NCBI GenBank assembly: GCA_947630135.1
Contig: CANRGH010000004.1
Coordinates: 62,001-126,000, forward strand
DNA: 64,000 nucleotides
Source: an uncultured Monoglobus sp.
Lineage (GTDB): Bacteria > Bacillota > Clostridia > Monoglobales > Monoglobaceae
Reading direction: 5' to 3'
A program made the translations under genes and the position numbers. The notes beneath the pieces are model-generated. The model was not told where the DNA came from and did no database searches. It was given only the letters and a program-made list of their open reading frames with translations. This document shows, piece by piece, positions 1 through 64,000 of this stretch. How positions within the stretch are numbered: position 1 is the stretch's first letter; the number at the start of each line of letters is the position of its first letter.

Positions 1-1
1 C

Positions 2-796
2 GACCTGCCGGGAATGGCGGATGTGGAGTCCTCGCTGCTGCTTTTCTGCCGCGAGGTCAAAAAGACACACACGGTCGTGCTTTCGGGCGAGTGCGCCGAC
101 GAGATATTCGGCGGCTATCCGTGGTTCACCAACAAGGAAATGCTGGCCGCCGCGGACTTTCCGTGGAGCGGCAATACAAAAATAAAGGCGGAGCTTGTCC
201 GCGATGATTACCTAAAGCTCGATCCCGAGGAATACGTTTATGAGCGCTACAGAAAAACGGTGAGCGAGGCCCCGAAGACGGGCAGCGAGACACCGGGCGA
301 CGCGCGGATCAAAGAGATCACCATGCTGAATTACAAGTGGTTCATGCAGACGCTGCTATCACGCAAGGATCACTCGTCGATGTACAGCGGCCTTGAGGTG
401 CGCGTTCCGTTTTGCGACACCCGGATCCTGCAGTACGCCTACAACATACCGTGGGATATGAAGGGCTACGCGGGCCGCGAAAAGGGCCTGCTGCGCAAAG
501 CCTTCGAGGGCCTGCTGCCCGACGAGATAGTTCTGCGCAAAAAAAGCCCCTATCCCAAGAGCCACAACCCGATCTATACCAAAAACGTGGAAAACAAGAT
601 CGAGAAAATTTTAGACGACGCCAGCGCGCCGATATTCGAGATCGTCAAGCGCGACAAGCTCAAGGAGCTGCTTGACACCAAGGCGGCAATGTTCACCAAG
701 CCGTGGTACGGCCAGCTGATGAATTATCCCCAGATTTTGGCCTATATTTACATGATCAACGAGTGGCTGAAAGCCTACGCGGTCAACATAGTGTGA
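2..796 (+). CDS. asnB: Asparagine synthase (glutamine-hydrolysing), C-terminal part; truncated by window start
   Basis: Translation has VVLSGECADEIFGGYPWF and LSRKDHSSMYSGLEVRVPFCD typical of the asparagine synthase synthetase domain; frame open to window edge. Confidence 0.9.
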   Translation, partial: DLPGMADVESSLLLFCREVKKTHTVVLSGECADEIFGGYPWFTNKEMLAAADFPWSGNTKIKAELVRDDYLKLDPEEYVYERYRKTVSEAPKTGSETPGDARIKEITMLNYKWFMQTLLSRKDHSSMYSGLEVRVPFCDTRILQYAYNIPWDMKGYAGREKGLLRKAFEGLLPDEIVLRKKSPYPKSHNPIYTKNVENKIEKILDDASAPIFEIVKRDKLKELLDTKAAMFTKPWYGQLMNYPQILAYIYMINEWLKAYAVNIV

Positions 797-1039
797 TAGG
801 GAATAGGGCCTAGGTACTAGGGCATCACATGGGTGGATAATATCCGCCCGCGTGGGACGTCGAGGGCGAATGTCCGCAATTGTTAATGATTTGTGGCCTT
901 GTTTATCTGTGGAGACGGAATACGATTGTGCCACGAACCCGCTTACGCGGCTCCGGCCGCAGCCGTCCCCTACGAATTTCATCACACCGTAGGGGCGGAT
1001 ATTATCCGCCCGTGCCTATGCAGAAACGTCATAAAAAGC

Positions 1040-1070
1040 CGCTCCCGAACAAATCGGGAGCGGCTTTTGC
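1040..1070 (-). terminator. Rho-independent terminator of the CE12-like esterase gene
   Basis: GCCGCTCCCGA..TCGGGAGCGGC hairpin with A/T tracts directly after the stop codon. Confidence 0.7.
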
Positions 1071-1076
1071 CAATAC

Positions 1077-3953
1077 TTACTTAATTGTATACGGCTCGCA
1101 GAGGGGCGCGACATTGTCGCGGCTATCCCAGATAAAGACCTTGGTCTCGCCGCTTTCGGGCTTCGCGTATTCAAGCGTTTGGCTTCCGCTCTTGTCCGCG
1201 TCGAATATGTTCGCGGCGGTAATCGTGTCATTGTCATAGGTGGCGACAACTATCACCGCGTCGCCGTCGCCCGTCGTGTAGTCGACCTTGACTCCGCCGT
1301 CGGTAAACGCCGCGCTTGTTATCTCGTATGACTTCGGCAGCGGACTCTCGCTCGGCTTGGGCGGATCCGAAGGCAGCGGCTCGTCGCCGACTATGATCTC
1401 AACGCTGCCTAAAGCGTCGTCAAACTCATATATTACGGAATACTCGCCGTCCGCCGCGGCGACAGCCTCGACGGGCTTCGCCGCAACCGTAACCACGCCG
1501 CTTTGCTCCGCGTCAGCAGGCTCCGCGGCGGCTTCCGCTGCAGCGGCAGTCGCGTCCGCATAGGACGGAACTTCTGCCTCGGTCATTGTATGAGTGTTTC
1601 TCTTTCCCGTCAGGCTGTGGCCGAGCCTCGTCAGCTCATCACAGAACCACTGCGATATAAGCTGCGCTCCAAAGTAGTTGATGTGCGTGTCGTCAGTCGT
1701 GCCGGCCGCGTAATACTGCGATTTTGTAAATTCTCCGGCAGCGACATTTAAAAATCTCGAGTCGTGCGCCTTAACATAGTTATATATATCCTTCGCCTTT
1801 TCAACTCCGACCTTGTTGTTGTATCCTACAACCTTGCCGTAAAGATCAACAACCGGCAAACCCAGCTCTTTGCCCAGCTCTTTTGTGGCATTCACATACT
1901 GCTCAAGGCTGCTGTCGCTCGTTCTGCGGCGGCTGATAGAGGTGGTGAGTATCGGATACGCGCCCTTGTCCAAGGCTACATTCACATAGTTGTCGGTCAT
2001 GTTCTTCTTATACGCGCCGTCGGTAAACCTATCGCCCAGCGGGTCGGTATGTTTATCATCTCCGGACTTTGAGTCATTATGTCCAAACTGGATTATAAAA
2101 TAGTCTCCGGGTTTTATACCGTTTTTGATGGTATTGTAGTTGCTTTCCGTAAGAAAATTCAACGAGCTTCTGCCGCTGAGCGCCAGATCTTTAACGGTCA
2201 CGCCCGAGAAATAGTCGCCCAAAACGGCCGCCCAGCCTGTCTGCGGGAAACGGTTGTTGCCGCCGGTCGCAGGATATGTGCAGGCCGTCGAGTCGCCCGC
2301 CACATAAATCGTCGCGCCGTCAGCCACGCTCTGACTGTATTCATAGGTTCCCTGAGGCAGGGCTTCAGTCTTCGCGTTGTCGTTGTACGCGGTCAGCGTG
2401 ATCTTGCTGTCCGCGCCTACCGGCAGCGCCGCCTTGTCAACATAGATTACAGTCTCGTCACCGTTTTGATTTTCGGCTTTGGCACAGCTTTCCTTAACGT
2501 TAAAATCCGCCGTCTTTGTCACCCCGCCCGTCGTTACCGACGCGGTAATCGTCTCGCTGCCCGTCAGATTGGTTATCGAGTTCACAAACACAATATGGCT
2601 GAGATAGCAGCCGTCCGAAAGCGCCATTACCACGTCGCCGTCCGCGTTTGAAACGGCCGCTCTTCTGAACTCGATCGGAACTATCTTAGGAACGACTATC
2701 GTGAACTCTTTTTCGGCTTTCGCCGATCCTCTGGTGATCTCGGCTTTGAGCGTGACTGTGTTGCTCTGTTCAAACGAAGGATTGACCATTCCGTCCGTTC
2801 CAACTATTTCGGGATTGCTGCTCGTCCAAGTTATAGTCGTGTTTCTTCTGCCTTTTACCGGCAGCTCCAGATTTTTCTTGACCGCCGAGGTGTCGCCCAG
2901 AGTCAGCGCATCAGCCGCAGCCTTTACGGCGCCCTCGTCGTCGGTGTCCGCGGGAACAATAATCTCAAAAGATTTTGTGAGCCTTAAATTGGGATAATCC
3001 TGATAAGTAAACACCGCGGTGAACGTGACCTGCGTGTCCACAGCCTTGGCGTTGACCTCGCCAGATATGCTGATAACCTCCTCATTTGAAGACTCCCAAC
3101 TAACGTCCGCGTAGCCTATCGAGGTCTGCCAGCCGTCAAACGGCGCGAGATCATCATACACCTCTTTTTCCGAGGTGTTCACGCCCTTTATCTCGTCAAA
3201 AGGCACCGCGTCGACTTCTTTTTGTATGTCCTTGCTCACAAAGTCAACATACACGGTCACGTCCTTGTCGGGCATAGTGAATGTGCTCTGCGTAAAGTCT
3301 TTGTTTTTGGAAAGCTCCACGTCCAAAGGGTCAAGGTGAACATTGCCTAAAAATCCCTTTTCATTGGGTTCGGCCTTGACCGTCACGGTCTCTCCTGTCT
3401 TAGCCGGCTTTGACACGATCTCTTTGAATGTCAAGCCGAATATATTCGGCTTTGTGCCGCCAAACCAGAAAAAGTATGTGCCCGGCATGACCTTAAATTT
3501 CACGATTATATCCGCCGCGTTTGCCGTGTCGTTTGTGTAATCGACAAGCGGGTTGCCAAAGTCCGCCGCGCTTGCGGCTTTTATATTTTTTGTGGCGCCA
3601 AGATTAAGCGCGACTCCGATCTCGCCCGCGCGCTCGGTTTCAATTTTATACGCCGCGCCTTCCATCGAAAAAGTCCCGTCGTCATTCTTTGTTACCTTAC
3701 CGTTGTGAGACGCCTGAAATCCGCCGGTGAACGTTATACCGTCAATACTCGCCCCTTTTTTTGTTCCGTTATCCTCTGCGGCGGTTATGGTTATGCCGTC
3801 AAAAGCCTTAACGGTCGCGTTGGCCTTAAGGCCGCCGCTCGGCGCCTGCCATATTTCCTCACCCGCGGCGGATACGGGAAACGCCGCGAATATTGTAAAA
3901 ACCATCATAAGCGCCAAACACGCGCACACAACCTGTCCCAATTTTTTCTTCAT
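1077..3953 (-). CDS. Secreted SGNH/GDSL esterase, rhamnogalacturonan acetylesterase-like (CE12), with N-terminal CBM-like region, Ig-like repeats and C-terminal linker module
   Basis: Signal peptide MKKKLGQVVCACLALMMVFTIFAAFPVSAA; IYVAGDSTACTYP, IIQFGHNDSK and DDTHINYFGAQ blocks of the RGAE family; P/S-rich linker. Confidence 0.85.
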   Translation of the reverse strand: MKKKLGQVVCACLALMMVFTIFAAFPVSAAGEEIWQAPSGGLKANATVKAFDGITITAAEDNGTKKGASIDGITFTGGFQASHNGKVTKNDDGTFSMEGAAYKIETERAGEIGVALNLGATKNIKAASAADFGNPLVDYTNDTANAADIIVKFKVMPGTYFFWFGGTKPNIFGLTFKEIVSKPAKTGETVTVKAEPNEKGFLGNVHLDPLDVELSKNKDFTQSTFTMPDKDVTVYVDFVSKDIQKEVDAVPFDEIKGVNTSEKEVYDDLAPFDGWQTSIGYADVSWESSNEEVISISGEVNAKAVDTQVTFTAVFTYQDYPNLRLTKSFEIIVPADTDDEGAVKAAADALTLGDTSAVKKNLELPVKGRRNTTITWTSSNPEIVGTDGMVNPSFEQSNTVTLKAEITRGSAKAEKEFTIVVPKIVPIEFRRAAVSNADGDVVMALSDGCYLSHIVFVNSITNLTGSETITASVTTGGVTKTADFNVKESCAKAENQNGDETVIYVDKAALPVGADSKITLTAYNDNAKTEALPQGTYEYSQSVADGATIYVAGDSTACTYPATGGNNRFPQTGWAAVLGDYFSGVTVKDLALSGRSSLNFLTESNYNTIKNGIKPGDYFIIQFGHNDSKSGDDKHTDPLGDRFTDGAYKKNMTDNYVNVALDKGAYPILTTSISRRRTSDSSLEQYVNATKELGKELGLPVVDLYGKVVGYNNKVGVEKAKDIYNYVKAHDSRFLNVAAGEFTKSQYYAAGTTDDTHINYFGAQLISQWFCDELTRLGHSLTGKRNTHTMTEAEVPSYADATAAAAEAAAEPADAEQSGVVTVAAKPVEAVAAADGEYSVIYEFDDALGSVEIIVGDEPLPSDPPKPSESPLPKSYEITSAAFTDGGVKVDYTTGDGDAVIVVATYDNDTITAANIFDADKSGSQTLEYAKPESGETKVFIWDSRDNVAPLCEPYTIK

Positions 3954-4061
3954 AATATAACACTCTCCTTTTATTTTTTCGCGCTCCGCGCATTTTTACA
4001 CCATATATTGATATTATACCACATCAGCTAAAAAAAGTAAATAAAAACTTTTCGGCAAAAG

Positions 4062-4088
4062 AAAAAACCGCCCGCGGGCGGTTTTTGA
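4062..4088 (-). terminator. Terminator of GT2 gene
   Basis: AAAAACCGCCCGCGGGCGGTTTTT palindrome. Confidence 0.6.
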
Positions 4089-4096
4089 ATTTCGAT

Positions 4097-5353
4097 TTAT
4101 ACAGTTTCGCTCTTGACCTCGTCAAGCGTCTTGACAACGCTGTGCTTGATCGGCTTCCACTCGACCTTCTTAAACAGCGCCGCAATAGCGATAGGAACAT
4201 ATGTGAACTGGAATATAGGGAACAGGAAGAGATACATTATCTTCTTGTACCACACGCACTTCACGTTGTGCCATTCGGTGATCATGGTCATTGCGCCGAG
4301 AATGAAGAACAAGCCGTAGAAGTTCACAAGAGTCTGGACCAGCGCCTGAACCAGAGCCGGGGCTTCCGGAGCGCCTGCGGCCATGGCGACCGGGATCGCG
4401 ACGGCGTTTATGATAACGCTGAGCAGCGTCATCAGCATTGCGGGCATGACTGTCATCAAAAGGTCAAAGCACGAGAAGCTTCCCTTGAATATGCCGCGGA
4501 ACAGCTTCGCGCCGTAATGAGCGAATACCTGATAGAAGCCCTTCGCCCAGCGCAGCCTCTGAGTGTATGACTGCTTAAAAGTGGTGGGCTGCTCGTCATA
4601 GAGCATAGCCTTCGCGGCATAGCCGATCTTCACACCCTTTGTAACGGAGTCGCATGTGAACTCGATATCCTCGGTCAGCAGATGGTGGATCCAGCCGCCG
4701 TTTTCCTCGATAATTTTCGAGCTTACCAGAAATCCGGTTCCGGAAACGGCGCAGCTTGTTCCGAGCTGCATTCTCGAGTTGTTAAGGTATCTGGCCTCGC
4801 GCAGGAACCAAATCGAATATCCCGCCGAAATCCAGTTGTCGTCAAAGTTCTTGGAGTTTCTGTAACTGGTCAGGCAGTCGTAGCCGTTGTCGAACACCTT
4901 GTTCATTTCCTTGACATAGTTCTTGTCAAGCACGTTGTCGGCGTCGAAGATCATATAGCCCTCATAGCCCGCGTCAGCGTGATCCTTCTTGATTATCTTG
5001 AACAGCCAGTCGAGCGCGTAGCCCTTGCCCACCTGCGTCTTGTTAAATCTCTCATAAACGATCGCTCCGGCGTCTCTCGCGACCTGCGCGGTGTCGTCGT
5101 CGCAGTTGTCGGCGATAACAAACACGTCGAGCTTATCCTTCGGATAATTCTGAGACTTTATACTGGCGATAAGATTGCCGATAACATCCCTCTCGTTCCT
5201 CGCCGAAATAACAGCCGCGAATTTGTGCTGAGTTTTCGCCGTGAACTTCTGTTCACCCTTAAACAGGCCGACGAACAGATAAAAGAACTGGTACGCGTAA
5301 CACATGGTGAACAAAATCGAGATCACCGCGTTAAAAATAATAATCGCTTCCAT
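4097..5353 (-). CDS. Glycosyltransferase family 2 membrane protein
   Basis: SARNERDVIGNLIASIKSQNYPKDKLDVFVIADNCDDDTA, FDADN, QRLRWAKGF (QxxRW), C-terminal TM helices. Confidence 0.85.
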   Translation of the reverse strand: MEAIIIFNAVISILFTMCYAYQFFYLFVGLFKGEQKFTAKTQHKFAAVISARNERDVIGNLIASIKSQNYPKDKLDVFVIADNCDDDTAQVARDAGAIVYERFNKTQVGKGYALDWLFKIIKKDHADAGYEGYMIFDADNVLDKNYVKEMNKVFDNGYDCLTSYRNSKNFDDNWISAGYSIWFLREARYLNNSRMQLGTSCAVSGTGFLVSSKIIEENGGWIHHLLTEDIEFTCDSVTKGVKIGYAAKAMLYDEQPTTFKQSYTQRLRWAKGFYQVFAHYGAKLFRGIFKGSFSCFDLLMTVMPAMLMTLLSVIINAVAIPVAMAAGAPEAPALVQALVQTLVNFYGLFFILGAMTMITEWHNVKCVWYKKIMYLFLFPIFQFTYVPIAIAALFKKVEWKPIKHSVVKTLDEVKSETV

Positions 5354-5544
5354 AAAATCTCCTTTTTATTTTCCGAAACCGCAGTTTTCGGAAAATCTCG
5401 AATGCCGAAGCAAATTTAATTTTTTCTAAATACTGTTATAGTATCAATTTATTAAAAATTTATAAACAAAATATGAACATTTTGTAAACGGAGTGTTATT
5501 TTACCATTACAGCCAATTTGATGAAATATTAGTCAAAATTTTGT

Positions 5545-6417
5545 CTAAATTGTATAATCTCCGCTTGTAAGTTTTGTGTATAATCCACTAATATCGAGCT
5601 TTTTATCAAGATATATCTCGTCTGCCAATATCGCCTGGCCGATGAGCATGCCGAGCCCGTTTATTATTTTATGCCCGCGCTTTTCGGCATATGCAAGAAA
5701 TTTTGTTTTCGGCGGGCTGTATATCAGATCGATCACCGCCGCGCGCGGATCAAGGCGGTCAATAAACGACAGATTTTCATAATCCGCTCCCACTCCGCTC
5801 ATGCCCAAAGGGGTGGCGTTTATCAGCACATCACACTCGGACGCGTATTTCGCGGCCTCGCCCGTCTCGCCCCAGGAAAGCTTGGTGCCGCCTTTCGCCG
5901 TTCCGCTCTTTTGAAGGCCGCGGATCTTTTCGCAGACCGCCTCCGCCTTTTCGGGGGTGCGGTTGAGGAGCGTTATTTTGCCCGCTCCCATATCGGAAAG
6001 CTTTAGGGCCAGCGTGGACACCACGCCGCCCGCTCCGAGAATGACGATGCTTTTGCCCGAAATGTCTACTCCGTTTTGCTCAAGCGACAGCACAAAGCCG
6101 CGCGCATCGGTGTTATAGCCGTAAAGCTCGCCGTCTTTTATGCTGACCGTGTTGACCGCGCCGAACAATTCGGCATCCTTGTCGATCTCCTTCAAAAACG
6201 GAATAATATCGACCTTGTGGGGCATGGTCAGATTAAAGCCGCGGACACCGCTTTTCACGGCGTTTTCCACATATTCCGAAAGCCCGCCCTTTTTCACAAG
6301 CACGCGGCTGTAGTCATTATCAACGCCGAGAGCGCCGAGCACCAGCCCGTGAACAACGGGCGACTTGCTGTGCTCGATCGGGTCACCTATCACGTTGAGT
6401 ATCAGCTTCTCACTCAT
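5545..6417 (-). CDS. aroE: Shikimate dehydrogenase
   Basis: NVIGDPIEHSKSPVVHG, NLTMPHK, GAGGVVSTLALKL, INATPLGM. Confidence 0.95.
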   Translation of the reverse strand: MSEKLILNVIGDPIEHSKSPVVHGLVLGALGVDNDYSRVLVKKGGLSEYVENAVKSGVRGFNLTMPHKVDIIPFLKEIDKDAELFGAVNTVSIKDGELYGYNTDARGFVLSLEQNGVDISGKSIVILGAGGVVSTLALKLSDMGAGKITLLNRTPEKAEAVCEKIRGLQKSGTAKGGTKLSWGETGEAAKYASECDVLINATPLGMSGVGADYENLSFIDRLDPRAAVIDLIYSPPKTKFLAYAEKRGHKIINGLGMLIGQAILADEIYLDKKLDISGLYTKLTSGDYTI

Positions 6418-6850
6418 CCGCCTTCACCTCGTTTAAAAGATAGTCGATCGCGAGCAGATAACCGCGAAGGCCCAGCCCGCATATCTGACCGACGCAGCCC
6501 GCGGCCGTCACCGATCTGCGGCGGAACTCCTCGCGCTTGTGAATGTTGCTGATGTGCACCTCGACCGCGGGCAGATCAACCGACTTGAGCGCGTCCAAAA
6601 TCGCGTAGCTGTAATGGGTGTATGCGCCCGGGTTTATCACAATTCCGTCGCAGCTTGTCAGCGCGTGGTGGATAAAGTCGATTATCTCGCCCTCGCCGTT
6701 GCTCTGGAGCACGATCGCCTCGGCTCCGCGCTCCGCGGCGTAGTCCTCGATCATCTTCTCAAGCTGCTGATAGCCGGTATTCCCGTAAATATCCGGCTCG
6801 CGGACCCCGAGCATATTAATATTCGGGCCGTTAATTACCATTATTTTCAT
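6410..6850 (-). CDS. aroQ: Type II 3-dehydroquinate dehydratase
   Basis: INGPNINMLGVREPDIYG, QSNGEGEIIDFIH, NPGAYTHYSYAI, EVHISNIHKREEFR. Confidence 0.95.
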   Translation of the reverse strand: MKIMVINGPNINMLGVREPDIYGNTGYQQLEKMIEDYAAERGAEAIVLQSNGEGEIIDFIHHALTSCDGIVINPGAYTHYSYAILDALKSVDLPAVEVHISNIHKREEFRRRSVTAAGCVGQICGLGLRGYLLAIDYLLNEVKADE

Positions 6851-6865
6851 AATCCGTTACTCCTT

Positions 6866-7363
6866 TTAAATATTGTTTTTGATTAATCTTAATATCTCGC
6901 CGAGGGCGGAGGCGAAAGCGCCGTCGTTTATAACAAGGGCGTTCGCGGCTTTTCTGTACTTATCGTACCGCTCGCGATAAAGGGTTTTGAGCCGCTCCGC
7001 GTTGTCCTTGAGCAGCGGTCTGCCGGAGGTGTCAATATCCCCGGCAATAAGCTCAAGCGGACGGTCGATAAAAATAGCAAGCGCGCCCGACTTTTGCATT
7101 ATCCCGATATTTTCATCCCGCACGACTATGCCGCCGCCGGTTGAGATCACGCGGTTGTCCGCTTTGAGGCAGTCACGCAGCACCCCGGTCTCGATATTCC
7201 GGAACGCGTCCTCGCCGCGGCCCGCGAAAATCTCGGGTATCGGCCCCTCGCGCCGCTCGATCTCGGCGTCGGTGTCGATAAACTCAAGGCCTAAATTTTC
7301 CGCCGCGGCCCTGCCGAAAGCCGACTTGCCGCAGCCCGGCATTCCGATAAGCAAAACGTTCAT
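6866..7363 (-). CDS. aroK: Shikimate kinase
   Basis: LIGMPGCGKSAFGRAAAENLGLEFIDTDAEIE; STGGGIV; SGRPLL. Confidence 0.93.
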   Translation of the reverse strand: MNVLLIGMPGCGKSAFGRAAAENLGLEFIDTDAEIERREGPIPEIFAGRGEDAFRNIETGVLRDCLKADNRVISTGGGIVVRDENIGIMQKSGALAIFIDRPLELIAGDIDTSGRPLLKDNAERLKTLYRERYDKYRKAANALVINDGAFASALGEILRLIKNNI

Positions 7364-7367
7364 ATTC

Positions 7368-8516
7368 CTACTCCTTAAGCTTATAATTTCCGAGCAGCTT
7401 AAACTCGCCCGTGCCCTCGATAACGTTGTTTGTCACGCGGCGCACCCGCTCGTCAAGCAGGTTTCCGCTGTAATCTACAAAAAACATATACTCAAAATTG
7501 CGGTCATAGAGCGGCCGCGACTCAAGCTTCAGAAGGTTCAGATTGCCCCTCGCGAAGCAGGCGAGAATTCTGTGCAGCTCGCCGCTTTTGTGCGGCAGTG
7601 TGAATGCCGCGCTTATCTTGTCACTTTTCTCGTTAAGCTCCAGATTTTTCGATACGATTATAAACCTTGTGGTGTTTTTAGCGCTGTTGTTGATATCGGC
7701 CGCCAGAACCTCAAGGCCGTAGATCTCGGCGTTCTGCCGTCCCGCTATGGCGGCCTTTGTTATGTCTTTGTCATCCGCCACCTTCTGCGCGCTCTGCGAG
7801 GTGCTGTAATACTCCTTAAGCTCCACCTCGCCGAGCGTCTTTAAAAACTCACGGCTCTGCATTATTCCCTGCTCGTGGGAATATACCGTCTTTATGTCCG
7901 AAAGCCTCGCTCCGGGAACTCCGAGCAGGCAGTGGCGTATGGGCACGTCAACCTCGCCGGTGATAAAATATCCGTATTTTGCCAAAAGGTCGATCACGTC
8001 GGCTATCGTGCCGGTATATGAATTCTCAATCGGCAGCACCGCGTAATCCGCATTGCCTTTTTCAAGCTCCGCGAAGGCGTCGTCAAAGGCGGCCACGTTA
8101 TAGCGGTCCGAGTCGTTGCCGAAGTATTTTATGGCCGCCTGCTCGGTATACGAGCCCTCAGCGCCGTAAAACACGACCCGCGGATCGCTCACCGCGGGCT
8201 TGGGGTCAAGCATATCCTCGACCAGCGCACGGTTAAAACCGACCAGCTCCTTTGTCTGCCTCTCGCGGCTGATCGACATGATCGCCGCGTAAAATTCATA
8301 AACCTCGTTCTGTTTTTTCTTGTCCTCGACCAGAGCCATTTTGCTCTCGAGCACCTGCTTTTCACGCTCGGAGTCGAGCACGGGCTTTCCGACGCTGCGC
8401 TTGTAGTCGGCGACTCCGCTGCTCAGCTCCATGCGCCGCAGAAACAGCGGCAGCAGCTCTTTGTCAATTCTGTCGATCTCCGCCCGAAGCTCGTCGAGCT
8501 TATTCTTGTTTTTCAT
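7368..8516 (-). CDS. pheA: Bifunctional chorismate mutase / prephenate dehydratase
   Basis: N-terminal chorismate mutase (LDELRAEIDRIDKELLPLFLRRMELS) followed by PDT (FYGAEGSYTEQAA, ENSYTGTI, NTTRFIIVSK, ACT region ESRPL). Confidence 0.93.
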   Translation of the reverse strand: MKNKNKLDELRAEIDRIDKELLPLFLRRMELSSGVADYKRSVGKPVLDSEREKQVLESKMALVEDKKKQNEVYEFYAAIMSISRERQTKELVGFNRALVEDMLDPKPAVSDPRVVFYGAEGSYTEQAAIKYFGNDSDRYNVAAFDDAFAELEKGNADYAVLPIENSYTGTIADVIDLLAKYGYFITGEVDVPIRHCLLGVPGARLSDIKTVYSHEQGIMQSREFLKTLGEVELKEYYSTSQSAQKVADDKDITKAAIAGRQNAEIYGLEVLAADINNSAKNTTRFIIVSKNLELNEKSDKISAAFTLPHKSGELHRILACFARGNLNLLKLESRPLYDRNFEYMFFVDYSGNLLDERVRRVTNNVIEGTGEFKLLGNYKLKE

Positions 8517-8529
8517 TTTATTTCACATC

Positions 8530-9603
8530 CTAAAATTTATCGTAAAGCAGGTCCAGCGCCGCGGCAGCCGCCGCGTTCTCGATAACCACGGTCCCGCGAT
8601 GAACTATGCACGGGTCGTGCCTGCCGTGAATTTCGATCTCGGTATTCTCCATTTTTTCAATATCGACCGTCCGCTGCTTTTTGGCGATCGACGGCGTCGG
8701 CTTGAGCACGGCGCGGAACAGCACAGGCATTCCGTTGGTTATCCCGCCGTTTATGCCGCCGTTGTTGTTGGTGTAGGTTTTAACGGCGCCGTTTTCAACA
8801 TAAAATTCGTCGTTCGCCTCGCTGCCCCGCATTGACGCGAAATCCGCGCCCGCGCCGAACATAACGGCCTTGACCGCAGGCACCGAGTACAGCATGGCCG
8901 ACAAGCGGCTCTCGACCGAGCCGAAAAACGGCTCGCCCTTGCCCGGAGGCATGCCGACTATCGCGCACTCCGCGATCCCGCCGACCGAGTCCTTATCGTT
9001 CTTGGCCCCGAGTATCCGCTCCTTCATCAGCCCGCCCTTTTCGTCGTCAATGACCGGGAAGTCCTTTTTTGAAATATTCAAAAGCTCGTCCGCGGCGACG
9101 TTCACAGGATCAAACGCGCTGTCCGCCACGTCAGCGATCTTAAGAATATGCGCGCCGACAAAAACGCCCTCTTTTTCCAGAACCTGCTTCGCCACGGCTC
9201 CCGCGAACACCAGCGGCGCGGTGATCCTCGCCGAAAAGTGTCCGCCGCCGCGGTAGTCACGGTTCTCGCCGTATTTCATATAGGCGGTGTAATCCGCGTG
9301 GCCGGGGCGCATAAGGTCCTTGTCATAATGCTTTGATATGGTGTTGGTGTTTCTGATGACTCCGGCTATCGGAGTTCCGGTCGTCATTCCGTTCACAAAA
9401 CCCGACAATATCTCAACCTTGTCCGCCTCTTTGCGGGAAGTCGAAATATTACTCCTTCCGGGCGCGCGCCGTTTCATTTCCGCCTCGATCCTGTCAATAT
9501 CGAGCTTTATTCCGCCGGGCAGGCCGTCGATAACTATTCCTATGCCCTGCCCGTGAGACTCGCCGAATATGCTCAGTCTGATATTTCTGCCGAAAGTGTT
9601 CAT
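8530..9603 (-). CDS. aroC: Chorismate synthase
   Basis: LSIFGESHGQGIGIVIDGLPGG, RAPGRSNISTSRKEAD, RDYRGGGHFSARITAP. Confidence 0.95.
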   Translation of the reverse strand: MNTFGRNIRLSIFGESHGQGIGIVIDGLPGGIKLDIDRIEAEMKRRAPGRSNISTSRKEADKVEILSGFVNGMTTGTPIAGVIRNTNTISKHYDKDLMRPGHADYTAYMKYGENRDYRGGGHFSARITAPLVFAGAVAKQVLEKEGVFVGAHILKIADVADSAFDPVNVAADELLNISKKDFPVIDDEKGGLMKERILGAKNDKDSVGGIAECAIVGMPPGKGEPFFGSVESRLSAMLYSVPAVKAVMFGAGADFASMRGSEANDEFYVENGAVKTYTNNNGGINGGITNGMPVLFRAVLKPTPSIAKKQRTVDIEKMENTEIEIHGRHDPCIVHRGTVVIENAAAAAALDLLYDKF

Positions 9604-9615
9604 AATCTCCTCCGA

Positions 9616-10896
9616 TCAAACAAGTCTGTCATATACCTTAAAGAAGTCGGGATACGACTTCCTGACCGCCCGCTCCGCGCCGGTTATGCTTACCTCGCCC
9701 TCCGAGCGGCAGGCGGCGATCGCTATCGCCATCGCGATGCGGTGATCGTTCCACGACGAGCAAACGTTGCTCTCAAGCAGGTCGCGGCCGCGGATAACAA
9801 GCCCGTCGGCCGTCTCGCGTATGTCAACACCGAGCCGCGAAAGCTCGGTCGAGATCGCCTTGAGCCGGTCGCTTTCCTTAAGCCTGAGCCGCCCGGCGCC
9901 CGTTATCCGGCTCTCGCCGTTTAAAAACGAGCACAGCACCGCCGCCGCCGGAACCAGATCGGGTATGTCGCGGGCGTCGATCGTGATAGCGTGCATGACC
10001 GCGGTCTTTTTCGCCATAATTCCGCCGTTGGGGCCTTTGACCACCCGTCCGCCGGCGCTCTTGATTATGTCGATTATCGCGCGGTCGCCCTGAAGGCTGT
10101 CGGGATTTAGGTTCATGCACTCAACGTTGCAGCCGATAGCGTCAGCAACAAGAAAGAAGGCCGCCTGCGAATAGTCCGCCTCAACCTTAAGGTCGCCGCA
10201 GCTTTTGTATTTCTGACCGCCCTTTATGCGGAACAGCTTGTATTTATGGTTCTCGATCGCGATCCCGAATTTTTTCAAAATATCTATGGTCAGGTCGATA
10301 TAGCCCTTGCTCTCGCACTCGCCGGACACCAAAATCTCGCTGTCGCCCTCAAGCATCGGCAGCGCGAAAAGCAGCCCCGTGATAAACTGCGAGCTGACGT
10401 TGCCCGCAAGACCGTAGCTTCCGCTCTCAAGCTTTCCGTCGAGTATGATATAGTCCTCGCCCGTCTTGACCTTTATTCCCTTTTCGCGGAAGATATTGAA
10501 GTAGGGCGCCTGGGGCCGCTTCATCAGCCGTCCGCGGCCGACAAACTTGACTGGAACGCCCCTGCCGAGCGCCAGCGGCATCAAAAACCGCAGGGTCGAG
10601 CCGCTCTCGAAGCAGTCGAGAGTTATCATGTTTTTGACCTTATATGTCTTTTTGCCCGATATGCTGACCGTCATGCTCTTGGTGTTGACTCTGCATTTTG
10701 CGCCAAGGGCCCTCATGCAGCCCACCGTCGCGGTTATGTCGTCCGACATCACGACGTTTTCGATCACGCAGTCCTCGCCGCTGAGCGCCGCCGCAATTAT
10801 CGCGCGGTGCGCGACGCTTTTTGACGGCGGCACCGACACGGTTCCCCGAAGCATGCCGGGATGTATCAATTTAATATCTTCCATAATGCCCTCCAA
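9616..10896 (-). CDS. aroA: 3-phosphoshikimate 1-carboxyvinyltransferase (EPSP synthase)
   Basis: VPPSKSVAHRAIIAAALS, FESGSTLRFLMPLAL, RLRLKESDRLKAISTEL, WNDHRIAMAIAIAA. Confidence 0.95.
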   Translation of the reverse strand: MEGIMEDIKLIHPGMLRGTVSVPPSKSVAHRAIIAAALSGEDCVIENVVMSDDITATVGCMRALGAKCRVNTKSMTVSISGKKTYKVKNMITLDCFESGSTLRFLMPLALGRGVPVKFVGRGRLMKRPQAPYFNIFREKGIKVKTGEDYIILDGKLESGSYGLAGNVSSQFITGLLFALPMLEGDSEILVSGECESKGYIDLTIDILKKFGIAIENHKYKLFRIKGGQKYKSCGDLKVEADYSQAAFFLVADAIGCNVECMNLNPDSLQGDRAIIDIIKSAGGRVVKGPNGGIMAKKTAVMHAITIDARDIPDLVPAAAVLCSFLNGESRITGAGRLRLKESDRLKAISTELSRLGVDIRETADGLVIRGRDLLESNVCSSWNDHRIAMAIAIAACRSEGEVSITGAERAVRKSYPDFFKVYDRLV

Positions 10897-10911
10897 CTGA
10901 AACAGTATATA

Positions 10912-11967
10912 TTAAATATTGAGAAATTCGTCCTTTTTGAATTTTTTTATGAGCACGTCGCCAATATCATTCAGCAGTATCAGATTTATATCGGCGCCCT
11001 CGCCCTTTTTGTCAACGGCGGCCGCGTCGCCGAGCTGCTGTTTGCTTATTTCAACATATGTGGGCAGATCGTAGTTTTCAAGAATTTTTATCATTCTTTC
11101 CGCGGTCCCCGCGGGGGTCAGCCCCAAACGCTCTCCATACTCGCAGGCCATCCGCATTCCCACTCCCACGGCCTCGCCGTGTGTATATGTCTCATAGTTA
11201 TACTGCTTTTCGATCGCGTGCCCGAAGGTGTGGCCGAAGTTTAGTATCATGCGTCCGCCCTTGTCGAACTCGTCCTCCTCCACCACCTGTCTTTTTATAT
11301 CACAACAATTATATACTATTTTATCAATATTTGCAAACAATTCTTTTGTATTTTTTATACTTTCCAGAAGCTCAAACAGATTTTTGTCTTTTATGGCCCC
11401 GTATTTGATGACTTCGGCCATTCCGTCGCTCAAAACGCGCGGCTCCAGCGTTTTTAAGCACTCTATGTCAATTATGACGACTTTGGGCTGATTGAACGCT
11501 CCCACAAGGTTTTTGCCGCGAGGCAGATCAATCGCCACCTTGCCGCCCACGCTGGAGTCCACCTGCGCCAGCAGTGTTGTCGGGATCTGAACATAAGGCA
11601 CGCCGCGCAAAAGGCTCGCCGCCGCGTAGCCCGTCAGGTCGCCGACGACTCCGCCGCCCAACGCTATGATCAGATCGGAACGCGTCAGCCCGAACGAAAG
11701 CATTCTGTCGTAAAGCTCAAACAGATATTTCTCACACTTGGTCTTTTCGCCGGCCGGAACCGTTATGAGCTCGGTCTTAAATCCCGCCGCTTCAAGGCTG
11801 CCCGTCACGGTACCACCGTAAAGCGGGCCCACGTTTGAGTCGGTCACGACCGCTATTTTCTCGCCGCCGAACACCTCTTTGATATATTCCGCCGCGTTCT
11901 TTAAAATATCGCGGCCGATCAATATGTCATATTCTCTTCCCGGAATGTTAACTCTGAGTTTTTCCAT
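10912..11967 (-). CDS. aroB: 3-dehydroquinate synthase (start adjusted to MEKLRVNIPG)
   Basis: ALGGGVVGDLTGYAAASLLRGVPYVQIPTTLLAQVDSSVGGKVAIDLPRGKNLVGAF; ILNFGHTFGHAIE. Confidence 0.95.
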   Translation of the reverse strand: MEKLRVNIPGREYDILIGRDILKNAAEYIKEVFGGEKIAVVTDSNVGPLYGGTVTGSLEAAGFKTELITVPAGEKTKCEKYLFELYDRMLSFGLTRSDLIIALGGGVVGDLTGYAAASLLRGVPYVQIPTTLLAQVDSSVGGKVAIDLPRGKNLVGAFNQPKVVIIDIECLKTLEPRVLSDGMAEVIKYGAIKDKNLFELLESIKNTKELFANIDKIVYNCCDIKRQVVEEDEFDKGGRMILNFGHTFGHAIEKQYNYETYTHGEAVGVGMRMACEYGERLGLTPAGTAERMIKILENYDLPTYVEISKQQLGDAAAVDKKGEGADINLILLNDIGDVLIKKFKKDEFLNI

Positions 11968-11968
11968 A

Positions 11969-12841
11969 TTATTCAGGCTCCTTTTCCTGCATGGTGATTT
12001 TGTTTTCGCAAACGGTATCGAGCAGCCTTTCAAGGCCTTCTCTGTCGCCGCTCTTCACAAGCTCCCGTATCCTGCCGAGGCTCGCGCTTAGGCGGTCTAT
12101 CTCGCTTATCACGTTGTCCTTGTTTGATATGAACAGAGAGCTCCACAGCTCGCCGTTTATCCGCGCCACCCTCGTGCAGTCGCGGAACGCTCCCGCGGTG
12201 TAGGCGCGGTTCATCTCCTTCGGATAATCAAGGCACAGGGCCGAGGCCGCCACATGCATGAGATCGCTGGTATAGGCGATCACGCGGTCGTGCTCCTCGG
12301 GACCTGCCACAGCGATCCGCGTCGCGCCGATATATTTCGCCATTTCGCGGATAAGCTCAACGCTTTCCGGCTTTGAGCTCTCGACGGGAGTTATGATGAA
12401 CCCGCTCATCCAGAACAGCTCGGACGACGCGTTTTCAAAACCGTCAACCTCCTTGCCCGCCATCGGGTGGCCGCCGACATAATCGACGTTGTCGGGCAGG
12501 GCTGCCGGTATCTGTTTTGAGACTCTGCTCTTTACGCCGCAAACGTCCGACACGACCGCGCCGGGCTTGAAGCGGCTTTTGTTCTCCTCGATAAGCTTCC
12601 CTATAATGTCGGGATAGGTGCAGAACACCACAAGATCCGCGCCGTCAATTGCGTCGCCCGCGTTGTCATACGCGGCGCTCACCGCCTTGTTTTTGATCGC
12701 GGCCGCGCGGGTCGCGGGATCAATGTCGCAGCCCGCGATCCCGGCCTTTTTAAAGCCTCTCAGCGCGTAGGCCAGCGAGCCTCCGATAAGTCCCAGGCCG
12801 ATCACCGCGATCTTAAAACCACTTTCCATTTTTATCACCAA
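11969..12841 (-). CDS. tyrA: Prephenate dehydrogenase
   Basis: IAVIGLGLIGGSLAYALRG; VDYVGGHPMAGKEVDGFENAS. Confidence 0.93.
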   Translation of the reverse strand: MVIKMESGFKIAVIGLGLIGGSLAYALRGFKKAGIAGCDIDPATRAAAIKNKAVSAAYDNAGDAIDGADLVVFCTYPDIIGKLIEENKSRFKPGAVVSDVCGVKSRVSKQIPAALPDNVDYVGGHPMAGKEVDGFENASSELFWMSGFIITPVESSKPESVELIREMAKYIGATRIAVAGPEEHDRVIAYTSDLMHVAASALCLDYPKEMNRAYTAGAFRDCTRVARINGELWSSLFISNKDNVISEIDRLSASLGRIRELVKSGDREGLERLLDTVCENKITMQEKEPE

Positions 12842-12844
12842 ATT

Positions 12845-13864
12845 TTACACAATTTCTTTGTCAACATGCTTACCTATGGCGCGCATCTTTTTCATCAGAC
12901 TGTCGAACTGACTCTCGTTCAGCGACTGGGCGCCGTCGCACCACGCCTTGGCGGGGTTGTTGTGGACCTCGACGATAAGACCGTCGGCTCCCACCGCCAT
13001 CGCCGCAAGCGACAGCGGCTCCACCATCCAGCTCATGCCCGCCGAGTGCGACGGGTCAACGATCACCGGCAGATGGCTCAGGCGCTTGACCGCGGGAATG
13101 GCGCTCAAATCGAGCGTGTTGCGCGTGTATGTCTCAAACGTTCTTATTCCGCGCTCGCACAGAATGACGTTGGGGTTGCCCTCGGCCAGAATATACTCGG
13201 CGCTCATCAGCCACTCCTCGATCGTCGCCGAAAGTCCGCGCTTTAAGAGAATGGGCTTTGAGGTTTTTCCCAACTCCTTGAGCAGATCAAAATTCTGCAT
13301 GTTTCTCGCGCCCACCTGAATTATGTCAACATCCTTTTCAAAAACCTCAACCATTTTTGGCGACATGATCTCGGTCACTATCGGAAGGCCGGTCTTTTCC
13401 CTCGCCTCCTTCAGCAGGCGCAGGCCCTCGAGCTCAAGCCCTTGGAACGAGTAAGGCGAGGTCCTCGGCTTGAACGCGCCGCCGCGGAGCAGCGCCGCGC
13501 CGCTATTTTTCACGCTTTCGGCCACATGGATTATCTGCTCCTCGGTCTCGACGCTGCACGGGCCGGCGATAACCGTGAACGTGCCCTCCTTGCCGATCTC
13601 TGCGCCTCCGACCTTCACGATCGTCGGCTCGGGGTGGAACTTGCGGCTGGCCTTTTTGAAAGGCTCCGCTATCCTCATCACGCGGTCAACGTGAACGTTG
13701 AGCATCAGCGTGTCGGGATCGATGCGGCTGGTGTCGCCCAAAAGGCCCAGAACGGTGCAGTCAACGCCCTTGTTGACCATTACGTCAAGGCCCATGTCCT
13801 CAACGTAGGATATGATTTTTGTTACGTCTTCCTCGCTTGTTTTCGGTTTTAAGATTACTACCAT
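12845..13864 (-). CDS. aroF: 3-deoxy-7-phosphoheptulonate synthase, type I-beta with N-terminal ferredoxin-like domain
   Basis: FTVIAGPCSVETEEQI, LRGGAFKPRTSPYSFQGL, DIIQVGARNMQNFDLL, VIVDPSHSAG; SD AGGAGG upstream. Confidence 0.95.
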   Translation of the reverse strand: MVVILKPKTSEEDVTKIISYVEDMGLDVMVNKGVDCTVLGLLGDTSRIDPDTLMLNVHVDRVMRIAEPFKKASRKFHPEPTIVKVGGAEIGKEGTFTVIAGPCSVETEEQIIHVAESVKNSGAALLRGGAFKPRTSPYSFQGLELEGLRLLKEAREKTGLPIVTEIMSPKMVEVFEKDVDIIQVGARNMQNFDLLKELGKTSKPILLKRGLSATIEEWLMSAEYILAEGNPNVILCERGIRTFETYTRNTLDLSAIPAVKRLSHLPVIVDPSHSAGMSWMVEPLSLAAMAVGADGLIVEVHNNPAKAWCDGAQSLNESQFDSLMKKMRAIGKHVDKEIV

Positions 13865-13896
13865 TTTATTTCCTCCTGAATTTGTGTTTATAAAGT

Positions 13897-13923
13897 AAAA
13901 AGGACGAGCGCAAAGCCCGTCCT
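13897..13923 (-). terminator. Intrinsic terminator of the Phe/Tyr attenuator
   Basis: Minus strand AGGACGGGCTTTGCGCTCGTCCTTTTT: 9-bp stem then T-run, between leader peptide and aroF. Confidence 0.85.
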
Positions 13924-13956
13924 TGAATAATTTTCAAAGTTTTATGCCGTTAAAAA

Positions 13957-14082
13957 TTAGGAGCATAAGCGGGCTTTACCTGAATTGTCGCACGGAAAAT
14001 AACCAAAGCTAAAGTAAAAGCTCCGGGTAAAAGAATAATATTCTGCTGTCATGTTAACATTTCCGCGCAGCAAACTACTCAT
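13957..14082 (-). CDS. Phe/Tyr-rich leader peptide MSSLLRGNVNMTAEYYSFTRSFYFSFGYFPCDNSGKARLCS (41 aa), not in supplied ORF track
   Basis: ATG with SD AAGGAG at 14094-14089 (6-nt spacing); 5 Phe + 4 Tyr in residues 15-29; followed by antiterminator/terminator and aroF. Confidence 0.88.
   Translation of the reverse strand: MSSLLRGNVNMTAEYYSFTRSFYFSFGYFPCDNSGKARLCS
13960..14024 (-). promoter_or_regulatory. Attenuator protector/antiterminator segments
   Basis: Minus strand GGAGC(14024-14020)..TTTAC(14018-14014) can pair with GTAAA(13979-13975)..GCTCC(13964-13960); AAAGCCCG(13977-13970) is the exact complement of CGGGCTTT(13919-13912) in the terminator 5' arm. Confidence 0.75.
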
Positions 14083-14121
14083 TTTTGACTCCTTATACAT
14101 AAATTTAAAACACTGTCAGAT

Positions 14122-14150
14122 ATTATACAACATTATAAAATAAATTGCAA
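14122..14150 (-). promoter_or_regulatory. SigmaA-type promoter of the aromatic operon
   Basis: Minus strand TTGCAA - 17 nt - TATAAT; predicted start about 30 nt upstream of leader ATG. Confidence 0.8.
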
Positions 14151-14167
14151 GAGTTTTTTGAAATATT

Positions 14168-15010
14168 TTATAATATTTTTGTCAAATGCCTTGTGACGTG
14201 GCAGCTTATGTTGACGGCGCAGGGCATTCCCGCGATGTGCGTCGGGAACGTCTCAACGTTGACGCCGAGCGCTGTGGTCCTGCCGCCGAAGCCCTGTGGG
14301 CCTATTCCGCTTTTGTTGATTTTCTCAAGCAGGGTCTTTTCAAGCTCCGCGTAGTACGGGTCGGGATTTTCGGAATTCACCTCGCGGAGCAGCGCCTGCT
14401 TTGCCAATATCGCGGCCTTTTCAAACGAGCCGCCGATGCCGACGCCCACAACGATCGGCGGGCAGGGGTTGCTGCCCGCGTCCTGCGCGGTCTTTACCAC
14501 AAAGTCGATTATTCCCTCAAGTCCTTCGGACGGCTTGAGCATTTTTATCGCGCTCATGTTCTCGCTTCCGAAGCCCTTGGGCGCGATCGTGATCTCAATA
14601 TTCTCGCCGTCCGTGATCTCGGTGTGGATTATCGCGGGCGTGTTGTCGCCCGTGTTGCCGCGGCGCACCGGATCAGCAACCACCGACTTGCGCAGATAGC
14701 CGCTCTCGTATCCGCGGCGCACGCCCTCGTTTATCGCGTCGTTAAACGAGCCGCCGGTTATGTGAACGTCCTGGCCGAGCTTCACAAAGAACACGGCCAT
14801 GCCGGTGTCCTGACAGATCGGAAGCTCCTCCTCTGCCGCGATGTCGGCGTTTTTGAGGATGTTTTCAAGAACATCCCTCGCCGTGCCGTTTGTCTCGCTC
14901 TCAAGGCCGCTCTCAAGGGCGGCCCTGATGTCGGGATTTAAGCGGCAGTTCGCCTCGACGCACATTTGCGCCACGGTATCGGTGATCAGTTTTGTGTCTA
15001 TTTCTCTCAT
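14168..15010 (-). CDS. Class I fumarate hydratase / L(+)-tartrate dehydratase alpha subunit
   Basis: CQDTGMAVFFVKLG, NPCPPIVVGVGIGGSFEKAAILAKQALLRE, TTALGVNVETFPTHIAGMPCAVNISCHVTRH. Confidence 0.9.
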   Translation of the reverse strand: MREIDTKLITDTVAQMCVEANCRLNPDIRAALESGLESETNGTARDVLENILKNADIAAEEELPICQDTGMAVFFVKLGQDVHITGGSFNDAINEGVRRGYESGYLRKSVVADPVRRGNTGDNTPAIIHTEITDGENIEITIAPKGFGSENMSAIKMLKPSEGLEGIIDFVVKTAQDAGSNPCPPIVVGVGIGGSFEKAAILAKQALLREVNSENPDPYYAELEKTLLEKINKSGIGPQGFGGRTTALGVNVETFPTHIAGMPCAVNISCHVTRHLTKIL

Positions 15011-15035
15011 AATTTATTATCAATCCTTTGATTTT

Positions 15036-18000
15036 TTAATTTCCACGGTTGTGGAACACCCACGTGTTGAACCATCTGAGCCATGTGTTTGAATAATCCT
15101 TTGAGATCGTGAACGCCGACAGCACAGGATAGAACGCGATAAACAGCAGTCCGCACAGAGCCACATAGGCGTTTGAAATATGCCTGAACCAGCCGAAGCG
15201 CTGCTCAAGGTCGCGCAGGGTGTAGACGATCATCGCGATGAGGAACGGCGTGCTCGCGAAGAAGTGATAGATGAACACGCATCTTGTCACAAGCACCCAG
15301 GGCAGGAACTGCGCCAGCATACCGACAACGAGGAAGAGCACCTTTTTGTCGCGCTTGATAATTCCGACCACGATTGTGTATATAAACGCCGCAATGCTCG
15401 ACCAGAATACCAGCGGATTGCCGAATACCGAGATACAGCCTATCTTGTCCTGGCCTACCGTTTCGGCCGGGGCCGAGTACGCCCAGAGCGGTCTGTAATC
15501 TATCGGCCACTGGAACCACTTCGAGGAATACGGATGCGTCGCGTCAAGATTGCTGTGGTAGTTGAACATATAGGTCTGATTATTGAGCATTGTGTGCCAT
15601 ACGTCGGGATAACCCTCCACCATTGAGATCGGCAGATATGACATAACATAGATAAAGCCCGGGATTGCCACAAAGAATATCAGGCACAGCAGGCAGGTCT
15701 TTATCACAAAGCCCCAGAACATGCTCTTTTTCTTTTTGGGCAGAGCCATATAGACGCCGATGAAGATCAGCAGCAGCTCGACCGCGAGTCCCGCTCCGGC
15801 GTATATGCAGATCCATTTCGAGGCGGCGCCGAGGCCGAACATCAGGCCCGACAGCGCCAGAGAGCCCATGAGCCTCGGGAACGTCTTTTTGCCCGTAAGC
15901 TTTTCGGGCGAGTTCTGCGCGTAACCGAGGGCCCGCTTTCCGAACAGGAACATAAACAGGTACATCGCGATGATAAACGTCACCGGATACGAGTCGATCG
16001 TGCCCAGACGCGTCAACGAGAAATGCATGAAGTCAAAGGCAAATATAAGCGTTCCGAGCACCGAATAGCGGGTGCGCTCGAACAGCTTTTTCAGCAGGAT
16101 ATACATAAGCGGCAGCATAATTATGCCGAACGTTGCGCCCATAAATCTCCAGCCGAACGGGCACATTCCGAAGATCGCTATGCCTATCGCGATGATAAGC
16201 TTGCCGAGAGGCGGATGCGTCGTCTCGTAATACGGCATCATATGGAGATTTTCATAGGCCGTGCGCGGATGATATATCTCGTCAAAATATGTGCTGTTTT
16301 TAAATGATGATCTGTACTGCGCCGTGTCGGGCTCGTCCGCTATATTGGCGCAGTCTCCCGGGCCGCTGACGCTCGCTATGTCGATCATCGAGCCGTCCGC
16401 CCGCCAGAATGCGATCTCGAACATGCGGTAGTTGTCCGACTCGGTAACGCCGCGGATATATCTCGCCCGGGTCGGGTTTGAGAGCTTCACGACCTCCCAC
16501 TTAAACACCGAGTTCAGCTTGCAGTCAACATTGATATCCGTCCAGCTCCTGCCGTCGTTTGAGGCGGAGAGCTTCATGCCGGGCTTGGTGCCGACGTCGC
16601 CTATTCCGAGATAATATGTCACTGTGTCGATCGTCTGCGTCGAGCCTAAGTCGATAGTGACATTCTCGTTGGCCGCCGACGGCTTATAAAACGACTCCGG
16701 ATTGTTGAGGCCGCCCAGATTGGCATAGGTCACAACGCCGTAGATCAGCACGATTACCGCCATGATTATCATGTCAGCGCGCACGATTTTTTCGGTCTTG
16801 AGCGGTTTTTTGGGGTCGGTGTGAAGCACCGATCCGGCCTTTTCGCCAAGCCTTGAAACCGCGCTGTAATACGCGCCCTTAACGCGGGCGCACCAATTGT
16901 CAAGAGGCGTCGCGTTTTCCGCTGCCTCTTTCGGCCAAATAACATAGTCGCAAACAAGCACGATCATCGAAACTATGAACGTTACGACCTCAAGCACCGA
17001 GGCGACGGCCATCGCCGAATACGGCGGGCCGGAGGTATTGTACATAAGAATATAGCGCAGAACGCAGAACACGTTGATAAGGTTGACGGCGCTGAACGCC
17101 GCGAACACATAGAGAGTGCGCTTGTTCCTCGAAACCAGATACTCAAAGAACAGGAATATGATCGGGGTTATGAGATAGCGCTCGTGCATTTTGAGCCCGA
17201 AGGTGAACAGGAACGCTATGATAAAGAACGACGGGATAAATATCCTTCCGCTCTCGCTTTTTATCTTAAAGAACAGCAGCAGCGATCCCGCCACAGCGAC
17301 AAGGATCAGAGCGTAGTTAAGCACGTTGAGCAGAGTCTGCGACATGCCGCCCGTCTCGAGCGTGACCCAATTGAGCTTGAGCATGGCGTAGAAGTTAAAC
17401 GCGTTTATCGTGAAATACGGATACGAGGCAAGAGTGCCGCTGTATTTTTTAATTATCCAGAGCGGATTGAACGCGGACACGAGCTTTCCGAAAAATCCCG
17501 CGCCCGAGGTCCATGCCGCGTAGTTATACGGCACGATGAAAATGAACGCCAGAACAATGCCTATGCCGATCATCTTCAGGATCATCTTCCAGTCGCGGCT
17601 CGCGAGGAACGCGAACAGGAACACGGGGCCGACCATTAAGGCCTGAGGCTTAATGAGCACCGCGAGCACATATAGCACGCCCGATAAATACCAGTTTTTC
17701 TTATAGAGGTTGTACATGGCCAGCACAAGGAACAGCGCCAGCACCGACTCAACCTGGCCCCACGCCGCGGAGTTCACGATAAGCAGCGGGTTCAGCATGA
17801 AGATTATGCCGAGAATAAGAGCGGATCTTTGGTCGATATGCTTTGAGCCTATTTTGAACACGGCGATCATCAGCCCGAGGTCCGCCAGAATGCCGGGCAT
17901 CTTAAAGCATAGCTGCGTGGCGTTGCCGCTCAAATGGAATATCTTGTTTATCCACGCGAAGAAGCCGAGGATCGTGATATATCCGGGCGGGTAATCGCAG

Positions 18001-18341
18001 AAATAATCGGGAGCGTAGAAATGGCCCGGGCCGTCGCTGATCACTTTGGCTCCCCACGCGGTCCAGCATGACATGTCGGTGGGATAACCCTTCAGGAAGT
18101 AGCCCAGGATCATTCTTATAACCAGCGCCGCGGCGGCGACCGCCACGAACGTGCGTGTCGAGACCTGCGTTTTCTTGATCGAAAACTTCGGGGCCTCGGC
18201 CTTTTTGCCCTTGTGTTTTTTCGTTTTGTCTGTCTCGGGCTCGGGTTCCGCGGCGGGAACAAGCCTTTTCGGGTCAACAAATTTTTGAAGCGCGGCAAAC
18301 ACGAGAATAAATAATGCCGCCAGCAAATACGCTAAATACAC
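15036..18341 (-). CDS. Large membrane protein: N-terminal GT-C/GT87-like module, central F5/8 type C (discoidin-like) domain, C-terminal protein-O-mannosyltransferase (GT39/PMT) module
   Basis: About 20 hydrophobic segments; central VTIDLGSTQTIDTVTYYLGIGDVGTKPGMKLSASNDGRSWTDI..ARYIRGV; C-terminal FDEIYHPRTAYE..THPPLGKLIIAIGI. Confidence 0.82.
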   Translation of the reverse strand: MYLAYLLAALFILVFAALQKFVDPKRLVPAAEPEPETDKTKKHKGKKAEAPKFSIKKTQVSTRTFVAVAAAALVIRMILGYFLKGYPTDMSCWTAWGAKVISDGPGHFYAPDYFCDYPPGYITILGFFAWINKIFHLSGNATQLCFKMPGILADLGLMIAVFKIGSKHIDQRSALILGIIFMLNPLLIVNSAAWGQVESVLALFLVLAMYNLYKKNWYLSGVLYVLAVLIKPQALMVGPVFLFAFLASRDWKMILKMIGIGIVLAFIFIVPYNYAAWTSGAGFFGKLVSAFNPLWIIKKYSGTLASYPYFTINAFNFYAMLKLNWVTLETGGMSQTLLNVLNYALILVAVAGSLLLFFKIKSESGRIFIPSFFIIAFLFTFGLKMHERYLITPIIFLFFEYLVSRNKRTLYVFAAFSAVNLINVFCVLRYILMYNTSGPPYSAMAVASVLEVVTFIVSMIVLVCDYVIWPKEAAENATPLDNWCARVKGAYYSAVSRLGEKAGSVLHTDPKKPLKTEKIVRADMIIMAVIVLIYGVVTYANLGGLNNPESFYKPSAANENVTIDLGSTQTIDTVTYYLGIGDVGTKPGMKLSASNDGRSWTDINVDCKLNSVFKWEVVKLSNPTRARYIRGVTESDNYRMFEIAFWRADGSMIDIASVSGPGDCANIADEPDTAQYRSSFKNSTYFDEIYHPRTAYENLHMMPYYETTHPPLGKLIIAIGIAIFGMCPFGWRFMGATFGIIMLPLMYILLKKLFERTRYSVLGTLIFAFDFMHFSLTRLGTIDSYPVTFIIAMYLFMFLFGKRALGYAQNSPEKLTGKKTFPRLMGSLALSGLMFGLGAASKWICIYAGAGLAVELLLIFIGVYMALPKKKKSMFWGFVIKTCLLCLIFFVAIPGFIYVMSYLPISMVEGYPDVWHTMLNNQTYMFNYHSNLDATHPYSSKWFQWPIDYRPLWAYSAPAETVGQDKIGCISVFGNPLVFWSSIAAFIYTIVVGIIKRDKKVLFLVVGMLAQFLPWVLVTRCVFIYHFFASTPFLIAMIVYTLRDLEQRFGWFRHISNAYVALCGLLFIAFYPVLSAFTISKDYSNTWLRWFNTWVFHNRGN

Positions 18342-18408
18342 TGTGATATCTCCTTTGTATTTTTATTATATTTGAGCGCGCCCTGTCAGATCGGGCGTGT
18401 GTTTTCAT

Positions 18409-19989
18409 CTAAAGCTCGTCCGCGAAATCGTTGCTTATCACGTCCTGCGGAACAAGCGTCGGCAGCGGGCCGTCATCCGCTCCCGCGGATTCCGGCACAT
18501 AGTCGGTGATGTGCGGAGGATTTACATAATCGCTGCGCCGCATCTGTCCGAACATCTCTCTGAGGTCGTCGGCGAGCACGGTGTAAGGATAACTCAGCAC
18601 CAATAGATCGTCAAACGGGTGAAGCTCGTAAAAATCCTTTATCTCAAAGGGCTCGTCATTCCCGTCGTGACCGTTGAACTGACGGTAATCGACCACATAC
18701 ACATCCTCGTAGCTGTTCACGAGCCAGGTGGAAAACGCGTTGCCGTAGGACTCCTTTATCAGGCAGACCGATCTGCCGTTGTCAACGCTTGTGTGGAAAT
18801 GCACAACCGGCATATCGCCATCAATAAACACGTTATAATCTCTTAAATTCTCGTCAAGCAGCTCAACATCCATAATGGGCAGTTCAAACGCCATGTCAAA
18901 ATACGCGGCGCCCGAATAGTCAACATTCGGCTCATACAGAACCATTTTGTCGGGAGTCGAGCTGAGCAAGTCATAGCCGTCTGTGCCCTCTGTCGCTCTG
19001 CCCCACGAGCCGATATAGCCGTTTATTACCGTGGTGTCAAAATCATCGAGCGGCGGCGGCGTTATGCCCGCCCTGTCGCAAAACTCAAGATACGCGCAGT
19101 AGGCCCCGAAATGCGTCCAGTGGTGGTCTGTCCTGAAATACAGATAGTGTCCGAGGTTTATGTTCATCGCTCCCTCAAGATTAAGGGGCGTCACCCTGTC
19201 GCTTAAATTGTTGTATATGTGAGCGATCGCGGGCTTATAGTTTGTTCTGTATGTATCCGAGGCGTAAAACTCGCCCGCGGTGGGAACCACTCCGCAGAAC
19301 ACCCGCACATCGGGCAGATCCTCGGCCATGCCGTTCACTATTTCGGCGTACTGCTCGCCCCTCCACGGGCTGATCGCGAGCAGCTCCATTCCGAAATAAT
19401 CATTATCGTTGTCAAAAATCGAAACTCCGTTATATTCGCCGTCATAATCGGCGTATCTGAACTCGTCGCTGACGGCCACATCATCAAGTATCTCGTTGCG
19501 CTCGGGCGGCGAGATGATCGACACGACTCTCTCGTCCGGGTCCCACGCCACGCCGCTTCCGAACGCTTCGGATACAGCGCGGACCGGAACATATGTTCTG
19601 TCCTCTGATATGTACGGCGGCGAGTCAAGCTCAATGACCTCATCGCCCACCGTCATCTCGGGATCGTCGATCTTAAGGTATATCTCGGTGTCTCCGTATT
19701 TTGAGGTTACTGATTTCTCGCCCTCGTCCCAATATATCAGCGCTCCGTAGGCCTCAAAGATCGCCCGCATGGGAACCGTGACTCTGTCGTTCACTATACG
19801 GGGCTCTGTATCAAACGATATTTTACCGCCGTCAAGCAGCACCGTCACGGGCTGCTCCGCGTATGCCGGGGCGCAAAGCGCGAGACACAGCAGAACGCAT
19901 GAAACGACAAATATTTTAACCCCTTTACTCAATATAAATCCACCTTGCCTTTCCCAATAATCGGTACAAACGGAATTATTATAACACAT
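18409..19989 (-). CDS. Secreted protein with copper amine oxidase N-terminal-like (stalk) domain and DHHW/AlgX-like domain (start uncertain; TTG near 19932 plausible)
   Basis: RVTVPMRAIFEAYGALIYWDEGEKSV / RTYVPVRAVSEAFGSGVAWDPDERVV and YFRTDHHWTHFGAYCAYLEFC. Confidence 0.75.
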   Translation of the reverse strand: MCYNNSVCTDYWERQGGFILSKGVKIFVVSCVLLCLALCAPAYAEQPVTVLLDGGKISFDTEPRIVNDRVTVPMRAIFEAYGALIYWDEGEKSVTSKYGDTEIYLKIDDPEMTVGDEVIELDSPPYISEDRTYVPVRAVSEAFGSGVAWDPDERVVSIISPPERNEILDDVAVSDEFRYADYDGEYNGVSIFDNDNDYFGMELLAISPWRGEQYAEIVNGMAEDLPDVRVFCGVVPTAGEFYASDTYRTNYKPAIAHIYNNLSDRVTPLNLEGAMNINLGHYLYFRTDHHWTHFGAYCAYLEFCDRAGITPPPLDDFDTTVINGYIGSWGRATEGTDGYDLLSSTPDKMVLYEPNVDYSGAAYFDMAFELPIMDVELLDENLRDYNVFIDGDMPVVHFHTSVDNGRSVCLIKESYGNAFSTWLVNSYEDVYVVDYRQFNGHDGNDEPFEIKDFYELHPFDDLLVLSYPYTVLADDLREMFGQMRRSDYVNPPHITDYVPESAGADDGPLPTLVPQDVISNDFADEL

Positions 19990-20062
19990 TAATCGGGATT
20001 TTGCAATATGACGCCTGCAATTTTTTTAAAAATTTTAAAATTTTAAAAATTTTAAAAACAGC

Positions 20063-20090
20063 AAAAGAGCGGATATCCGCTCTTTTGAAC
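20063..20090 (-). terminator. Terminator-like hairpin next to structured element A, followed on minus strand by T/A-rich tract
   Basis: AAAAGAGCGGATATCCGCTCTTTT perfect palindrome; minus-strand 3' side is TTTTTAAAATTTTT. Confidence 0.6.
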
Positions 20091-20127
20091 ATACAAAAAT
20101 ACTGTTTGATTTTAAAACGTTCGCCGT

Positions 20128-20266
20128 GATTGTTCCGATCAGCGCGGGCAAAGAAAAACCAAAATCGGAAGTGTCGTGGTTGGTTCGTTGATTAGTTGAC
20201 ACGTCTCTATCATGATTGAGTACCGATACTGAGAAGGTATTCACTCCCGCGCTGATCGGAAAAATC
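20128..20266. ncRNA. Structured element A (candidate ncRNA or folded-DNA element)
   Basis: Arm GATTgTTCCGATCAGCGCGGG (20128-20148) pairs with CCCGCGCTGATCGGAAaAATC (20246-20266), one mismatch; inner stem GTGTC/GACAC; loop TGGTTGGTTCGTTGATT identical to element B. Confidence 0.65.
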
Positions 20267-20278
20267 AACGTAGCAACG

Positions 20279-20460
20279 TAGTGATTAGTAATTAGCGAAT
20301 AGTGATTAGGACGGGCGGCAGATTGCCGCCCCTACAGGTTGATAAAATGATGGTTTTAGGAAAAACGCTGCTTTCAAATCTGTAGGGGCGGATATTATCC
20401 GCCCGCTTTGCCTCCCCCAAGGGGAGCCTTTGGCGGAACAGGCCCGTTCGGGCCTGTTCC
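20279..20460. repeat. Intergenic repeat mosaic (GGGCGGATAATATCCGCCC-type palindromes, GATTAGCGAATAGTGATTAGG motif)
   Basis: Motifs recur at seven places in the window. Confidence 0.8.
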
Positions 20461-20473
20461 AAAACTCACCAAA

Positions 20474-20650
20474 TTAATTGCCGTATATGTCGCTCCATTT
20501 TTTGGCGCCTATGTTTACATATGATTTCGCCTTGTCATGCTCTAATTTTCCTTCCGATACGCTTGTCGCCAGACTGTCTGTTATAACATCCGCGCACTCA
20601 AACTCGGTGACCTGCGCTAACGGCGCTTTGTATTCTTTTTTATCTCTCAT
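20474..20650 (-). CDS. Conserved 58-aa peptide, cassette A (start MRDKKEYK)
   Basis: MRDKKEYKAPLAQVTEFECADVITDSLATSV..SYVNIGAKKWSDIYGN; paralogue at 38094-38273; shared SD AGGAG. Confidence 0.8.
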   Translation of the reverse strand: MRDKKEYKAPLAQVTEFECADVITDSLATSVSEGKLEHDKAKSYVNIGAKKWSDIYGN

Positions 20651-20691
20651 TATTTTCTTGTCTCCTTTCATTCCCTGTTTATCAATAACAA

Positions 20692-22578
20692 TTATTTATA
20701 AGATGCGTCAATCTTTTTAACACTATCCCAATCAGCAATGCTTCCGTTGATCGGCTTTGACCAAATTGTCTGATCGTCGATTTTTACATACGCCATAGCG
20801 GAATATATGTTAGAATCACCCTTCTTAATACCATAAAGATCGGCTATTATACCGCCGCTGTCACTCGTTAATTTATCAGTTCCTTTAATTGTAGCCTTCT
20901 CTATATCCCCATTGTTACCAATGAAATACATACCGTATTCTTCTACATCGTTTCTACCTACATATGGCTGCAGAAAACGTATAACGCCTTCTACACCGCC
21001 ATCCGTATCATAGCTTCCCGTATCCGTAGCACCTTCGCCAAAAGTTGCGTCGCTGTCCGGAACGATTACCTGAATTTGGGAAATAAACAGCTCATGTGTT
21101 CCTGAAATATATATTGTTTTGTCTTGATCCGCGGTGTACTCCAGCAATGCCTTTGAACCATTACTACTAACAGCCGCACTGTTTTTAAGCGCGTCATCTT
21201 TTTTCGTCTCTCCACAATCTTCTAATTTATCTTCAATATAACCATAGCGATCACCACTTCCACCGCTGGTAACATAAAGTCTAACCGTTGAATCTTTTGA
21301 AAGCTTAAGGGCAATTATATCTGTATTGCGATATATCCTTACACTATCTTTATTAGTCGTGCTTCCATCAACATCTGTACTTGATTTACTATCTCTATAT
21401 GTCAAACCGGTATAGGCATCAGACAAACCATTATAGGCAACAAATAATTCATTATTTTCATATAAACAATTTGACTTATATGCAACCTTTTCGTTTATAG
21501 CCTTTCCATCAGCAGCCGCCTTACGCAAATCGTAAATTTTTGTTTCTGTCGCCGCTTGCAATTGGCCAACAGTACCGGGTGTGCCTTTAACTCCTGGAAC
21601 TTCATTTATTTTTAACGAGCATTCTTTCTGTTTTGAAGGATCCTCTTTGGATTTGGCGGTTATCGTTGCAGAACCGCTTTTTAAGGGCTTTATTGTAACG
21701 GTATTGGTATCATCGTTCTGGAGTTTAGCAACGTCTTGAGGCTCGATTGACCATGTGACACCGGTGTCTCCGTCCGGAATTGTTTCAGGCAATTGAACCA
21801 TTGCTTTCAAATTATAAGTCGCATTATCTTCATATATTTCTATATTTTCACTGTCAAGAGTTACGGTTACTTCATCAACCGGAGCAGGTGTTGCGGGAGG
21901 CTCTTCATCCCAATTAAATTCAATTAAACAAATCTTCGCATCTTTATTGCCATCACCACCAACTTGTATTACCTCATTACCTTCCGTATACAAATGAATA
22001 GAATTAAATTTGCCGGTAGTATCGTCCTTGCTAACCATCTTATCGCCAATCTCAATCTTATCTGTAGCGTTATAGACACTAAAAGTATAATCGTCAGTAC
22101 AATATATTGTTACACCGCAAGCTTCAGCGGTTTTAAATGCAAACAACTTATCATTAGTAGCTATATCTTTTTCCGGAGTTGATTTTACATAAATTGCATA
22201 CGGAAAAGTGTACTCTGTAGCGTTATCGACAGAATCATCGGTAAAATCAAGTTTAATTTTTCTATTTGTGCCATCTTTAATACCAGCTTTACCGCCACCT
22301 CTAAAGTACTTATTTTCAGAATATACATTATCTGTTTTTTCTTTTATATATCTTTCAATATGAAGACCTTCAATTTCAGGGTTGGGTGTAGAAACAGGAG
22401 AAGCTCCATCAAATGATGCAACCTCAGCAAATGACATTTTTGTAATGGTTTTAGGAATTGCCACTAAATCCGAATACGGATCAGGATCCGCCGCGCTTGC
22501 GGTCAGTGGTACCGCTACTAACATTGTTACTGTTACTGCCACTGCCAGCAACAGCGATAAAATTCTTCTTTTCCTCAT
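20692..22578 (-). CDS. Secreted Big2-type Ig-like domain protein, cassette A
   Basis: Signal peptide MRKRRILSLLLAVAVTVTMLVAVPLTASAA; Ig-like VTVTLDSENIEIYEDNATYNLKAMV..SGSATITAKS; paralogue 38311-40116. Confidence 0.85.
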   Translation of the reverse strand: MRKRRILSLLLAVAVTVTMLVAVPLTASAADPDPYSDLVAIPKTITKMSFAEVASFDGASPVSTPNPEIEGLHIERYIKEKTDNVYSENKYFRGGGKAGIKDGTNRKIKLDFTDDSVDNATEYTFPYAIYVKSTPEKDIATNDKLFAFKTAEACGVTIYCTDDYTFSVYNATDKIEIGDKMVSKDDTTGKFNSIHLYTEGNEVIQVGGDGNKDAKICLIEFNWDEEPPATPAPVDEVTVTLDSENIEIYEDNATYNLKAMVQLPETIPDGDTGVTWSIEPQDVAKLQNDDTNTVTIKPLKSGSATITAKSKEDPSKQKECSLKINEVPGVKGTPGTVGQLQAATETKIYDLRKAAADGKAINEKVAYKSNCLYENNELFVAYNGLSDAYTGLTYRDSKSSTDVDGSTTNKDSVRIYRNTDIIALKLSKDSTVRLYVTSGGSGDRYGYIEDKLEDCGETKKDDALKNSAAVSSNGSKALLEYTADQDKTIYISGTHELFISQIQVIVPDSDATFGEGATDTGSYDTDGGVEGVIRFLQPYVGRNDVEEYGMYFIGNNGDIEKATIKGTDKLTSDSGGIIADLYGIKKGDSNIYSAMAYVKIDDQTIWSKPINGSIADWDSVKKIDASYK

Positions 22579-22659
22579 TTTGAATCCCTTTCTTTCTTTA
22601 AGATTTTTATGTTAATTTAATTATTTTTTCGTTGGTTATGTTACTCGTCGTAAAGTGTG

Positions 22660-23052
22660 AAATTGTACGTTTACGGCTCCCTCCGGGAGGGAGCTGTCGC
22701 CGAAGGCGACTGAGGGAGATCGGCGCACTTACCATATATTCGCCCAATAATGCTCCTTCCACCGCTATCGCGGTCCCCCTCCCTCAAAGAGGGAGGTGTT
22801 TTGCGGGCGGATAATATCCGCCCCTACATGGTAGCGGGGCCTATTCGCTATTTGCTAATCACTAATCACTACGTTGGCGGATAATATCCGCCCCGGTGTA
22901 GGGCGGCATGCCCACATGCCGCCGCGGGACGTCCGGGGGCATACTGACGAACGTTAATTATCTGTGGCCTCGTTTATTCGTGGAAACGGAATACCGTGGT
23001 GCAACGAACCCGCTCCGCGGCTCCGGCCACAGCCGTCCCCTACGAATTGGGG
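22660..23052. repeat. Intergenic repeat mosaic between ORF1a and the Big2 gene of cassette A
   Basis: Two GGCGGATAATATCCGCC palindromes plus a copy of the ~95-bp AACGTTAATgATcTGTGGCC..CGGCTCCGGCC repeat. Confidence 0.8.
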
Positions 23053-23055
23053 GCA

Positions 23056-23094
23056 AGCAAAACGGCATAGGGACGCAATTGTCCCTATGCCGTT
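23056..23094 (-). terminator. Terminator overlapping stop codon of ORF1a
   Basis: ACGGCATAGGGAC gcaatt GTCCCTATGCCGT hairpin. Confidence 0.7.
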
Positions 23095-23236
23095 ATAGTC
23101 TTATTTTCGCACGCAATCAAAGCGCGGGCCGCGTCGGCCGCGTTTTTTAAATTATTAAAGTTACCCCCCCCCCCCGACAAATATCGGAGGAAGGCATGTT
23201 TTGCGCGTAAATTCCGCAATTCTGCCGTTTCATCAT
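23085..23236 (-). pseudogene. ORF1a of cassette A: small ORF interrupted or phase-varied by a C12 (G12) tract
   Basis: SD GAAGGGA + ATGATGAAACGG; the ATG frame is one base off the frame ending ..ACENKTITA* that matches ORF1b; G13 or G10 would join them. Confidence 0.5.
23164..23175. repeat. C12 homopolymer
   Basis: ttaCCCCCCCCCCCCgacaa. Confidence 0.9.
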
Positions 23237-23260
23237 TTTGAGTCCCTTCTCTACACCAAA

Positions 23261-23319
23261 ATAAATAAAAAAGCATCAAAGCAACCTATCCGCCCATGAC
23301 GCGGATAAGAAATTTGATA
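23261..23319 (-). promoter_or_regulatory. Structured 5' leader of cassette A with hairpin and U-run
   Basis: TATCAAA../TTTGATGC outer and TATCCGC/GCGGATA inner pairings on minus strand followed by TTTTTTATTT; equivalent in cassette B. Confidence 0.65.
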
Positions 23320-23350
23320 CGATAACTAATCAACATTTTCAACCACTGAT

Positions 23351-23379
23351 ATTTTAACATAGCGAAAAATGTTTGTCAA
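23351..23379 (-). promoter_or_regulatory. SigmaA-type promoter, cassette A
   Basis: TTGACA - 17 - TAAAAT on minus strand; same spacing and hexamers in cassette B. Confidence 0.8.
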
Positions 23380-23565
23380 CGGTTTTTTATAAAAAATATA
23401 TAATTAATTTTCAATTAATTTTCAAAAACATATTTTGTTACTGTAAAAAATCATGAACAAGTCAAAATTCGCGATTTTTTCAAAAAATCCCGCTCGGGTA
23501 TTGCATTTTTGGGAAAAGTGATTTAAAATAAAACTTAATATGACGAAAGGCAAGGGTAACATATT

Positions 23566-25854
23566 ATGAAGGTTCTGATGGCTACAATGAAGCTTGACAT
23601 CGGCGGGGCGGAAACTCACATAGTCGAGCTGTCAAAGGCGCTGAGCAGGCGGGGCGTTGAGGTCTGGGTCGCGTCCGCGGGCGGCGCGTATGAGAGCGAG
23701 CTCGTCGAGTCGGGAGTCCGGCATGTGCGCGTTCCCATGTCGGCGAAAAAGCCCTCGGATGTGACGCGGTCATACAAAATTCTTAAAGACCTGATCACCC
23801 GCGAAAAATTTGACGTGGTCCACGGCCACGCCAGAATACCGTGCTTTATTCTGAACCTGATCCGCAGGTCGGTCAGCTTCAGGTTCGTCACGACCGCGCA
23901 CTGGGTCTTCAGTCTGAAGTTTCCTTATAAATATATCAGCAAGTGGGGCGACCGCTCTCTCGCGGTCAGCGAGGACATAAAAAAATATCTCATTGACAAC
24001 TACGGCATAAGACCGGGGAACATAAGAATAACCATAAACGGAATTGACACCGCCAAATTTTCAAAGGACACCGATTATTCGGACGCCGCGGCGGAGTTCG
24101 GGCTTGAGCCCGGCAAGCGCAGAATCGTTTACGTCAGCCGCATGGACATCGACCGCAGCCTCGCGGCCCACAAGCTTATTGCGATCGCCGAAAGGCTTGA
24201 CAGGGAGATCGACGATCTTGAGATCCTGATCGTCGGCGGCGGAGGCGACTTCAAGGCAATGGCGCTTGAGGCCGATGCGGTGAACGAAAAGCTCAAAAAG
24301 CCGCTCATCAAATACACCGGCAGCCGCACCGACATCAACAAGCTCGTGGCGAGCGGTGAGATATTCGTCGGCGTGAGCCGCGCCGCGTTAGAGGCAATGG
24401 CGGCCGAAAAACCGTCGATAATCGCGGGAAACGAGGGTTATATCGGCATATTCGGCGAGGATAAGCTCAAGGTCTCGATCGACACCAACTTCTGCTGCCG
24501 AGGCTGCGAAAAAACGACCGAAGACGCTCTGTTTGACGACATAATGACGCTTATGCGCATGACCCCCGAAAAAAGAGCGGAGCTCGGCGCTTACGGCAAG
24601 CATGTGATCGAAAAATACTATTCGATAGAAACAATGGCGGACGACGCCATGAAAATGTACGTCAGCGTTATAAAGAACGAGGGCATAAACGACGTGTCGC
24701 CCGACGAGTTTGAAAGCGCGGGAAAATATCCGCCTCCGCCGCTTAAAAAGCCGAAGAGGTACGACGTGATGATCTCGGGCTATTACGGCTTTGACAACAG
24801 CGGCGACGACTCGATCTTAAAGGCGATCGTGAGCAATCTGAGGGAGCTTAAGCCCGACATAAACATTCTCGCGCTGTCGGCCAACCCGAAGGAGACCTCG
24901 GCGCTGTTCGGCGTCGACTCGATCCACAGGTTCAACATTCCGCTGATAAAGAGCAAAATGAAAAAGACCTCGCTGCTGATAAGCGGCGGCGGCAGCTTGA
25001 TTCAGGACATCACAAGCGACAAGTCGCTCGCGTATTACATCTCGATAATCAATCTGGCCCACCGAGTCGGCACAAAGGTCATGCTTTACTCAAACGGCAT
25101 AGGGCCGATACTCAACAAGCGCAACTATCCGAAAATACGCCGCGCTCTCAACAAAGCCGAATGTATAACCCTGCGAGAGAACTCGTCGCTTGACGAGCTC
25201 AAGAAAATCGGCGTTGACAACCCGAGGACCGAAGTCACCGCCGATCCGGCCTTCACTCTCAGGCCGACGACAGACGAGACGGTCGACAGGATACTCGAAA
25301 AATGCGGCATAGGCCCGGGCGAGAGCTTTGCCTGCACGGCGATAAGGCCGTGGAAAACTATCGGCGCGGAGTTTGAGAAGGCCGTCGCCGAGGCCGCGGA
25401 ATACATGAGCGAAAAATACGGGATCAAAACTCTGTTCGTTCCGATGCAGTGCCCGAAGGACACCGCGATCACCAAGCGAACCGCCGGATTGAGCGGCGGC
25501 TGCGCACGGGTTGCTCCGGGAAATCTGAGCCCGTCCGAGATCCTCGGCCTGACAAAGCGGGCAAAGCTGGTCATCGGAATGAGGCTCCATACGCTGATTT
25601 ACGCGGCCGCGGCCGCCACGCCGATAATCGGGCTCATATACGATCCGAAGGTGCGGGCGATCATGGACTATATCGGACAAAAACATTTTATTCCGGTTGA
25701 AAACCTGAGCGCGGCGGAGCTTGAGAAAAACATTGACGCGGCCGTGATAAACGCCGCGGAAATAAGCGCGGAGCTTGAAAAATCCGCGGAGAAGGCGAAG
25801 GCAATGGCCATGGCGACCGCGGAAACGGCGCTTGATATAATTAAAACGAGGTAA
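23566..25854 (+). CDS. Fusion protein: GT4-type glycosyltransferase + CsaB-like polysaccharide pyruvyl transferase
   Basis: N-term MKVLMATMKLDIGGAETHIVELSKAL..; C-term from about residue 400 YDVMISGYYGFDNSGDDSILKAIVSNLRELKPDINILALS.., IGMRLHTLIYAAAAATPIIGLIYDPKV. Confidence 0.87.
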   Translation: MKVLMATMKLDIGGAETHIVELSKALSRRGVEVWVASAGGAYESELVESGVRHVRVPMSAKKPSDVTRSYKILKDLITREKFDVVHGHARIPCFILNLIRRSVSFRFVTTAHWVFSLKFPYKYISKWGDRSLAVSEDIKKYLIDNYGIRPGNIRITINGIDTAKFSKDTDYSDAAAEFGLEPGKRRIVYVSRMDIDRSLAAHKLIAIAERLDREIDDLEILIVGGGGDFKAMALEADAVNEKLKKPLIKYTGSRTDINKLVASGEIFVGVSRAALEAMAAEKPSIIAGNEGYIGIFGEDKLKVSIDTNFCCRGCEKTTEDALFDDIMTLMRMTPEKRAELGAYGKHVIEKYYSIETMADDAMKMYVSVIKNEGINDVSPDEFESAGKYPPPPLKKPKRYDVMISGYYGFDNSGDDSILKAIVSNLRELKPDINILALSANPKETSALFGVDSIHRFNIPLIKSKMKKTSLLISGGGSLIQDITSDKSLAYYISIINLAHRVGTKVMLYSNGIGPILNKRNYPKIRRALNKAECITLRENSSLDELKKIGVDNPRTEVTADPAFTLRPTTDETVDRILEKCGIGPGESFACTAIRPWKTIGAEFEKAVAEAAEYMSEKYGIKTLFVPMQCPKDTAITKRTAGLSGGCARVAPGNLSPSEILGLTKRAKLVIGMRLHTLIYAAAAATPIIGLIYDPKVRAIMDYIGQKHFIPVENLSAAELEKNIDAAVINAAEISAELEKSAEKAKAMAMATAETALDIIKTR

Positions 25855-25860
25855 TATATT

Positions 25861-27048
25861 ATGAACTTATTTATTTTCAATAATCTGAACCGAGACAAAA
25901 CGATCAAAAATCTTTTAAAATTCAAGGAGGACGGAAGCGCCGACGCGTACTACAAGGCCGCGCGGCGGCTCATAGCGTTTTCGGAAAGGCGGCTGTCGCG
26001 CGGCGATATTGTCCGCGAATACATTGTCCGCGCGTCGCTTGAGCAGGACGGCCTGCCCGAGCTTGAGACCGTGAGGGCGTTTCTCCGTCAGGACACGATG
26101 CTGATTTTTGACGAGCTTCTGCGCGCCGACTGGGACGGGCTCTGCGCGGAGCGCGGCCTTGTGCCGTTTTCAAAAATTGACATACCTCCGGTTCACACGG
26201 GTCTGGGCGGCTATACCCGCTCGATCGAGAGCATGATGAATTCATCGTCGCGCGAGGCGCTCATGGGCGCCATGCTGGCCCACGCCGAAATTTTCGGCAC
26301 GGGCAAAAACTCGGCCTACGCCGCGCTCAAATGGGAAAACGGCGCTCTGCGCGGAATTTTAAACGCCGACCCGATCATTTTTGACGACCTTGTCGGCCTC
26401 GAGCACCAGAAAAAAGTGCTGATCGCCAACACCGAAAGCTTTGTTTCGGGCTTCCCGGCAAACGACGTGCTGCTTACCGGAAGCAGCGGCACGGGAAAAT
26501 CGTCCTGCGTCAAGGCCTGCCTTAACATGTTCAAGGACCGCGGCCTCAAGCTGATCGAGCTCAAAAAGCCCGACATCGGCGATCTGGGAAAAGTCCTCTC
26601 GGGAATAAACAACAGCATGCTTAAATATATTGTTTTTATAGACGATTTATCCTTCGAGCCGGACGATCCCGGCTACAAGGTCCTCAAGGTGGCGCTTGAC
26701 GGACAGGCGGAGTCAAGGGGCGGAAATATTCTCATTTACGCCACCTCAAACAGGCGCAGACTGATAAAGGAAACATGGTCCGACAGAGACGGCGGAGATG
26801 AGATCCACAGGAGCGAGGCCATAAGCGAGCGCAAGTCGTTAGCCGAGCGCTTCGGCATAAACTTGAGCTTCCTGACCCCGACGCAAAAGGAATATTTAAA
26901 CATTGTCGAAGACATGCTGCGCCGCAGAGGTATCTCCATGACCGAGGAGATACGGTCGCAGGCCCTGACATGGCAGATACAGTACAACGGCTTTTCGGGA
27001 AGGACCGCCTCGCAGTTTGTGGTTAATTTTTTGAGCGGACAGAAGTAA
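25861..27048 (+). CDS. AAA+ ATPase, DUF815 family
   Basis: LLTGSSGTGKSSCVKACL; FIDDLSFEPDDPGYKVLKVALDG; YATSNRRRLIKETWSDR. Confidence 0.88.
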   Translation: MNLFIFNNLNRDKTIKNLLKFKEDGSADAYYKAARRLIAFSERRLSRGDIVREYIVRASLEQDGLPELETVRAFLRQDTMLIFDELLRADWDGLCAERGLVPFSKIDIPPVHTGLGGYTRSIESMMNSSSREALMGAMLAHAEIFGTGKNSAYAALKWENGALRGILNADPIIFDDLVGLEHQKKVLIANTESFVSGFPANDVLLTGSSGTGKSSCVKACLNMFKDRGLKLIELKKPDIGDLGKVLSGINNSMLKYIVFIDDLSFEPDDPGYKVLKVALDGQAESRGGNILIYATSNRRRLIKETWSDRDGGDEIHRSEAISERKSLAERFGINLSFLTPTQKEYLNIVEDMLRRRGISMTEEIRSQALTWQIQYNGFSGRTASQFVVNFLSGQK

Positions 27049-27159
27049 AATATAACCCGAATATTAAAACAATATAACATTTTGTTATCATTTAAAAATT
27101 ATATTGATTTTTGTCGGATTTTGTGAGAGAATATTAATTAGAGTAATTTCTTAAGGCGG

Positions 27160-28833
27160 GTGAAAGAAATGTCAGATAAAGAAAACATTGCCGCGGACGA
27201 GAATGAAACCGAAGACGTTTTTGAGCGTCCGGGCAATCCACAAAACGACAGAGGCGCGAAATCGGCGCCGAAAAAAACAAGCGATAACAAAAAGCCGGTC
27301 AAAAAAGTCAAGGCAAAAACCGGCAAAAAGGGCAAAGGCGGTATAATCGCGGGCTGCATAGCCGGAGCGGTCGTTCTGGCCGCCGCGGGCTACGGAGTAT
27401 ACGTTAACGCGTATGACGGAATCATGCCCCACACATACGTTGAAGATGTTGATATTAGCGGAATGAGTCAGCAGAAGGCGGCCGCCACGCTCGCGGGGGT
27501 TTACAGCGAGGATAAGCTTGCCGACAAAACAATGAATTTTCATTGCATGGACTCGTCCTCCACAATCAACGTCACGAACCTTTCGATGAATTTTGAGCCC
27601 GAGAAAACCGCCAGCGACGCGTATAACGCGGGCAGGGAAAATCCGGGATTTTTAAACAAGCTGAAAAGCTTCACCGGCAGTCTGTTCGGCCGCAGGGAAA
27701 TGAGGCCCGCGGTTTCGTATGACGAGCAGGCTCTGACCGGCGCGATCACCGATTTGTGTTCGCCGTATGAAAAAGAGCCGCTGGGCTATACTTATCGTTT
27801 GGGAACAAACAACGATATTATTATCGCAAAACCGCAGCAGGGCGTTAAGGTTAATATGGATGACGCCGTAAGTCAGGTCCTTGACAGGATATACACCTTC
27901 ACGTTTGGCGACGTGACGTTCGTCCCCGAGATCACCGACGCTGAACCGCTTGATCTTGACGCGTTCTATAATTATATAACATCTCCGGCGGTCGACGCGC
28001 AGTACGCCAAGGACGAAAACAACAAAGTCTATGTCGTTCCGTCCAAGCCTCAGATCATTGTAAGCAAATCCGAGGTCGAGCGCGCGGTCAACCAGCCCGA
28101 GATCGAGTACAGCATACCGGTCCAGACAGTGGAGCCCGCCAAAAACGCGCAGTTCCTTCAAAGCGTTATGTATGAGGACACCTTGGGAACTTACACGACG
28201 TATTACGGCGGCAGCAGCGGTTCGCGCTCCAACAACATCAGCGTCTGCTCGAACACGATCAGCGGAATTGAGCTTCTGCCCGGCGAGCGGTTCGACTTCA
28301 ACAAGGTCGTCGGCCAGAGAACCGCGTCAAGAGGCTATCTGCCCGCTCCGGTATATGTTGTGAAAAACGGCGAGACCGTGAGCGAGACGGATTACGGCGG
28401 CGGCATATGCCAGGTCTCGTCAACCATATTCTGCGCCGTGAACCGCGCGGGGCTTAAAGTTATCGAGCGCACCTCGCACTCAAAGGACGTTACCTACGTT
28501 CCCAAGGGAATGGACGCCACGGTTTCGTGGGGAGGTCCCGAATTTATATTTGAAAACAGCACCGACTATCCGATAAGACTTTTCCTGTCAGCTGGCGGAG
28601 CGACACTTTCCGTCAGCATTGTGGGCTCGAACGTTTCGGTTCCCGACACTTCGATCACGGTCCAAAATGACGGCAGTAACGTTGTCGCCACCAAGACGTC
28701 CACAGACAGCGACGGCAATACGGTCCAGGAGGTTTTTGACAGCAGCAATCCGCCGTTGCCTCCGCCCACCGAAATAACGGCGGCGTCAACGACCGCAGCA
28801 GGAACGGAAAGCTCGGACACAGCCGAAGAATAA
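27160..28833 (+). CDS. VanW family protein with PG-binding-4-type domain
   Basis: N-terminal TM; LLPGERFDFNKVVGQRTASRGYLPAPVYV..YGGGICQVSSTIFCAVNRAGL. Confidence 0.9.
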   Translation: MKEMSDKENIAADENETEDVFERPGNPQNDRGAKSAPKKTSDNKKPVKKVKAKTGKKGKGGIIAGCIAGAVVLAAAGYGVYVNAYDGIMPHTYVEDVDISGMSQQKAAATLAGVYSEDKLADKTMNFHCMDSSSTINVTNLSMNFEPEKTASDAYNAGRENPGFLNKLKSFTGSLFGRREMRPAVSYDEQALTGAITDLCSPYEKEPLGYTYRLGTNNDIIIAKPQQGVKVNMDDAVSQVLDRIYTFTFGDVTFVPEITDAEPLDLDAFYNYITSPAVDAQYAKDENNKVYVVPSKPQIIVSKSEVERAVNQPEIEYSIPVQTVEPAKNAQFLQSVMYEDTLGTYTTYYGGSSGSRSNNISVCSNTISGIELLPGERFDFNKVVGQRTASRGYLPAPVYVVKNGETVSETDYGGGICQVSSTIFCAVNRAGLKVIERTSHSKDVTYVPKGMDATVSWGGPEFIFENSTDYPIRLFLSAGGATLSVSIVGSNVSVPDTSITVQNDGSNVVATKTSTDSDGNTVQEVFDSSNPPLPPPTEITAASTTAAGTESSDTAEE

Positions 28834-28840
28834 AGCCAAG

Positions 28841-28866
28841 CCGCCCGCGGCCGCGGGCGGCTTTTA
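28841..28866 (+). terminator. Terminator after VanW gene
   Basis: AGCCGCCCGCGGCCGCGGGCGGCTTTT. Confidence 0.75.
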
Positions 28867-28900
28867 AACCAAAAATATTCAGATATTAAGGAGAGATAAC

Positions 28901-29494
28901 ATGAGCACAAAAAACAAAATCACAACGCGGCTCATCGCCTCGGTAGCAATGTGCGGGGCTGTGTCGCTCGTCCTGATGATGCTTGACTTTTCACTGCCTA
29001 TCGCGCCGAGCTTCGTCAAATTCGACTTCTCGGACCTGCCCGCGCTTATCTGCGCGTTCGCATTCGGTCCGACGGCGGGAGTCCTTGTGGAGCTTATCAA
29101 AAACCTGCTCCATCTGTTCATGACCTCGACCGCGGGCGTGGGCGAGCTGTCGAACTTCCTACTCGGCTGCTGTCTTGTTATCCCCGCGGGAGTAATATAC
29201 AAGCGCAACAGAACGCGCAAGGGCGCGCTCATAGGCATGATCGTCGGCACTCTGTGCTTCGGCTTTGTGAGCCTTTTCTCGAATTATTTCATAATGTTCC
29301 CGTTTTACATAAACGCCATGGGCTTCCCGCTTGACGCGATAATCAAAATGGGAACCGAGATCTCGCCGATTTTTAGCAGCGAGTTCAAGCTTATCGCTCT
29401 TTGCGTCGTGCCGTTTAATCTCATGAAAGGGCTCGTTATCTCAATTCTGACGTTCCTGCTCTACAAGCGTCTGCGCCCTATTCTCAAACGGTAG
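28901..29494 (+). CDS. ECF transporter S component (RibU-like)
   Basis: VKFDFSDLPALICAFAFGPTAGVLVELIKNLLHL, hydrophobic, family-typical length. Confidence 0.85.
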   Translation: MSTKNKITTRLIASVAMCGAVSLVLMMLDFSLPIAPSFVKFDFSDLPALICAFAFGPTAGVLVELIKNLLHLFMTSTAGVGELSNFLLGCCLVIPAGVIYKRNRTRKGALIGMIVGTLCFGFVSLFSNYFIMFPFYINAMGFPLDAIIKMGTEISPIFSSEFKLIALCVVPFNLMKGLVISILTFLLYKRLRPILKR

Positions 29495-29496
29495 TT

Positions 29497-29667
29497 TTAA
29501 TCAACTATCTCAATATTGTCAAGCTGAGCCTTAAGGTTCCTGCGGACGTCCGCGAGATATTCGCGCCGCAAAGCGGCGCGCTCCGCGGTTTCGGCGTCCG
29601 TGAGACCCTCCGGGCTCTTTGCTTTTTTCGCGAGCTCGTTTATCCTTTGAATTTTTTCCTGCGTCAT
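29497..29667 (-). CDS. DUF896 (YnzC-like) protein, 56 aa; absent from supplied ORF track
   Basis: MTQEKIQRINELAKKAKSPEGLTDAETAERAALRREYLADVRRNLKAQLDNIEIVD. Confidence 0.9.
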   Translation of the reverse strand: MTQEKIQRINELAKKAKSPEGLTDAETAERAALRREYLADVRRNLKAQLDNIEIVD

Positions 29668-29676
29668 AAGACCACC

Positions 29677-30315
29677 TCAGTTAAGCTTAATAATTTTCTC
29701 GGCCGCGGGTATCGCCATGCAGCCGAGCGCGTTTCCGATTATTACCATAACAAAGTAAAGCGGCGCTTTTCCCGCGTCCGCGCATCCGCTGATAAAGAAA
29801 TATCCCATGTCCGCGATGCTGTGGTTAAAACCGCACAGGATAAACACCATGACCGGAACGCAGATTATAAACAGCGAGCCGGCGAAGTTTTTATTTTCGC
29901 GCAGCCTTTTGCTGCCGTCCACCGCGGTGAACATCAAAACTCCGCAGAACACCGCGAGCACGACCATGCTGAGCGGGCCGTCGCTCATTTTCCCGGCCAT
30001 CACTCCCGCCGCGGCGCTTGACAGCTCGGCTCCGAAGCGCGTGATATGAAGCAGCGTTCCGCCTATCGCGGTGCCGATAAGGTTGCCGAGCAGCACCAGC
30101 GCGACCTCGCCTATGTAGGACGGCGGATTGACCGCCATATATCCCGCCTTTCCGGTGAACAGCCCGAACCCGAACGTAATGATCGCGAACAGCCCGAGGC
30201 TGAACAAAAACGAGCCCGCCACGGCGTTATCCACCGACAGCTTGACCGCGCAGCCTATCGAGAGCATGAAGCCCGCCATAACTCCGCCCATAACAATACC
30301 GATCGACTTTTTCAT
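29677..30315 (-). CDS. Formate/nitrite transporter (FNT) family protein, short form
   Basis: ELSSAAAGVMAGKMSD..CGFNHSIADMGYFF; 6 TM pattern. Confidence 0.75.
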   Translation of the reverse strand: MKKSIGIVMGGVMAGFMLSIGCAVKLSVDNAVAGSFLFSLGLFAIITFGFGLFTGKAGYMAVNPPSYIGEVALVLLGNLIGTAIGGTLLHITRFGAELSSAAAGVMAGKMSDGPLSMVVLAVFCGVLMFTAVDGSKRLRENKNFAGSLFIICVPVMVFILCGFNHSIADMGYFFISGCADAGKAPLYFVMVIIGNALGCMAIPAAEKIIKLN

Positions 30316-30332
30316 ATTATGACCCCCTTATG

Positions 30333-33089
30333 TTAATCGCAGACAACGCTCACGCGGCTGCCGCCGCTCTTTTGCTTTGTCACCACAATTTGCTTGTCTA
30401 TCCTCTGCTTGAGCTCGCCGACGTGCGAAATAATTCCCACAAGGCGGCTACCCTCGGTCAGGCTCGTCAGAACGTCTATCGCCTGCCTCAGCGACTCCTC
30501 GTCAAGCGAGCCGAAGCCCTCGTCCACAAACATCGTGTCAAGCCGTATTCCTCCCGCCGAGGATTGGACCTCGTCCGCGAGTCCGAGCGCAAGCGCGAGC
30601 GACGCCTTGAACGACTCGCCGCCCGACAGGGTGCGCACGCTGCGCTCGCTGCCGTTATAGTTGTCGATCACGCTGAGCTCAAGCCCGCTCTGGCTGCGGT
30701 TGTTGTCAGCCTCGGTCTGGCGCGCGAGCTCATACTGTCCGCTCGTCATAACAAGCAGCCTCGTGTTGGCGCGGGCGATAATTCTGTCGAAATACGTCAT
30801 CTGCACATATGTCTCAAGCATTATCTTTTCCCTGCCGGTCACGGTTCCGCCAGCGGTGCTTGACAGCTCGCCGATCATAACGAGCCTCCGCTCCGCCGCC
30901 TCTAATTCTTTTCCGAGGCGGCTGATTTCGCTCCTCGCGCCGCCGTTGGTTTTTATTCTCATCGCCAGCGCGGTCAGCGCTCCGCTTACCTCTTCCTTTT
31001 TAAGCGCGAGCTCGTCAATCCGTTCGCGCTCGGCCTGCGGATCAATTTCCGGCGCGCCGTCAAGCCGCTCCTTGAGCGACTTGATTTTGCCGCGCAGCGC
31101 GGCGGCGTCCGCGCTTTTTAACTCATGGTCCTTTTCGGCCTTTTCAAGAGCCGCTTCCATGTCAGCCCTGATCCTGCCGAGTTCTTTGATCCGTTCCTCG
31201 GCCGCGGCCTTGCTCTCAAACTCAAGGCTGTTCGCCAGTCTTGAGACGGCCGCCTCCTTTTGTTCAAGCTCCGCCTCAAGCGCAGCGGCGCGCTTTTCGG
31301 CCTCGCCCGATCTGATCCCGATCTCCCGATTTTCGGCTTCGGCCTTCGGGACCAGCTCCTCAAGCTCGGCCTTTCGTTTCGCGCGCTCTGTCTCGGTGCT
31401 TAGCCTGTCCTTGAGCTCATTCGCCGCCGCGTCAGCCTCATTTTCGGCTTCGGGCAGCTTTTGAGTTAACGCGTCTATCTTATCCGTTCCGAGCAGCTCT
31501 CCGCCCAAACGCTCACATTCGCTCCTGCACGACGCGCTTTCGCTTTGCAGTTCAGAAACGCGGTCATACGCGTTTCGGCTTTCCGCGTCCGCGCTCTCAA
31601 GCTCCGCCTTGGCGTCCTCAAGCTCTTTTTCGCTCGGCGCCGAGGCGGACTTTTCCGCGGGATGCGGATGCTCGAGCGAGCCGCACACAGGGCAGGGCTC
31701 GCCGTCCTCCAGCCGCTCGGCCAGAACCCCCGCCTGCTCGTCAAGATAAGCCCGCTGCATCAGGTCAAATTCACGCTTGAGCGCGTCCGCTCGGCTTGAC
31801 GCGGCCATGTATTTAAGTTTCGCGTCCTCAAGCAGCTTCGCGGCTTTGCCGTGTTTTTCCAAGCTGTCCTTAAGCTCCTTAAGCCGCTTTTTCCGCGTCT
31901 CGGCCCTCTCAAGCGCGGCCGCTAAGCGCTCCCTGCGCTCGCCCGCGTCTTTGAGCTCATCCTGCTCCGCCTTTAAATCGCGGAGCTTTTTCTCCGCCTC
32001 CGCGCGGCCGCTTTTCAAATTCTCGGCGTCGCGGGCAGCGGCCTCGGCGGATTTTTTGGTTTCCTCGGCGGCAAGCACGTCAGCGTCAAGCTCATCATAC
32101 CGCGGCAGCGTGTTTTCTATCGCGGCGGCTTCGGATTCGAGCTTCCCACGCTCCGCCTTTCGGCCGCGCTCGGTCTCAAGCGCGGCGGCCAGCAGCTCAA
32201 GCTCTGGCCCGATTGTTTTGAGTTCAGCTTCCGCGGCGGCAAGCATCTCCCGCAACGCGGCGATCTCCTCTGCCTTGCCCAAACGACGGCTCAGTTCCTC
32301 CGCGGCGCTTTCAAGCTCCTTTTCCTCCGCCTTGAGCTCTGCTCTCCGCTTTTCATCATTTTTAATCAGTGTGTCAAGAGCCTCCGCCGCCTCGTCGGCG
32401 CGGACGTACCCGCCCGCGAAAATCTCATCAAGGCTTTCGTCCTCGTATTCGACCGAGCGAGCATAACGGCTCATCTCGCTCCGAAGCTCCGCGCAGCGGC
32501 TTTTCACCTCGGCCGCGCCGCGCTTTAGCTCGTCCTGCAAGGTGTTATAGAGGCCTGTTTTGAATATTTCTCTGAAAATTTCTATCCTGCTTCCAGTTTT
32601 GGCGAGCAGCAGCTTCAAAAAATCACCCTGGGCGATCATCGCGATCTGACAAAACTGACTTTTGTCGACCCCCATTACGCCGCGGATCTCGTCGTTTACT
32701 TCCTTGTTTTTGGAAACTATCCGCCCGTCGGGCAGGCGCAGCTCCGACTCGGCATTCTGCTTCGTCATTCCTCCGCCGCGCTTTGACGGGCGCATATATT
32801 CCGGGCTGCGCCGCACGGTATATTTTTTCCCGCCGTACTCAAACTCAAGCTCCGCGAATGTGGGAGTTTCGGGCGCGGCATACTTCGAACGCAGCATTGA
32901 CGGGTCGCGGCTGTCTCCGCTGGCCTCGCCGTAGAGCGCGTAGGTTATTGCGTCAAATATCGTGGTCTTTCCCGCTCCCGTGTCGCCCGTTATCAGATAC
33001 AGCCCGCTCCTTCCGAGCGTCGCCATGTCGATCTCGGCCTCGCCCGCGTAGGGACCGAAGGCTGATAATTTTAATCTAAGAGGTCTCAT
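30333..33089 (-). CDS. sbcC: Exonuclease SbcC
   Basis: MRPLRLKLSAFGPYAGEAEID; ITGDTGAGKTTIFDAITYALYG; CPVCGSLEHP hook; TLSGGESFKASLALALGLAD; 4-bp overlap with sbcD. Confidence 0.95.
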   Translation of the reverse strand: MRPLRLKLSAFGPYAGEAEIDMATLGRSGLYLITGDTGAGKTTIFDAITYALYGEASGDSRDPSMLRSKYAAPETPTFAELEFEYGGKKYTVRRSPEYMRPSKRGGGMTKQNAESELRLPDGRIVSKNKEVNDEIRGVMGVDKSQFCQIAMIAQGDFLKLLLAKTGSRIEIFREIFKTGLYNTLQDELKRGAAEVKSRCAELRSEMSRYARSVEYEDESLDEIFAGGYVRADEAAEALDTLIKNDEKRRAELKAEEKELESAAEELSRRLGKAEEIAALREMLAAAEAELKTIGPELELLAAALETERGRKAERGKLESEAAAIENTLPRYDELDADVLAAEETKKSAEAAARDAENLKSGRAEAEKKLRDLKAEQDELKDAGERRERLAAALERAETRKKRLKELKDSLEKHGKAAKLLEDAKLKYMAASSRADALKREFDLMQRAYLDEQAGVLAERLEDGEPCPVCGSLEHPHPAEKSASAPSEKELEDAKAELESADAESRNAYDRVSELQSESASCRSECERLGGELLGTDKIDALTQKLPEAENEADAAANELKDRLSTETERAKRKAELEELVPKAEAENREIGIRSGEAEKRAAALEAELEQKEAAVSRLANSLEFESKAAAEERIKELGRIRADMEAALEKAEKDHELKSADAAALRGKIKSLKERLDGAPEIDPQAERERIDELALKKEEVSGALTALAMRIKTNGGARSEISRLGKELEAAERRLVMIGELSSTAGGTVTGREKIMLETYVQMTYFDRIIARANTRLLVMTSGQYELARQTEADNNRSQSGLELSVIDNYNGSERSVRTLSGGESFKASLALALGLADEVQSSAGGIRLDTMFVDEGFGSLDEESLRQAIDVLTSLTEGSRLVGIISHVGELKQRIDKQIVVTKQKSGGSRVSVVCD

Positions 33090-34222
33090 TTCTCTCCCTC
33101 CCATATGCTTTCGATCACTGAGGCAAGATACTCCTCCTGCTCGGGCGACAATTTTTTGTTGTTCTGGATTTCAAACAGCTCGCCGAAAAGTTCAAGCGGC
33201 GTTTTGCTCTCCGCGGCTTCGGAAGCGATCACGGCGCCGCCCGCTCTCGTACGGGAATTATCATATTCCAGCCGCATTATGTTCGGATAGACCGAGCGCA
33301 GCTTTCCTATGGCGTCGGGCACGTCCTCCTCGTCGGTAAGGATTATTCTTAAATAATCGCTCGTGTCGGTTCCCTCGTAGAACGATTTTTTCATGATCTC
33401 GTTATACTCTCCCCTGATTTCGCGCATATCGTGAACGGGCACAAACGGCGCTGTCCTGATCTCGACGCGGCCCTTTTCAAAAAGCTCGACTATCGTCGCC
33501 GACTTTTTGTGACGCGCCTCCGAGAACGAGTATTTTATCGGCGTTCCGCAGTATCTGACCGTCTCGCGCGTCACGCTCTGCGGGCCGTGCAGGTGGCCGA
33601 GGGCCACATAGTCAAACGGTTCAAACACGGCCGCGTCCACATTGTCGGAGCCGCCGACCGAGAGCTCCTCCGACTCGCAGGTTTCGGCTCCCGTGACAAA
33701 CTGGTGCGTCACAAGAACACTGCGGCGGCCCGGGTCGATCTCCATATGCTCAACCGCGGTCCTCACCGCGTCGGTGTAGGAATTGATCTCCGCGTCCTCA
33801 AAAATCCTGCGGACATGCGACGGCTTTATAAACGGCAGCATGAAAACATCGACCTCGCCGTAATCGTCGCTCAAAGTGACGGGCCTGACGTTTCCGTCAT
33901 AGACCGGCGCGAGATAAACTCCGCTTTCCGACATTATTGAGCCGCCGAATGCTATCCTCTCGGCGGAGTCGTGGTTGCCGCTTATGACAAAAACAGCCGC
34001 GCCGCGCTCCGCAAGCCCGGTAAGCAGCGCGTCAAACAACCGCACCGCCTCGGCGGAGGGCTGGGTCTTGTCGTAAACATCTCCGGCGATAATCACCGCG
34101 TCGGGCCGTTCAGCGTCCGTGATCTCCAAAATTCGGGCGACCGCCCGCTCCTGATCCTCGATCATCGAAAACCCGTTGACACGCTTGCCGAAATGCAGAT
34201 CGGAAAGATGAAGTATTTTCAT
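33086..34222 (-). CDS. sbcD: Exonuclease SbcD
   Basis: MKILHLSDLHFGKRVNGFSMIEDQ; IIAGDVYDKTQPSAEAV; VISGNHDSAERIAFG. Confidence 0.95.
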   Translation of the reverse strand: MKILHLSDLHFGKRVNGFSMIEDQERAVARILEITDAERPDAVIIAGDVYDKTQPSAEAVRLFDALLTGLAERGAAVFVISGNHDSAERIAFGGSIMSESGVYLAPVYDGNVRPVTLSDDYGEVDVFMLPFIKPSHVRRIFEDAEINSYTDAVRTAVEHMEIDPGRRSVLVTHQFVTGAETCESEELSVGGSDNVDAAVFEPFDYVALGHLHGPQSVTRETVRYCGTPIKYSFSEARHKKSATIVELFEKGRVEIRTAPFVPVHDMREIRGEYNEIMKKSFYEGTDTSDYLRIILTDEEDVPDAIGKLRSVYPNIMRLEYDNSRTRAGGAVIASEAAESKTPLELFGELFEIQNNKKLSPEQEEYLASVIESIWEGEK

Positions 34223-34231
34223 TGTTCCCCC

Positions 34232-34522
34232 CTAATTAAGCTCTATCCGCTTGTTGTTTTCGGACTCCTTGTAGAGCACAAGCTTGTTTCCTATTACCTG
34301 AACAACGTCCGCGCCGACCGCACCGGCCAGCTCTCCGGCCGCCTCGCGCGCGGTCAGGAGCGCGCTGTCAAGCACATGGATCTTGATAAGCTCCCGCGCC
34401 TCCAGTGCGTCAGCGGTCTGCTTTATGAAATTTTCGTTTATTCCGTCCTTGCCTATCTGATAGAGGGCGGGCACCTTGTTGGCCAGCCCGCGTAGATAAG
34501 CGCGCTGTTTTGTTGTTATCAT
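34232..34522 (-). CDS. YhbY family CRM-domain RNA-binding protein
   Basis: MITTKQRAYLRGLANKVPALYQIGKDGINENFIKQTADALEARELIKIHVL. Confidence 0.92.
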   Translation of the reverse strand: MITTKQRAYLRGLANKVPALYQIGKDGINENFIKQTADALEARELIKIHVLDSALLTAREAAGELAGAVGADVVQVIGNKLVLYKESENNKRIELN

Positions 34523-34539
34523 AAATTTTCCTCCAAAAT

Positions 34540-35331
34540 TTATTTGATCATCTCGATCAATGCCTTTGTCATGGTTTCGTATACCTCTTTCGTGAGAGCG
34601 TCATTTTTGAGGCACTCAAGATGCTTTTTCACCGTGCCGAAGTCGCCGCGGGCCACCGGGCCGGTCAGGGCCGCTTTCGGCCCCTTTTCGATTATGTTTT
34701 TCACGTTGTTCTCGATCAGCGGGCCGAGCGCGCTCAGAGCCTCGCGCTCCGAAAAGCCGCAGTCGCCCAAAAGCCCGCAGGCAATTCCCGCGAGGCCGAC
34801 GACAAAATTGCTCGCGAACACGGCCGCGGCGTGATATTTCGGCTTGTCCGAGGGGTCGATTATCTTATATTCGTTACCGCAGCGGCGCAAAACCTCCGCG
34901 GCTTTTTCGCAATCGCCCTCAAGCGTGAAAAACGCGCCGCCGAAATCACAGCGCTTATCGCTGACCGCGAGCAGCATGTGCGCACTCGCGATTTCCGCGC
35001 CCTTGTTCTTGAGCGGAGCGAGAACATCGCTCGCCAGTGCGCCCGAGGTGTGGCAAAACGTCTTTCCCTCAAGACCGCCGCACATGGCCGCTAAATTTTC
35101 CGCGACCTCGCCTATCGCGCCGTCCGTGACCGTGACAAAAATCAGATCACACTGCCCGACAAGTCCGCCCACGTCCGCGAAGGCGCGGCTTTCGGTGAAT
35201 GCCGCGGCCTCTTCCGCGTGTTCCCGCGCGCGCGACCAATAGCCCGCGAGGGGCAGACCGTTCTTTTTAAGATAATTACCGAAAGCGGTGCCGACTTTGC
35301 CGGCACCGATAAATCCAATATTAGTCGTCAT
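34540..35331 (-). CDS. Rossmann-fold DUF2520-type oxidoreductase (start adjusted to MTTNIGFIG)
   Basis: IGFIGAGKVGTAFGNYLKKNG; CHTSGALASDVLAPLKNKGAEIASAHMLLA. Confidence 0.85.
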   Translation of the reverse strand: MTTNIGFIGAGKVGTAFGNYLKKNGLPLAGYWSRAREHAEEAAAFTESRAFADVGGLVGQCDLIFVTVTDGAIGEVAENLAAMCGGLEGKTFCHTSGALASDVLAPLKNKGAEIASAHMLLAVSDKRCDFGGAFFTLEGDCEKAAEVLRRCGNEYKIIDPSDKPKYHAAAVFASNFVVGLAGIACGLLGDCGFSEREALSALGPLIENNVKNIIEKGPKAALTGPVARGDFGTVKKHLECLKNDALTKEVYETMTKALIEMIK

Positions 35332-37285
35332 CTCTGAAACGTCTCCTGATACATCTGAACTCGTCAAAGGCGGCGTACATGGGCTCGCCGTCTCCGCCGT
35401 AGGCATACATTCCGACCATAGCGCCCGTGAAGCGCTTGCCCTTCTTTATCGCCTGGGCGCAGAGATAGTATATGTTGTCGGCGGTGTAGACCTTTCTGTA
35501 ATTCACACCGTCAATGCTGTAATAGAACACGCGCCGCAGTCCATCGGTCTCTATCTTGAGCCAGATCGAGTCCGTGACCTCGGGTATTCCGACATAGTGC
35601 GTGTATCTTTCAACATCGTCTATCTTTTCAAAAAGCTTGAGCGCGTAGCCGTTCTCGCCGTTTCTGTAAATTCCGAACGTGAAGAACGTCAGCTCGTCAT
35701 AATATCCGGTGAGGCCATAGTTCTGCTCATAGTCCATGTCGTGGTTAACGTCCATTTTGCAGATCACGTCAAAATTAAAGTCCGGCTGGCGGCGGAGCAT
35801 TATGTTTGCCGCCTTCCTTGAAGTCAGCGGTTCGGTCGAACCTTTTATGTAAAGCCTGCTGTTTTCTATCTTTATTCCGTCATGCTCGGGAATACCCGCG
35901 AACATCCAGAAGTGCTTGACCTTTCCGTCGTCAAAGCCGTCATAGCTCGCGCCCGGCTCGTTGGGGGCGGGCTTCAGAGCGGGCTTTTTCTGGAGCGTGC
36001 TCGGGCCGTTCAGACTGTTGACTATCGGCCAGCCGTCGGGCGTCCATGTGATCGGGTCAAGGCAGGTCTCTCTGCCGAGCATCGCGTATTTTCCGTCGAG
36101 GCTCCTGTTGCAGAGGTAAACAACGTACCAGTCGCCGTTCTGGGTCTGAACAGGCTTGGCGTGGCCCGCGCAGGTTATCGGCGCGGTGTAGTCGCGCTGG
36201 GTCATTACCGGGTTATACGGGCACGGCTCGTAAACGCCCATAAGCGTCTTGCTGCGGGCGACCGTCACGCAATGCTGCTCGCCGGTGCCGCCCTCGGCCT
36301 GGAACAGATAATAATATCCGTCCTTATATATCAGGTGCGGGCCCTCGGGCGCGCGCTTGTTGTCGCCGTAAAACAGAAGCTTTGCCTCCGAGATCTTCTC
36401 GGTGGCGTCCTCGTTGAGCTCAAATATCCTCGCGCCGCGGTTCAGCAGCATGTAGCGTCTGCCGTCAACGTCGGTGAAAAGCGAGGGGTCTATTCCGTCC
36501 TCGTCAATGAACACGGGCTCGGAGTACGGGCCTTCGGGCTTTTCCGAGGACACGATGATCTGTCTGCGCTTCACCTTGTCGCTGTCGTTATAGCGCAGGG
36601 TCGCTGTTATGTAAAACTTTCCGTTATGGTACGAAATGTCGGGCGCCCAGTAGCCTCTGCCGCCCTCAAGGCCCTCAAGGTGGGCCCATTCCGGATTGGT
36701 TATAGCGTGGCCTATGCTCTGCCAGTGAACAAGGTCGGTCGAGTGGGAAATCGGAATACAGGGGAAGAAAATGAACGACGAGTTCACCATGTAATAATCC
36801 TCGCCCACGCGGACGATCGACGGATCGGCGTAAAAGCCGCGGCGGACAGGGTTCTTGTACATGTCCTCGAATTTGCAGCCGACGATCTGCTCAAAAAATT
36901 CCTCGATCTCCTTGAGGCCGCGCTCATGCGCGATCTCAAACGGTGAAATAAGGTGCATGTCGCCCTGACACGGGTCAAGGCCCACGCGCTCAACAAGGTA
37001 TTTCACGCACTCGAGGCTGCCGGTCTTGACCGCCTCGTGCAGCACTGTGCGGTGCTTCGCGTCACACTCGTTGAAGCTCGCGAAGGTATATTCCACCAAA
37101 AATTTTACCCATTTAATATCTCCGGTCCTCACCATATGAAAAGCGGCGGAAACGCCATTCTCGTCGCACTCGTCAACGAGCCTCGCCCTGTGGGAGAGCA
37201 GCTCCTTCACGCCGTCCATATCATTTCGCTTCACGCAATCTATAATCTCGCTCATGTTCGCACCTCTTTGAAAATTTTTCCGCAA
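35321..37285 (-). CDS. Ankyrin-repeat + glycoside hydrolase family 43 fusion with C-terminal concanavalin-like domain
   Basis: First ~140 aa ankyrin-like (DENGVSAAFHMVRTGDIKWVKFLVE; HRTVLHEAVKTGSLECVKYLVERVGLDP); then NPVRRGFYADPSIVRVGEDYYMVNSSF..YWAPDISYHNGKFYI..APEGPHLIYKDGYYYLFQAEGG. Confidence 0.85.
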   Translation of the reverse strand: MRKNFQRGANMSEIIDCVKRNDMDGVKELLSHRARLVDECDENGVSAAFHMVRTGDIKWVKFLVEYTFASFNECDAKHRTVLHEAVKTGSLECVKYLVERVGLDPCQGDMHLISPFEIAHERGLKEIEEFFEQIVGCKFEDMYKNPVRRGFYADPSIVRVGEDYYMVNSSFIFFPCIPISHSTDLVHWQSIGHAITNPEWAHLEGLEGGRGYWAPDISYHNGKFYITATLRYNDSDKVKRRQIIVSSEKPEGPYSEPVFIDEDGIDPSLFTDVDGRRYMLLNRGARIFELNEDATEKISEAKLLFYGDNKRAPEGPHLIYKDGYYYLFQAEGGTGEQHCVTVARSKTLMGVYEPCPYNPVMTQRDYTAPITCAGHAKPVQTQNGDWYVVYLCNRSLDGKYAMLGRETCLDPITWTPDGWPIVNSLNGPSTLQKKPALKPAPNEPGASYDGFDDGKVKHFWMFAGIPEHDGIKIENSRLYIKGSTEPLTSRKAANIMLRRQPDFNFDVICKMDVNHDMDYEQNYGLTGYYDELTFFTFGIYRNGENGYALKLFEKIDDVERYTHYVGIPEVTDSIWLKIETDGLRRVFYYSIDGVNYRKVYTADNIYYLCAQAIKKGKRFTGAMVGMYAYGGDGEPMYAAFDEFRCIRRRFRDDD

Positions 37286-37401
37286 ACTAAACTCTCTACA
37301 GTTATTTTAGCAGGGGTGTGCGATAATTTCAATAGCCAAATTGTATATAATTTCATTAAATAGCGCGGAGTTTTTTAACATAGGACACAGAGCCGAAAAA
37401 C

Positions 37402-37452
37402 GTGCGGATGAACCGCGGCCGACATCAAAACGGCCGCGGTTCATCCGCGATA
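37402..37452 (-). terminator. Strong hairpin next to structured element B
   Basis: GCGGATGAACCGCGGCCG acatcaaaa CGGCCGCGGTTCATCCGC, 18-bp perfect stem; minus-strand 3' side ACGTTTTTCGG. Confidence 0.65.
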
Positions 37453-37468
37453 TTATATCATTCACACA

Positions 37469-37612
37469 CGCGTTTGCGGTCAGCGCGAACACGGATATCT
37501 CCTGAGGCAGAGTGCCATGGTTGGTTCGTTGATTGGATCGGCACATCTCAATCTTGGCTTGAGATACCTGTATTTAAAGAAAATTCCCAAATTCGCGCTG
37601 ACCGCAAACGCG
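37469..37612. ncRNA. Structured element B (candidate ncRNA or folded-DNA element)
   Basis: CGCGTTTGCGGTCAGCGCGAA (37469-37489) perfectly complements TTCGCGCTGACCGCAAACGCG (37592-37612); inner GTGCC/GGCAC; TCTCAA/TTGAGA hairpin; loop TGGTTGGTTCGTTGATT (37519-37535) identical to element A. Confidence 0.68.
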
Positions 37613-37639
37613 TCCTGCGGCGCATAGCGCCGCTCGTCT

Positions 37640-38052
37640 GCCTCCCCTGCCGTAAGGTGGGGGAGGTGGATTTCCGCCGTACGGCGGAAAGACGGAGAGG
37701 GGCCAACGTAGTTATTAGCGATTAGCGAATAGTGATTAGGTGACACCTCATCAGTCAGACTTCGTCTCATGTCCGCAAACGTTAATGATTTGCGGCCTCG
37801 TTTATCCGTGGAAACGGAATACCGTGGTGCAACGAACCCGCTAACGCGGCTCCGGCCGCAGACAGCTTCCCCTCAAGGGGAAGCCTTGGGCCGCAAAGCC
37901 TTCCCCTTGAGGGATAATCAGCAAGCTTTGCTTGCGGGTTCAAAGCTATCTTTCAAAATCGCTTGCGATTTTGACCAAGAGCTTCCTTAATGGTGGGTTT
38001 TTGCCCGAATGGGCAAAAAGTCGGATGAGGTGTAGCCGCCCTCAACGTCCTG
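37640..38052. repeat. Intergenic repeat mosaic (includes ~95-bp repeat copy and TTCAAAATCGCTTGCGATTTTGACCAA motif)
   Basis: Motifs shared with 800-1012, 20279-20460, 22660-23052, 40165-40680, 54560-54910. Confidence 0.8.
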
Positions 38053-38093
38053 CGGAACAGGCCCGTTCGGGCCTGTTCCCAAAACTTACAAAA

Positions 38094-38273
38094 TTAATTG
38101 CTGTATATGTCGCTCCAGCTTTTTCCGCCGGCGTTTACATATGACTTCTCTTTGTCATACTCCAAAATTCCGCCTGAGCCTACGCTTGTCGCAAGACTTT
38201 TTGTTATAACATCCGCGCACTCAAATTCGGTAACTTGCGCCTTTGGAGCTTTATATTCTTTTATATCTCTCAT
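38094..38273 (-). CDS. Conserved 59-aa peptide, cassette B (start MRDIKEYK)
   Basis: MRDIKEYKAPKAQVTEFECADVITKSLATSVGSGGILEYDKEKSYVNAGGKSWSDIYSN; highly similar to 20474-20650. Confidence 0.8.
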   Translation of the reverse strand: MRDIKEYKAPKAQVTEFECADVITKSLATSVGSGGILEYDKEKSYVNAGGKSWSDIYSN

Positions 38274-38310
38274 TATTTTCTTATCTCCTCTCTTTGTCAA
38301 TTTTCGATGA

Positions 38311-40116
38311 TTATTCTGTCGGCTCTTGATAATTGATCTCGTTATCCCACGAAACACTTTTGCTATTCGTTCCGTCCGACCATATCGTTTGATTGCCGAT
38401 CTTTACATAAGCTTTTGCATAATATGTTGTATCACCATCTCCGCTTCTCTCAATTCCGTAAACATCAGCATAAAAACCTTTTCCAACTACTTTTTCCGGA
38501 TCAACTGTTGAAGAAACAACAACGCCTTTATCCACGATCTCGGCATCACTGTTTAAGATTTTGAAACCGTATTCCGTAACTTGTTCCTCTCCCACATATT
38601 GCTGCAGGAAACGTATAACGCCCCGCTCCGCTTCTCCTTTGTTTGTGTATTTTCCGCTATCGGCAGCTTTTTCGCCAAATATGTTTTCTGTGTCTAATGT
38701 TACCTCTATGTCATATATTCCAAGTTGTCCGGTTCCGGAAATATACACAACCTGCTCAGCATCACCGTTCGTATAGCTAAGCTCCCTATAAGCGGTATTA
38801 TTTGTCGAAATATCTTCGGTTGAAGCCAAATGTTTATCCGGCAGCACACTTCCGCCGCAATCATCGAGGCTTGAAGCAATATAACCTTTTCGAGCTGTGC
38901 CTCCCCATGCGTAAAGAACAAGTCTTACTGTAGCTTTAGCCGGCAGTTTAATGGCTATTACATTCTCACCTTTTGACACGCAAAATGATCCGTATCCGGT
39001 ATTTTCTTTTCCGCTAAGGCTTCGACAACCTTTATTTTTAGTGTAAACAGCATTTTTCGCTGTTCCTAAAAATGCGATTTGATTATTGAAGTAACATTTG
39101 CCGTTGTCATATATTCCGAGTCCAAATACAGGTTCAGCATCAAGCGCAGCCTGCTGCAAATCATATACTCTGTTTTCGGCAACCTCAAGCTTTTCAACGC
39201 CGCCATCTTCACCCGAAACTCTCGGTTGTTCTTTTACCGTTATAACACATGAGTCGTGAGCCTCCGAGTTATCATCGGATGTGGCAGTCGCCGTAACGGT
39301 TCCGGCTTTTTTACCGGTAACAACACCGGCATCATCAATAGTTACTTCTCCTTCGCCTTGATATGTCCAGTTTATTTTTTTCTTTGTCGCCGTACCGGGC
39401 TCTACAGTCACATTAAGTGTTAATTGAGTACTGTCGTCTACATATGCTGTTGCATTTTCCTGCTCAATGTTAACGCTTGTAACAGGAACATACGCTTTCT
39501 CTTCATATCCGTAATTAAGACCAATATAAAGAATATCTGCCTCATTACTTCCCCGTTGAATTTTAATATTATTGTCTGAAAGATTTTTGACTTCATAAGT
39601 CATGGTTTTATAATGCTGTGTTTTATCTCCGCTGCCATTTTGCTCGCCGATAACACGACTTGCATCACCGCTAACTTTAATGCCACTATCTTTATATCTC
39701 TCCGAATATACAATTAAAAGATCATATTTATTAAATTTTTCAGAGTTGTTCAAGTCTGTATTGATAGTAATAGCACTACTTGATCCCACTTTTGCGGAAC
39801 CCTTTATTTCTCCTGTTCCAATTTGTTTTTCTTCGCCGCTATAAGCTTTAAATGAAGTAGTTTCCTGAACTTCACCGGGAGTAAATTTAGCATTGGTTAC
39901 CGATGTATTTGTTATTGTCGGACTAATAACAAGATCGCTGCTAGATTTATATGAATTATGGGTGGTTTCATCGTCAATTGAATTATTGCCCATAATTACC
40001 CATTCGGCATAACCCGTATCACCGGTCGCCGCGCTTGCGGTCAGTGGTACCGCTACTAACATTGTTGCCATTACTGCCACTGCCAGCAACAGCGATAAAA
40101 TTCTTCTTTTCCTCAT
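38311..40116 (-). CDS. Secreted Big2-type Ig-like domain protein, cassette B
   Basis: Signal peptide MRKRRILSLLLAVAVMATMLVAVPLTASAA; VNIEQENATAYVDDSTQLTLNVTVEPGTATKKKINWTY..KAGTVTATAT. Confidence 0.85.
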   Translation of the reverse strand: MRKRRILSLLLAVAVMATMLVAVPLTASAATGDTGYAEWVIMGNNSIDDETTHNSYKSSSDLVISPTITNTSVTNAKFTPGEVQETTSFKAYSGEEKQIGTGEIKGSAKVGSSSAITINTDLNNSEKFNKYDLLIVYSERYKDSGIKVSGDASRVIGEQNGSGDKTQHYKTMTYEVKNLSDNNIKIQRGSNEADILYIGLNYGYEEKAYVPVTSVNIEQENATAYVDDSTQLTLNVTVEPGTATKKKINWTYQGEGEVTIDDAGVVTGKKAGTVTATATSDDNSEAHDSCVITVKEQPRVSGEDGGVEKLEVAENRVYDLQQAALDAEPVFGLGIYDNGKCYFNNQIAFLGTAKNAVYTKNKGCRSLSGKENTGYGSFCVSKGENVIAIKLPAKATVRLVLYAWGGTARKGYIASSLDDCGGSVLPDKHLASTEDISTNNTAYRELSYTNGDAEQVVYISGTGQLGIYDIEVTLDTENIFGEKAADSGKYTNKGEAERGVIRFLQQYVGEEQVTEYGFKILNSDAEIVDKGVVVSSTVDPEKVVGKGFYADVYGIERSGDGDTTYYAKAYVKIGNQTIWSDGTNSKSVSWDNEINYQEPTE

Positions 40117-40164
40117 TTTGAATCCCTTTCTTTCTTTAAGATTTTATGTTAATTAATTTTTTTC

Positions 40165-40680
40165 GTGATATGCCTCCCCCTCGGGGGAGGTGGCGCCGAA
40201 GGCGACGGAGAGGGGTGCTTGTTGGTTAGTTCCCCTCTCAGTCTGCTTTGCAGACAGCTCCCCCCCAAGGGGGAGCCAAACGGGCGGATAATATCCGCCC
40301 CTACGATGTAGGGCGGCATGCCCACATGCCGCCGGCCGGATGTGGGCATCCGGCCCTACGAAATGTTAGGACGAACCTTGCGAGGTTCGTTTGCCTCCCC
40401 CTCGGGGATAATCAGCACGCGGAGCGTGCGGGTTCAAAGCGACCTTTCAAAATCGCTTGCGATTTTGACCAAGCGCTTCCTTAATGGTGGCGCCGAAGGC
40501 GACGGAGAGGGGCCAACATAGTGATTAGCGATTAGCTAATAGTGATTAGGTACCCCTCTCAGTCTTTCCGCCTTACGGCGGAAATCCAGCTCCCCCCAAG
40601 GGGAGCCAAGCGGGCGGATAATATCCGCCCCTACATGGTGGCGGGCCTATTCGCAAATTACTAATTACTACGTTAAAACG
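40165..40680. repeat. Intergenic repeat mosaic between ORF1b and the Big2 gene of cassette B
   Basis: Two CGGGCGGATAATATCCGCCC palindromes, CGCTTGCGATTTTGACCAAGCGCTTCC motif, GATTAGCGATTAGCTAATAGTGATTAGG. Confidence 0.8.
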
Positions 40681-40700
40681 GCATAGGGACGCAATGGTCC

Positions 40701-40832
40701 CTATGCCGTTTTATCTTTATTTTCGGGCACAATCAAGCTGCGGATCGAATTATCCGCTGCTTCAAAATTATAAGAAAATCTGCAATCCGACAAAAATCGG
40801 AGTGTTTGCATATAATTTTCCCGTCTCTTCAT
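40701..40832 (-). CDS. ORF1b of cassette B, 43 aa: MKRRENYMQTLRFLSDCRFSYNFEAADNSIRSLIVPENKDKTA
   Basis: SD GAAGGGA; intact; stop codon lies inside GGCATAGGGAC/GTCCCTATGCC terminator hairpin; C-terminus matches ORF1a region. Confidence 0.5.
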   Translation of the reverse strand: MKRRENYMQTLRFLSDCRFSYNFEAADNSIRSLIVPENKDKTA

Positions 40833-40854
40833 TTTAAATCCCTTCTCAGCTTTA

Positions 40855-40912
40855 AAATAAAAAAGCACCAAAACCGCTTACCCGCCCAAGAAACGGATAA
40901 GAATTCTGATAC
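40855..40912 (-). promoter_or_regulatory. Structured 5' leader of cassette B with hairpin and U-run
   Basis: GTATCAGAATTCTTATCCG..CGGGTAAGCGGTTTTGGTGC then TTTTTTATTTT. Confidence 0.6.
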
Positions 40913-40942
40913 TTTAGCTAATCAACGTTTACAACCACTGTT

Positions 40943-40971
40943 ATTTTAACATAACCATAAATACTTGTCAA
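40943..40971 (-). promoter_or_regulatory. SigmaA-type promoter, cassette B
   Basis: TTGACA - 17 - TAAAAT on minus strand. Confidence 0.8.
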
Positions 40972-41210
40972 CAATAATTTGAAAAATATTTGCAAAATTA
41001 TCAAAAATAACAAAAAAGCCGCCGAAAAGCAGCTTTTTCATACCAATTCACTCTCTTGCCGAAAATTGAATATATATAAACTTCACCTATATTATCTTAG
41101 ACGATAAAATCCCCGAATAAGTTCCCGGATTTTTAAAAAAATTTCAAAATATATAAATTAATTCAAAAAGCCGCGGCGAGGATTGATCGCCGCGGCTTTG
41201 AGTTTGAGCT

Positions 41211-42329
41211 TTAGTTGTTGTTTGAGTTATTTGAATTGTTTGAGCTTTCTGATTTTTCGGAATTGTTCGAGCTGCCCGTCAGTGACTTGACGGTGCCGGG
41301 GCGCAGATCGGTGTAAACATGTCCGGGCTCCAGACCGCCTATTTTCGCCTCGCCCATTTCCGAGACGGTGACGAGCTGATAGCCCTCGTCCATAAGCGCG
41401 GGAATTAGCCGCTCAACCGCGTCGATCGTTGAGTCGTAAATATCATGGAACAGCAGTATATCGCCGTCCTGAACGGTTGACATAACCGCGTTGTAAACCG
41501 CGTCGGCGTTCTTTGACTTCCAGTCAAGCGTGTCGACCGACCAGAGTATGATCGGCATTCCGTATTCCTTGGCCACGTTCTTGACGGTGTCGTTATACGA
41601 GCCGTAAGGCGGGCGCACCGAACTCGGATTTTCGCCTATAATATCTTTTAAGTTATTATTGCTATTTTCAAACTGGCTCTTGAGCGAGTCGCCCGAAAGC
41701 GACGTAAGCTGCGTGTGGTCGTATGTGTGGCTCGCCGTGTCGCAGCCCATGGACTGCATGCGCTTTATCGTGTCGGCCGCGCCCTTCATGTGGTCGCCCA
41801 GCATAAAGAACGTGGCGCGCGCGTTGTTTTCTTCAAGAATGTCAAGCAGGCGCGGCGTTGTTTTCGCTCCGGGGCCGTCGTCAAACGTCAGCGCGATCAT
41901 GGGCGCGTCGGGATCAAGCTTGCCGTTGCCGCGTTTCCAGCCGCTGTCAACGTATGACTGCACCTCGCTCTTCAAAACGTCCTTGACCTCCTCGGTTTCG
42001 GGATTGAACACCTTCGCGAAGATCGACGCGTAATTTGTGGTGTAACCCTCTTTCTCGTATTTGCCCTCGTCGGCCTTATAGGCCACTATGCTGCTACCGT
42101 CTTCCTTCCACATTGTGGTAAGAACGTCGCTGAAATTATCGTACCAACCGACGGTTTTCTGCTCCTCAGCCTCGCTCGGCGTGAACTGCTCCGAGCGTCC
42201 GTCCTCGCTGTACATCGTGACTTTTTCCTCATTCGCGGAGTCGTCAACATCGACCGGGACAATGCCCTTCATTCCCATACAGATAACCAGCACGGCGGCC
42301 AGCAGAACGCACCCCAGTATTTTTTTCAT
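41211..42329 (-). CDS. Polysaccharide deacetylase (NodB/CE4 domain), secreted (start adjusted to MKKILGC)
   Basis: MIALTFDDGPGAKTTPRLLDILEENNARATFFMLG; SHTYDHTQL; RPPYGSYND. Confidence 0.92.
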   Translation of the reverse strand: MKKILGCVLLAAVLVICMGMKGIVPVDVDDSANEEKVTMYSEDGRSEQFTPSEAEEQKTVGWYDNFSDVLTTMWKEDGSSIVAYKADEGKYEKEGYTTNYASIFAKVFNPETEEVKDVLKSEVQSYVDSGWKRGNGKLDPDAPMIALTFDDGPGAKTTPRLLDILEENNARATFFMLGDHMKGAADTIKRMQSMGCDTASHTYDHTQLTSLSGDSLKSQFENSNNNLKDIIGENPSSVRPPYGSYNDTVKNVAKEYGMPIILWSVDTLDWKSKNADAVYNAVMSTVQDGDILLFHDIYDSTIDAVERLIPALMDEGYQLVTVSEMGEAKIGGLEPGHVYTDLRPGTVKSLTGSSNNSEKSESSNNSNNSNNN

Positions 42330-42473
42330 CGGTAAACCCTCCATAATTTATCATTGGTAAGCATATGAGACGCCATATTAATAAGCACATCTTATTAATA
42401 TGATTATAAACATAATAATCTCGCGTGTCAACACAATAATATTACAAATTTCTTACATTTTCGCAGGCGCCGC

Positions 42474-42869
42474 CTATGACGCCAGAATGTATAAAAGCGC
42501 GAGAATAAGCGCCGCGCTGTCCTTTTTGCCGCTGTCGGCGACAAGCAGAATAAGCGAGACCAAAAGCAGGTCCTCGGCTGTGACAAGGCCGAGGATCTTT
42601 TTGGTGTTTCGGTTATAGAGCTCATTCGGAAGCATGTTCAGAATTGAGTCCAGAAATCCCGTCTCGGCGGAGCCGCTCGGCGCATGCTCCGTCTCACGGC
42701 TTATGTAATTTTCCGCTTTGCGCTCGTGTTCCCGCGCGGCGGCCGCGAAATCACCGACGGGCGGCCCTGGCTGCTCGCGCGGGGCGCGGGGCCGCTGTTC
42801 CGCCTCCCGCTGGGCGGGCTGTCGGCGGGCGCCGCCCGTCGGACGGCTTGAATTATAGCGTTTGTACAT
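42474..42869 (-). CDS. Hypothetical protein, hydrophobic C-terminus
   Basis: ORF continuing a three-gene minus-strand set, codon usage consistent. Confidence 0.55.
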   Translation of the reverse strand: MYKRYNSSRPTGGARRQPAQREAEQRPRAPREQPGPPVGDFAAAAREHERKAENYISRETEHAPSGSAETGFLDSILNMLPNELYNRNTKKILGLVTAEDLLLVSLILLVADSGKKDSAALILALLYILAS

Positions 42870-42880
42870 AATCCGGCCTC

Positions 42881-43252
42881 CTAAATGCCAAAATCAAATC
42901 CGCTCTCCTTAAGAACCGAAAAAGCCTTGAGCATACCCATGATCTTTACCGCGTTGTCGGTTTTCTCGCGCCGCGATTTTTTGAGATACGGCTTTAAGGC
43001 ATAGAGCAGCGCCGTTTCGCGGCTCGGCTCCCGCGATTTCATTTTTGACATGACTTTTCCCATCTTCATCATCATCTCAAAATCCGCCGCGTCGTCGGCA
43101 ATGCTTTGGGCGGAATTCTCCGTCTGCCCGCCACCCGAGAGCGCGCCGAGTATGCCGCCGAGCTTTTCCTGCGCGTCCTCGCCGCTCAGCATCTCGCTGA
43201 TTTTTTCAACCGCCGCGCTCAGATCAAGCTCGGAATTCTGCCCGCCGCTCAT
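42881..43252 (-). CDS. Hypothetical protein, Clostridia-type
   Basis: ORF between two co-oriented small genes. Confidence 0.55.
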   Translation of the reverse strand: MSGGQNSELDLSAAVEKISEMLSGEDAQEKLGGILGALSGGGQTENSAQSIADDAADFEMMMKMGKVMSKMKSREPSRETALLYALKPYLKKSRREKTDNAVKIMGMLKAFSVLKESGFDFGI

Positions 43253-43265
43253 ACGATCACCGCCT

Positions 43266-43529
43266 TTATTTATTCTTCAAAAACTCGTTCAGATTTTTCA
43301 TCAGCTCAGGATTTCCGCTCAGCGCCTTTTTTAATCCGCTGTTTTCGTTGATCATTCCGCGGATCTCTCCCGCGCTTATGCCGCTGAGCTTCCGGCCGAG
43401 GTCCGGGCTTCCGAGCGCTTCTTTCACCGCGCCGAGCTCCTCCTTCGTCATAACGCCGCTGAGGCTGCTCAGCGCCCGGTTCAGCTTATTTTTATCAAGG
43501 TTGTTTGCCATGCCGTTTAAATTCATACG
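43266..43529 (-). CDS. Hypothetical small protein (MNLNGMANNLDKNKLN..)
   Basis: ORF, first of three-gene set; start placed at MNLNGM. Confidence 0.55.
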   Translation of the reverse strand, partial: RMNLNGMANNLDKNKLNRALSSLSGVMTKEELGAVKEALGSPDLGRKLSGISAGEIRGMINENSGLKKALSGNPELMKNLNEFLKNK

Positions 43530-43648
43530 CGTCCCGCCTTTCAAAAAAACTATTTCGCATTATTATTCTATGTATTTTTATAAAAATAGTGACAAAAAAA
43601 TTTTTGTGTGTTATAATAGCAATGCATAACATTTATGGAGGGATTTTT

Positions 43649-44113
43649 ATGAAAGCGGTTGTGCTGAGCGACTCGCACGGGAGCTTCAATAATTTGGTCA
43701 AGGCAGTCGAAAACGAGAAGGACGTTTCGATGTTAATATTCGCCGGCGATGTTCAGAGGGACGCGGATAAGCTTGTTCGCGAGTATCCGCGGCTGCCCGC
43801 GGCGGTGGTGCTCGGCAACAACGACTGGTCGGTGAGAGACGTTCCGTTTGACCGCACCTTCACCTTTGCCGGCAAGCGGGTCTTTCTGACCCACGGCCAC
43901 AAATATCATGTGAAGTACGGCCTAAACACCCTACTGCTCAAGGCGCGCGAGGAAAACGCGGACATCTGCGTCTTCGGCCACACCCACAGTCCCTATTGCG
44001 AGGAGGTATCGGGCGTGTTCATGCTGAACCCGGGCTCGGCATGGCTGACCTACGCCGTGCTTGAGGTTGACGAAAACGGAAAAATATCCGCCGAGATAAA
44101 GGAAACGCCGTAA
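43649..44113 (+). CDS. YfcE/MJ0936-type metallophosphoesterase (start adjusted)
   Basis: MKAVVLSDSHGSFNNL; FAGDVQRDADKL; VLGNNDW; LTHGHKYHV; VFGHTHSPY; SD GGAGGG upstream. Confidence 0.9.
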   Translation: MKAVVLSDSHGSFNNLVKAVENEKDVSMLIFAGDVQRDADKLVREYPRLPAAVVLGNNDWSVRDVPFDRTFTFAGKRVFLTHGHKYHVKYGLNTLLLKAREENADICVFGHTHSPYCEEVSGVFMLNPGSAWLTYAVLEVDENGKISAEIKETP

Positions 44114-44138
44114 AATAATATTTAAAAGAGGTAAAAAT

Positions 44139-44909
44139 ATGTTGCTTGCGATAGATGTTGGAAACACAAACATTGTGGCGGCGCTCTATGACGGAGACGC
44201 ATTTTTGCGAAGCTGGCGCGTCGCCACCGATATTAATAAGGCCAGCGATGAATACGGAATACTGCTGACGCAGCTATTGATGAGCGAGGGCGTTAAGCCC
44301 GACCGGGTCGACGACGTTATGATAGCGTCGGTCGTGCCCACGGTCATGCACTCGCTGACAAACGCCGTAAGACGCTATCTGGGCTGCTCGCCCATGATAG
44401 TCGGGCCGGGGATCAAGACGGGAATGAACATCAAAATGGACAACCCGCGCGAGCTTGGCGCCGACCGCATAGTGAATGCCGTGGCCGCGATAAACAAATA
44501 CAAGCCGCCGCTTATCATAGTCGACTTCGGCACGGCCACGACCTTCTGCGCCATTGACAAAAGCGGCTGCTATGTGGGCGGGGTCATCACCGCAGGAATG
44601 AAGATCTCGATGGACGCGCTGTTTGAGCGCACCGCGAAGCTGCCAAAGGTCGAGATCGTAAAGCCGCCCTCGCCTATCGGCAAAAACACGGTCAACTCGA
44701 TCCAGAGCGGCGCGCTCTACGGCCACGCGGGAATGACCGACAGCATAGCCCGCAGAATAAAGAGCGAGATCGGCGAAGACGCGACGGTCATTGCGACCGG
44801 AGGCCTCGCGAAAATGGTCGCGCGCGAATCGGAGGAAATTGACATTGTTGACAGCATGCTGACTGTTGACGGACTTAAAATATTATACGACAAAAACAAA
44901 GGGGAATAA
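44139..44909 (+). CDS. coaX: Type III pantothenate kinase
   Basis: MLLAIDVGNTNIVAALYDGD; NPRELGADRIVNAVAA; IIVDFGTATTFCAID; GGVITAGM. Confidence 0.95.
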   Translation: MLLAIDVGNTNIVAALYDGDAFLRSWRVATDINKASDEYGILLTQLLMSEGVKPDRVDDVMIASVVPTVMHSLTNAVRRYLGCSPMIVGPGIKTGMNIKMDNPRELGADRIVNAVAAINKYKPPLIIVDFGTATTFCAIDKSGCYVGGVITAGMKISMDALFERTAKLPKVEIVKPPSPIGKNTVNSIQSGALYGHAGMTDSIARRIKSEIGEDATVIATGGLAKMVARESEEIDIVDSMLTVDGLKILYDKNKGE

Positions 44910-44911
44910 AA

Positions 44912-46060
44912 ATGGACTACAACAAACAAGCGCTTAAAATGCACAAGGAACTCAAAGGAAAAATCGAGGTGGCCTCTCGCGCCGCCACCACAAACAAGGA
45001 CGAGCTTTCGATCGCCTACACTCCGGGAGTGGCGGAGCCCTGCCGTGTCATCGCGAAGGACAAAAGCAAGGTCTATGAATACACAAGAAAGGGAAATCTG
45101 GTCGCGGTCGTGACGGACGGCAGCGCGGTCCTCGGGCTCGGCAATATCGGCCCCGAGGCAGGAATGCCCGTTATGGAAGGCAAGTGCGTGCTGTTTAAAA
45201 ACTTTGCCGGCATTGACGCCTTTCCGATCTGCCTTGACACGCAGGACGTTGACGAGATAGTGAGCACCGTCAAGAACATTGCGCCGGGCTTCGGCGGAAT
45301 AAACCTTGAGGACATCGCCGCGCCCCGCTGCTTTGAGGTGGAGCGCAGGCTCAAGGAAGAGCTGGACATACCCGTTTTTCATGACGACCAGCATGGCACC
45401 GCCATTGTGGTGTCCGCGGGAATTATCAACGCGCTCAGAGTCGTGAATAAGAAAATTGAAAATGTGAGCATTGTGATCAACGGCGCGGGCAGCGCGGGGA
45501 TCGCGATCTGCAAAATGCTTATGAACATGGGCGCGAAAAATATCATCTTGGTCGACAAGATCGGCGCGATTTGCGAGGGCATGGACGGGCTCAATCCCGA
45601 GCAGGAAAAAATGTCGAAAATAACAAACAGAGACAAAAAAACCGGCAGCCTCGCCGACGTTATGAAGGGCGCGGACGTGTTTATCGGAGTCTCGGCCCCC
45701 AATATTGTGAGCCCCGAAATGGTCAGCTCCATGGCCGAAAATTCGATAGTTTTCGCAATGGCAAACCCGACGCCCGAGATCATGCCCGACCTCGCCAAGG
45801 CGGCGGGCGCGCGCGTTGTCGGCACCGGCCGCTCCGACTTTCCGAACCAGATCAACAACGTTATCGCGTTTCCGGGAATTTTCCGCGGCGCCCTTGACGC
45901 CAAGGCCAAGGCTATTACCGAGGAAATGAAGATCGCCGCCTGCGGCGCGATCGCCTCGCTCATATCCGACGAGGAGCTCAGCGAGGAATACATAATTCCC
46001 AAAGCGTTTGACCCGAGAATAGCAACCGCGGTCGCCAAAGCAGTGGCGGCGGCATCATAA
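44912..46060 (+). CDS. NAD(P)-dependent malic enzyme
   Basis: LSIAYTPGVAEPCRVIAKD; VTDGSAVLGLGNIGPEAGMPVMEGKCVLFK; FHDDQHGTAIV; INGAGSAGIAICKML. Confidence 0.93.
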   Translation: MDYNKQALKMHKELKGKIEVASRAATTNKDELSIAYTPGVAEPCRVIAKDKSKVYEYTRKGNLVAVVTDGSAVLGLGNIGPEAGMPVMEGKCVLFKNFAGIDAFPICLDTQDVDEIVSTVKNIAPGFGGINLEDIAAPRCFEVERRLKEELDIPVFHDDQHGTAIVVSAGIINALRVVNKKIENVSIVINGAGSAGIAICKMLMNMGAKNIILVDKIGAICEGMDGLNPEQEKMSKITNRDKKTGSLADVMKGADVFIGVSAPNIVSPEMVSSMAENSIVFAMANPTPEIMPDLAKAAGARVVGTGRSDFPNQINNVIAFPGIFRGALDAKAKAITEEMKIAACGAIASLISDEELSEEYIIPKAFDPRIATAVAKAVAAAS

Positions 46061-46067
46061 AAAACGG

Positions 46068-46124
46068 ACGCACACCAAAGAAAGCGGCGGAAGCTGATGC
46101 TTCCGCCGCCGTTTCTTTGGTGAG
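46068..46124 (+). terminator. Terminator after malic enzyme
   Basis: CACCAAAGAAAgCGGCGGAAGC tgat GCTTCCGCCGccgTTTCTTTGGTG. Confidence 0.75.
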
Positions 46125-46224
46125 TTTTTAATTATTTTTAATCATTTTACTTAGTATGCTACAATAATCAAAAAAGACATACTATGACGCCCGCTGACAC
46201 GGGACTTTAAGTACCGCTGACGCT

Positions 46225-46605
46225 TTAACGCTTTGTGCTCTTAAGCGCGTCCGCCTTGCACCTCTCGTACTCAACATTGAGCACGGTCTGAACCGTGTGC
46301 TCGGCCAGCTTGTCCAGCGAATTGTACTTTTGCAGAAGTGAGATAACGCTGTCGTTAATGACCAACGGAACCTCGTAATCAAACACCTGAATATCAAGAG
46401 CCTTGCACATCTTCATAACGGTGTTAAATCCCGTGCCCGAAACGCCATTTTTTAAAGCGCTTACCACAGTCGTCTGCGCAATACCAACACTGAACGCGAA
46501 CTGGCGCACACTGCGGTACTGCTTCTTAATTTCTTGCTTAATAAGCAATGTCAACTCATCCACTGAAACACCTCCTCTTCTAAACCTGTTTCCATTATAA
46601 CACAA
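46225..46605 (-). CDS. XRE-type helix-turn-helix protein 1 (likely GTG start near VSVDELTLL)
   Basis: RSVRQFAFSVGIAQTTVVSALKNGVSGTGFNTVMKMCKALDIQVFD. Confidence 0.75.
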   Translation of the reverse strand: MCYNGNRFRRGGVSVDELTLLIKQEIKKQYRSVRQFAFSVGIAQTTVVSALKNGVSGTGFNTVMKMCKALDIQVFDYEVPLVINDSVISLLQKYNSLDKLAEHTVQTVLNVEYERCKADALKSTKR

Positions 46606-46630
46606 TCACATGCTGTTGTCAATATTCGTA

Positions 46631-46954
46631 TTAAAACTTATTACTTCGTTTATATTCACAATCAAGCACTGCTGAAACAAGCTCCGCGCCGTCCTCGTCA
46701 AGCAGCGAGAACATACAGGCAAGTTCTGTGTCTTTTGCCGATAGGTGTGTATCGGCATTATTGAAAACATCTATGCCCAAACAACCGCAAATCTTCATTA
46801 TCATCGAAAATTTGCTGTTATCCACGCCGTTTTTAACTATGCTGCTCAAAGTTGAATACGGTATTCCCGTTTTTTGAGCAAAAGCGGCAATTGTACCGTA
46901 TTTTTCTTTGATCGCCGCGCCAATTTGTTTATTTAAAGCTATCATAATCTGCAC
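46631..46954 (-). CDS. XRE-type helix-turn-helix protein 2
   Basis: GTIAAFAQKTGIPYSTLSSIVKNGVDNSKFSMIMKICGCLGIDVFN; paralogous to the neighbour. Confidence 0.78.
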   Translation of the reverse strand: MQIMIALNKQIGAAIKEKYGTIAAFAQKTGIPYSTLSSIVKNGVDNSKFSMIMKICGCLGIDVFNNADTHLSAKDTELACMFSLLDEDGAELVSAVLDCEYKRSNKF

Positions 46955-47041
46955 CTACCGATTTTTCGTATACGATAAGTTTAGCAAATTATGTACTATT
47001 TGTCAACAGTTTTGGGGTGAAATTTTTTCTTTTTGCTTATT

Positions 47042-48478
47042 TTACGACTCCGTCACATACACGCGAGTGCCGAGCGGAACGTACTTAGACATCCAGTTTA
47101 TATACTTTGCCTGACAGCGCACGCAGCCCAGCGACAGCTTAACGCCGACGTTGTTGTTGTAAGGCGTTCCGTCATAGCGGAGCAATGTCGAGTGCAGAGC
47201 GTAGTTTCCGTAGAATATCATGACCGGACCCACATAGTAATGCTCATACGGCCACATGTCCTGCGCCTGGGAATATTCAAAAGAGCCCGTTATGGTCTCA
47301 CTTGACGGCGCGCCTATGCCGACCGTGAAGTCCTTGAGCCGCTTCCAATTGCCCTTTGAGCCCTCAAAGACCGTGCATCTGAATTTCTGCTTATTCACCC
47401 AGATAAGATAATCGGTCGAGCTTCCCTCGCCGCTTTCGTTGATCCTTTTCTCAAGGGCGGCTATCGCCTCAAGAGCCATGGGCGACTTGGTAAGATGAAT
47501 GTCAATATACTCGCCCGAGTCAAAATACTCAAGGGTGCTGCCGAAGCTTTCCACAAACGGGCGGAGCTCGATATAAGTCAGGCTGTTTATGTTCTTGACC
47601 GGAACATTGAGCTGCTTATCCTCGCCAAACACCGTTATGTAGCTGAACCCGATGTTCACGAGCATCTCGTTGTCGCCGGTCTTTACCTTAACGCTGTCAT
47701 ACTCGGGAAAATATGTGCAGTCGGATATTCCTATCGCCTCTGCGACCTCCGAAAGCGGAGCGATTATCGACGAGCCGTCAAAAATCGCGGGCGACGAGAG
47801 AGCAACATATTTGCCGTCGACATAAATATTTATGTCGTCCTGCGTCCTTATATGGAGTGTCATATCGGCGCTGCTTGAAACCGTTCCGTCCGCCTCATTG
47901 ACATATGTGTAAAGCGGAAGCTTCTCGTCAAGCGGCAGCGGATAATTATCGGTATAATAATCAATAGAGTCGACCCCGGAAACCTCAAGATAATACATAG
48001 TTCCCACCGGGGCGGCAGGCAGATCGTAGGTGAGGCTGAAGCTGTCGGTGCCTCCTATGTAGACTGTGTGGGAGCCGAGCAACTCGCCCGCGGCGGAATA
48101 TATATTGAACACCGCACTGTCGTATCTGGGCCAGCCGTCCAAAACACAATTGAAATTCAAAGTATAGTTCGTAACCTTACTTGCGTTCTCAACGGGAGCA
48201 GGGGCCTCGGGAACGGCTGTCGGTTCTTCCGCGATCTCGGAAATTTCCGGCGCTTCCGAGGCGAGAGGAATTTCTTCCGCCTCAGCGCCGCCTTCCGCAA
48301 GCGGAATTTCCTGCGGCGCGGCACCGTCGTCGGGCAACTCGATAACTTCGGGCGCGGCGGTCTCAACCGCAGCGGAACCCGAATTTTCATTCTCAATCTC
48401 GTCTGCGAAAACCGCGGCGCCGCCACACGCGCTTATCAGCATGCCGGCCGCGCAGATCGCCGCCAAAAACTTTTTCAT
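47042..48478 (-). CDS. L,D-transpeptidase (YkuD) with copper-amine-oxidase-like stalk domain, secreted
   Basis: Signal peptide MKKFLAAICAAGMLISACGGAAVFA; YGNYALHSTLLRYDGT..LSLGCVRCQAKYINWMSKYVPLGTRVYV. Confidence 0.87.
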   Translation of the reverse strand: MKKFLAAICAAGMLISACGGAAVFADEIENENSGSAAVETAAPEVIELPDDGAAPQEIPLAEGGAEAEEIPLASEAPEISEIAEEPTAVPEAPAPVENASKVTNYTLNFNCVLDGWPRYDSAVFNIYSAAGELLGSHTVYIGGTDSFSLTYDLPAAPVGTMYYLEVSGVDSIDYYTDNYPLPLDEKLPLYTYVNEADGTVSSSADMTLHIRTQDDINIYVDGKYVALSSPAIFDGSSIIAPLSEVAEAIGISDCTYFPEYDSVKVKTGDNEMLVNIGFSYITVFGEDKQLNVPVKNINSLTYIELRPFVESFGSTLEYFDSGEYIDIHLTKSPMALEAIAALEKRINESGEGSSTDYLIWVNKQKFRCTVFEGSKGNWKRLKDFTVGIGAPSSETITGSFEYSQAQDMWPYEHYYVGPVMIFYGNYALHSTLLRYDGTPYNNNVGVKLSLGCVRCQAKYINWMSKYVPLGTRVYVTES

Positions 48479-48646
48479 ATCATTACCCTCCGAATACACG
48501 AGCGCCGTTATTCATCACAACTACCAAATCAATTGATCAATTTTGTTGATCAACACTTGTATTATACATCTATTATATAACACATGCAAATTATTGTCAA
48601 CAAAAATTTGTTATATTGTTAACAATTTTGACATTTTATTTTCGTG

Positions 48647-49606
48647 TCACTTGCAGGTAAAGGCCGTCCACTCGTCTGAACGCTTTTCGTTTATTATTTC
48701 AAGGCCCGATTTTTCAAGCGCTTTGCTTACCTCGGCGGCGCGCTCGTTTATAATTCCGGAGCAGACAAACACCGCGCCGTCCTTCATAAATCCGCGAACA
48801 TGGGGCGCGAGCGCGATTATCACATCGGCCACAATATTTGCCGCGACCAAGTCATATTTCCCGAAACGGGCGCGGACCGACTGGCTTGAAATTATATCGC
48901 CGCAGAACACGTCAAGACGCTCGCGGCCCAATCCGTTGAGCTCAAGATTTGAGTGCGCGACGTCAACCGCCGCCGGGTCTATGTCAACCGCGTCGCAATG
49001 CGCGGCGCCCAGCAGCAGCGCGATTATTGACAAAATTCCGCTGCCGCAGCCGAGGTCAAGCATCAGATCGCCCGGCTTAATATGCTTTTCGATTTCCTCA
49101 ATGCAAAATCTGGTGCTGTCATGCGAGCCGGTGCCGAAAGTCATTCCGGGGTTCACACGGAACACGACGCGCTCGGTCTTGCCTTCAAGCGGCAGCCACT
49201 CGGGCTGAACAAGCACTTTTTCGCCGATCTCAAGCGGCTTGAAATACTGTTTCCAATTTTCCGTCCAGTCCTCGTCCTTCACCCGCGCCGTAACTATTTT
49301 AAGAACGCCGAACTTTCCCTCGGCGTCGGCGCTTTTCATTTCGGATATCGACTTTTCTATTTCGGACAAGGTCAAAAGACCGTCACTGTCATCCGCGACA
49401 TAGGCGGTTATTTTTGTGTCGGCCGTTTTGAGCTTTTCAAGCTCCTCGTCAACATAGTCCCAATATTTTTTATTGTTTTCAAGGAATTTCTTAAAATCGT
49501 CCTTGTCGGAGATCTCAACCCCGGTTATGCCCAGATCGCCGAGCGCCGAGCAAACCGGATCGATCCCCGCGGACGTTGTGATGATATTAATTTTGATCCA
49601 GTTCAT
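48647..49606 (-). CDS. prmA: Ribosomal protein L11 methyltransferase
   Basis: NPGMTFGTGSHDSTRFCIEEIEKHIKPGDLMLDLGCGSGILSIIALLLGA. Confidence 0.93.
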   Translation of the reverse strand: MNWIKINIITTSAGIDPVCSALGDLGITGVEISDKDDFKKFLENNKKYWDYVDEELEKLKTADTKITAYVADDSDGLLTLSEIEKSISEMKSADAEGKFGVLKIVTARVKDEDWTENWKQYFKPLEIGEKVLVQPEWLPLEGKTERVVFRVNPGMTFGTGSHDSTRFCIEEIEKHIKPGDLMLDLGCGSGILSIIALLLGAAHCDAVDIDPAAVDVAHSNLELNGLGRERLDVFCGDIISSQSVRARFGKYDLVAANIVADVIIALAPHVRGFMKDGAVFVCSGIINERAAEVSKALEKSGLEIINEKRSDEWTAFTCK

Positions 49607-49636
49607 TTATTATGTAATTAATTTTTTCTGTTTTCG

Positions 49637-50010
49637 CGGGCGGATAATATCCGCCCCTACAACTATTTCACATTTCTGGGTTATCTCCCGCAAAGCGCCA
49701 GCGAAGCGCACTTTGCGGGAAGGCTGAGCAACCGCCTGTAAAGCGAAGCTTCCGCCGCTTGCGGCGGAACGAGCCAGAAGGCTGTTATTCAGGGCTCCCG
49801 CAAAGCGCCAACGCAGTGCGCTTTGTGGGAAAGCGGCGGAAACCCGAAGCGGGTGAGTGCTGCCGCTTGCGGCAGCATGAATAAGTGTAGGGATTTCCCA
49901 ATCAGGGCTCCCGCAAAGCGCCAGCGAAGCGCGCTTTGTGGGAAGGCTGAGCAACCGCCTGTAAAGCGAAGCTTCCGCCGCCTGCGGCGGAACGAGCCAG
50001 AAGGCGCGTT
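49637..50010. repeat. Tandem array of three ~112-bp hairpin-bearing units plus one GGGCGGATAATATCCGCCC palindrome
   Basis: Units begin CTCCCGCAAAGCGCCA near 49687, 49796 and 49909; units 1 and 3 nearly identical. Confidence 0.85.
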
Positions 50011-50012
50011 GC

Positions 50013-50357
50013 TCAGCCGGGGGGCCACTGCAGGTATCTGCCGGCCAGCAGATGGAAATGCAGATGTCCCACGGTCTGGCCTCCGTCCTCGCCGCAGTTG
50101 TTCACAATTCTGTAACCCTTCTCGGCAAAGCCGCGCTCGGCCGCGATTTTAGCCGCGGCCTCGAAAACCTTTCCGACAACCGCCGAGTTTTCGGAATTGA
50201 TCTCGTTGGTTGAGCTCAGGTGATTTTTCGGCACGATTACAATGTGCTCCGGCGCCTGAGGCGCGATATCCAAAAACGCGTAAACGCTGTCGTCCTCATA
50301 CACCTTTGTGGACGGGACCTCGCCCGCCACTATTTTGCAAAATAAGCAATCAGACAT
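50013..50357 (-). CDS. HIT family (HinT-like) protein
   Basis: CLFCKIVAGEVPSTKVYEDDSVYAFLDIAPQAPEHIVIVPKNH; GQTVGHLHFHLLAGR. Confidence 0.95.
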   Translation of the reverse strand: MSDCLFCKIVAGEVPSTKVYEDDSVYAFLDIAPQAPEHIVIVPKNHLSSTNEINSENSAVVGKVFEAAAKIAAERGFAEKGYRIVNNCGEDGGQTVGHLHFHLLAGRYLQWPPG

Positions 50358-50359
50358 AA

Positions 50360-53002
50360 TTATTTCTCCTTTTTTATGTGCTTTTCAAGTATGCTTCTGA
50401 CGTTTTTCAGGGCTTCCTCGACCTTTTCGGGCAGGCGGCCTCCGGCCTGAGCGCTGTCGGGCCTTCCGCCTCCGCCTCCGCCGAGCTCCTTGGCGACCTC
50501 GGAAATTACCTTTCCGGCGTGGGCGCCCTTCTCCATAGCTTCTTTTGTGGTCATTGAGATAAGGTTGACCTTCTCGCCCGCCTTCGAGGCCAGAACTATC
50601 AGCGAATTAGGCAGCTTGGCCTTGAGGTTGTCACCGATCTCGCGCATGGTGTTCATATCGACTCCGTCGTCAAGCACCTGCGTCACGATCTTAATTCCGT
50701 CAACCTCCTCGGCGCCCTCCAAAGCGTCTCCGAGGCTGTTTCTGGCAAGCTTGCTCTTTAAGCTTTCGATCTCGTGCTTCTGGTCGCGGAGCTCGTTCAT
50801 CACGCTCTCGGCGCGGCTGAGCACATCTGCCTGGCTCGTCTTCAAAGCCTTTGACACATCATAAAGCAGCAGCGACTGGTTGCGGCACAGCTCAATGACG
50901 TTATGTCCTGTGGTTCCCTCTATGCGTCTGACGCCCGCCGAAACTCCCGACTCGCTGAGTATCCTCATAATACCGAGGTTTCCGGTGTTGGCCGCGTGGG
51001 TTCCTCCGCACAGCTCGATGCTGAAATCGCCCATGCGCACCACGCGCACGCGCTTGCCGTATTTCTCGCTGAACAGCGCCATCGCGCCCATTGTTCTGGC
51101 GTTGGCGATATCCTCCTCAAAGCACTCTATTTTGATACACTCCATTATTTTGTCATTGACAATGGTTCCGACCTTGAGCTGCTCGTCGATCGTCATCGCC
51201 TGGAAATGCGAAAAGTCGAAGCGGAACCTGTGCTCATCGACATATGAGCCCGCCTGAGCGACATGCTTGCCCAGAACCTGCCTTAATGCCGCCTGAAGCA
51301 GATGCACCGCCGAGTGGTTGCGCATAATGGCCCTGCGGCGCTCGGCGTCAACGCTGACGCTGACCGTCTCGCCGACCGAGATCTCGCCGTTCTGGACAAC
51401 GCAGTGATGATGGAACTTTCCGTTCTTTTTGGTCACGTCCTTAACACGGACCGAAGCGGCGTCGGTGTTTATATATCCGCTGTCGCCGACCTGACCGCCG
51501 CTCTCGGCGTAAAGCACCGAGCGGTCAAGCACGATAACGACCTCGTCGCCCTCGTCCGCCTTGTCAACTCTTTGATCTCCCTTGGCGATCGCCATGATCT
51601 TTGACTTGCCGTTGAATTTTTGATAGCCCTCAAAAATCGTGGCGTCTTTTATGTCGATAAATATATCGTCCTCCCACGCGGTGTCGTCATTATTGCCGCG
51701 GGCGGTCTTTGATGTCGCGCGCTGCTTGTTGAGCAGCTCCTTGAACAGCGTCTCGGCGACCACAAAGCCGTTCTCGCCCATGATCTCGCGGGTGAGGTCG
51801 ATCGGAAATCCGTATGTGTCATAGAGCTTGAAGGCCTTCTCGCCGTCCAGCTCGCTTATGCCGCTTTCCTTCATGTCGGCGATATAGCTTCTGATTATCT
51901 GCATACCCTGGTCGATCGTGTTGTTGAAACGCTCTTCCTCACTCTTGATAACGCTCTCGATATACTCAAAATTGGTGTCAAGCTCGGGATAGGCGCTCAT
52001 TGACTCGTCGGCGACAACTCTCGCCAGTTTATAGAGGAACGTTCCCTTTATTCCGAGCAGTCTGCCGTGGCGCGCGGCTCTGCGGAGCAGTCTGCGCAGC
52101 ACATAACCTCTGCCCTCGTTTGAGGGAAGCACGCCGTCGGCCGTCATGAACACGGTGCTGCGGATATGGTCAGTGATAACTCTGAGCGACGTGTCGGCAT
52201 GCTTGTCCTCGCCGTAGGTCACTCCGGCCATTTCGGCCGCCGCGTCGAGCACGCGCCTTATGGTGTCGACCTCAAAGATCGAGGTCGTGCCCTGCATGAT
52301 GCAGGCTATTCTCTCAAGGCCCATGCCGGTGTCGATGTTCGGATGAGCCAGCTTGTTGTATGTGCCGTTCTCGTCCTTGTCGAACTGAGTGAACACCAAA
52401 TTCCAGAACTCGACGTATCTGTCACAGTCGCAGCCGACCGCGCAGTCGGGGCTGCCGCAGCCGTATTCCTCGCCGCGGTCATAATATATCTCGGAGCAGG
52501 GACCGCAGGGGCCTGTGCCTATCTCCCAGAAATTGTCGTCCTTGCCGAGATGAACTATCCTGTCCTTTGAGACTCCCACATGGTTGACCCAGATATCCTC
52601 CGCCTCATAGTCATCCTCATAAACGCTGACCCAAAGGCGGTCCTTGGGAATCTCCAGAACCTCGGTGATAAACTCCCACGCCCATTTGGTGGCGTCCATC
52701 TTGAAGTAATCGCCGAACGAGAAATTGCCCAGCATCTCAAAAAACGTGCCGTGGCGCGAGGTGAGGCCCACCTGCTCGATATCCGGGGTCCTTATGCACT
52801 TCTGGCAGGTTGTCACGCGCTTGGCGGGCGGGACCTCCTTGCCGGTGAAGTAGGGCTTAAGCGGCGCCATGCCCGCGTTGATAAGCAGCAGGCTCGCGTC
52901 GTTCTGCGGCACCAGCGGGAACGACGGCAGGCGCAGATGACCCTTGCTCTCAAAAAAGCTCAAAAACTTTTCACGTATTTCGTTTAATCCTAATTTTTCC
53001 AT
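50360..53002 (-). CDS. alaS: Alanyl-tRNA synthetase
   Basis: LNEIREKFLSFFESKGHLRLPSFPLVPQNDASLLLINAGMAPLKPYFTG; HSAVHLLQAALRQVLG; LCGGTHAANTG. Confidence 0.97.
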   Translation of the reverse strand: MEKLGLNEIREKFLSFFESKGHLRLPSFPLVPQNDASLLLINAGMAPLKPYFTGKEVPPAKRVTTCQKCIRTPDIEQVGLTSRHGTFFEMLGNFSFGDYFKMDATKWAWEFITEVLEIPKDRLWVSVYEDDYEAEDIWVNHVGVSKDRIVHLGKDDNFWEIGTGPCGPCSEIYYDRGEEYGCGSPDCAVGCDCDRYVEFWNLVFTQFDKDENGTYNKLAHPNIDTGMGLERIACIMQGTTSIFEVDTIRRVLDAAAEMAGVTYGEDKHADTSLRVITDHIRSTVFMTADGVLPSNEGRGYVLRRLLRRAARHGRLLGIKGTFLYKLARVVADESMSAYPELDTNFEYIESVIKSEEERFNNTIDQGMQIIRSYIADMKESGISELDGEKAFKLYDTYGFPIDLTREIMGENGFVVAETLFKELLNKQRATSKTARGNNDDTAWEDDIFIDIKDATIFEGYQKFNGKSKIMAIAKGDQRVDKADEGDEVVIVLDRSVLYAESGGQVGDSGYINTDAASVRVKDVTKKNGKFHHHCVVQNGEISVGETVSVSVDAERRRAIMRNHSAVHLLQAALRQVLGKHVAQAGSYVDEHRFRFDFSHFQAMTIDEQLKVGTIVNDKIMECIKIECFEEDIANARTMGAMALFSEKYGKRVRVVRMGDFSIELCGGTHAANTGNLGIMRILSESGVSAGVRRIEGTTGHNVIELCRNQSLLLYDVSKALKTSQADVLSRAESVMNELRDQKHEIESLKSKLARNSLGDALEGAEEVDGIKIVTQVLDDGVDMNTMREIGDNLKAKLPNSLIVLASKAGEKVNLISMTTKEAMEKGAHAGKVISEVAKELGGGGGGRPDSAQAGGRLPEKVEEALKNVRSILEKHIKKEK

Positions 53003-53052
53003 TTTATCTACCTCTTGCTTCAAATAATAAATTTCACTAAATAAATATTATA

Positions 53053-53598
53053 TCAATCTTGGCCGTTTTCGTCAAGTGTTTTGCAAATATACTTATATAT
53101 TTCGGCGGCGTTTTTCTTGAGCAGCCGCGCCGTTCTGCCCGCCTGTACCCTATTGCCCGCGTCGATCTTGAGCTCAAGCATGGGCTCGCCCCTGTCGAGC
53201 ATGGTAAGAGCTGCCATATATCGCCCCTCTCCAAGCGGTTCGGTCACGGCGGTGATGCTGTTGGGGTTCGTTTTCTCGTCAAATTCCTCGCGGCTCGCCA
53301 CCGACCTTATGCGCGCCCTTATGCTGGGCGGCACCCTTCCGCTGAAAAATCCGTCGGCGTCCACGCCCTTTCCGGTCAGCCTGACACATTCCTCGTCGCG
53401 GTAATACACCCTGTCGATAAACCCGTCCTCGATGAGCTCGCTGAGCATTATCGTCAGGTCAAAATAACTCATAACGTTCTCGTCCCACGTCATAAGCTCG
53501 GTTATTCTCGTCAGCGACAAAGGGTGCGGATACTGCCTCAGAGCATAGAGGATCGCAAATTTCATTTCGTCTTTTTCCAGAAACATACTTATCTCCAA
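53053..53598 (-). CDS. DUF4364 family protein
   Basis: MKFAILYALRQYPHPLSLTRITELM..YFDLTIMLSELIEDGFI. Confidence 0.82.
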   Translation of the reverse strand: MEISMFLEKDEMKFAILYALRQYPHPLSLTRITELMTWDENVMSYFDLTIMLSELIEDGFIDRVYYRDEECVRLTGKGVDADGFFSGRVPPSIRARIRSVASREEFDEKTNPNSITAVTEPLGEGRYMAALTMLDRGEPMLELKIDAGNRVQAGRTARLLKKNAAEIYKYICKTLDENGQD

Positions 53599-53609
53599 AC
53601 AATTAAATT

Positions 53610-54476
53610 TTATTTTTCATATTCGGTATAGGGCTTTTTGTGCTTAAAATATATTCCCACAAGGCCCAGACCCGCGTGGGAAGTGATTACCGGGCCGATC
53701 TTGTAGTGAGTGATCTTTTTGGGCTTCACGCGCTCGCGCAGCAGGTTCTCGACGATCTCCACCTTGTCGGGCGCGTCGGTGTCCATAATGATAACTTCGT
53801 TTTCCTGCGGATTTTCCATTCTCTCCTCGGCATATCCCACAAGGCTCGCCATGGCCTTTTTGAGCCCGCGGACCTTTCGGCAGGCCTCAACAAGGCCGTC
53901 CGTGATCATAAGTATCGGCTTAATGTCGAGCAGGGCGCTGATCGCCATGGTCGTGGCCTTGATCCTGCCGCCCTTTTTGAGGAACGTCAGATCGTCAACC
54001 ACAAAATACGCCGTATCGCGCTTGTATGTCGTCTCGAGGTAATCGACGACCTCATCCTTTGAGGCCCCGGCGGCCGCCATTTCGGCCGCGTCAAGCACCG
54101 GCTTGCCGATCGCCATGGTATACATTTCGGAATTTACGATCGTGATGTCAAAGCCCTCGTCCTTGAGACTGTCGGCGATCATGTGCGCGGTGTTGTTAAT
54201 GCCGCTGCCGTTCGCGGAGATCGAGATATATATTATCCGGTTCTCTTTGCCTATTTCGCGGAACATGGCCTCCATATCCTCGGGCGACATCTGGCTGGTT
54301 GTCGGAACATTCTCGCTGCTCTCCACCATTTTATAAAACTCGTCCGCGTCAAAATCGCCGCCCGCTGTTATGCTTTTGCCGTCTAAGTTTACCGTAAACG
54401 GAAGCACGCTAATATCGTATTTTTTCAGAAGCTCAACGGGTATGTCCGCCCCTCTGTCAATCATTAATTTGATCAT
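53610..54476 (-). CDS. DegV family (fatty-acid-binding) protein
   Basis: DRGADIPVELLKKYDISVLPFTVNLDGKSI; TTSQMSPEDM; ITSHAGLGLVGIYFK. Confidence 0.92.
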   Translation of the reverse strand: MIKLMIDRGADIPVELLKKYDISVLPFTVNLDGKSITAGGDFDADEFYKMVESSENVPTTSQMSPEDMEAMFREIGKENRIIYISISANGSGINNTAHMIADSLKDEGFDITIVNSEMYTMAIGKPVLDAAEMAAAGASKDEVVDYLETTYKRDTAYFVVDDLTFLKKGGRIKATTMAISALLDIKPILMITDGLVEACRKVRGLKKAMASLVGYAEERMENPQENEVIIMDTDAPDKVEIVENLLRERVKPKKITHYKIGPVITSHAGLGLVGIYFKHKKPYTEYEK

Positions 54477-54519
54477 TGCTTTTCTCCTTTTAATATTTTA
54501 TTTTCTTCATTCAGTCGGA

Positions 54520-54912
54520 CGGGACGTCGAGGGCGCCGTCCCCTACGATGTTTAACGCACCTATTCCGTAGGGGCGGATATTATCCGCCCGCGCCTGCCT
54601 CCTCCCGGGAGGAGGTGGATTTTCGCCTTTGGCGAAAAGACGGAGGTGGTAACGTAGTGATTAGCGATTAGCGAATAGTGATTAGGGCGGGCGGCAAATT
54701 GCCGCCCCTACAAGTTTGGCGTAATTTGTGCGTTCGCGGCAATCCCGACATATCTCCGACACCCGTAGGGGCGGATATTATCCGCCCGTCTGCCTCGCCT
54801 ATCGTTGTAGAGCGGCTGCGGCCGGAGCCGCGTCAGCGGGTTCGAGGCACAACCGTATTCCGTTCCCACGGATAAACGTGGCCACAAATCATTAACGTTT
54901 GTGGACATTCGC
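54520..54912. repeat. Intergenic repeat mosaic; ~95-bp repeat here is in inverse orientation
   Basis: Three GGCGG..CCGCC palindromes; 54815-54910 is the inverse of the repeat at 879-974, 22951-23047, 37771-37862. Confidence 0.8.
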
Positions 54913-54970
54913 CCACATGCCGCCGCTGGCAGAAGGGCGCCTGTCATTAACCCATACTTCTTATCCGAAA

Positions 54971-55477
54971 TCAGCACTCGCGGAGCTTTCCCTCGGTTTG
55001 CAAATTCTCGAAATTGTGGCTGCGCAGGACCTCATATGCGATTACCGCGACCGCGTTTGAAAGGTTGAGCGAGCGCATGTCGCTCCGCATCGGAATTCGT
55101 ATGCAGCGGTCGTAATGCTCCTTAAGCAGCGGTTCGGGAAGCCCCTTCGTTTCCTTGCCGAACACCAGAAATATCTCCCGGCCCCGATCGGTAAATTTTT
55201 TATAATCGACGTCCGAGTATATATTTTTCCCCTTAGTCGTGCAATAGAAAAACTCGCCGTCCTTATATTTTTTAAGCACCTCGTCAAACGAGCCGTATTC
55301 ATACAGCTCAAGCTCCGACCAATAGTCGAGCCCCGCGCGGCGCACCCGCTTTTCGCTTATGTCAAAGCCCAGCGGATGCACCAGATGCAGCGCAGCTCCG
55401 ATAACGCTGCACGTTCTTGAGATATTGCCGGTGTTTGACGGGATTTCCGGCTCCACCAAAACTATGTTTAATTTCAA
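54971..55477 (-). CDS. trmL: tRNA (cytidine(34)-2'-O)-methyltransferase
   Basis: MKLNIVLVEPEIPSNTGNISRTCSVIGAALHLVHPLGFDISEKRVRRAGLDYW; IPMRSDMRSLNLSNAVAV. Confidence 0.93.
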   Translation of the reverse strand: MKLNIVLVEPEIPSNTGNISRTCSVIGAALHLVHPLGFDISEKRVRRAGLDYWSELELYEYGSFDEVLKKYKDGEFFYCTTKGKNIYSDVDYKKFTDRGREIFLVFGKETKGLPEPLLKEHYDRCIRIPMRSDMRSLNLSNAVAVIAYEVLRSHNFENLQTEGKLREC

Positions 55478-55499
55478 GCCTCACATCTCCAATTTAATA

Positions 55500-57032
55500 T
55501 TATGCCCAGAATTTGCGGTCAAGCGAGCGGTACTGAACGGCCTCGGCAATATGGCTCTCTCCGATAATATCGCTGCCGTCAAGATCCGCGATCGTGCGCG
55601 CGACCTTGAGAACTCTGTTATACGCTCTGCCGCTCATGCCAAGGCTTTCAAAAGCCGCTTTGAGCATATTGTTTGCCGCGCCGCTGAGAACGCAGTATTT
55701 CTCGACCAGACTCGGGGTCAGGCCGCTGTTTGAATAGACGCCCGTGCCCCTGTAACGCTCGGTCTGTATCTTCCGCGCGCGGTCAACTCTTTTCTTTATA
55801 TCTGCCGAGGACTCGGGCTTTTCCTTGCTGTCAAGCTCGTCATACTCAACCGCGGGGACCTCGATATGCAGATCAATCCTGTCGAGCAGAGGCCCGCTGA
55901 CCTTGCCGAGATACGCGGCTATCTTTTTCGGGGTGCAGGTGCAGTCATGCTTCCTGTCTCCGTAATATCCGCAGGGGCAGGGGTTCATCGACGCCACAAG
56001 CATCACGTTGCAGGGATAGGAATACGAGCCCTGGACCCTCGTGATCGTGACAACGCCGTCCTCAAGCGGCTGGCGCATGACCTCAAGCGCGTCCTTGCGG
56101 AACTCGGGCAGCTCGTCAAGGAACAGCACTCCGTTGTGCGACAGGCTTATCTCGCCGGGCTTCGGGTTACTTCCGCCGCCCGAAAGCGCCACAGCCGACA
56201 CCGTGTGATGCGGGCTCCTGAACGGGCGCGTGAGTATCATCGGCGCGCCCTTGGGCATTTTTCCGGCAATGCTGTGTATCTTCGTGGACTCTAAGGCCTC
56301 GTCAAACGTCAGGTCCGGAAGTATGGTCGGCAGCCTTTGGGCGAGCATCGTCTTGCCCGAGCCGGGAGGGCCGATAAGCAGCACGTTATGTCCGCCCGCC
56401 GCGGCGACCTCCATGGCGCGCTTCACGTTTTCCTGACCCTTTACCTCGGAAAAATCATATGTATATTTCGCGGCCTTTCCGAAAATCTCATCTATATTGA
56501 CCTTTGTGGGCGCTATCATTCTTTTTCCGGTCAGATGGTCGATAAGCTGACCGAGAGAGCGCACGCCGTAAACGTTCGCCCCACTGACGACCGCCGCTTC
56601 CTCGGCGTTGTCAAACGGCACAAATATTTCGGTCATGCCCGACTGATAGGCCTTGATAACCATAGGCAGCACGCCGTCGATCCGCCGCACCGCGCCGTCC
56701 AGTGAAAGCTCGCCCATAAAAGCGGCTTTTGAAAGACTGCCGCAGAAGATCTGTTCCGAGGCCGTGAGCAGGCCCACGGTTATCGGCAGATCAAGATACG
56801 CGCCCTCCTTTTTGACGTCCGCGGGGGCGAGGTTTATCACGATCCTCCTGCCCGGCACCACATATCCGGTGTTGTTGAGGGCGCTCCTTATGCGCTCCTT
56901 TGACTCGCGGACCGAGGCATCGGGAAGGCCGACGATCTCCCACGCGGGGAAGCCGCCGCTGACGCCTGTCTCCACGCTGATTATATAGCCGTCAATGCCT
57001 TTTAAGCCGCAGCTGTTGATTTTTGTGATCAT
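55500..57032 (-). CDS. YifB/ComM family Mg-chelatase-like AAA ATPase
   Basis: GLKGIDGYIISVETGVSGGFPAWEIVGLPDASVRESKERIRSA; LLIGPPGSGKTMLAQRLPTILP; NPCPCGYYGD. Confidence 0.93.
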   Translation of the reverse strand: MITKINSCGLKGIDGYIISVETGVSGGFPAWEIVGLPDASVRESKERIRSALNNTGYVVPGRRIVINLAPADVKKEGAYLDLPITVGLLTASEQIFCGSLSKAAFMGELSLDGAVRRIDGVLPMVIKAYQSGMTEIFVPFDNAEEAAVVSGANVYGVRSLGQLIDHLTGKRMIAPTKVNIDEIFGKAAKYTYDFSEVKGQENVKRAMEVAAAGGHNVLLIGPPGSGKTMLAQRLPTILPDLTFDEALESTKIHSIAGKMPKGAPMILTRPFRSPHHTVSAVALSGGGSNPKPGEISLSHNGVLFLDELPEFRKDALEVMRQPLEDGVVTITRVQGSYSYPCNVMLVASMNPCPCGYYGDRKHDCTCTPKKIAAYLGKVSGPLLDRIDLHIEVPAVEYDELDSKEKPESSADIKKRVDRARKIQTERYRGTGVYSNSGLTPSLVEKYCVLSGAANNMLKAAFESLGMSGRAYNRVLKVARTIADLDGSDIIGESHIAEAVQYRSLDRKFWA

Positions 57033-57052
57033 AATCTCACCATCCTTGAAAA

Positions 57053-57958
57053 TCAGATCTCCACATATCTTTTATCGTACTCGGTTTTGTTGAAATAGCT
57101 CGAAAGCACGGGCTCAAACAGCACGCCCTCGCGTATTCTTATCTCCGGGTGGCGTATCGTGGCCTGGATCGCCTTATACACAAAGCCCGCGGCGAGGTTC
57201 GCCGCCTCGATCATGCTTTCGCCCTTGAGCAGAGCTCCGGTCAGCACCGAGGTGTAAATATCGCCCGTGCCGTGGAACAGGCGGTTGACATAGCCGCAGT
57301 CCACCTTGTAGCACTTGTCGGTGTCGCCGTCATAGACAGCTACGCACATGGAATTTTCGGAGTCCATAACGCTGGTTATGGCGACATATCTCGCTCCGAG
57401 CGCGGCCAGCTTTTTGAGGTATCGTTTTATCATATTATTGCTGACGGGCCGCTTTCTCGGCTTTTCGCCGATCAGCATACATGTCTCGGTGACGTTTGGC
57501 GTGATGACCTCGGCGATCCCGCAGAGCTCGCGCATTCCGTCAAGCATTCCGATTACCTTGTCGGAATAAAACCCGCTTTCCACAAGGTCGCTGTCGCCCA
57601 TAACGGGATCGACGACCGTCAGAGCGCCGTAGCCCTTGGCCCTGATCATAAATTCTTTTAATATTTCCAGCTGCTCGGTGCTTCCCATATAACCGCTGTA
57701 GACCGCGTCAAACTTAAGCCCCAGCTCGTCCCAGTGCCTGATTATTCCGCGCATCTGGTCGGTCAGGTCGCAAAAGGTGTAGCCCTTAAACTCGTAGGTA
57801 TGAGTCGAAAGCACAGCCGTGGGCAGCGGGCAGACCTCGATCCCCATCGCGGAGATTATCGGTATGACCTCGGTCAGCGAGACCTTTCCGAAGCCCGAAA
57901 GGTCGTGAACCGCGCACACCTTTGGTATCGCGTTTTTTATCTCGTTCTCTTTAAGCAT
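57053..57958 (-). CDS. Pyridoxamine/pyridoxal kinase
   Basis: VCAVHDLSGFGKVSLTEVIPIISAMGIEVCPLPTAVLSTHT; YSGYMGS; VVDPVMGD; ITPNVTE. Confidence 0.9.
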   Translation of the reverse strand: MLKENEIKNAIPKVCAVHDLSGFGKVSLTEVIPIISAMGIEVCPLPTAVLSTHTYEFKGYTFCDLTDQMRGIIRHWDELGLKFDAVYSGYMGSTEQLEILKEFMIRAKGYGALTVVDPVMGDSDLVESGFYSDKVIGMLDGMRELCGIAEVITPNVTETCMLIGEKPRKRPVSNNMIKRYLKKLAALGARYVAITSVMDSENSMCVAVYDGDTDKCYKVDCGYVNRLFHGTGDIYTSVLTGALLKGESMIEAANLAAGFVYKAIQATIRHPEIRIREGVLFEPVLSSYFNKTEYDKRYVEI

Positions 57959-58682
57959 TTATATTATCTCCCGTCTCGTTTTCAAAAGTCTCAAGCAGCG
58001 CGAGCTCGTCCGCGGTCAGCTCCCGCGCCCCGCCGACGGCAAGGCTTTCGTCAAGGCCGAGGCCGCCGATCTTAACGCGCCTCAAGGCCGTTACCCTTTT
58101 TCCGACCGCCGCGAACATGCGCTTTACCTGATGATACTTGCCCTCGTATATAACCACGCGGGCCGAGTTGTTTTCAAGAATTTCAAGCTCCGCGGGCTTG
58201 CAGACATATCCGTCGTCAAGCTTAACGCCCAAGGCGAACAGTTTGACGTCTTCCTCCTCCGCGGGCGCGCTGAGCTCCGCTATATATGTTTTCGGCACAT
58301 GCTTTTTGGGGCTGAGCAGCCTGTGGGCGAGCGCCCCGTCGTTGGTCAGCAGACACAGGCCCTCGGTGTCAACGTCAAGCCTACCGACCGGAAAAAGGCT
58401 CATGTGCGCTAGCTCCGCGGGCGCGAGCTCACACACCGTGGGGTATCTGCCGTCCTCGGTGGCGGAGACGTAACCCTTCGGCTTGTTGAGCATCACATAG
58501 GCGAACTCGCGATAGACCGTCTCTTTCCCGTCAACGCATACGCTGCTGCGGTTCGGGTCGACCGCCGCCTCCGGCGCGGCGACAGCCGCTCCGTCAACGC
58601 TGACTCTGCCCTGCTTTATCATTTTTTTAACGTCCTTGCGGGAGCCGAAGCCCAGCCCGGACAAATATTTGTCAATTCTCAT
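57951..58682 (-). CDS. 16S rRNA pseudouridine synthase (RsuA family)
   Basis: MRIDKYLSGLGFGSRKDVKKMIKQGRVSVDG; FPVGRLDVDTEGLCLLTNDGALAHRLLSPKKHVPKTY. Confidence 0.92.
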   Translation of the reverse strand: MRIDKYLSGLGFGSRKDVKKMIKQGRVSVDGAAVAAPEAAVDPNRSSVCVDGKETVYREFAYVMLNKPKGYVSATEDGRYPTVCELAPAELAHMSLFPVGRLDVDTEGLCLLTNDGALAHRLLSPKKHVPKTYIAELSAPAEEEDVKLFALGVKLDDGYVCKPAELEILENNSARVVIYEGKYHQVKRMFAAVGKRVTALRRVKIGGLGLDESLAVGGARELTADELALLETFENETGDNINA

Positions 58683-58758
58683 TTTTCTTCCCGCGCGGTT
58701 CATAATTCCGCTTTTAATTCAATATAATAATCATAAGACCCGCTAAGGAGCGCTGATT

Positions 58759-59211
58759 ATGAAAAATTTTGTTAAAAAATACAAATACAAATTAATGTTT
58801 ATCGCCGCTGCCGCGGTCGTTATCGCGGTGATCTTCGCGCTGTTCTCGGTTGACGGCGCGGCCAACCGAAAAAATATCGACTTCATAAGCTCGTTCGGCT
58901 GGCAGGTCGAGGAGTCGCCCGCCGACATCTCGCACCTTACTATCCCGGAGGACCTGAGCGGCGTGTTCCTTGTCCACTCGCAGCTTTCCGCCATAGACGG
59001 CTCGTCAACGGCGGACTACCGCGGAAAGAACATCACCCGATATTCCTACAAGGTCTTAAACCACAGCAAGTCGGACGGCGGAAAGATACGCGCGGACGTG
59101 TTTGTCTATAAGTCCGAGATAATCGCCGCGGATATTACCGACATATCGACCAACGGAGCGACAGCTCCTATCTCCGACATCTCGCAAATATCCGCGCCGA
59201 ATGCCGATTAA
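58759..59211 (+). CDS. DUF4830-like membrane-anchored protein
   Basis: N-terminal TM; IDFISSFGWQVEESPADISHLTIPEDLSGVF. Confidence 0.7.
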   Translation: MKNFVKKYKYKLMFIAAAAVVIAVIFALFSVDGAANRKNIDFISSFGWQVEESPADISHLTIPEDLSGVFLVHSQLSAIDGSSTADYRGKNITRYSYKVLNHSKSDGGKIRADVFVYKSEIIAADITDISTNGATAPISDISQISAPNAD

Positions 59212-59389
59212 AATAATTATATCATAACAGCGCGCCGCATGCAAGAAAAAACCAAATTTTTAAAAAATTTCAAAAAATTTCTATTTTGCTATTGCTATTT
59301 TCGTAAAAGTATTATATAATATGAACATAAGATAAGCTTTTGAAAAAAACTTATTAGTTTAATTTATACAATCGACCGGAGGTAATATT

Positions 59390-59929
59390 ATGACTTACAA
59401 CATTATTACAAAAAAATTCAGTTTGTCGAATTCCAGCAAAGACAAGATTTTATCAAAAGTAAAAAAGCTGGACAAGTTTTTTGACGATAATTCAAACGAA
59501 TGTAAGATCATTGTTTCGGAGTTCAAGGACGATATAATTGTTGAGATCACCTTCCGTTACAAGGGCTTTATCATTCGCGCGGAGGACAAGAACCGCGACC
59601 TGCTTACTGCGGTCGACAACTGCCTCAGCGCCATTGACAGACAGATAAGAAAAAACAAGACCAAGCTCTCAAAGCGTCTCCGCGGCGGCGGATTTGACCA
59701 ATATGTGGCGATCACGCCCGAGCCCGAGCCCGTTGAGGAGGAGACCGAGTTCAAGATCATCAAGACCAAGACGATCTCCGCGAAGCCCATGATGCCCGAG
59801 GAAGCCATTCTTCAGATGAACATGCTGGGCCACTCGTTCTTTATCTTTAACAATCCCGACACCATGACGCCCAACATTGTCTACAAGAGAAAGGACGGAA
59901 ACTACGCCCTGATCGAGCTTGACGAATAA
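59390..59929 (+). CDS. hpf: Ribosome hibernation-promoting factor, long form
   Basis: N-terminal S30AE-like domain; C-terminal KIIKTKTISAKPMMPEEAILQMNMLGHSFFIFNNPDTMTPNIVYKRKDGNYALIE. Confidence 0.93.
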   Translation: MTYNIITKKFSLSNSSKDKILSKVKKLDKFFDDNSNECKIIVSEFKDDIIVEITFRYKGFIIRAEDKNRDLLTAVDNCLSAIDRQIRKNKTKLSKRLRGGGFDQYVAITPEPEPVEEETEFKIIKTKTISAKPMMPEEAILQMNMLGHSFFIFNNPDTMTPNIVYKRKDGNYALIELDE

Positions 59930-60058
59930 TTGCTTTGAAATACAAACCGCCGACCCCTTAGGGGCCGGCATTTTATTTGGCTTGTGCCGCAAACGGAGCC
60001 TTTAACTAAAAAAGCGCGCCGCCGAAGCGCCGCGCCAAAAAACGCTTCGCTCCGGTAG

Positions 60059-60183
60059 TTGCCACACTAAACCAAATTTAACATTGAATAAATAAGCATT
60101 AAACCAACATTATAAAGAGCAAGCATTTTTTGCAACAAAAATACCTACTTTATTCAATGTGTTTATTTAATTTAATGTGGCAA
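60059..60183. mobile_element. MITE-like element, imperfect terminal inverted repeats TTGCCACAcTAAA..TTTAATGTGGCAA
   Basis: 125 bp, AT-rich, TIR start TTGCCACA; secondary inverted motif CATTGAATAAA / TTTATTCAATG. Confidence 0.5.
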
Positions 60184-60342
60184 TATCACTTTATCATATA
60201 TTGCTGTAATTGTCAAGATTATAAATCATTTAATTTTTCAAACTAAACAGGCCGCCGAAGCGATAATTTTATTTGCACCCTATTGACATTGCGCATAATA
60301 TGTATTATAATATACATACTAATTTTAAAGGAGTTGATTTTT

Positions 60343-60618
60343 ATGGCATCGACAAATGTCACGATCAGAATGGACAAGGACTTAAAAAAACAGGCGGATG
60401 AACTGTTCAAAGTGCTCGGGCTCAGTTTTTCCACGGCTGTCGGCGTGTTCTGCCGCCAAGCGGTAATGCGCGGCAAGATTCCCTTTGAGCTTTCGGCCGA
60501 AAAGCCCAACGCGGAAACCCTCGCCGCGATGCAGGAAATTGAGGACAAAATAAGCGGAAAGATAGAGTCAAGACGTTTCACAAGCGTTGATGAACTGTTT
60601 GAGGATCTGGACGCATGA
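60343..60618 (+). CDS. RelB/DinJ-family antitoxin
   Basis: MASTNVTIRMDKDLKKQADELFKVLGLSFSTAVGVFCRQAVMRGKIPFEL. Confidence 0.9.
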   Translation: MASTNVTIRMDKDLKKQADELFKVLGLSFSTAVGVFCRQAVMRGKIPFELSAEKPNAETLAAMQEIEDKISGKIESRRFTSVDELFEDLDA

Positions 60619-60890
60619 AGTACGAAATAGATTATTCAACAAAATTTAAAAAAGACTACAAAATAATCAAAAAGAGAGGCTATAATATTTCGCTGCTGAG
60701 AAAGACAATCGAGATCCTTGCAAACGGTCAGGAACTTCCGCCGGAATACAAAGATCACGCGCTCAAAGGCAAATTCAGCGGTTACCGCGAATGTCATATA
60801 ACTTCCGACTGGCTTTTGGTATACAAAATAGAAAACAATATGCTGATGTTGTTCTTATCGCGTACCGGAACGCACAGCGACTTGTTTTAG
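60615..60890 (+). CDS. YafQ/RelE-family mRNA interferase toxin
   Basis: YSTKFKKDYKIIKKRGYNISLLRKTIEILANGQELPPEYKDHALKGKFSGYRECHITSDWLLVYKI; ATGA overlap with antitoxin. Confidence 0.92.
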   Translation: MKYEIDYSTKFKKDYKIIKKRGYNISLLRKTIEILANGQELPPEYKDHALKGKFSGYRECHITSDWLLVYKIENNMLMLFLSRTGTHSDLF

Positions 60891-60989
60891 CGCCTGTCTG
60901 CTACCATGAAAATTTTGTCTGTCTGCACCTTGCGGTGTGTATTGAGCGGTGGTATAATAATTGATAATGATAATTTCTTTTAAGGAGAT

Positions 60990-63287
60990 GTGTTTATGAA
61001 ACGCCTGTTTCTTATAACAGTTCTGTGTCTCGCGATGATTATTCCGCCGATCTCCGCGGCGGCGTATCCGCCCGACTCGGAATACAACGTGTCGGATATG
61101 GCGTCCGCCAACATAACCGCCGAAACGCCGATGGGGGATTTCACGATAATTCCCGCCACCGACGGCGGCAAAGAAGTCGTCAAGATCGACGGCAGCAAAA
61201 AGACCGGCTCGGTGACAAAAATAAAGTACACCAAGCGGCTCAAGACCGGCGCGACCGGCAGTTATACCAACCGCGCGGTGCGCTTCTCGACCGAGGGCCC
61301 CGCGGTGCTCTATCTCGACTGCGGCTCGGCCAACAAAACAGACAGCCGCACCGGAAAAATTATCGACAGCAACAACAACGTTATCGAGTCGCAGGAAGTC
61401 AAGCCCGGCCTGTCCTACTACAAATTCTTTGTGCAGGAAGCCGGAGATTACGCCTTTGTAAGCGAGGGCGGCGGCATCAATATATATTATCTGAAGCTGT
61501 CCTACGATCTGCCCGAGCCCGACCCGGATTTTGAAAACCTGACCCCCGTGACAAAGGAGCCCATGAGCGAGATCTATACCGCTCCGCTCGCGCCCGCGGA
61601 CGGCGCGGGAACCAAAGAGGCCCCGATGAGCGTCGCCTCGGCGATCGCCAACGTCGCGCCCGGCGGAGTTATCCACTGCGAGGGCAGATATATGTTTAAT
61701 GACTGCCTTTATATCCCGTTTGGCAACAACGGCGCGGATGGCGCAGAAAAACATATCGAGTGCCCCGACGGCACGGTGTTTGACTTTTCCTATGAGCCAT
61801 ACAGCGGCAACGGCAGCGCCCGCGGCCTTCAGATGGACGGCGACTATTGGTATGTAAAAGGGCTTGAGGTGTATATGGCCGCCGACAACGGATTTTACAT
61901 CACGGGCAAGCACAACACTCTCGAGCTGTGCCGCGCCGAGGCCAACCGCGACACCGGAATACAGATCAGCCGCCGCTCCTCCAATCAGTCGAATTTTAAC
62001 GACTGGCCGAGCGACAATCTGATTTTAAACTGCACGTCATGCAACAGCTTTGACCCCGACACGGGCGAGAACGCCGACGGCTTCGCGGCCAAGCTGACCT
62101 GCGGAAACGGCAATGTGTTCGACGGCTGCATAGCCTATAACAACTGCGACGACGGCTGGGACTGCTTCACCAAGTCCGAGACCGGCCCGATCGGAACCCT
62201 CGTGTTCCGCAACTGCGTCTCGTTCCGCAACGGTCAGACCACCGACGGCGCGTTCACCGACAACAGTGACGGCAACGGCTTCAAAATGGGCGGCTCCAAG
62301 ATCGCGGTGACACATTATATGTACAACTGCGTCTCGTTTGAGAACGCCAACCACGGCTTTACCGACAACTCGAACCCCGGCCCGATTTATCTTTATAACT
62401 GCACGTCGTTCAACAACGCGCTCAAGGGCGGCACAAAAAAGAGCAATTTCGACTTCGCGCGCGACAGCGAAAATTCAAACAACACGATCGAAAACTGCCT
62501 GTCATACACCTCGCAGAAAATCGCGGCGGACAAGTTTCTGGGCACAATAAAGAACTCGGTCGTTTATAACAACAGCAAGGGCCTGTATTACTATTACGAG
62601 GATTTTCCGCCTATCACCAACTGGAACGACAAGCTGGGCGAGGTCCTGCCCACGGACACAATGGACACCGTCTCGGAAGCGACGTTCGTCTCGGTCGAGC
62701 CTCCCGAGCTCGGCGCCGACGTGCACACTCTCTGGAGGAACTCCGACGGCTCGATCAACATGGGCGATTTCCTCAAAGTGGCCGACGGCACCGTTTACAA
62801 AGAAAAGAACATAGGCGCGAACCTCTCGGACGGCCTTGTTTCTCCGGATGTTACTCCGCCTCCCGCGGCCACGGACGAGCCCGCCGCGACTGCTTCGCCG
62901 GAGCCGGGCGATGATCCGACATCTTCGCCCAAGCCGAGTGATATGCCCGTTACGACATCAACGCCCGAACCCACAAGCGAGCCCGCGGAAGGCTGCGCTT
63001 TGGCCGCCGCGTTTGACGACGAGGCCGAAGGCCTGATCAATATCCGCTTTGACAACAACACAAGCGAGGCCGCGGAGCCTTATATCATTATCGCGGCGTA
63101 TAAAAACGTTGACGGCGCCGATGTTCTCGTTGATTTCAACGACGAAACCGTGACAGTCGGCAAAAACTCATATTCCGAGCTGACGGCTCCGGTCCCCGAC
63201 GGCGAATATGATTTTATAAAGGTCCTCGCGTGGAAGGACTGTGACGGGCTGATCCCGCTCACACCCGCGGTCCTGCTTCAAAAATAG
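60990..63287 (+). CDS. Secreted pectate lyase-like right-handed beta-helix protein (PL9-like) with P/T/S linker and C-terminal module
   Basis: Signal peptide; NTLELCRAEANRDTGIQISRRSSNQSNFNDWPSDNLILNCTSCNSFDPDTGENADGFAAKLTCGNGNVFDGCIAYNNCDDGWDCFTK. Confidence 0.9.
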   Translation: MFMKRLFLITVLCLAMIIPPISAAAYPPDSEYNVSDMASANITAETPMGDFTIIPATDGGKEVVKIDGSKKTGSVTKIKYTKRLKTGATGSYTNRAVRFSTEGPAVLYLDCGSANKTDSRTGKIIDSNNNVIESQEVKPGLSYYKFFVQEAGDYAFVSEGGGINIYYLKLSYDLPEPDPDFENLTPVTKEPMSEIYTAPLAPADGAGTKEAPMSVASAIANVAPGGVIHCEGRYMFNDCLYIPFGNNGADGAEKHIECPDGTVFDFSYEPYSGNGSARGLQMDGDYWYVKGLEVYMAADNGFYITGKHNTLELCRAEANRDTGIQISRRSSNQSNFNDWPSDNLILNCTSCNSFDPDTGENADGFAAKLTCGNGNVFDGCIAYNNCDDGWDCFTKSETGPIGTLVFRNCVSFRNGQTTDGAFTDNSDGNGFKMGGSKIAVTHYMYNCVSFENANHGFTDNSNPGPIYLYNCTSFNNALKGGTKKSNFDFARDSENSNNTIENCLSYTSQKIAADKFLGTIKNSVVYNNSKGLYYYYEDFPPITNWNDKLGEVLPTDTMDTVSEATFVSVEPPELGADVHTLWRNSDGSINMGDFLKVADGTVYKEKNIGANLSDGLVSPDVTPPPAATDEPAATASPEPGDDPTSSPKPSDMPVTTSTPEPTSEPAEGCALAAAFDDEAEGLINIRFDNNTSEAAEPYIIIAAYKNVDGADVLVDFNDETVTVGKNSYSELTAPVPDGEYDFIKVLAWKDCDGLIPLTPAVLLQK

Positions 63288-63295
63288 GATATAAA

Positions 63296-63333
63296 AAATG
63301 CGGACGGCGTTTTGATACGCCGTCCGTATTTTT
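63296..63333. terminator. Bidirectional terminator between convergent genes
   Basis: AAATgCGGACGGCGTTTTGATACGCCGTCCGTATTTTTTT. Confidence 0.75.
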
Positions 63334-63339
63334 TTCGGA

Positions 63340-63999
63340 TCAAATCGCGGGATCCGACGACTGTGACGGATCAGGAAGGATCGGGTCGGGGTTAAAGAAT
63401 ATCGCGTCGTCGTAATATCCCAAATCGTAGAGGTCGGGCAGCGGCGCCGTCAGCGCCTCAACTCCCGGTGACAGGAAGAATTTTACCTGTCCCTTTGTTG
63501 TTGCCGACATATACAGTGAGCTGTTGTATCCTCCAACGTTCACGTTCGGATATGTCCACAGTATCACTTCCATAGGCGTCTGCGCCGGCAGCTCAACTAT
63601 TCCCTTGGATTTAAGGTATTCCTCGCGGCCCTCCACGTTCTTCGCGGGCCACGCGGGGTGCGGTTTGTACAGATACGTATACTCATCTCCAAAGTAGTTC
63701 ATTACCGCATCAACGCTCTCTTCAAACGCGGGGTTCTCTCCAGGCTTAGACGTTCCCGATATTATCATATATTTCTTGCCTTCACTGTATCCCGGGAAGT
63801 ATTGCTCGTCATACATCGCTTTAAAATCCGTGTCTGTCGGGTATTCCGTATCTCTGAACGAGCCCGCAAGCACCAAATTCAAGAATGCTTTTTTAGACTC
63901 TTCGGAAAGTGCCGCGTACATATCGTTGTGGTGTTTCTCCACAATATGCATTTTGCTCTGCAAATATTCATTCAGGCCTTCAACATCAGATACCATAAG
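63340..63999 (-). CDS. C-terminal part of a glycosyltransferase-like (polysialyltransferase-like) protein; truncated by window end
   Basis: YLYKPHPAWPAKNVEGREEYLKSKGIVELPAQTPMEVILWTYPNVNVGGYNSSLYM. Confidence 0.5.
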   Translation of the reverse strand, partial: LMVSDVEGLNEYLQSKMHIVEKHHNDMYAALSEESKKAFLNLVLAGSFRDTEYPTDTDFKAMYDEQYFPGYSEGKKYMIISGTSKPGENPAFEESVDAVMNYFGDEYTYLYKPHPAWPAKNVEGREEYLKSKGIVELPAQTPMEVILWTYPNVNVGGYNSSLYMSATTKGQVKFFLSPGVEALTAPLPDLYDLGYYDDAIFFNPDPILPDPSQSSDPAI

Positions 64000-64000
64000 C

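Follow-up and report, generated by a model that had tools for sequence, protein, structure and literature searches.

T-boxes and TRAP dominate the usual account of how Gram-positive bacteria regulate the synthesis of aromatic amino acids. In Escherichia coli, the pheA, pheST and trp leaders consist of a short ORF rich in cognate codons, a terminator, a mutually exclusive antiterminator and cognate biosynthetic genes downstream, and the same components are found in the Monoglobus leader analyzed here. Leader-peptide attenuators have also been documented for hisZ/hisS* in bacilli (PMC2965389), for his operons in the Firmicutes (PMC9413887) and for ilv-leu of Staphylococcus aureus (PMC5794164). 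For aroF itself, two predicted leaders are on record. The uORFC-13-1 motif, a predicted aroF leader described solely from Acholeplasma and from environmental sequences without taxonomic assignment, has one or more Phe residues in a U run (PMC8632094), and in Corynebacterium glutamicum a leader peptide containing Phe-Tyr-Phe has been predicted before the aroF gene for DAHP synthase (PMC4046766).

Leader ORF, operon and genomic setting

The window, a stretch of 64,000 nt, is part of contig 4 of a 2.35 Mb genome (99.5% complete). The nearest records come from uncultured Monoglobus genomes, with related loci in, among others, Ructibacterium gallinarum DSM 107454 and Candidatus Monoglobus merdigallinarum. 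The leader system lies on the minus strand (14150-13897), between a fumarate hydratase gene ending at 14168 and a nine-gene aro/tyrA/pheA operon (Table 1). The preliminary description had reported a TTGCAA-17-TATAAT promoter, an AAGGAG Shine-Dalgarno sequence and a 41-aa ORF with 5 Phe and 4 Tyr in 15 residues and no Trp, followed by a complete nine-gene aromatic operon, and all of this is borne out: the Phe and Tyr residues fall within positions 15-29 of the ORF, from which Trp is absent, and NCBIfam identifies the genes as aroF, tyrA, aroB, aroA, aroC, pheA, aroK, aroQ and aroE, in that order and with tight spacings of -65 to +15 nt. This order behind the leader is unchanged in every relative with sufficiently long sequence. 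In L003, L004 and L005, about 0.8 kb of additional DNA is present between aroK and aroQ with respect to the window and the other relatives. A 73-nt segment, L002 (G000:C15:18876-18947), matches the fumarate hydratase gene end and the promoter region of aroF at 76% identity, a resemblance that probably reflects chance similarity of AT-rich DNA.

Most relatives share the TTGCAA-17-TATAAT promoter or a near variant, and an SD-like sequence precedes the leader ATG in them as well. Dinucleotide shuffling of the 301-nt intergenic region produces an SD-preceded ORF equally rich in Phe and Tyr only once in 3000 shuffles. Within the family, leader residues S21, F22 and G27 are invariant and Y28 and F29 almost so. 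The pN/pS ratio of the family leaders is 0.50 in frame, 1.89 in frame +1 and 0.44 in frame +2, and the last of these values means that pN/pS alone cannot pick out the leader reading frame.

Table 1. Features of the aroF leader and its operon, in window coordinates.
Feature	Position	Strand	Evidence
-35 element TTGCAA	14145..14150	-	sequence; sigma-70-type match
-10 element TATAAT, spacer 17 nt	14122..14127	-	sequence; sigma-70-type match
Shine-Dalgarno AAGGAG of leader ORF	14089..14094	-	sequence
Leader ORF MSSLLRGNVNMTAEYYSFTRSFYFSFGYFPCDNSGKARLCS, 41 codons + stop, ATG start, TAA stop	13957..14082	-	sequence; conserved
Sensor hairpin CCGGAGCU-UUUACUUU-AGCUUUGG, within Phe/Tyr codons	14003..14026	-	predicted fold, -9.5 kcal/mol, z -3.9
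Region 2, antiterminator 5' arm GUAAAGCCCG, ORF codons 35-38	13970..13979	-	pairing, covariation, ribosome model
Internal hairpin a, antiterminator three-way junction	13942..13968	-	predicted fold
Internal hairpin b, antiterminator junction (CUUUGA..UUCAAGG)	13921..13939	-	predicted fold
Region 3 (CGGGCUUUGC), antiterminator 3' arm; overlaps terminator 5' arm and loop	13910..13919	-	pairing, covariation
Intrinsic terminator AAGGACGGGC-UUUGC-GCUCGUCCUU at 13924-13900, U tract to 13897	13897..13924	-	fold, conservation
aroF, DAHP synthase (NF006421/TIGR01361), first gene of operon	12845..13864	-	NCBIfam; ATG at 13864
tyrA, aroB, aroA, aroC, pheA (chorismate mutase-prephenate dehydratase), aroK, aroQ, aroE	5545..12841	-	NCBIfam

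The proposed switch and its operation

Region 2 had been described as an exact complement to the 5' arm of an intrinsic terminator with aroF following, and sequence, folding and covariation agree on this arrangement. The resulting antiterminator helix (2:3) measures 10 bp here and is mutually exclusive with the terminator (3:4). Folded alone, the terminator reaches -15.5 kcal/mol (z -5.2), while the antiterminator (13979-13910) folds at -24.1 kcal/mol (z -4.8) into a three-way junction that includes two small internal hairpins; the 236-nt whole leader has a folding z of -4.2. The aroF gene could be located in 40 of the 51 genomes of the order, and an SD-preceded Phe/Tyr-rich ORF (9-12 Phe/Tyr per 16 residues) lies upstream of it in 28 Monoglobaceae loci, each of these leaders (28/28) having an intrinsic terminator 19-41 nt past the ORF stop. 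No Phe/Tyr leader was found upstream of aroF in the other families of the order or in g3 of the Monoglobaceae. In each of the 27 other family aroF regions with a leader, the Phe/Tyr ORF has been preserved together with the terminator and its mutually exclusive antiterminator across numerous compensatory changes, and the expectation that an alignment across related genomes would recover both Phe/Tyr richness and pairing is hence upheld in the 28 family leaders.

The 2:3 duplex spans 9-14 bp in the family and 6 bp in its most distant member, L067. Its sequence differs from clade to clade while pairing is retained, as in the types GUAAAGCCCG/CGGGCUUUGC, AUAAAGCUCGC/GCGAGCUUU, CCUUUGAGCC/GGUUCAGAGG, GGUAUAAUGAGCU/GAGCUCGUUAUAC, AUAAAGCUCGCUUG/AAGGCGAGCUUUGG and GGUAUAAUGAGCUG/GAGCUCGUUAUACU, a diversity for which the inheritance of a single type is an insufficient explanation. 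On average, the duplex reaches -16.5 kcal/mol when it is formed with a leader's own arm, as opposed to -10.9 kcal/mol with the arms of other leaders. Furthermore, both the 2:3 and the 3:4 helices display double-sided change at most positions among 21 distinct leaders, although these are related sequences and the cells do not represent independent events.

In a model that stops the fold where region 3 ends and moves a ribosome footprint along the leader codon by codon, the 2:3 helix of the window leader has a probability of 0.99 whenever a Phe/Tyr codon (the last being codon 29) occupies the A site, and of 0 from codon 33 onward, still 0 with the ribosome at the stop. Under this partial folding, the two alternative states envisaged in the preliminary description are thus recovered, and the location of region 2 at codons 35-38 of 42 implies that the ribosome would cover it directly. 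Most relatives match the window leader in this model, and about 5 of the 18 modeled deviate. Once the ribosome has reached the stop codon, the antiterminator could fold again in L037, L050, L052 and L054, which counts against the ideal model; L046, whose antiterminator is weak throughout, also departs from it. Equilibrium folding of the full leader, terminator included, was discarded as a means of separating the states with ribosome masks: the terminator almost always wins, at nearly every Phe/Tyr codon on which the ribosome is placed, implying that the switch would have to be kinetic, as in classical attenuation.

In the proposed mechanism, RNA polymerase would initiate at about 14115 and transcribe the leader, followed by a ribosome translating the 41-codon ORF. 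With ample Phe-tRNA and Tyr-tRNA, the ribosome would clear codons 15-29 and reach the stretch from codon 33 to the stop, where its footprint would lie on region 2; with region 2 covered, region 3 would be free, the terminator would form and the operon would be off. If either Phe-tRNA or Tyr-tRNA became scarce, an upstream stall would let region 2 pair with region 3 once the latter is made, precluding the terminator and allowing all nine genes to be transcribed. Ribosome stalling and the response to tRNA charging are those parts of the attenuation model that we infer. That the ORF, the terminator and the antiterminator are all conserved, with compensatory change, favors the trp/phe-type attenuation sensing Phe and Tyr originally put forward, as do the modeled placement of the sensor codons with respect to the switch and the lack of a T-box or other Rfam match at the locus. 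Taken as a whole, sequence and modeling indicate that the locus is very probably a ribosome-mediated attenuator of transcription that responds to charged tRNA-Phe and tRNA-Tyr and in which the ribosome appears to occlude region 2 directly.

The Phe/Tyr codons are themselves structured. They are interspersed with Ser (AGC), Gly (GGY) and other codons that allow them to pair with one another in a sensor hairpin, which takes the form UAGCU-U-UAGCU..GGCUA-C-GGCUA in Ructibacterium and CAGCC-U-UAGCU..AGCUA-C-GGUUA in the g7 genomes. The leader cores of the family (25/25) exceed the mean stability of their synonymous recodings, with a mean z of -2.26, and the register of the helix is kept in relatives, 89% of cells being paired against 13-49% with slid partners. 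Double-sided change is found at one pair of the sensor helix only, and covariation proper is therefore modest. In a class-wide synonymous-recoding test on 62 leaders, the mean z is -1.13, with 24 leaders below -1.5 and none above +1.5. The conservation of Ser and Gly in the leader peptide can hence be attributed to their codons building the sensor RNA hairpin, which accounts for conserved residues that sense nothing. By analogy with the trp 1:2 pause hairpin, its role is most likely to hold the polymerase until the ribosome comes, and such a pausing or synchronizing layout yields sharp predictions that are distinct from those of the trp model.

Phe/Tyr leaders in the Clostridia and other aromatic controls

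Of 392 Clostridia genomes searched with a leader-peptide profile, 42 gave matches, and 29 of these genomes lie outside the order, where the readable matches (L088 apart) adjoin genes for DAHP synthase of both types or for chorismate mutase/prephenate dehydratase directly downstream. In a sample of 100 aroF loci, drawn by aroF similarity alone from the class Clostridia outside the order so as to escape the bias of the profile search, a Phe/Tyr leader (an SD and at least 7 Phe/Tyr in 16 residues) is present in 63 loci and in 31 of the 41 families sampled, whereas the 100 reverse strands contain none and 300 shuffles yield 2. Of the 63 loci with a leader, 58 have a strong terminator no more than 200 nt from aroF, as against 13 of the 37 leaderless ones (p 2e-9), and the 2:3 duplex goes beyond shuffles at p<=0.05 in only 31 of 62 class-wide leaders, about 3 being expected by chance. 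Twelve further profile matches came from other classes of the phylum, and the readable ones (9/9) stand ahead of aroF or aroB. The aroF Phe/Tyr leader is widespread in the Clostridia, not a Monoglobus oddity; with 63% of the sampled Clostridia aroF loci carrying it, much of the gut microbiota would have a proteobacterial-style switch at the head of the shikimate pathway.

An [FY]FS.GYF.C.K motif recurs among the peptides of the class, and Phe/Tyr richness persists elsewhere in the class in quite different peptides such as that of L171 (e.g. MFKNIFAYAYYFYYYYFQNMKVRVVCA). In other families, L086, L093, L097, L094 and L235 carry Phe/Tyr leaders before genes for chorismate mutase/prephenate dehydratase or class Ia DAHP synthase, or before aroB. 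Judged by the genes that follow them, the Phe/Tyr leaders of other families constitute a putative regulon, not a single operon. The evidence is evenly poised on a broader proposition, in which the shikimate/Phe/Tyr pathway of the Clostridia and related classes of the phylum would have Phe/Tyr leader attenuation as a main and long-established control, operating through self-folding sensor codons (interleaved with Ser, Gly, Ala and Trp, and serving a pause or synchronizing function) and through occlusion of an arm within the ORF, with the operon on in the absence of translation.

The window genome uses other devices at other genes. T-box matches L025, L026 and L027 precede an SSS-family transporter gene, thrS and a trpB2-like gene, identities that were read from translations, and two of these matches are under the Rfam gathering score. 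The TRAP protein family PF02081 is also represented (G000:C11:44959-45153), and (U/G)AG triplets with two-base spacers, TRAP-site-like by eye, are found upstream of trpE in this genome (L108, G000:C12:626-1996:-) and in L103. A Trp-codon leader at trpE is not a consistent feature of the family, the window genome showing the TRAP-like (U/G)AG repeats at this position. In a g9 genome, trpE (L116) is preceded by a T-box-like AAGGTGGCACCGCGAG and then a terminator, whereas genomes of the window's own genus present TRAP-like repeats, an apparent switch of sensing system inside one family. The Trp branch thus appears to be handled separately from the aroF operon, which fits a leader without Trp codons, and the sequences suggest a division of labor in the window genome between TRAP and T-boxes (one of them at trpB2) and a leader peptide for the common pathway and Phe/Tyr. 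The generalization that Firmicutes mostly rely on T-boxes or TRAP for aromatic pathways hence holds for other genes of this genome, but not for aroF in the Clostridia at large, where Phe/Tyr leaders are common.

Alternative readings and relation to described systems

The AT-richness of the region and of Phe/Tyr codons, together with the gene end at 14168, could be taken to mean that the terminator merely ends fumarate hydratase transcription and that AT-rich DNA gave rise to the Phe/Tyr ORF incidentally. Some 240 nt and a promoter, however, separate the terminator from that gene, Phe/Tyr ORFs appear on 0 of 100 reverse strands, in 2 of 300 shuffles and in 1 of 3000 for the window region, and the leader is conserved and covaries. 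Since leader and terminator associate with aromatic genes across the class, this explanation is refuted for practical purposes, and its probability is negligible. Control by a T-box or metabolite riboswitch is just as improbable. T-boxes are usual in Firmicutes and occur at three other genes of the window genome, but no Rfam match attains its gathering score within the window, including those of the Rfam 15 leader families (Phe_leader, Trp_leader and others). The T-box covariance model (RF00230) has no match at aroF, its matches in this genome being located elsewhere, and the best matches at the locus with E<10 are to implausible families far under threshold, none of them sensible. A search of 20 leader loci of the family and class yielded no Rfam match save an unrelated tRNA, and neither a T-box nor any other Rfam match was obtained in 20 class loci, nearly all of them without a clear leader.

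Two further possibilities concern the way in which the leader would sense its signal. It is very unlikely that the leader peptide arrests in the exit tunnel in response to free Phe or Tyr, as TnaC does to Trp, instead of reporting charged tRNA through its codons. The invariance of S21 and G27, which are neither Phe nor Tyr, and the class-wide [FY]FS.GYF.C.K motif would be expected of an arrest peptide, but the sensor RNA hairpin explains the Ser and Gly codons, surpassing synonymous recodings in 25 of 25 family leaders and in the class average, and the peptide differs greatly elsewhere in the class (L171) while Phe/Tyr richness remains. Less easily dismissed, yet still on the unlikely side, is a trp-like 1:2 protector hairpin, in which a region 1 in the Phe/Tyr codons, and not direct occlusion by the ribosome, would sequester region 2. 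Upstream pairing of region 2 is possible in every leader (-14.7 kcal/mol in that of the window), region 2 is predicted to be paired upstream before region 3 is made with P 0.40 here and 0.09-0.85 overall, and UUAUCAGCC/GGGCUGAUA form a strong 1:2 stem in g7 leaders. The position of this pairing nevertheless varies from leader to leader. The GGAGC..TTTAC / GTAAA..GCTCC pairing invoked in the preliminary description is available in the window genome, but its GGAGC is not conserved, relatives having CACAGC or CAGAGC instead. Moreover, the free leader prefers 2:3 (0.99), and region 2 is within the ORF and hence under the ribosome. On the modeling, a 1:2 protector may contribute alongside direct occlusion.

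Among described systems, uORFC-13-1 resembles the Monoglobus leader in placing a uORF with one or more Phe codons directly before an intrinsic terminator and aroF, and attenuation has been proposed for it; the two differ, as far as a comparison by description goes, in that Tyr is unmentioned for uORFC-13-1 (PMC8632094). The window has no Rfam match of any kind. The predicted aroF leader of C. glutamicum belongs to the Actinobacteria, with three Phe/Tyr residues named and aroF as the sole downstream gene named (PMC4046766). The hisZ/hisS*, his and ilv-leu attenuators of Firmicutes likewise replace a T-box, but they involve different amino acids and genes from those of the aroF leader (PMC2965389, PMC9413887, PMC5794164). 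A prior report of class-wide Phe/Tyr leaders in the Clostridia was not found in the open-access literature; subscription literature was outside the scope of the search, and priority is not claimed. The attenuation mechanism is known, and what is new here is its breadth and its layout, with region 2 inside the ORF and sensor codons that pair with themselves. Set against the generally known anatomy of the trp and phe leaders, that is, of E. coli pheA/pheST and trp, the Monoglobus leader differs in sensing two amino acids jointly, in having region 2 within the ORF, in the self-pairing of its sensor codons, and in controlling the whole shikimate pathway together with both terminal branches.
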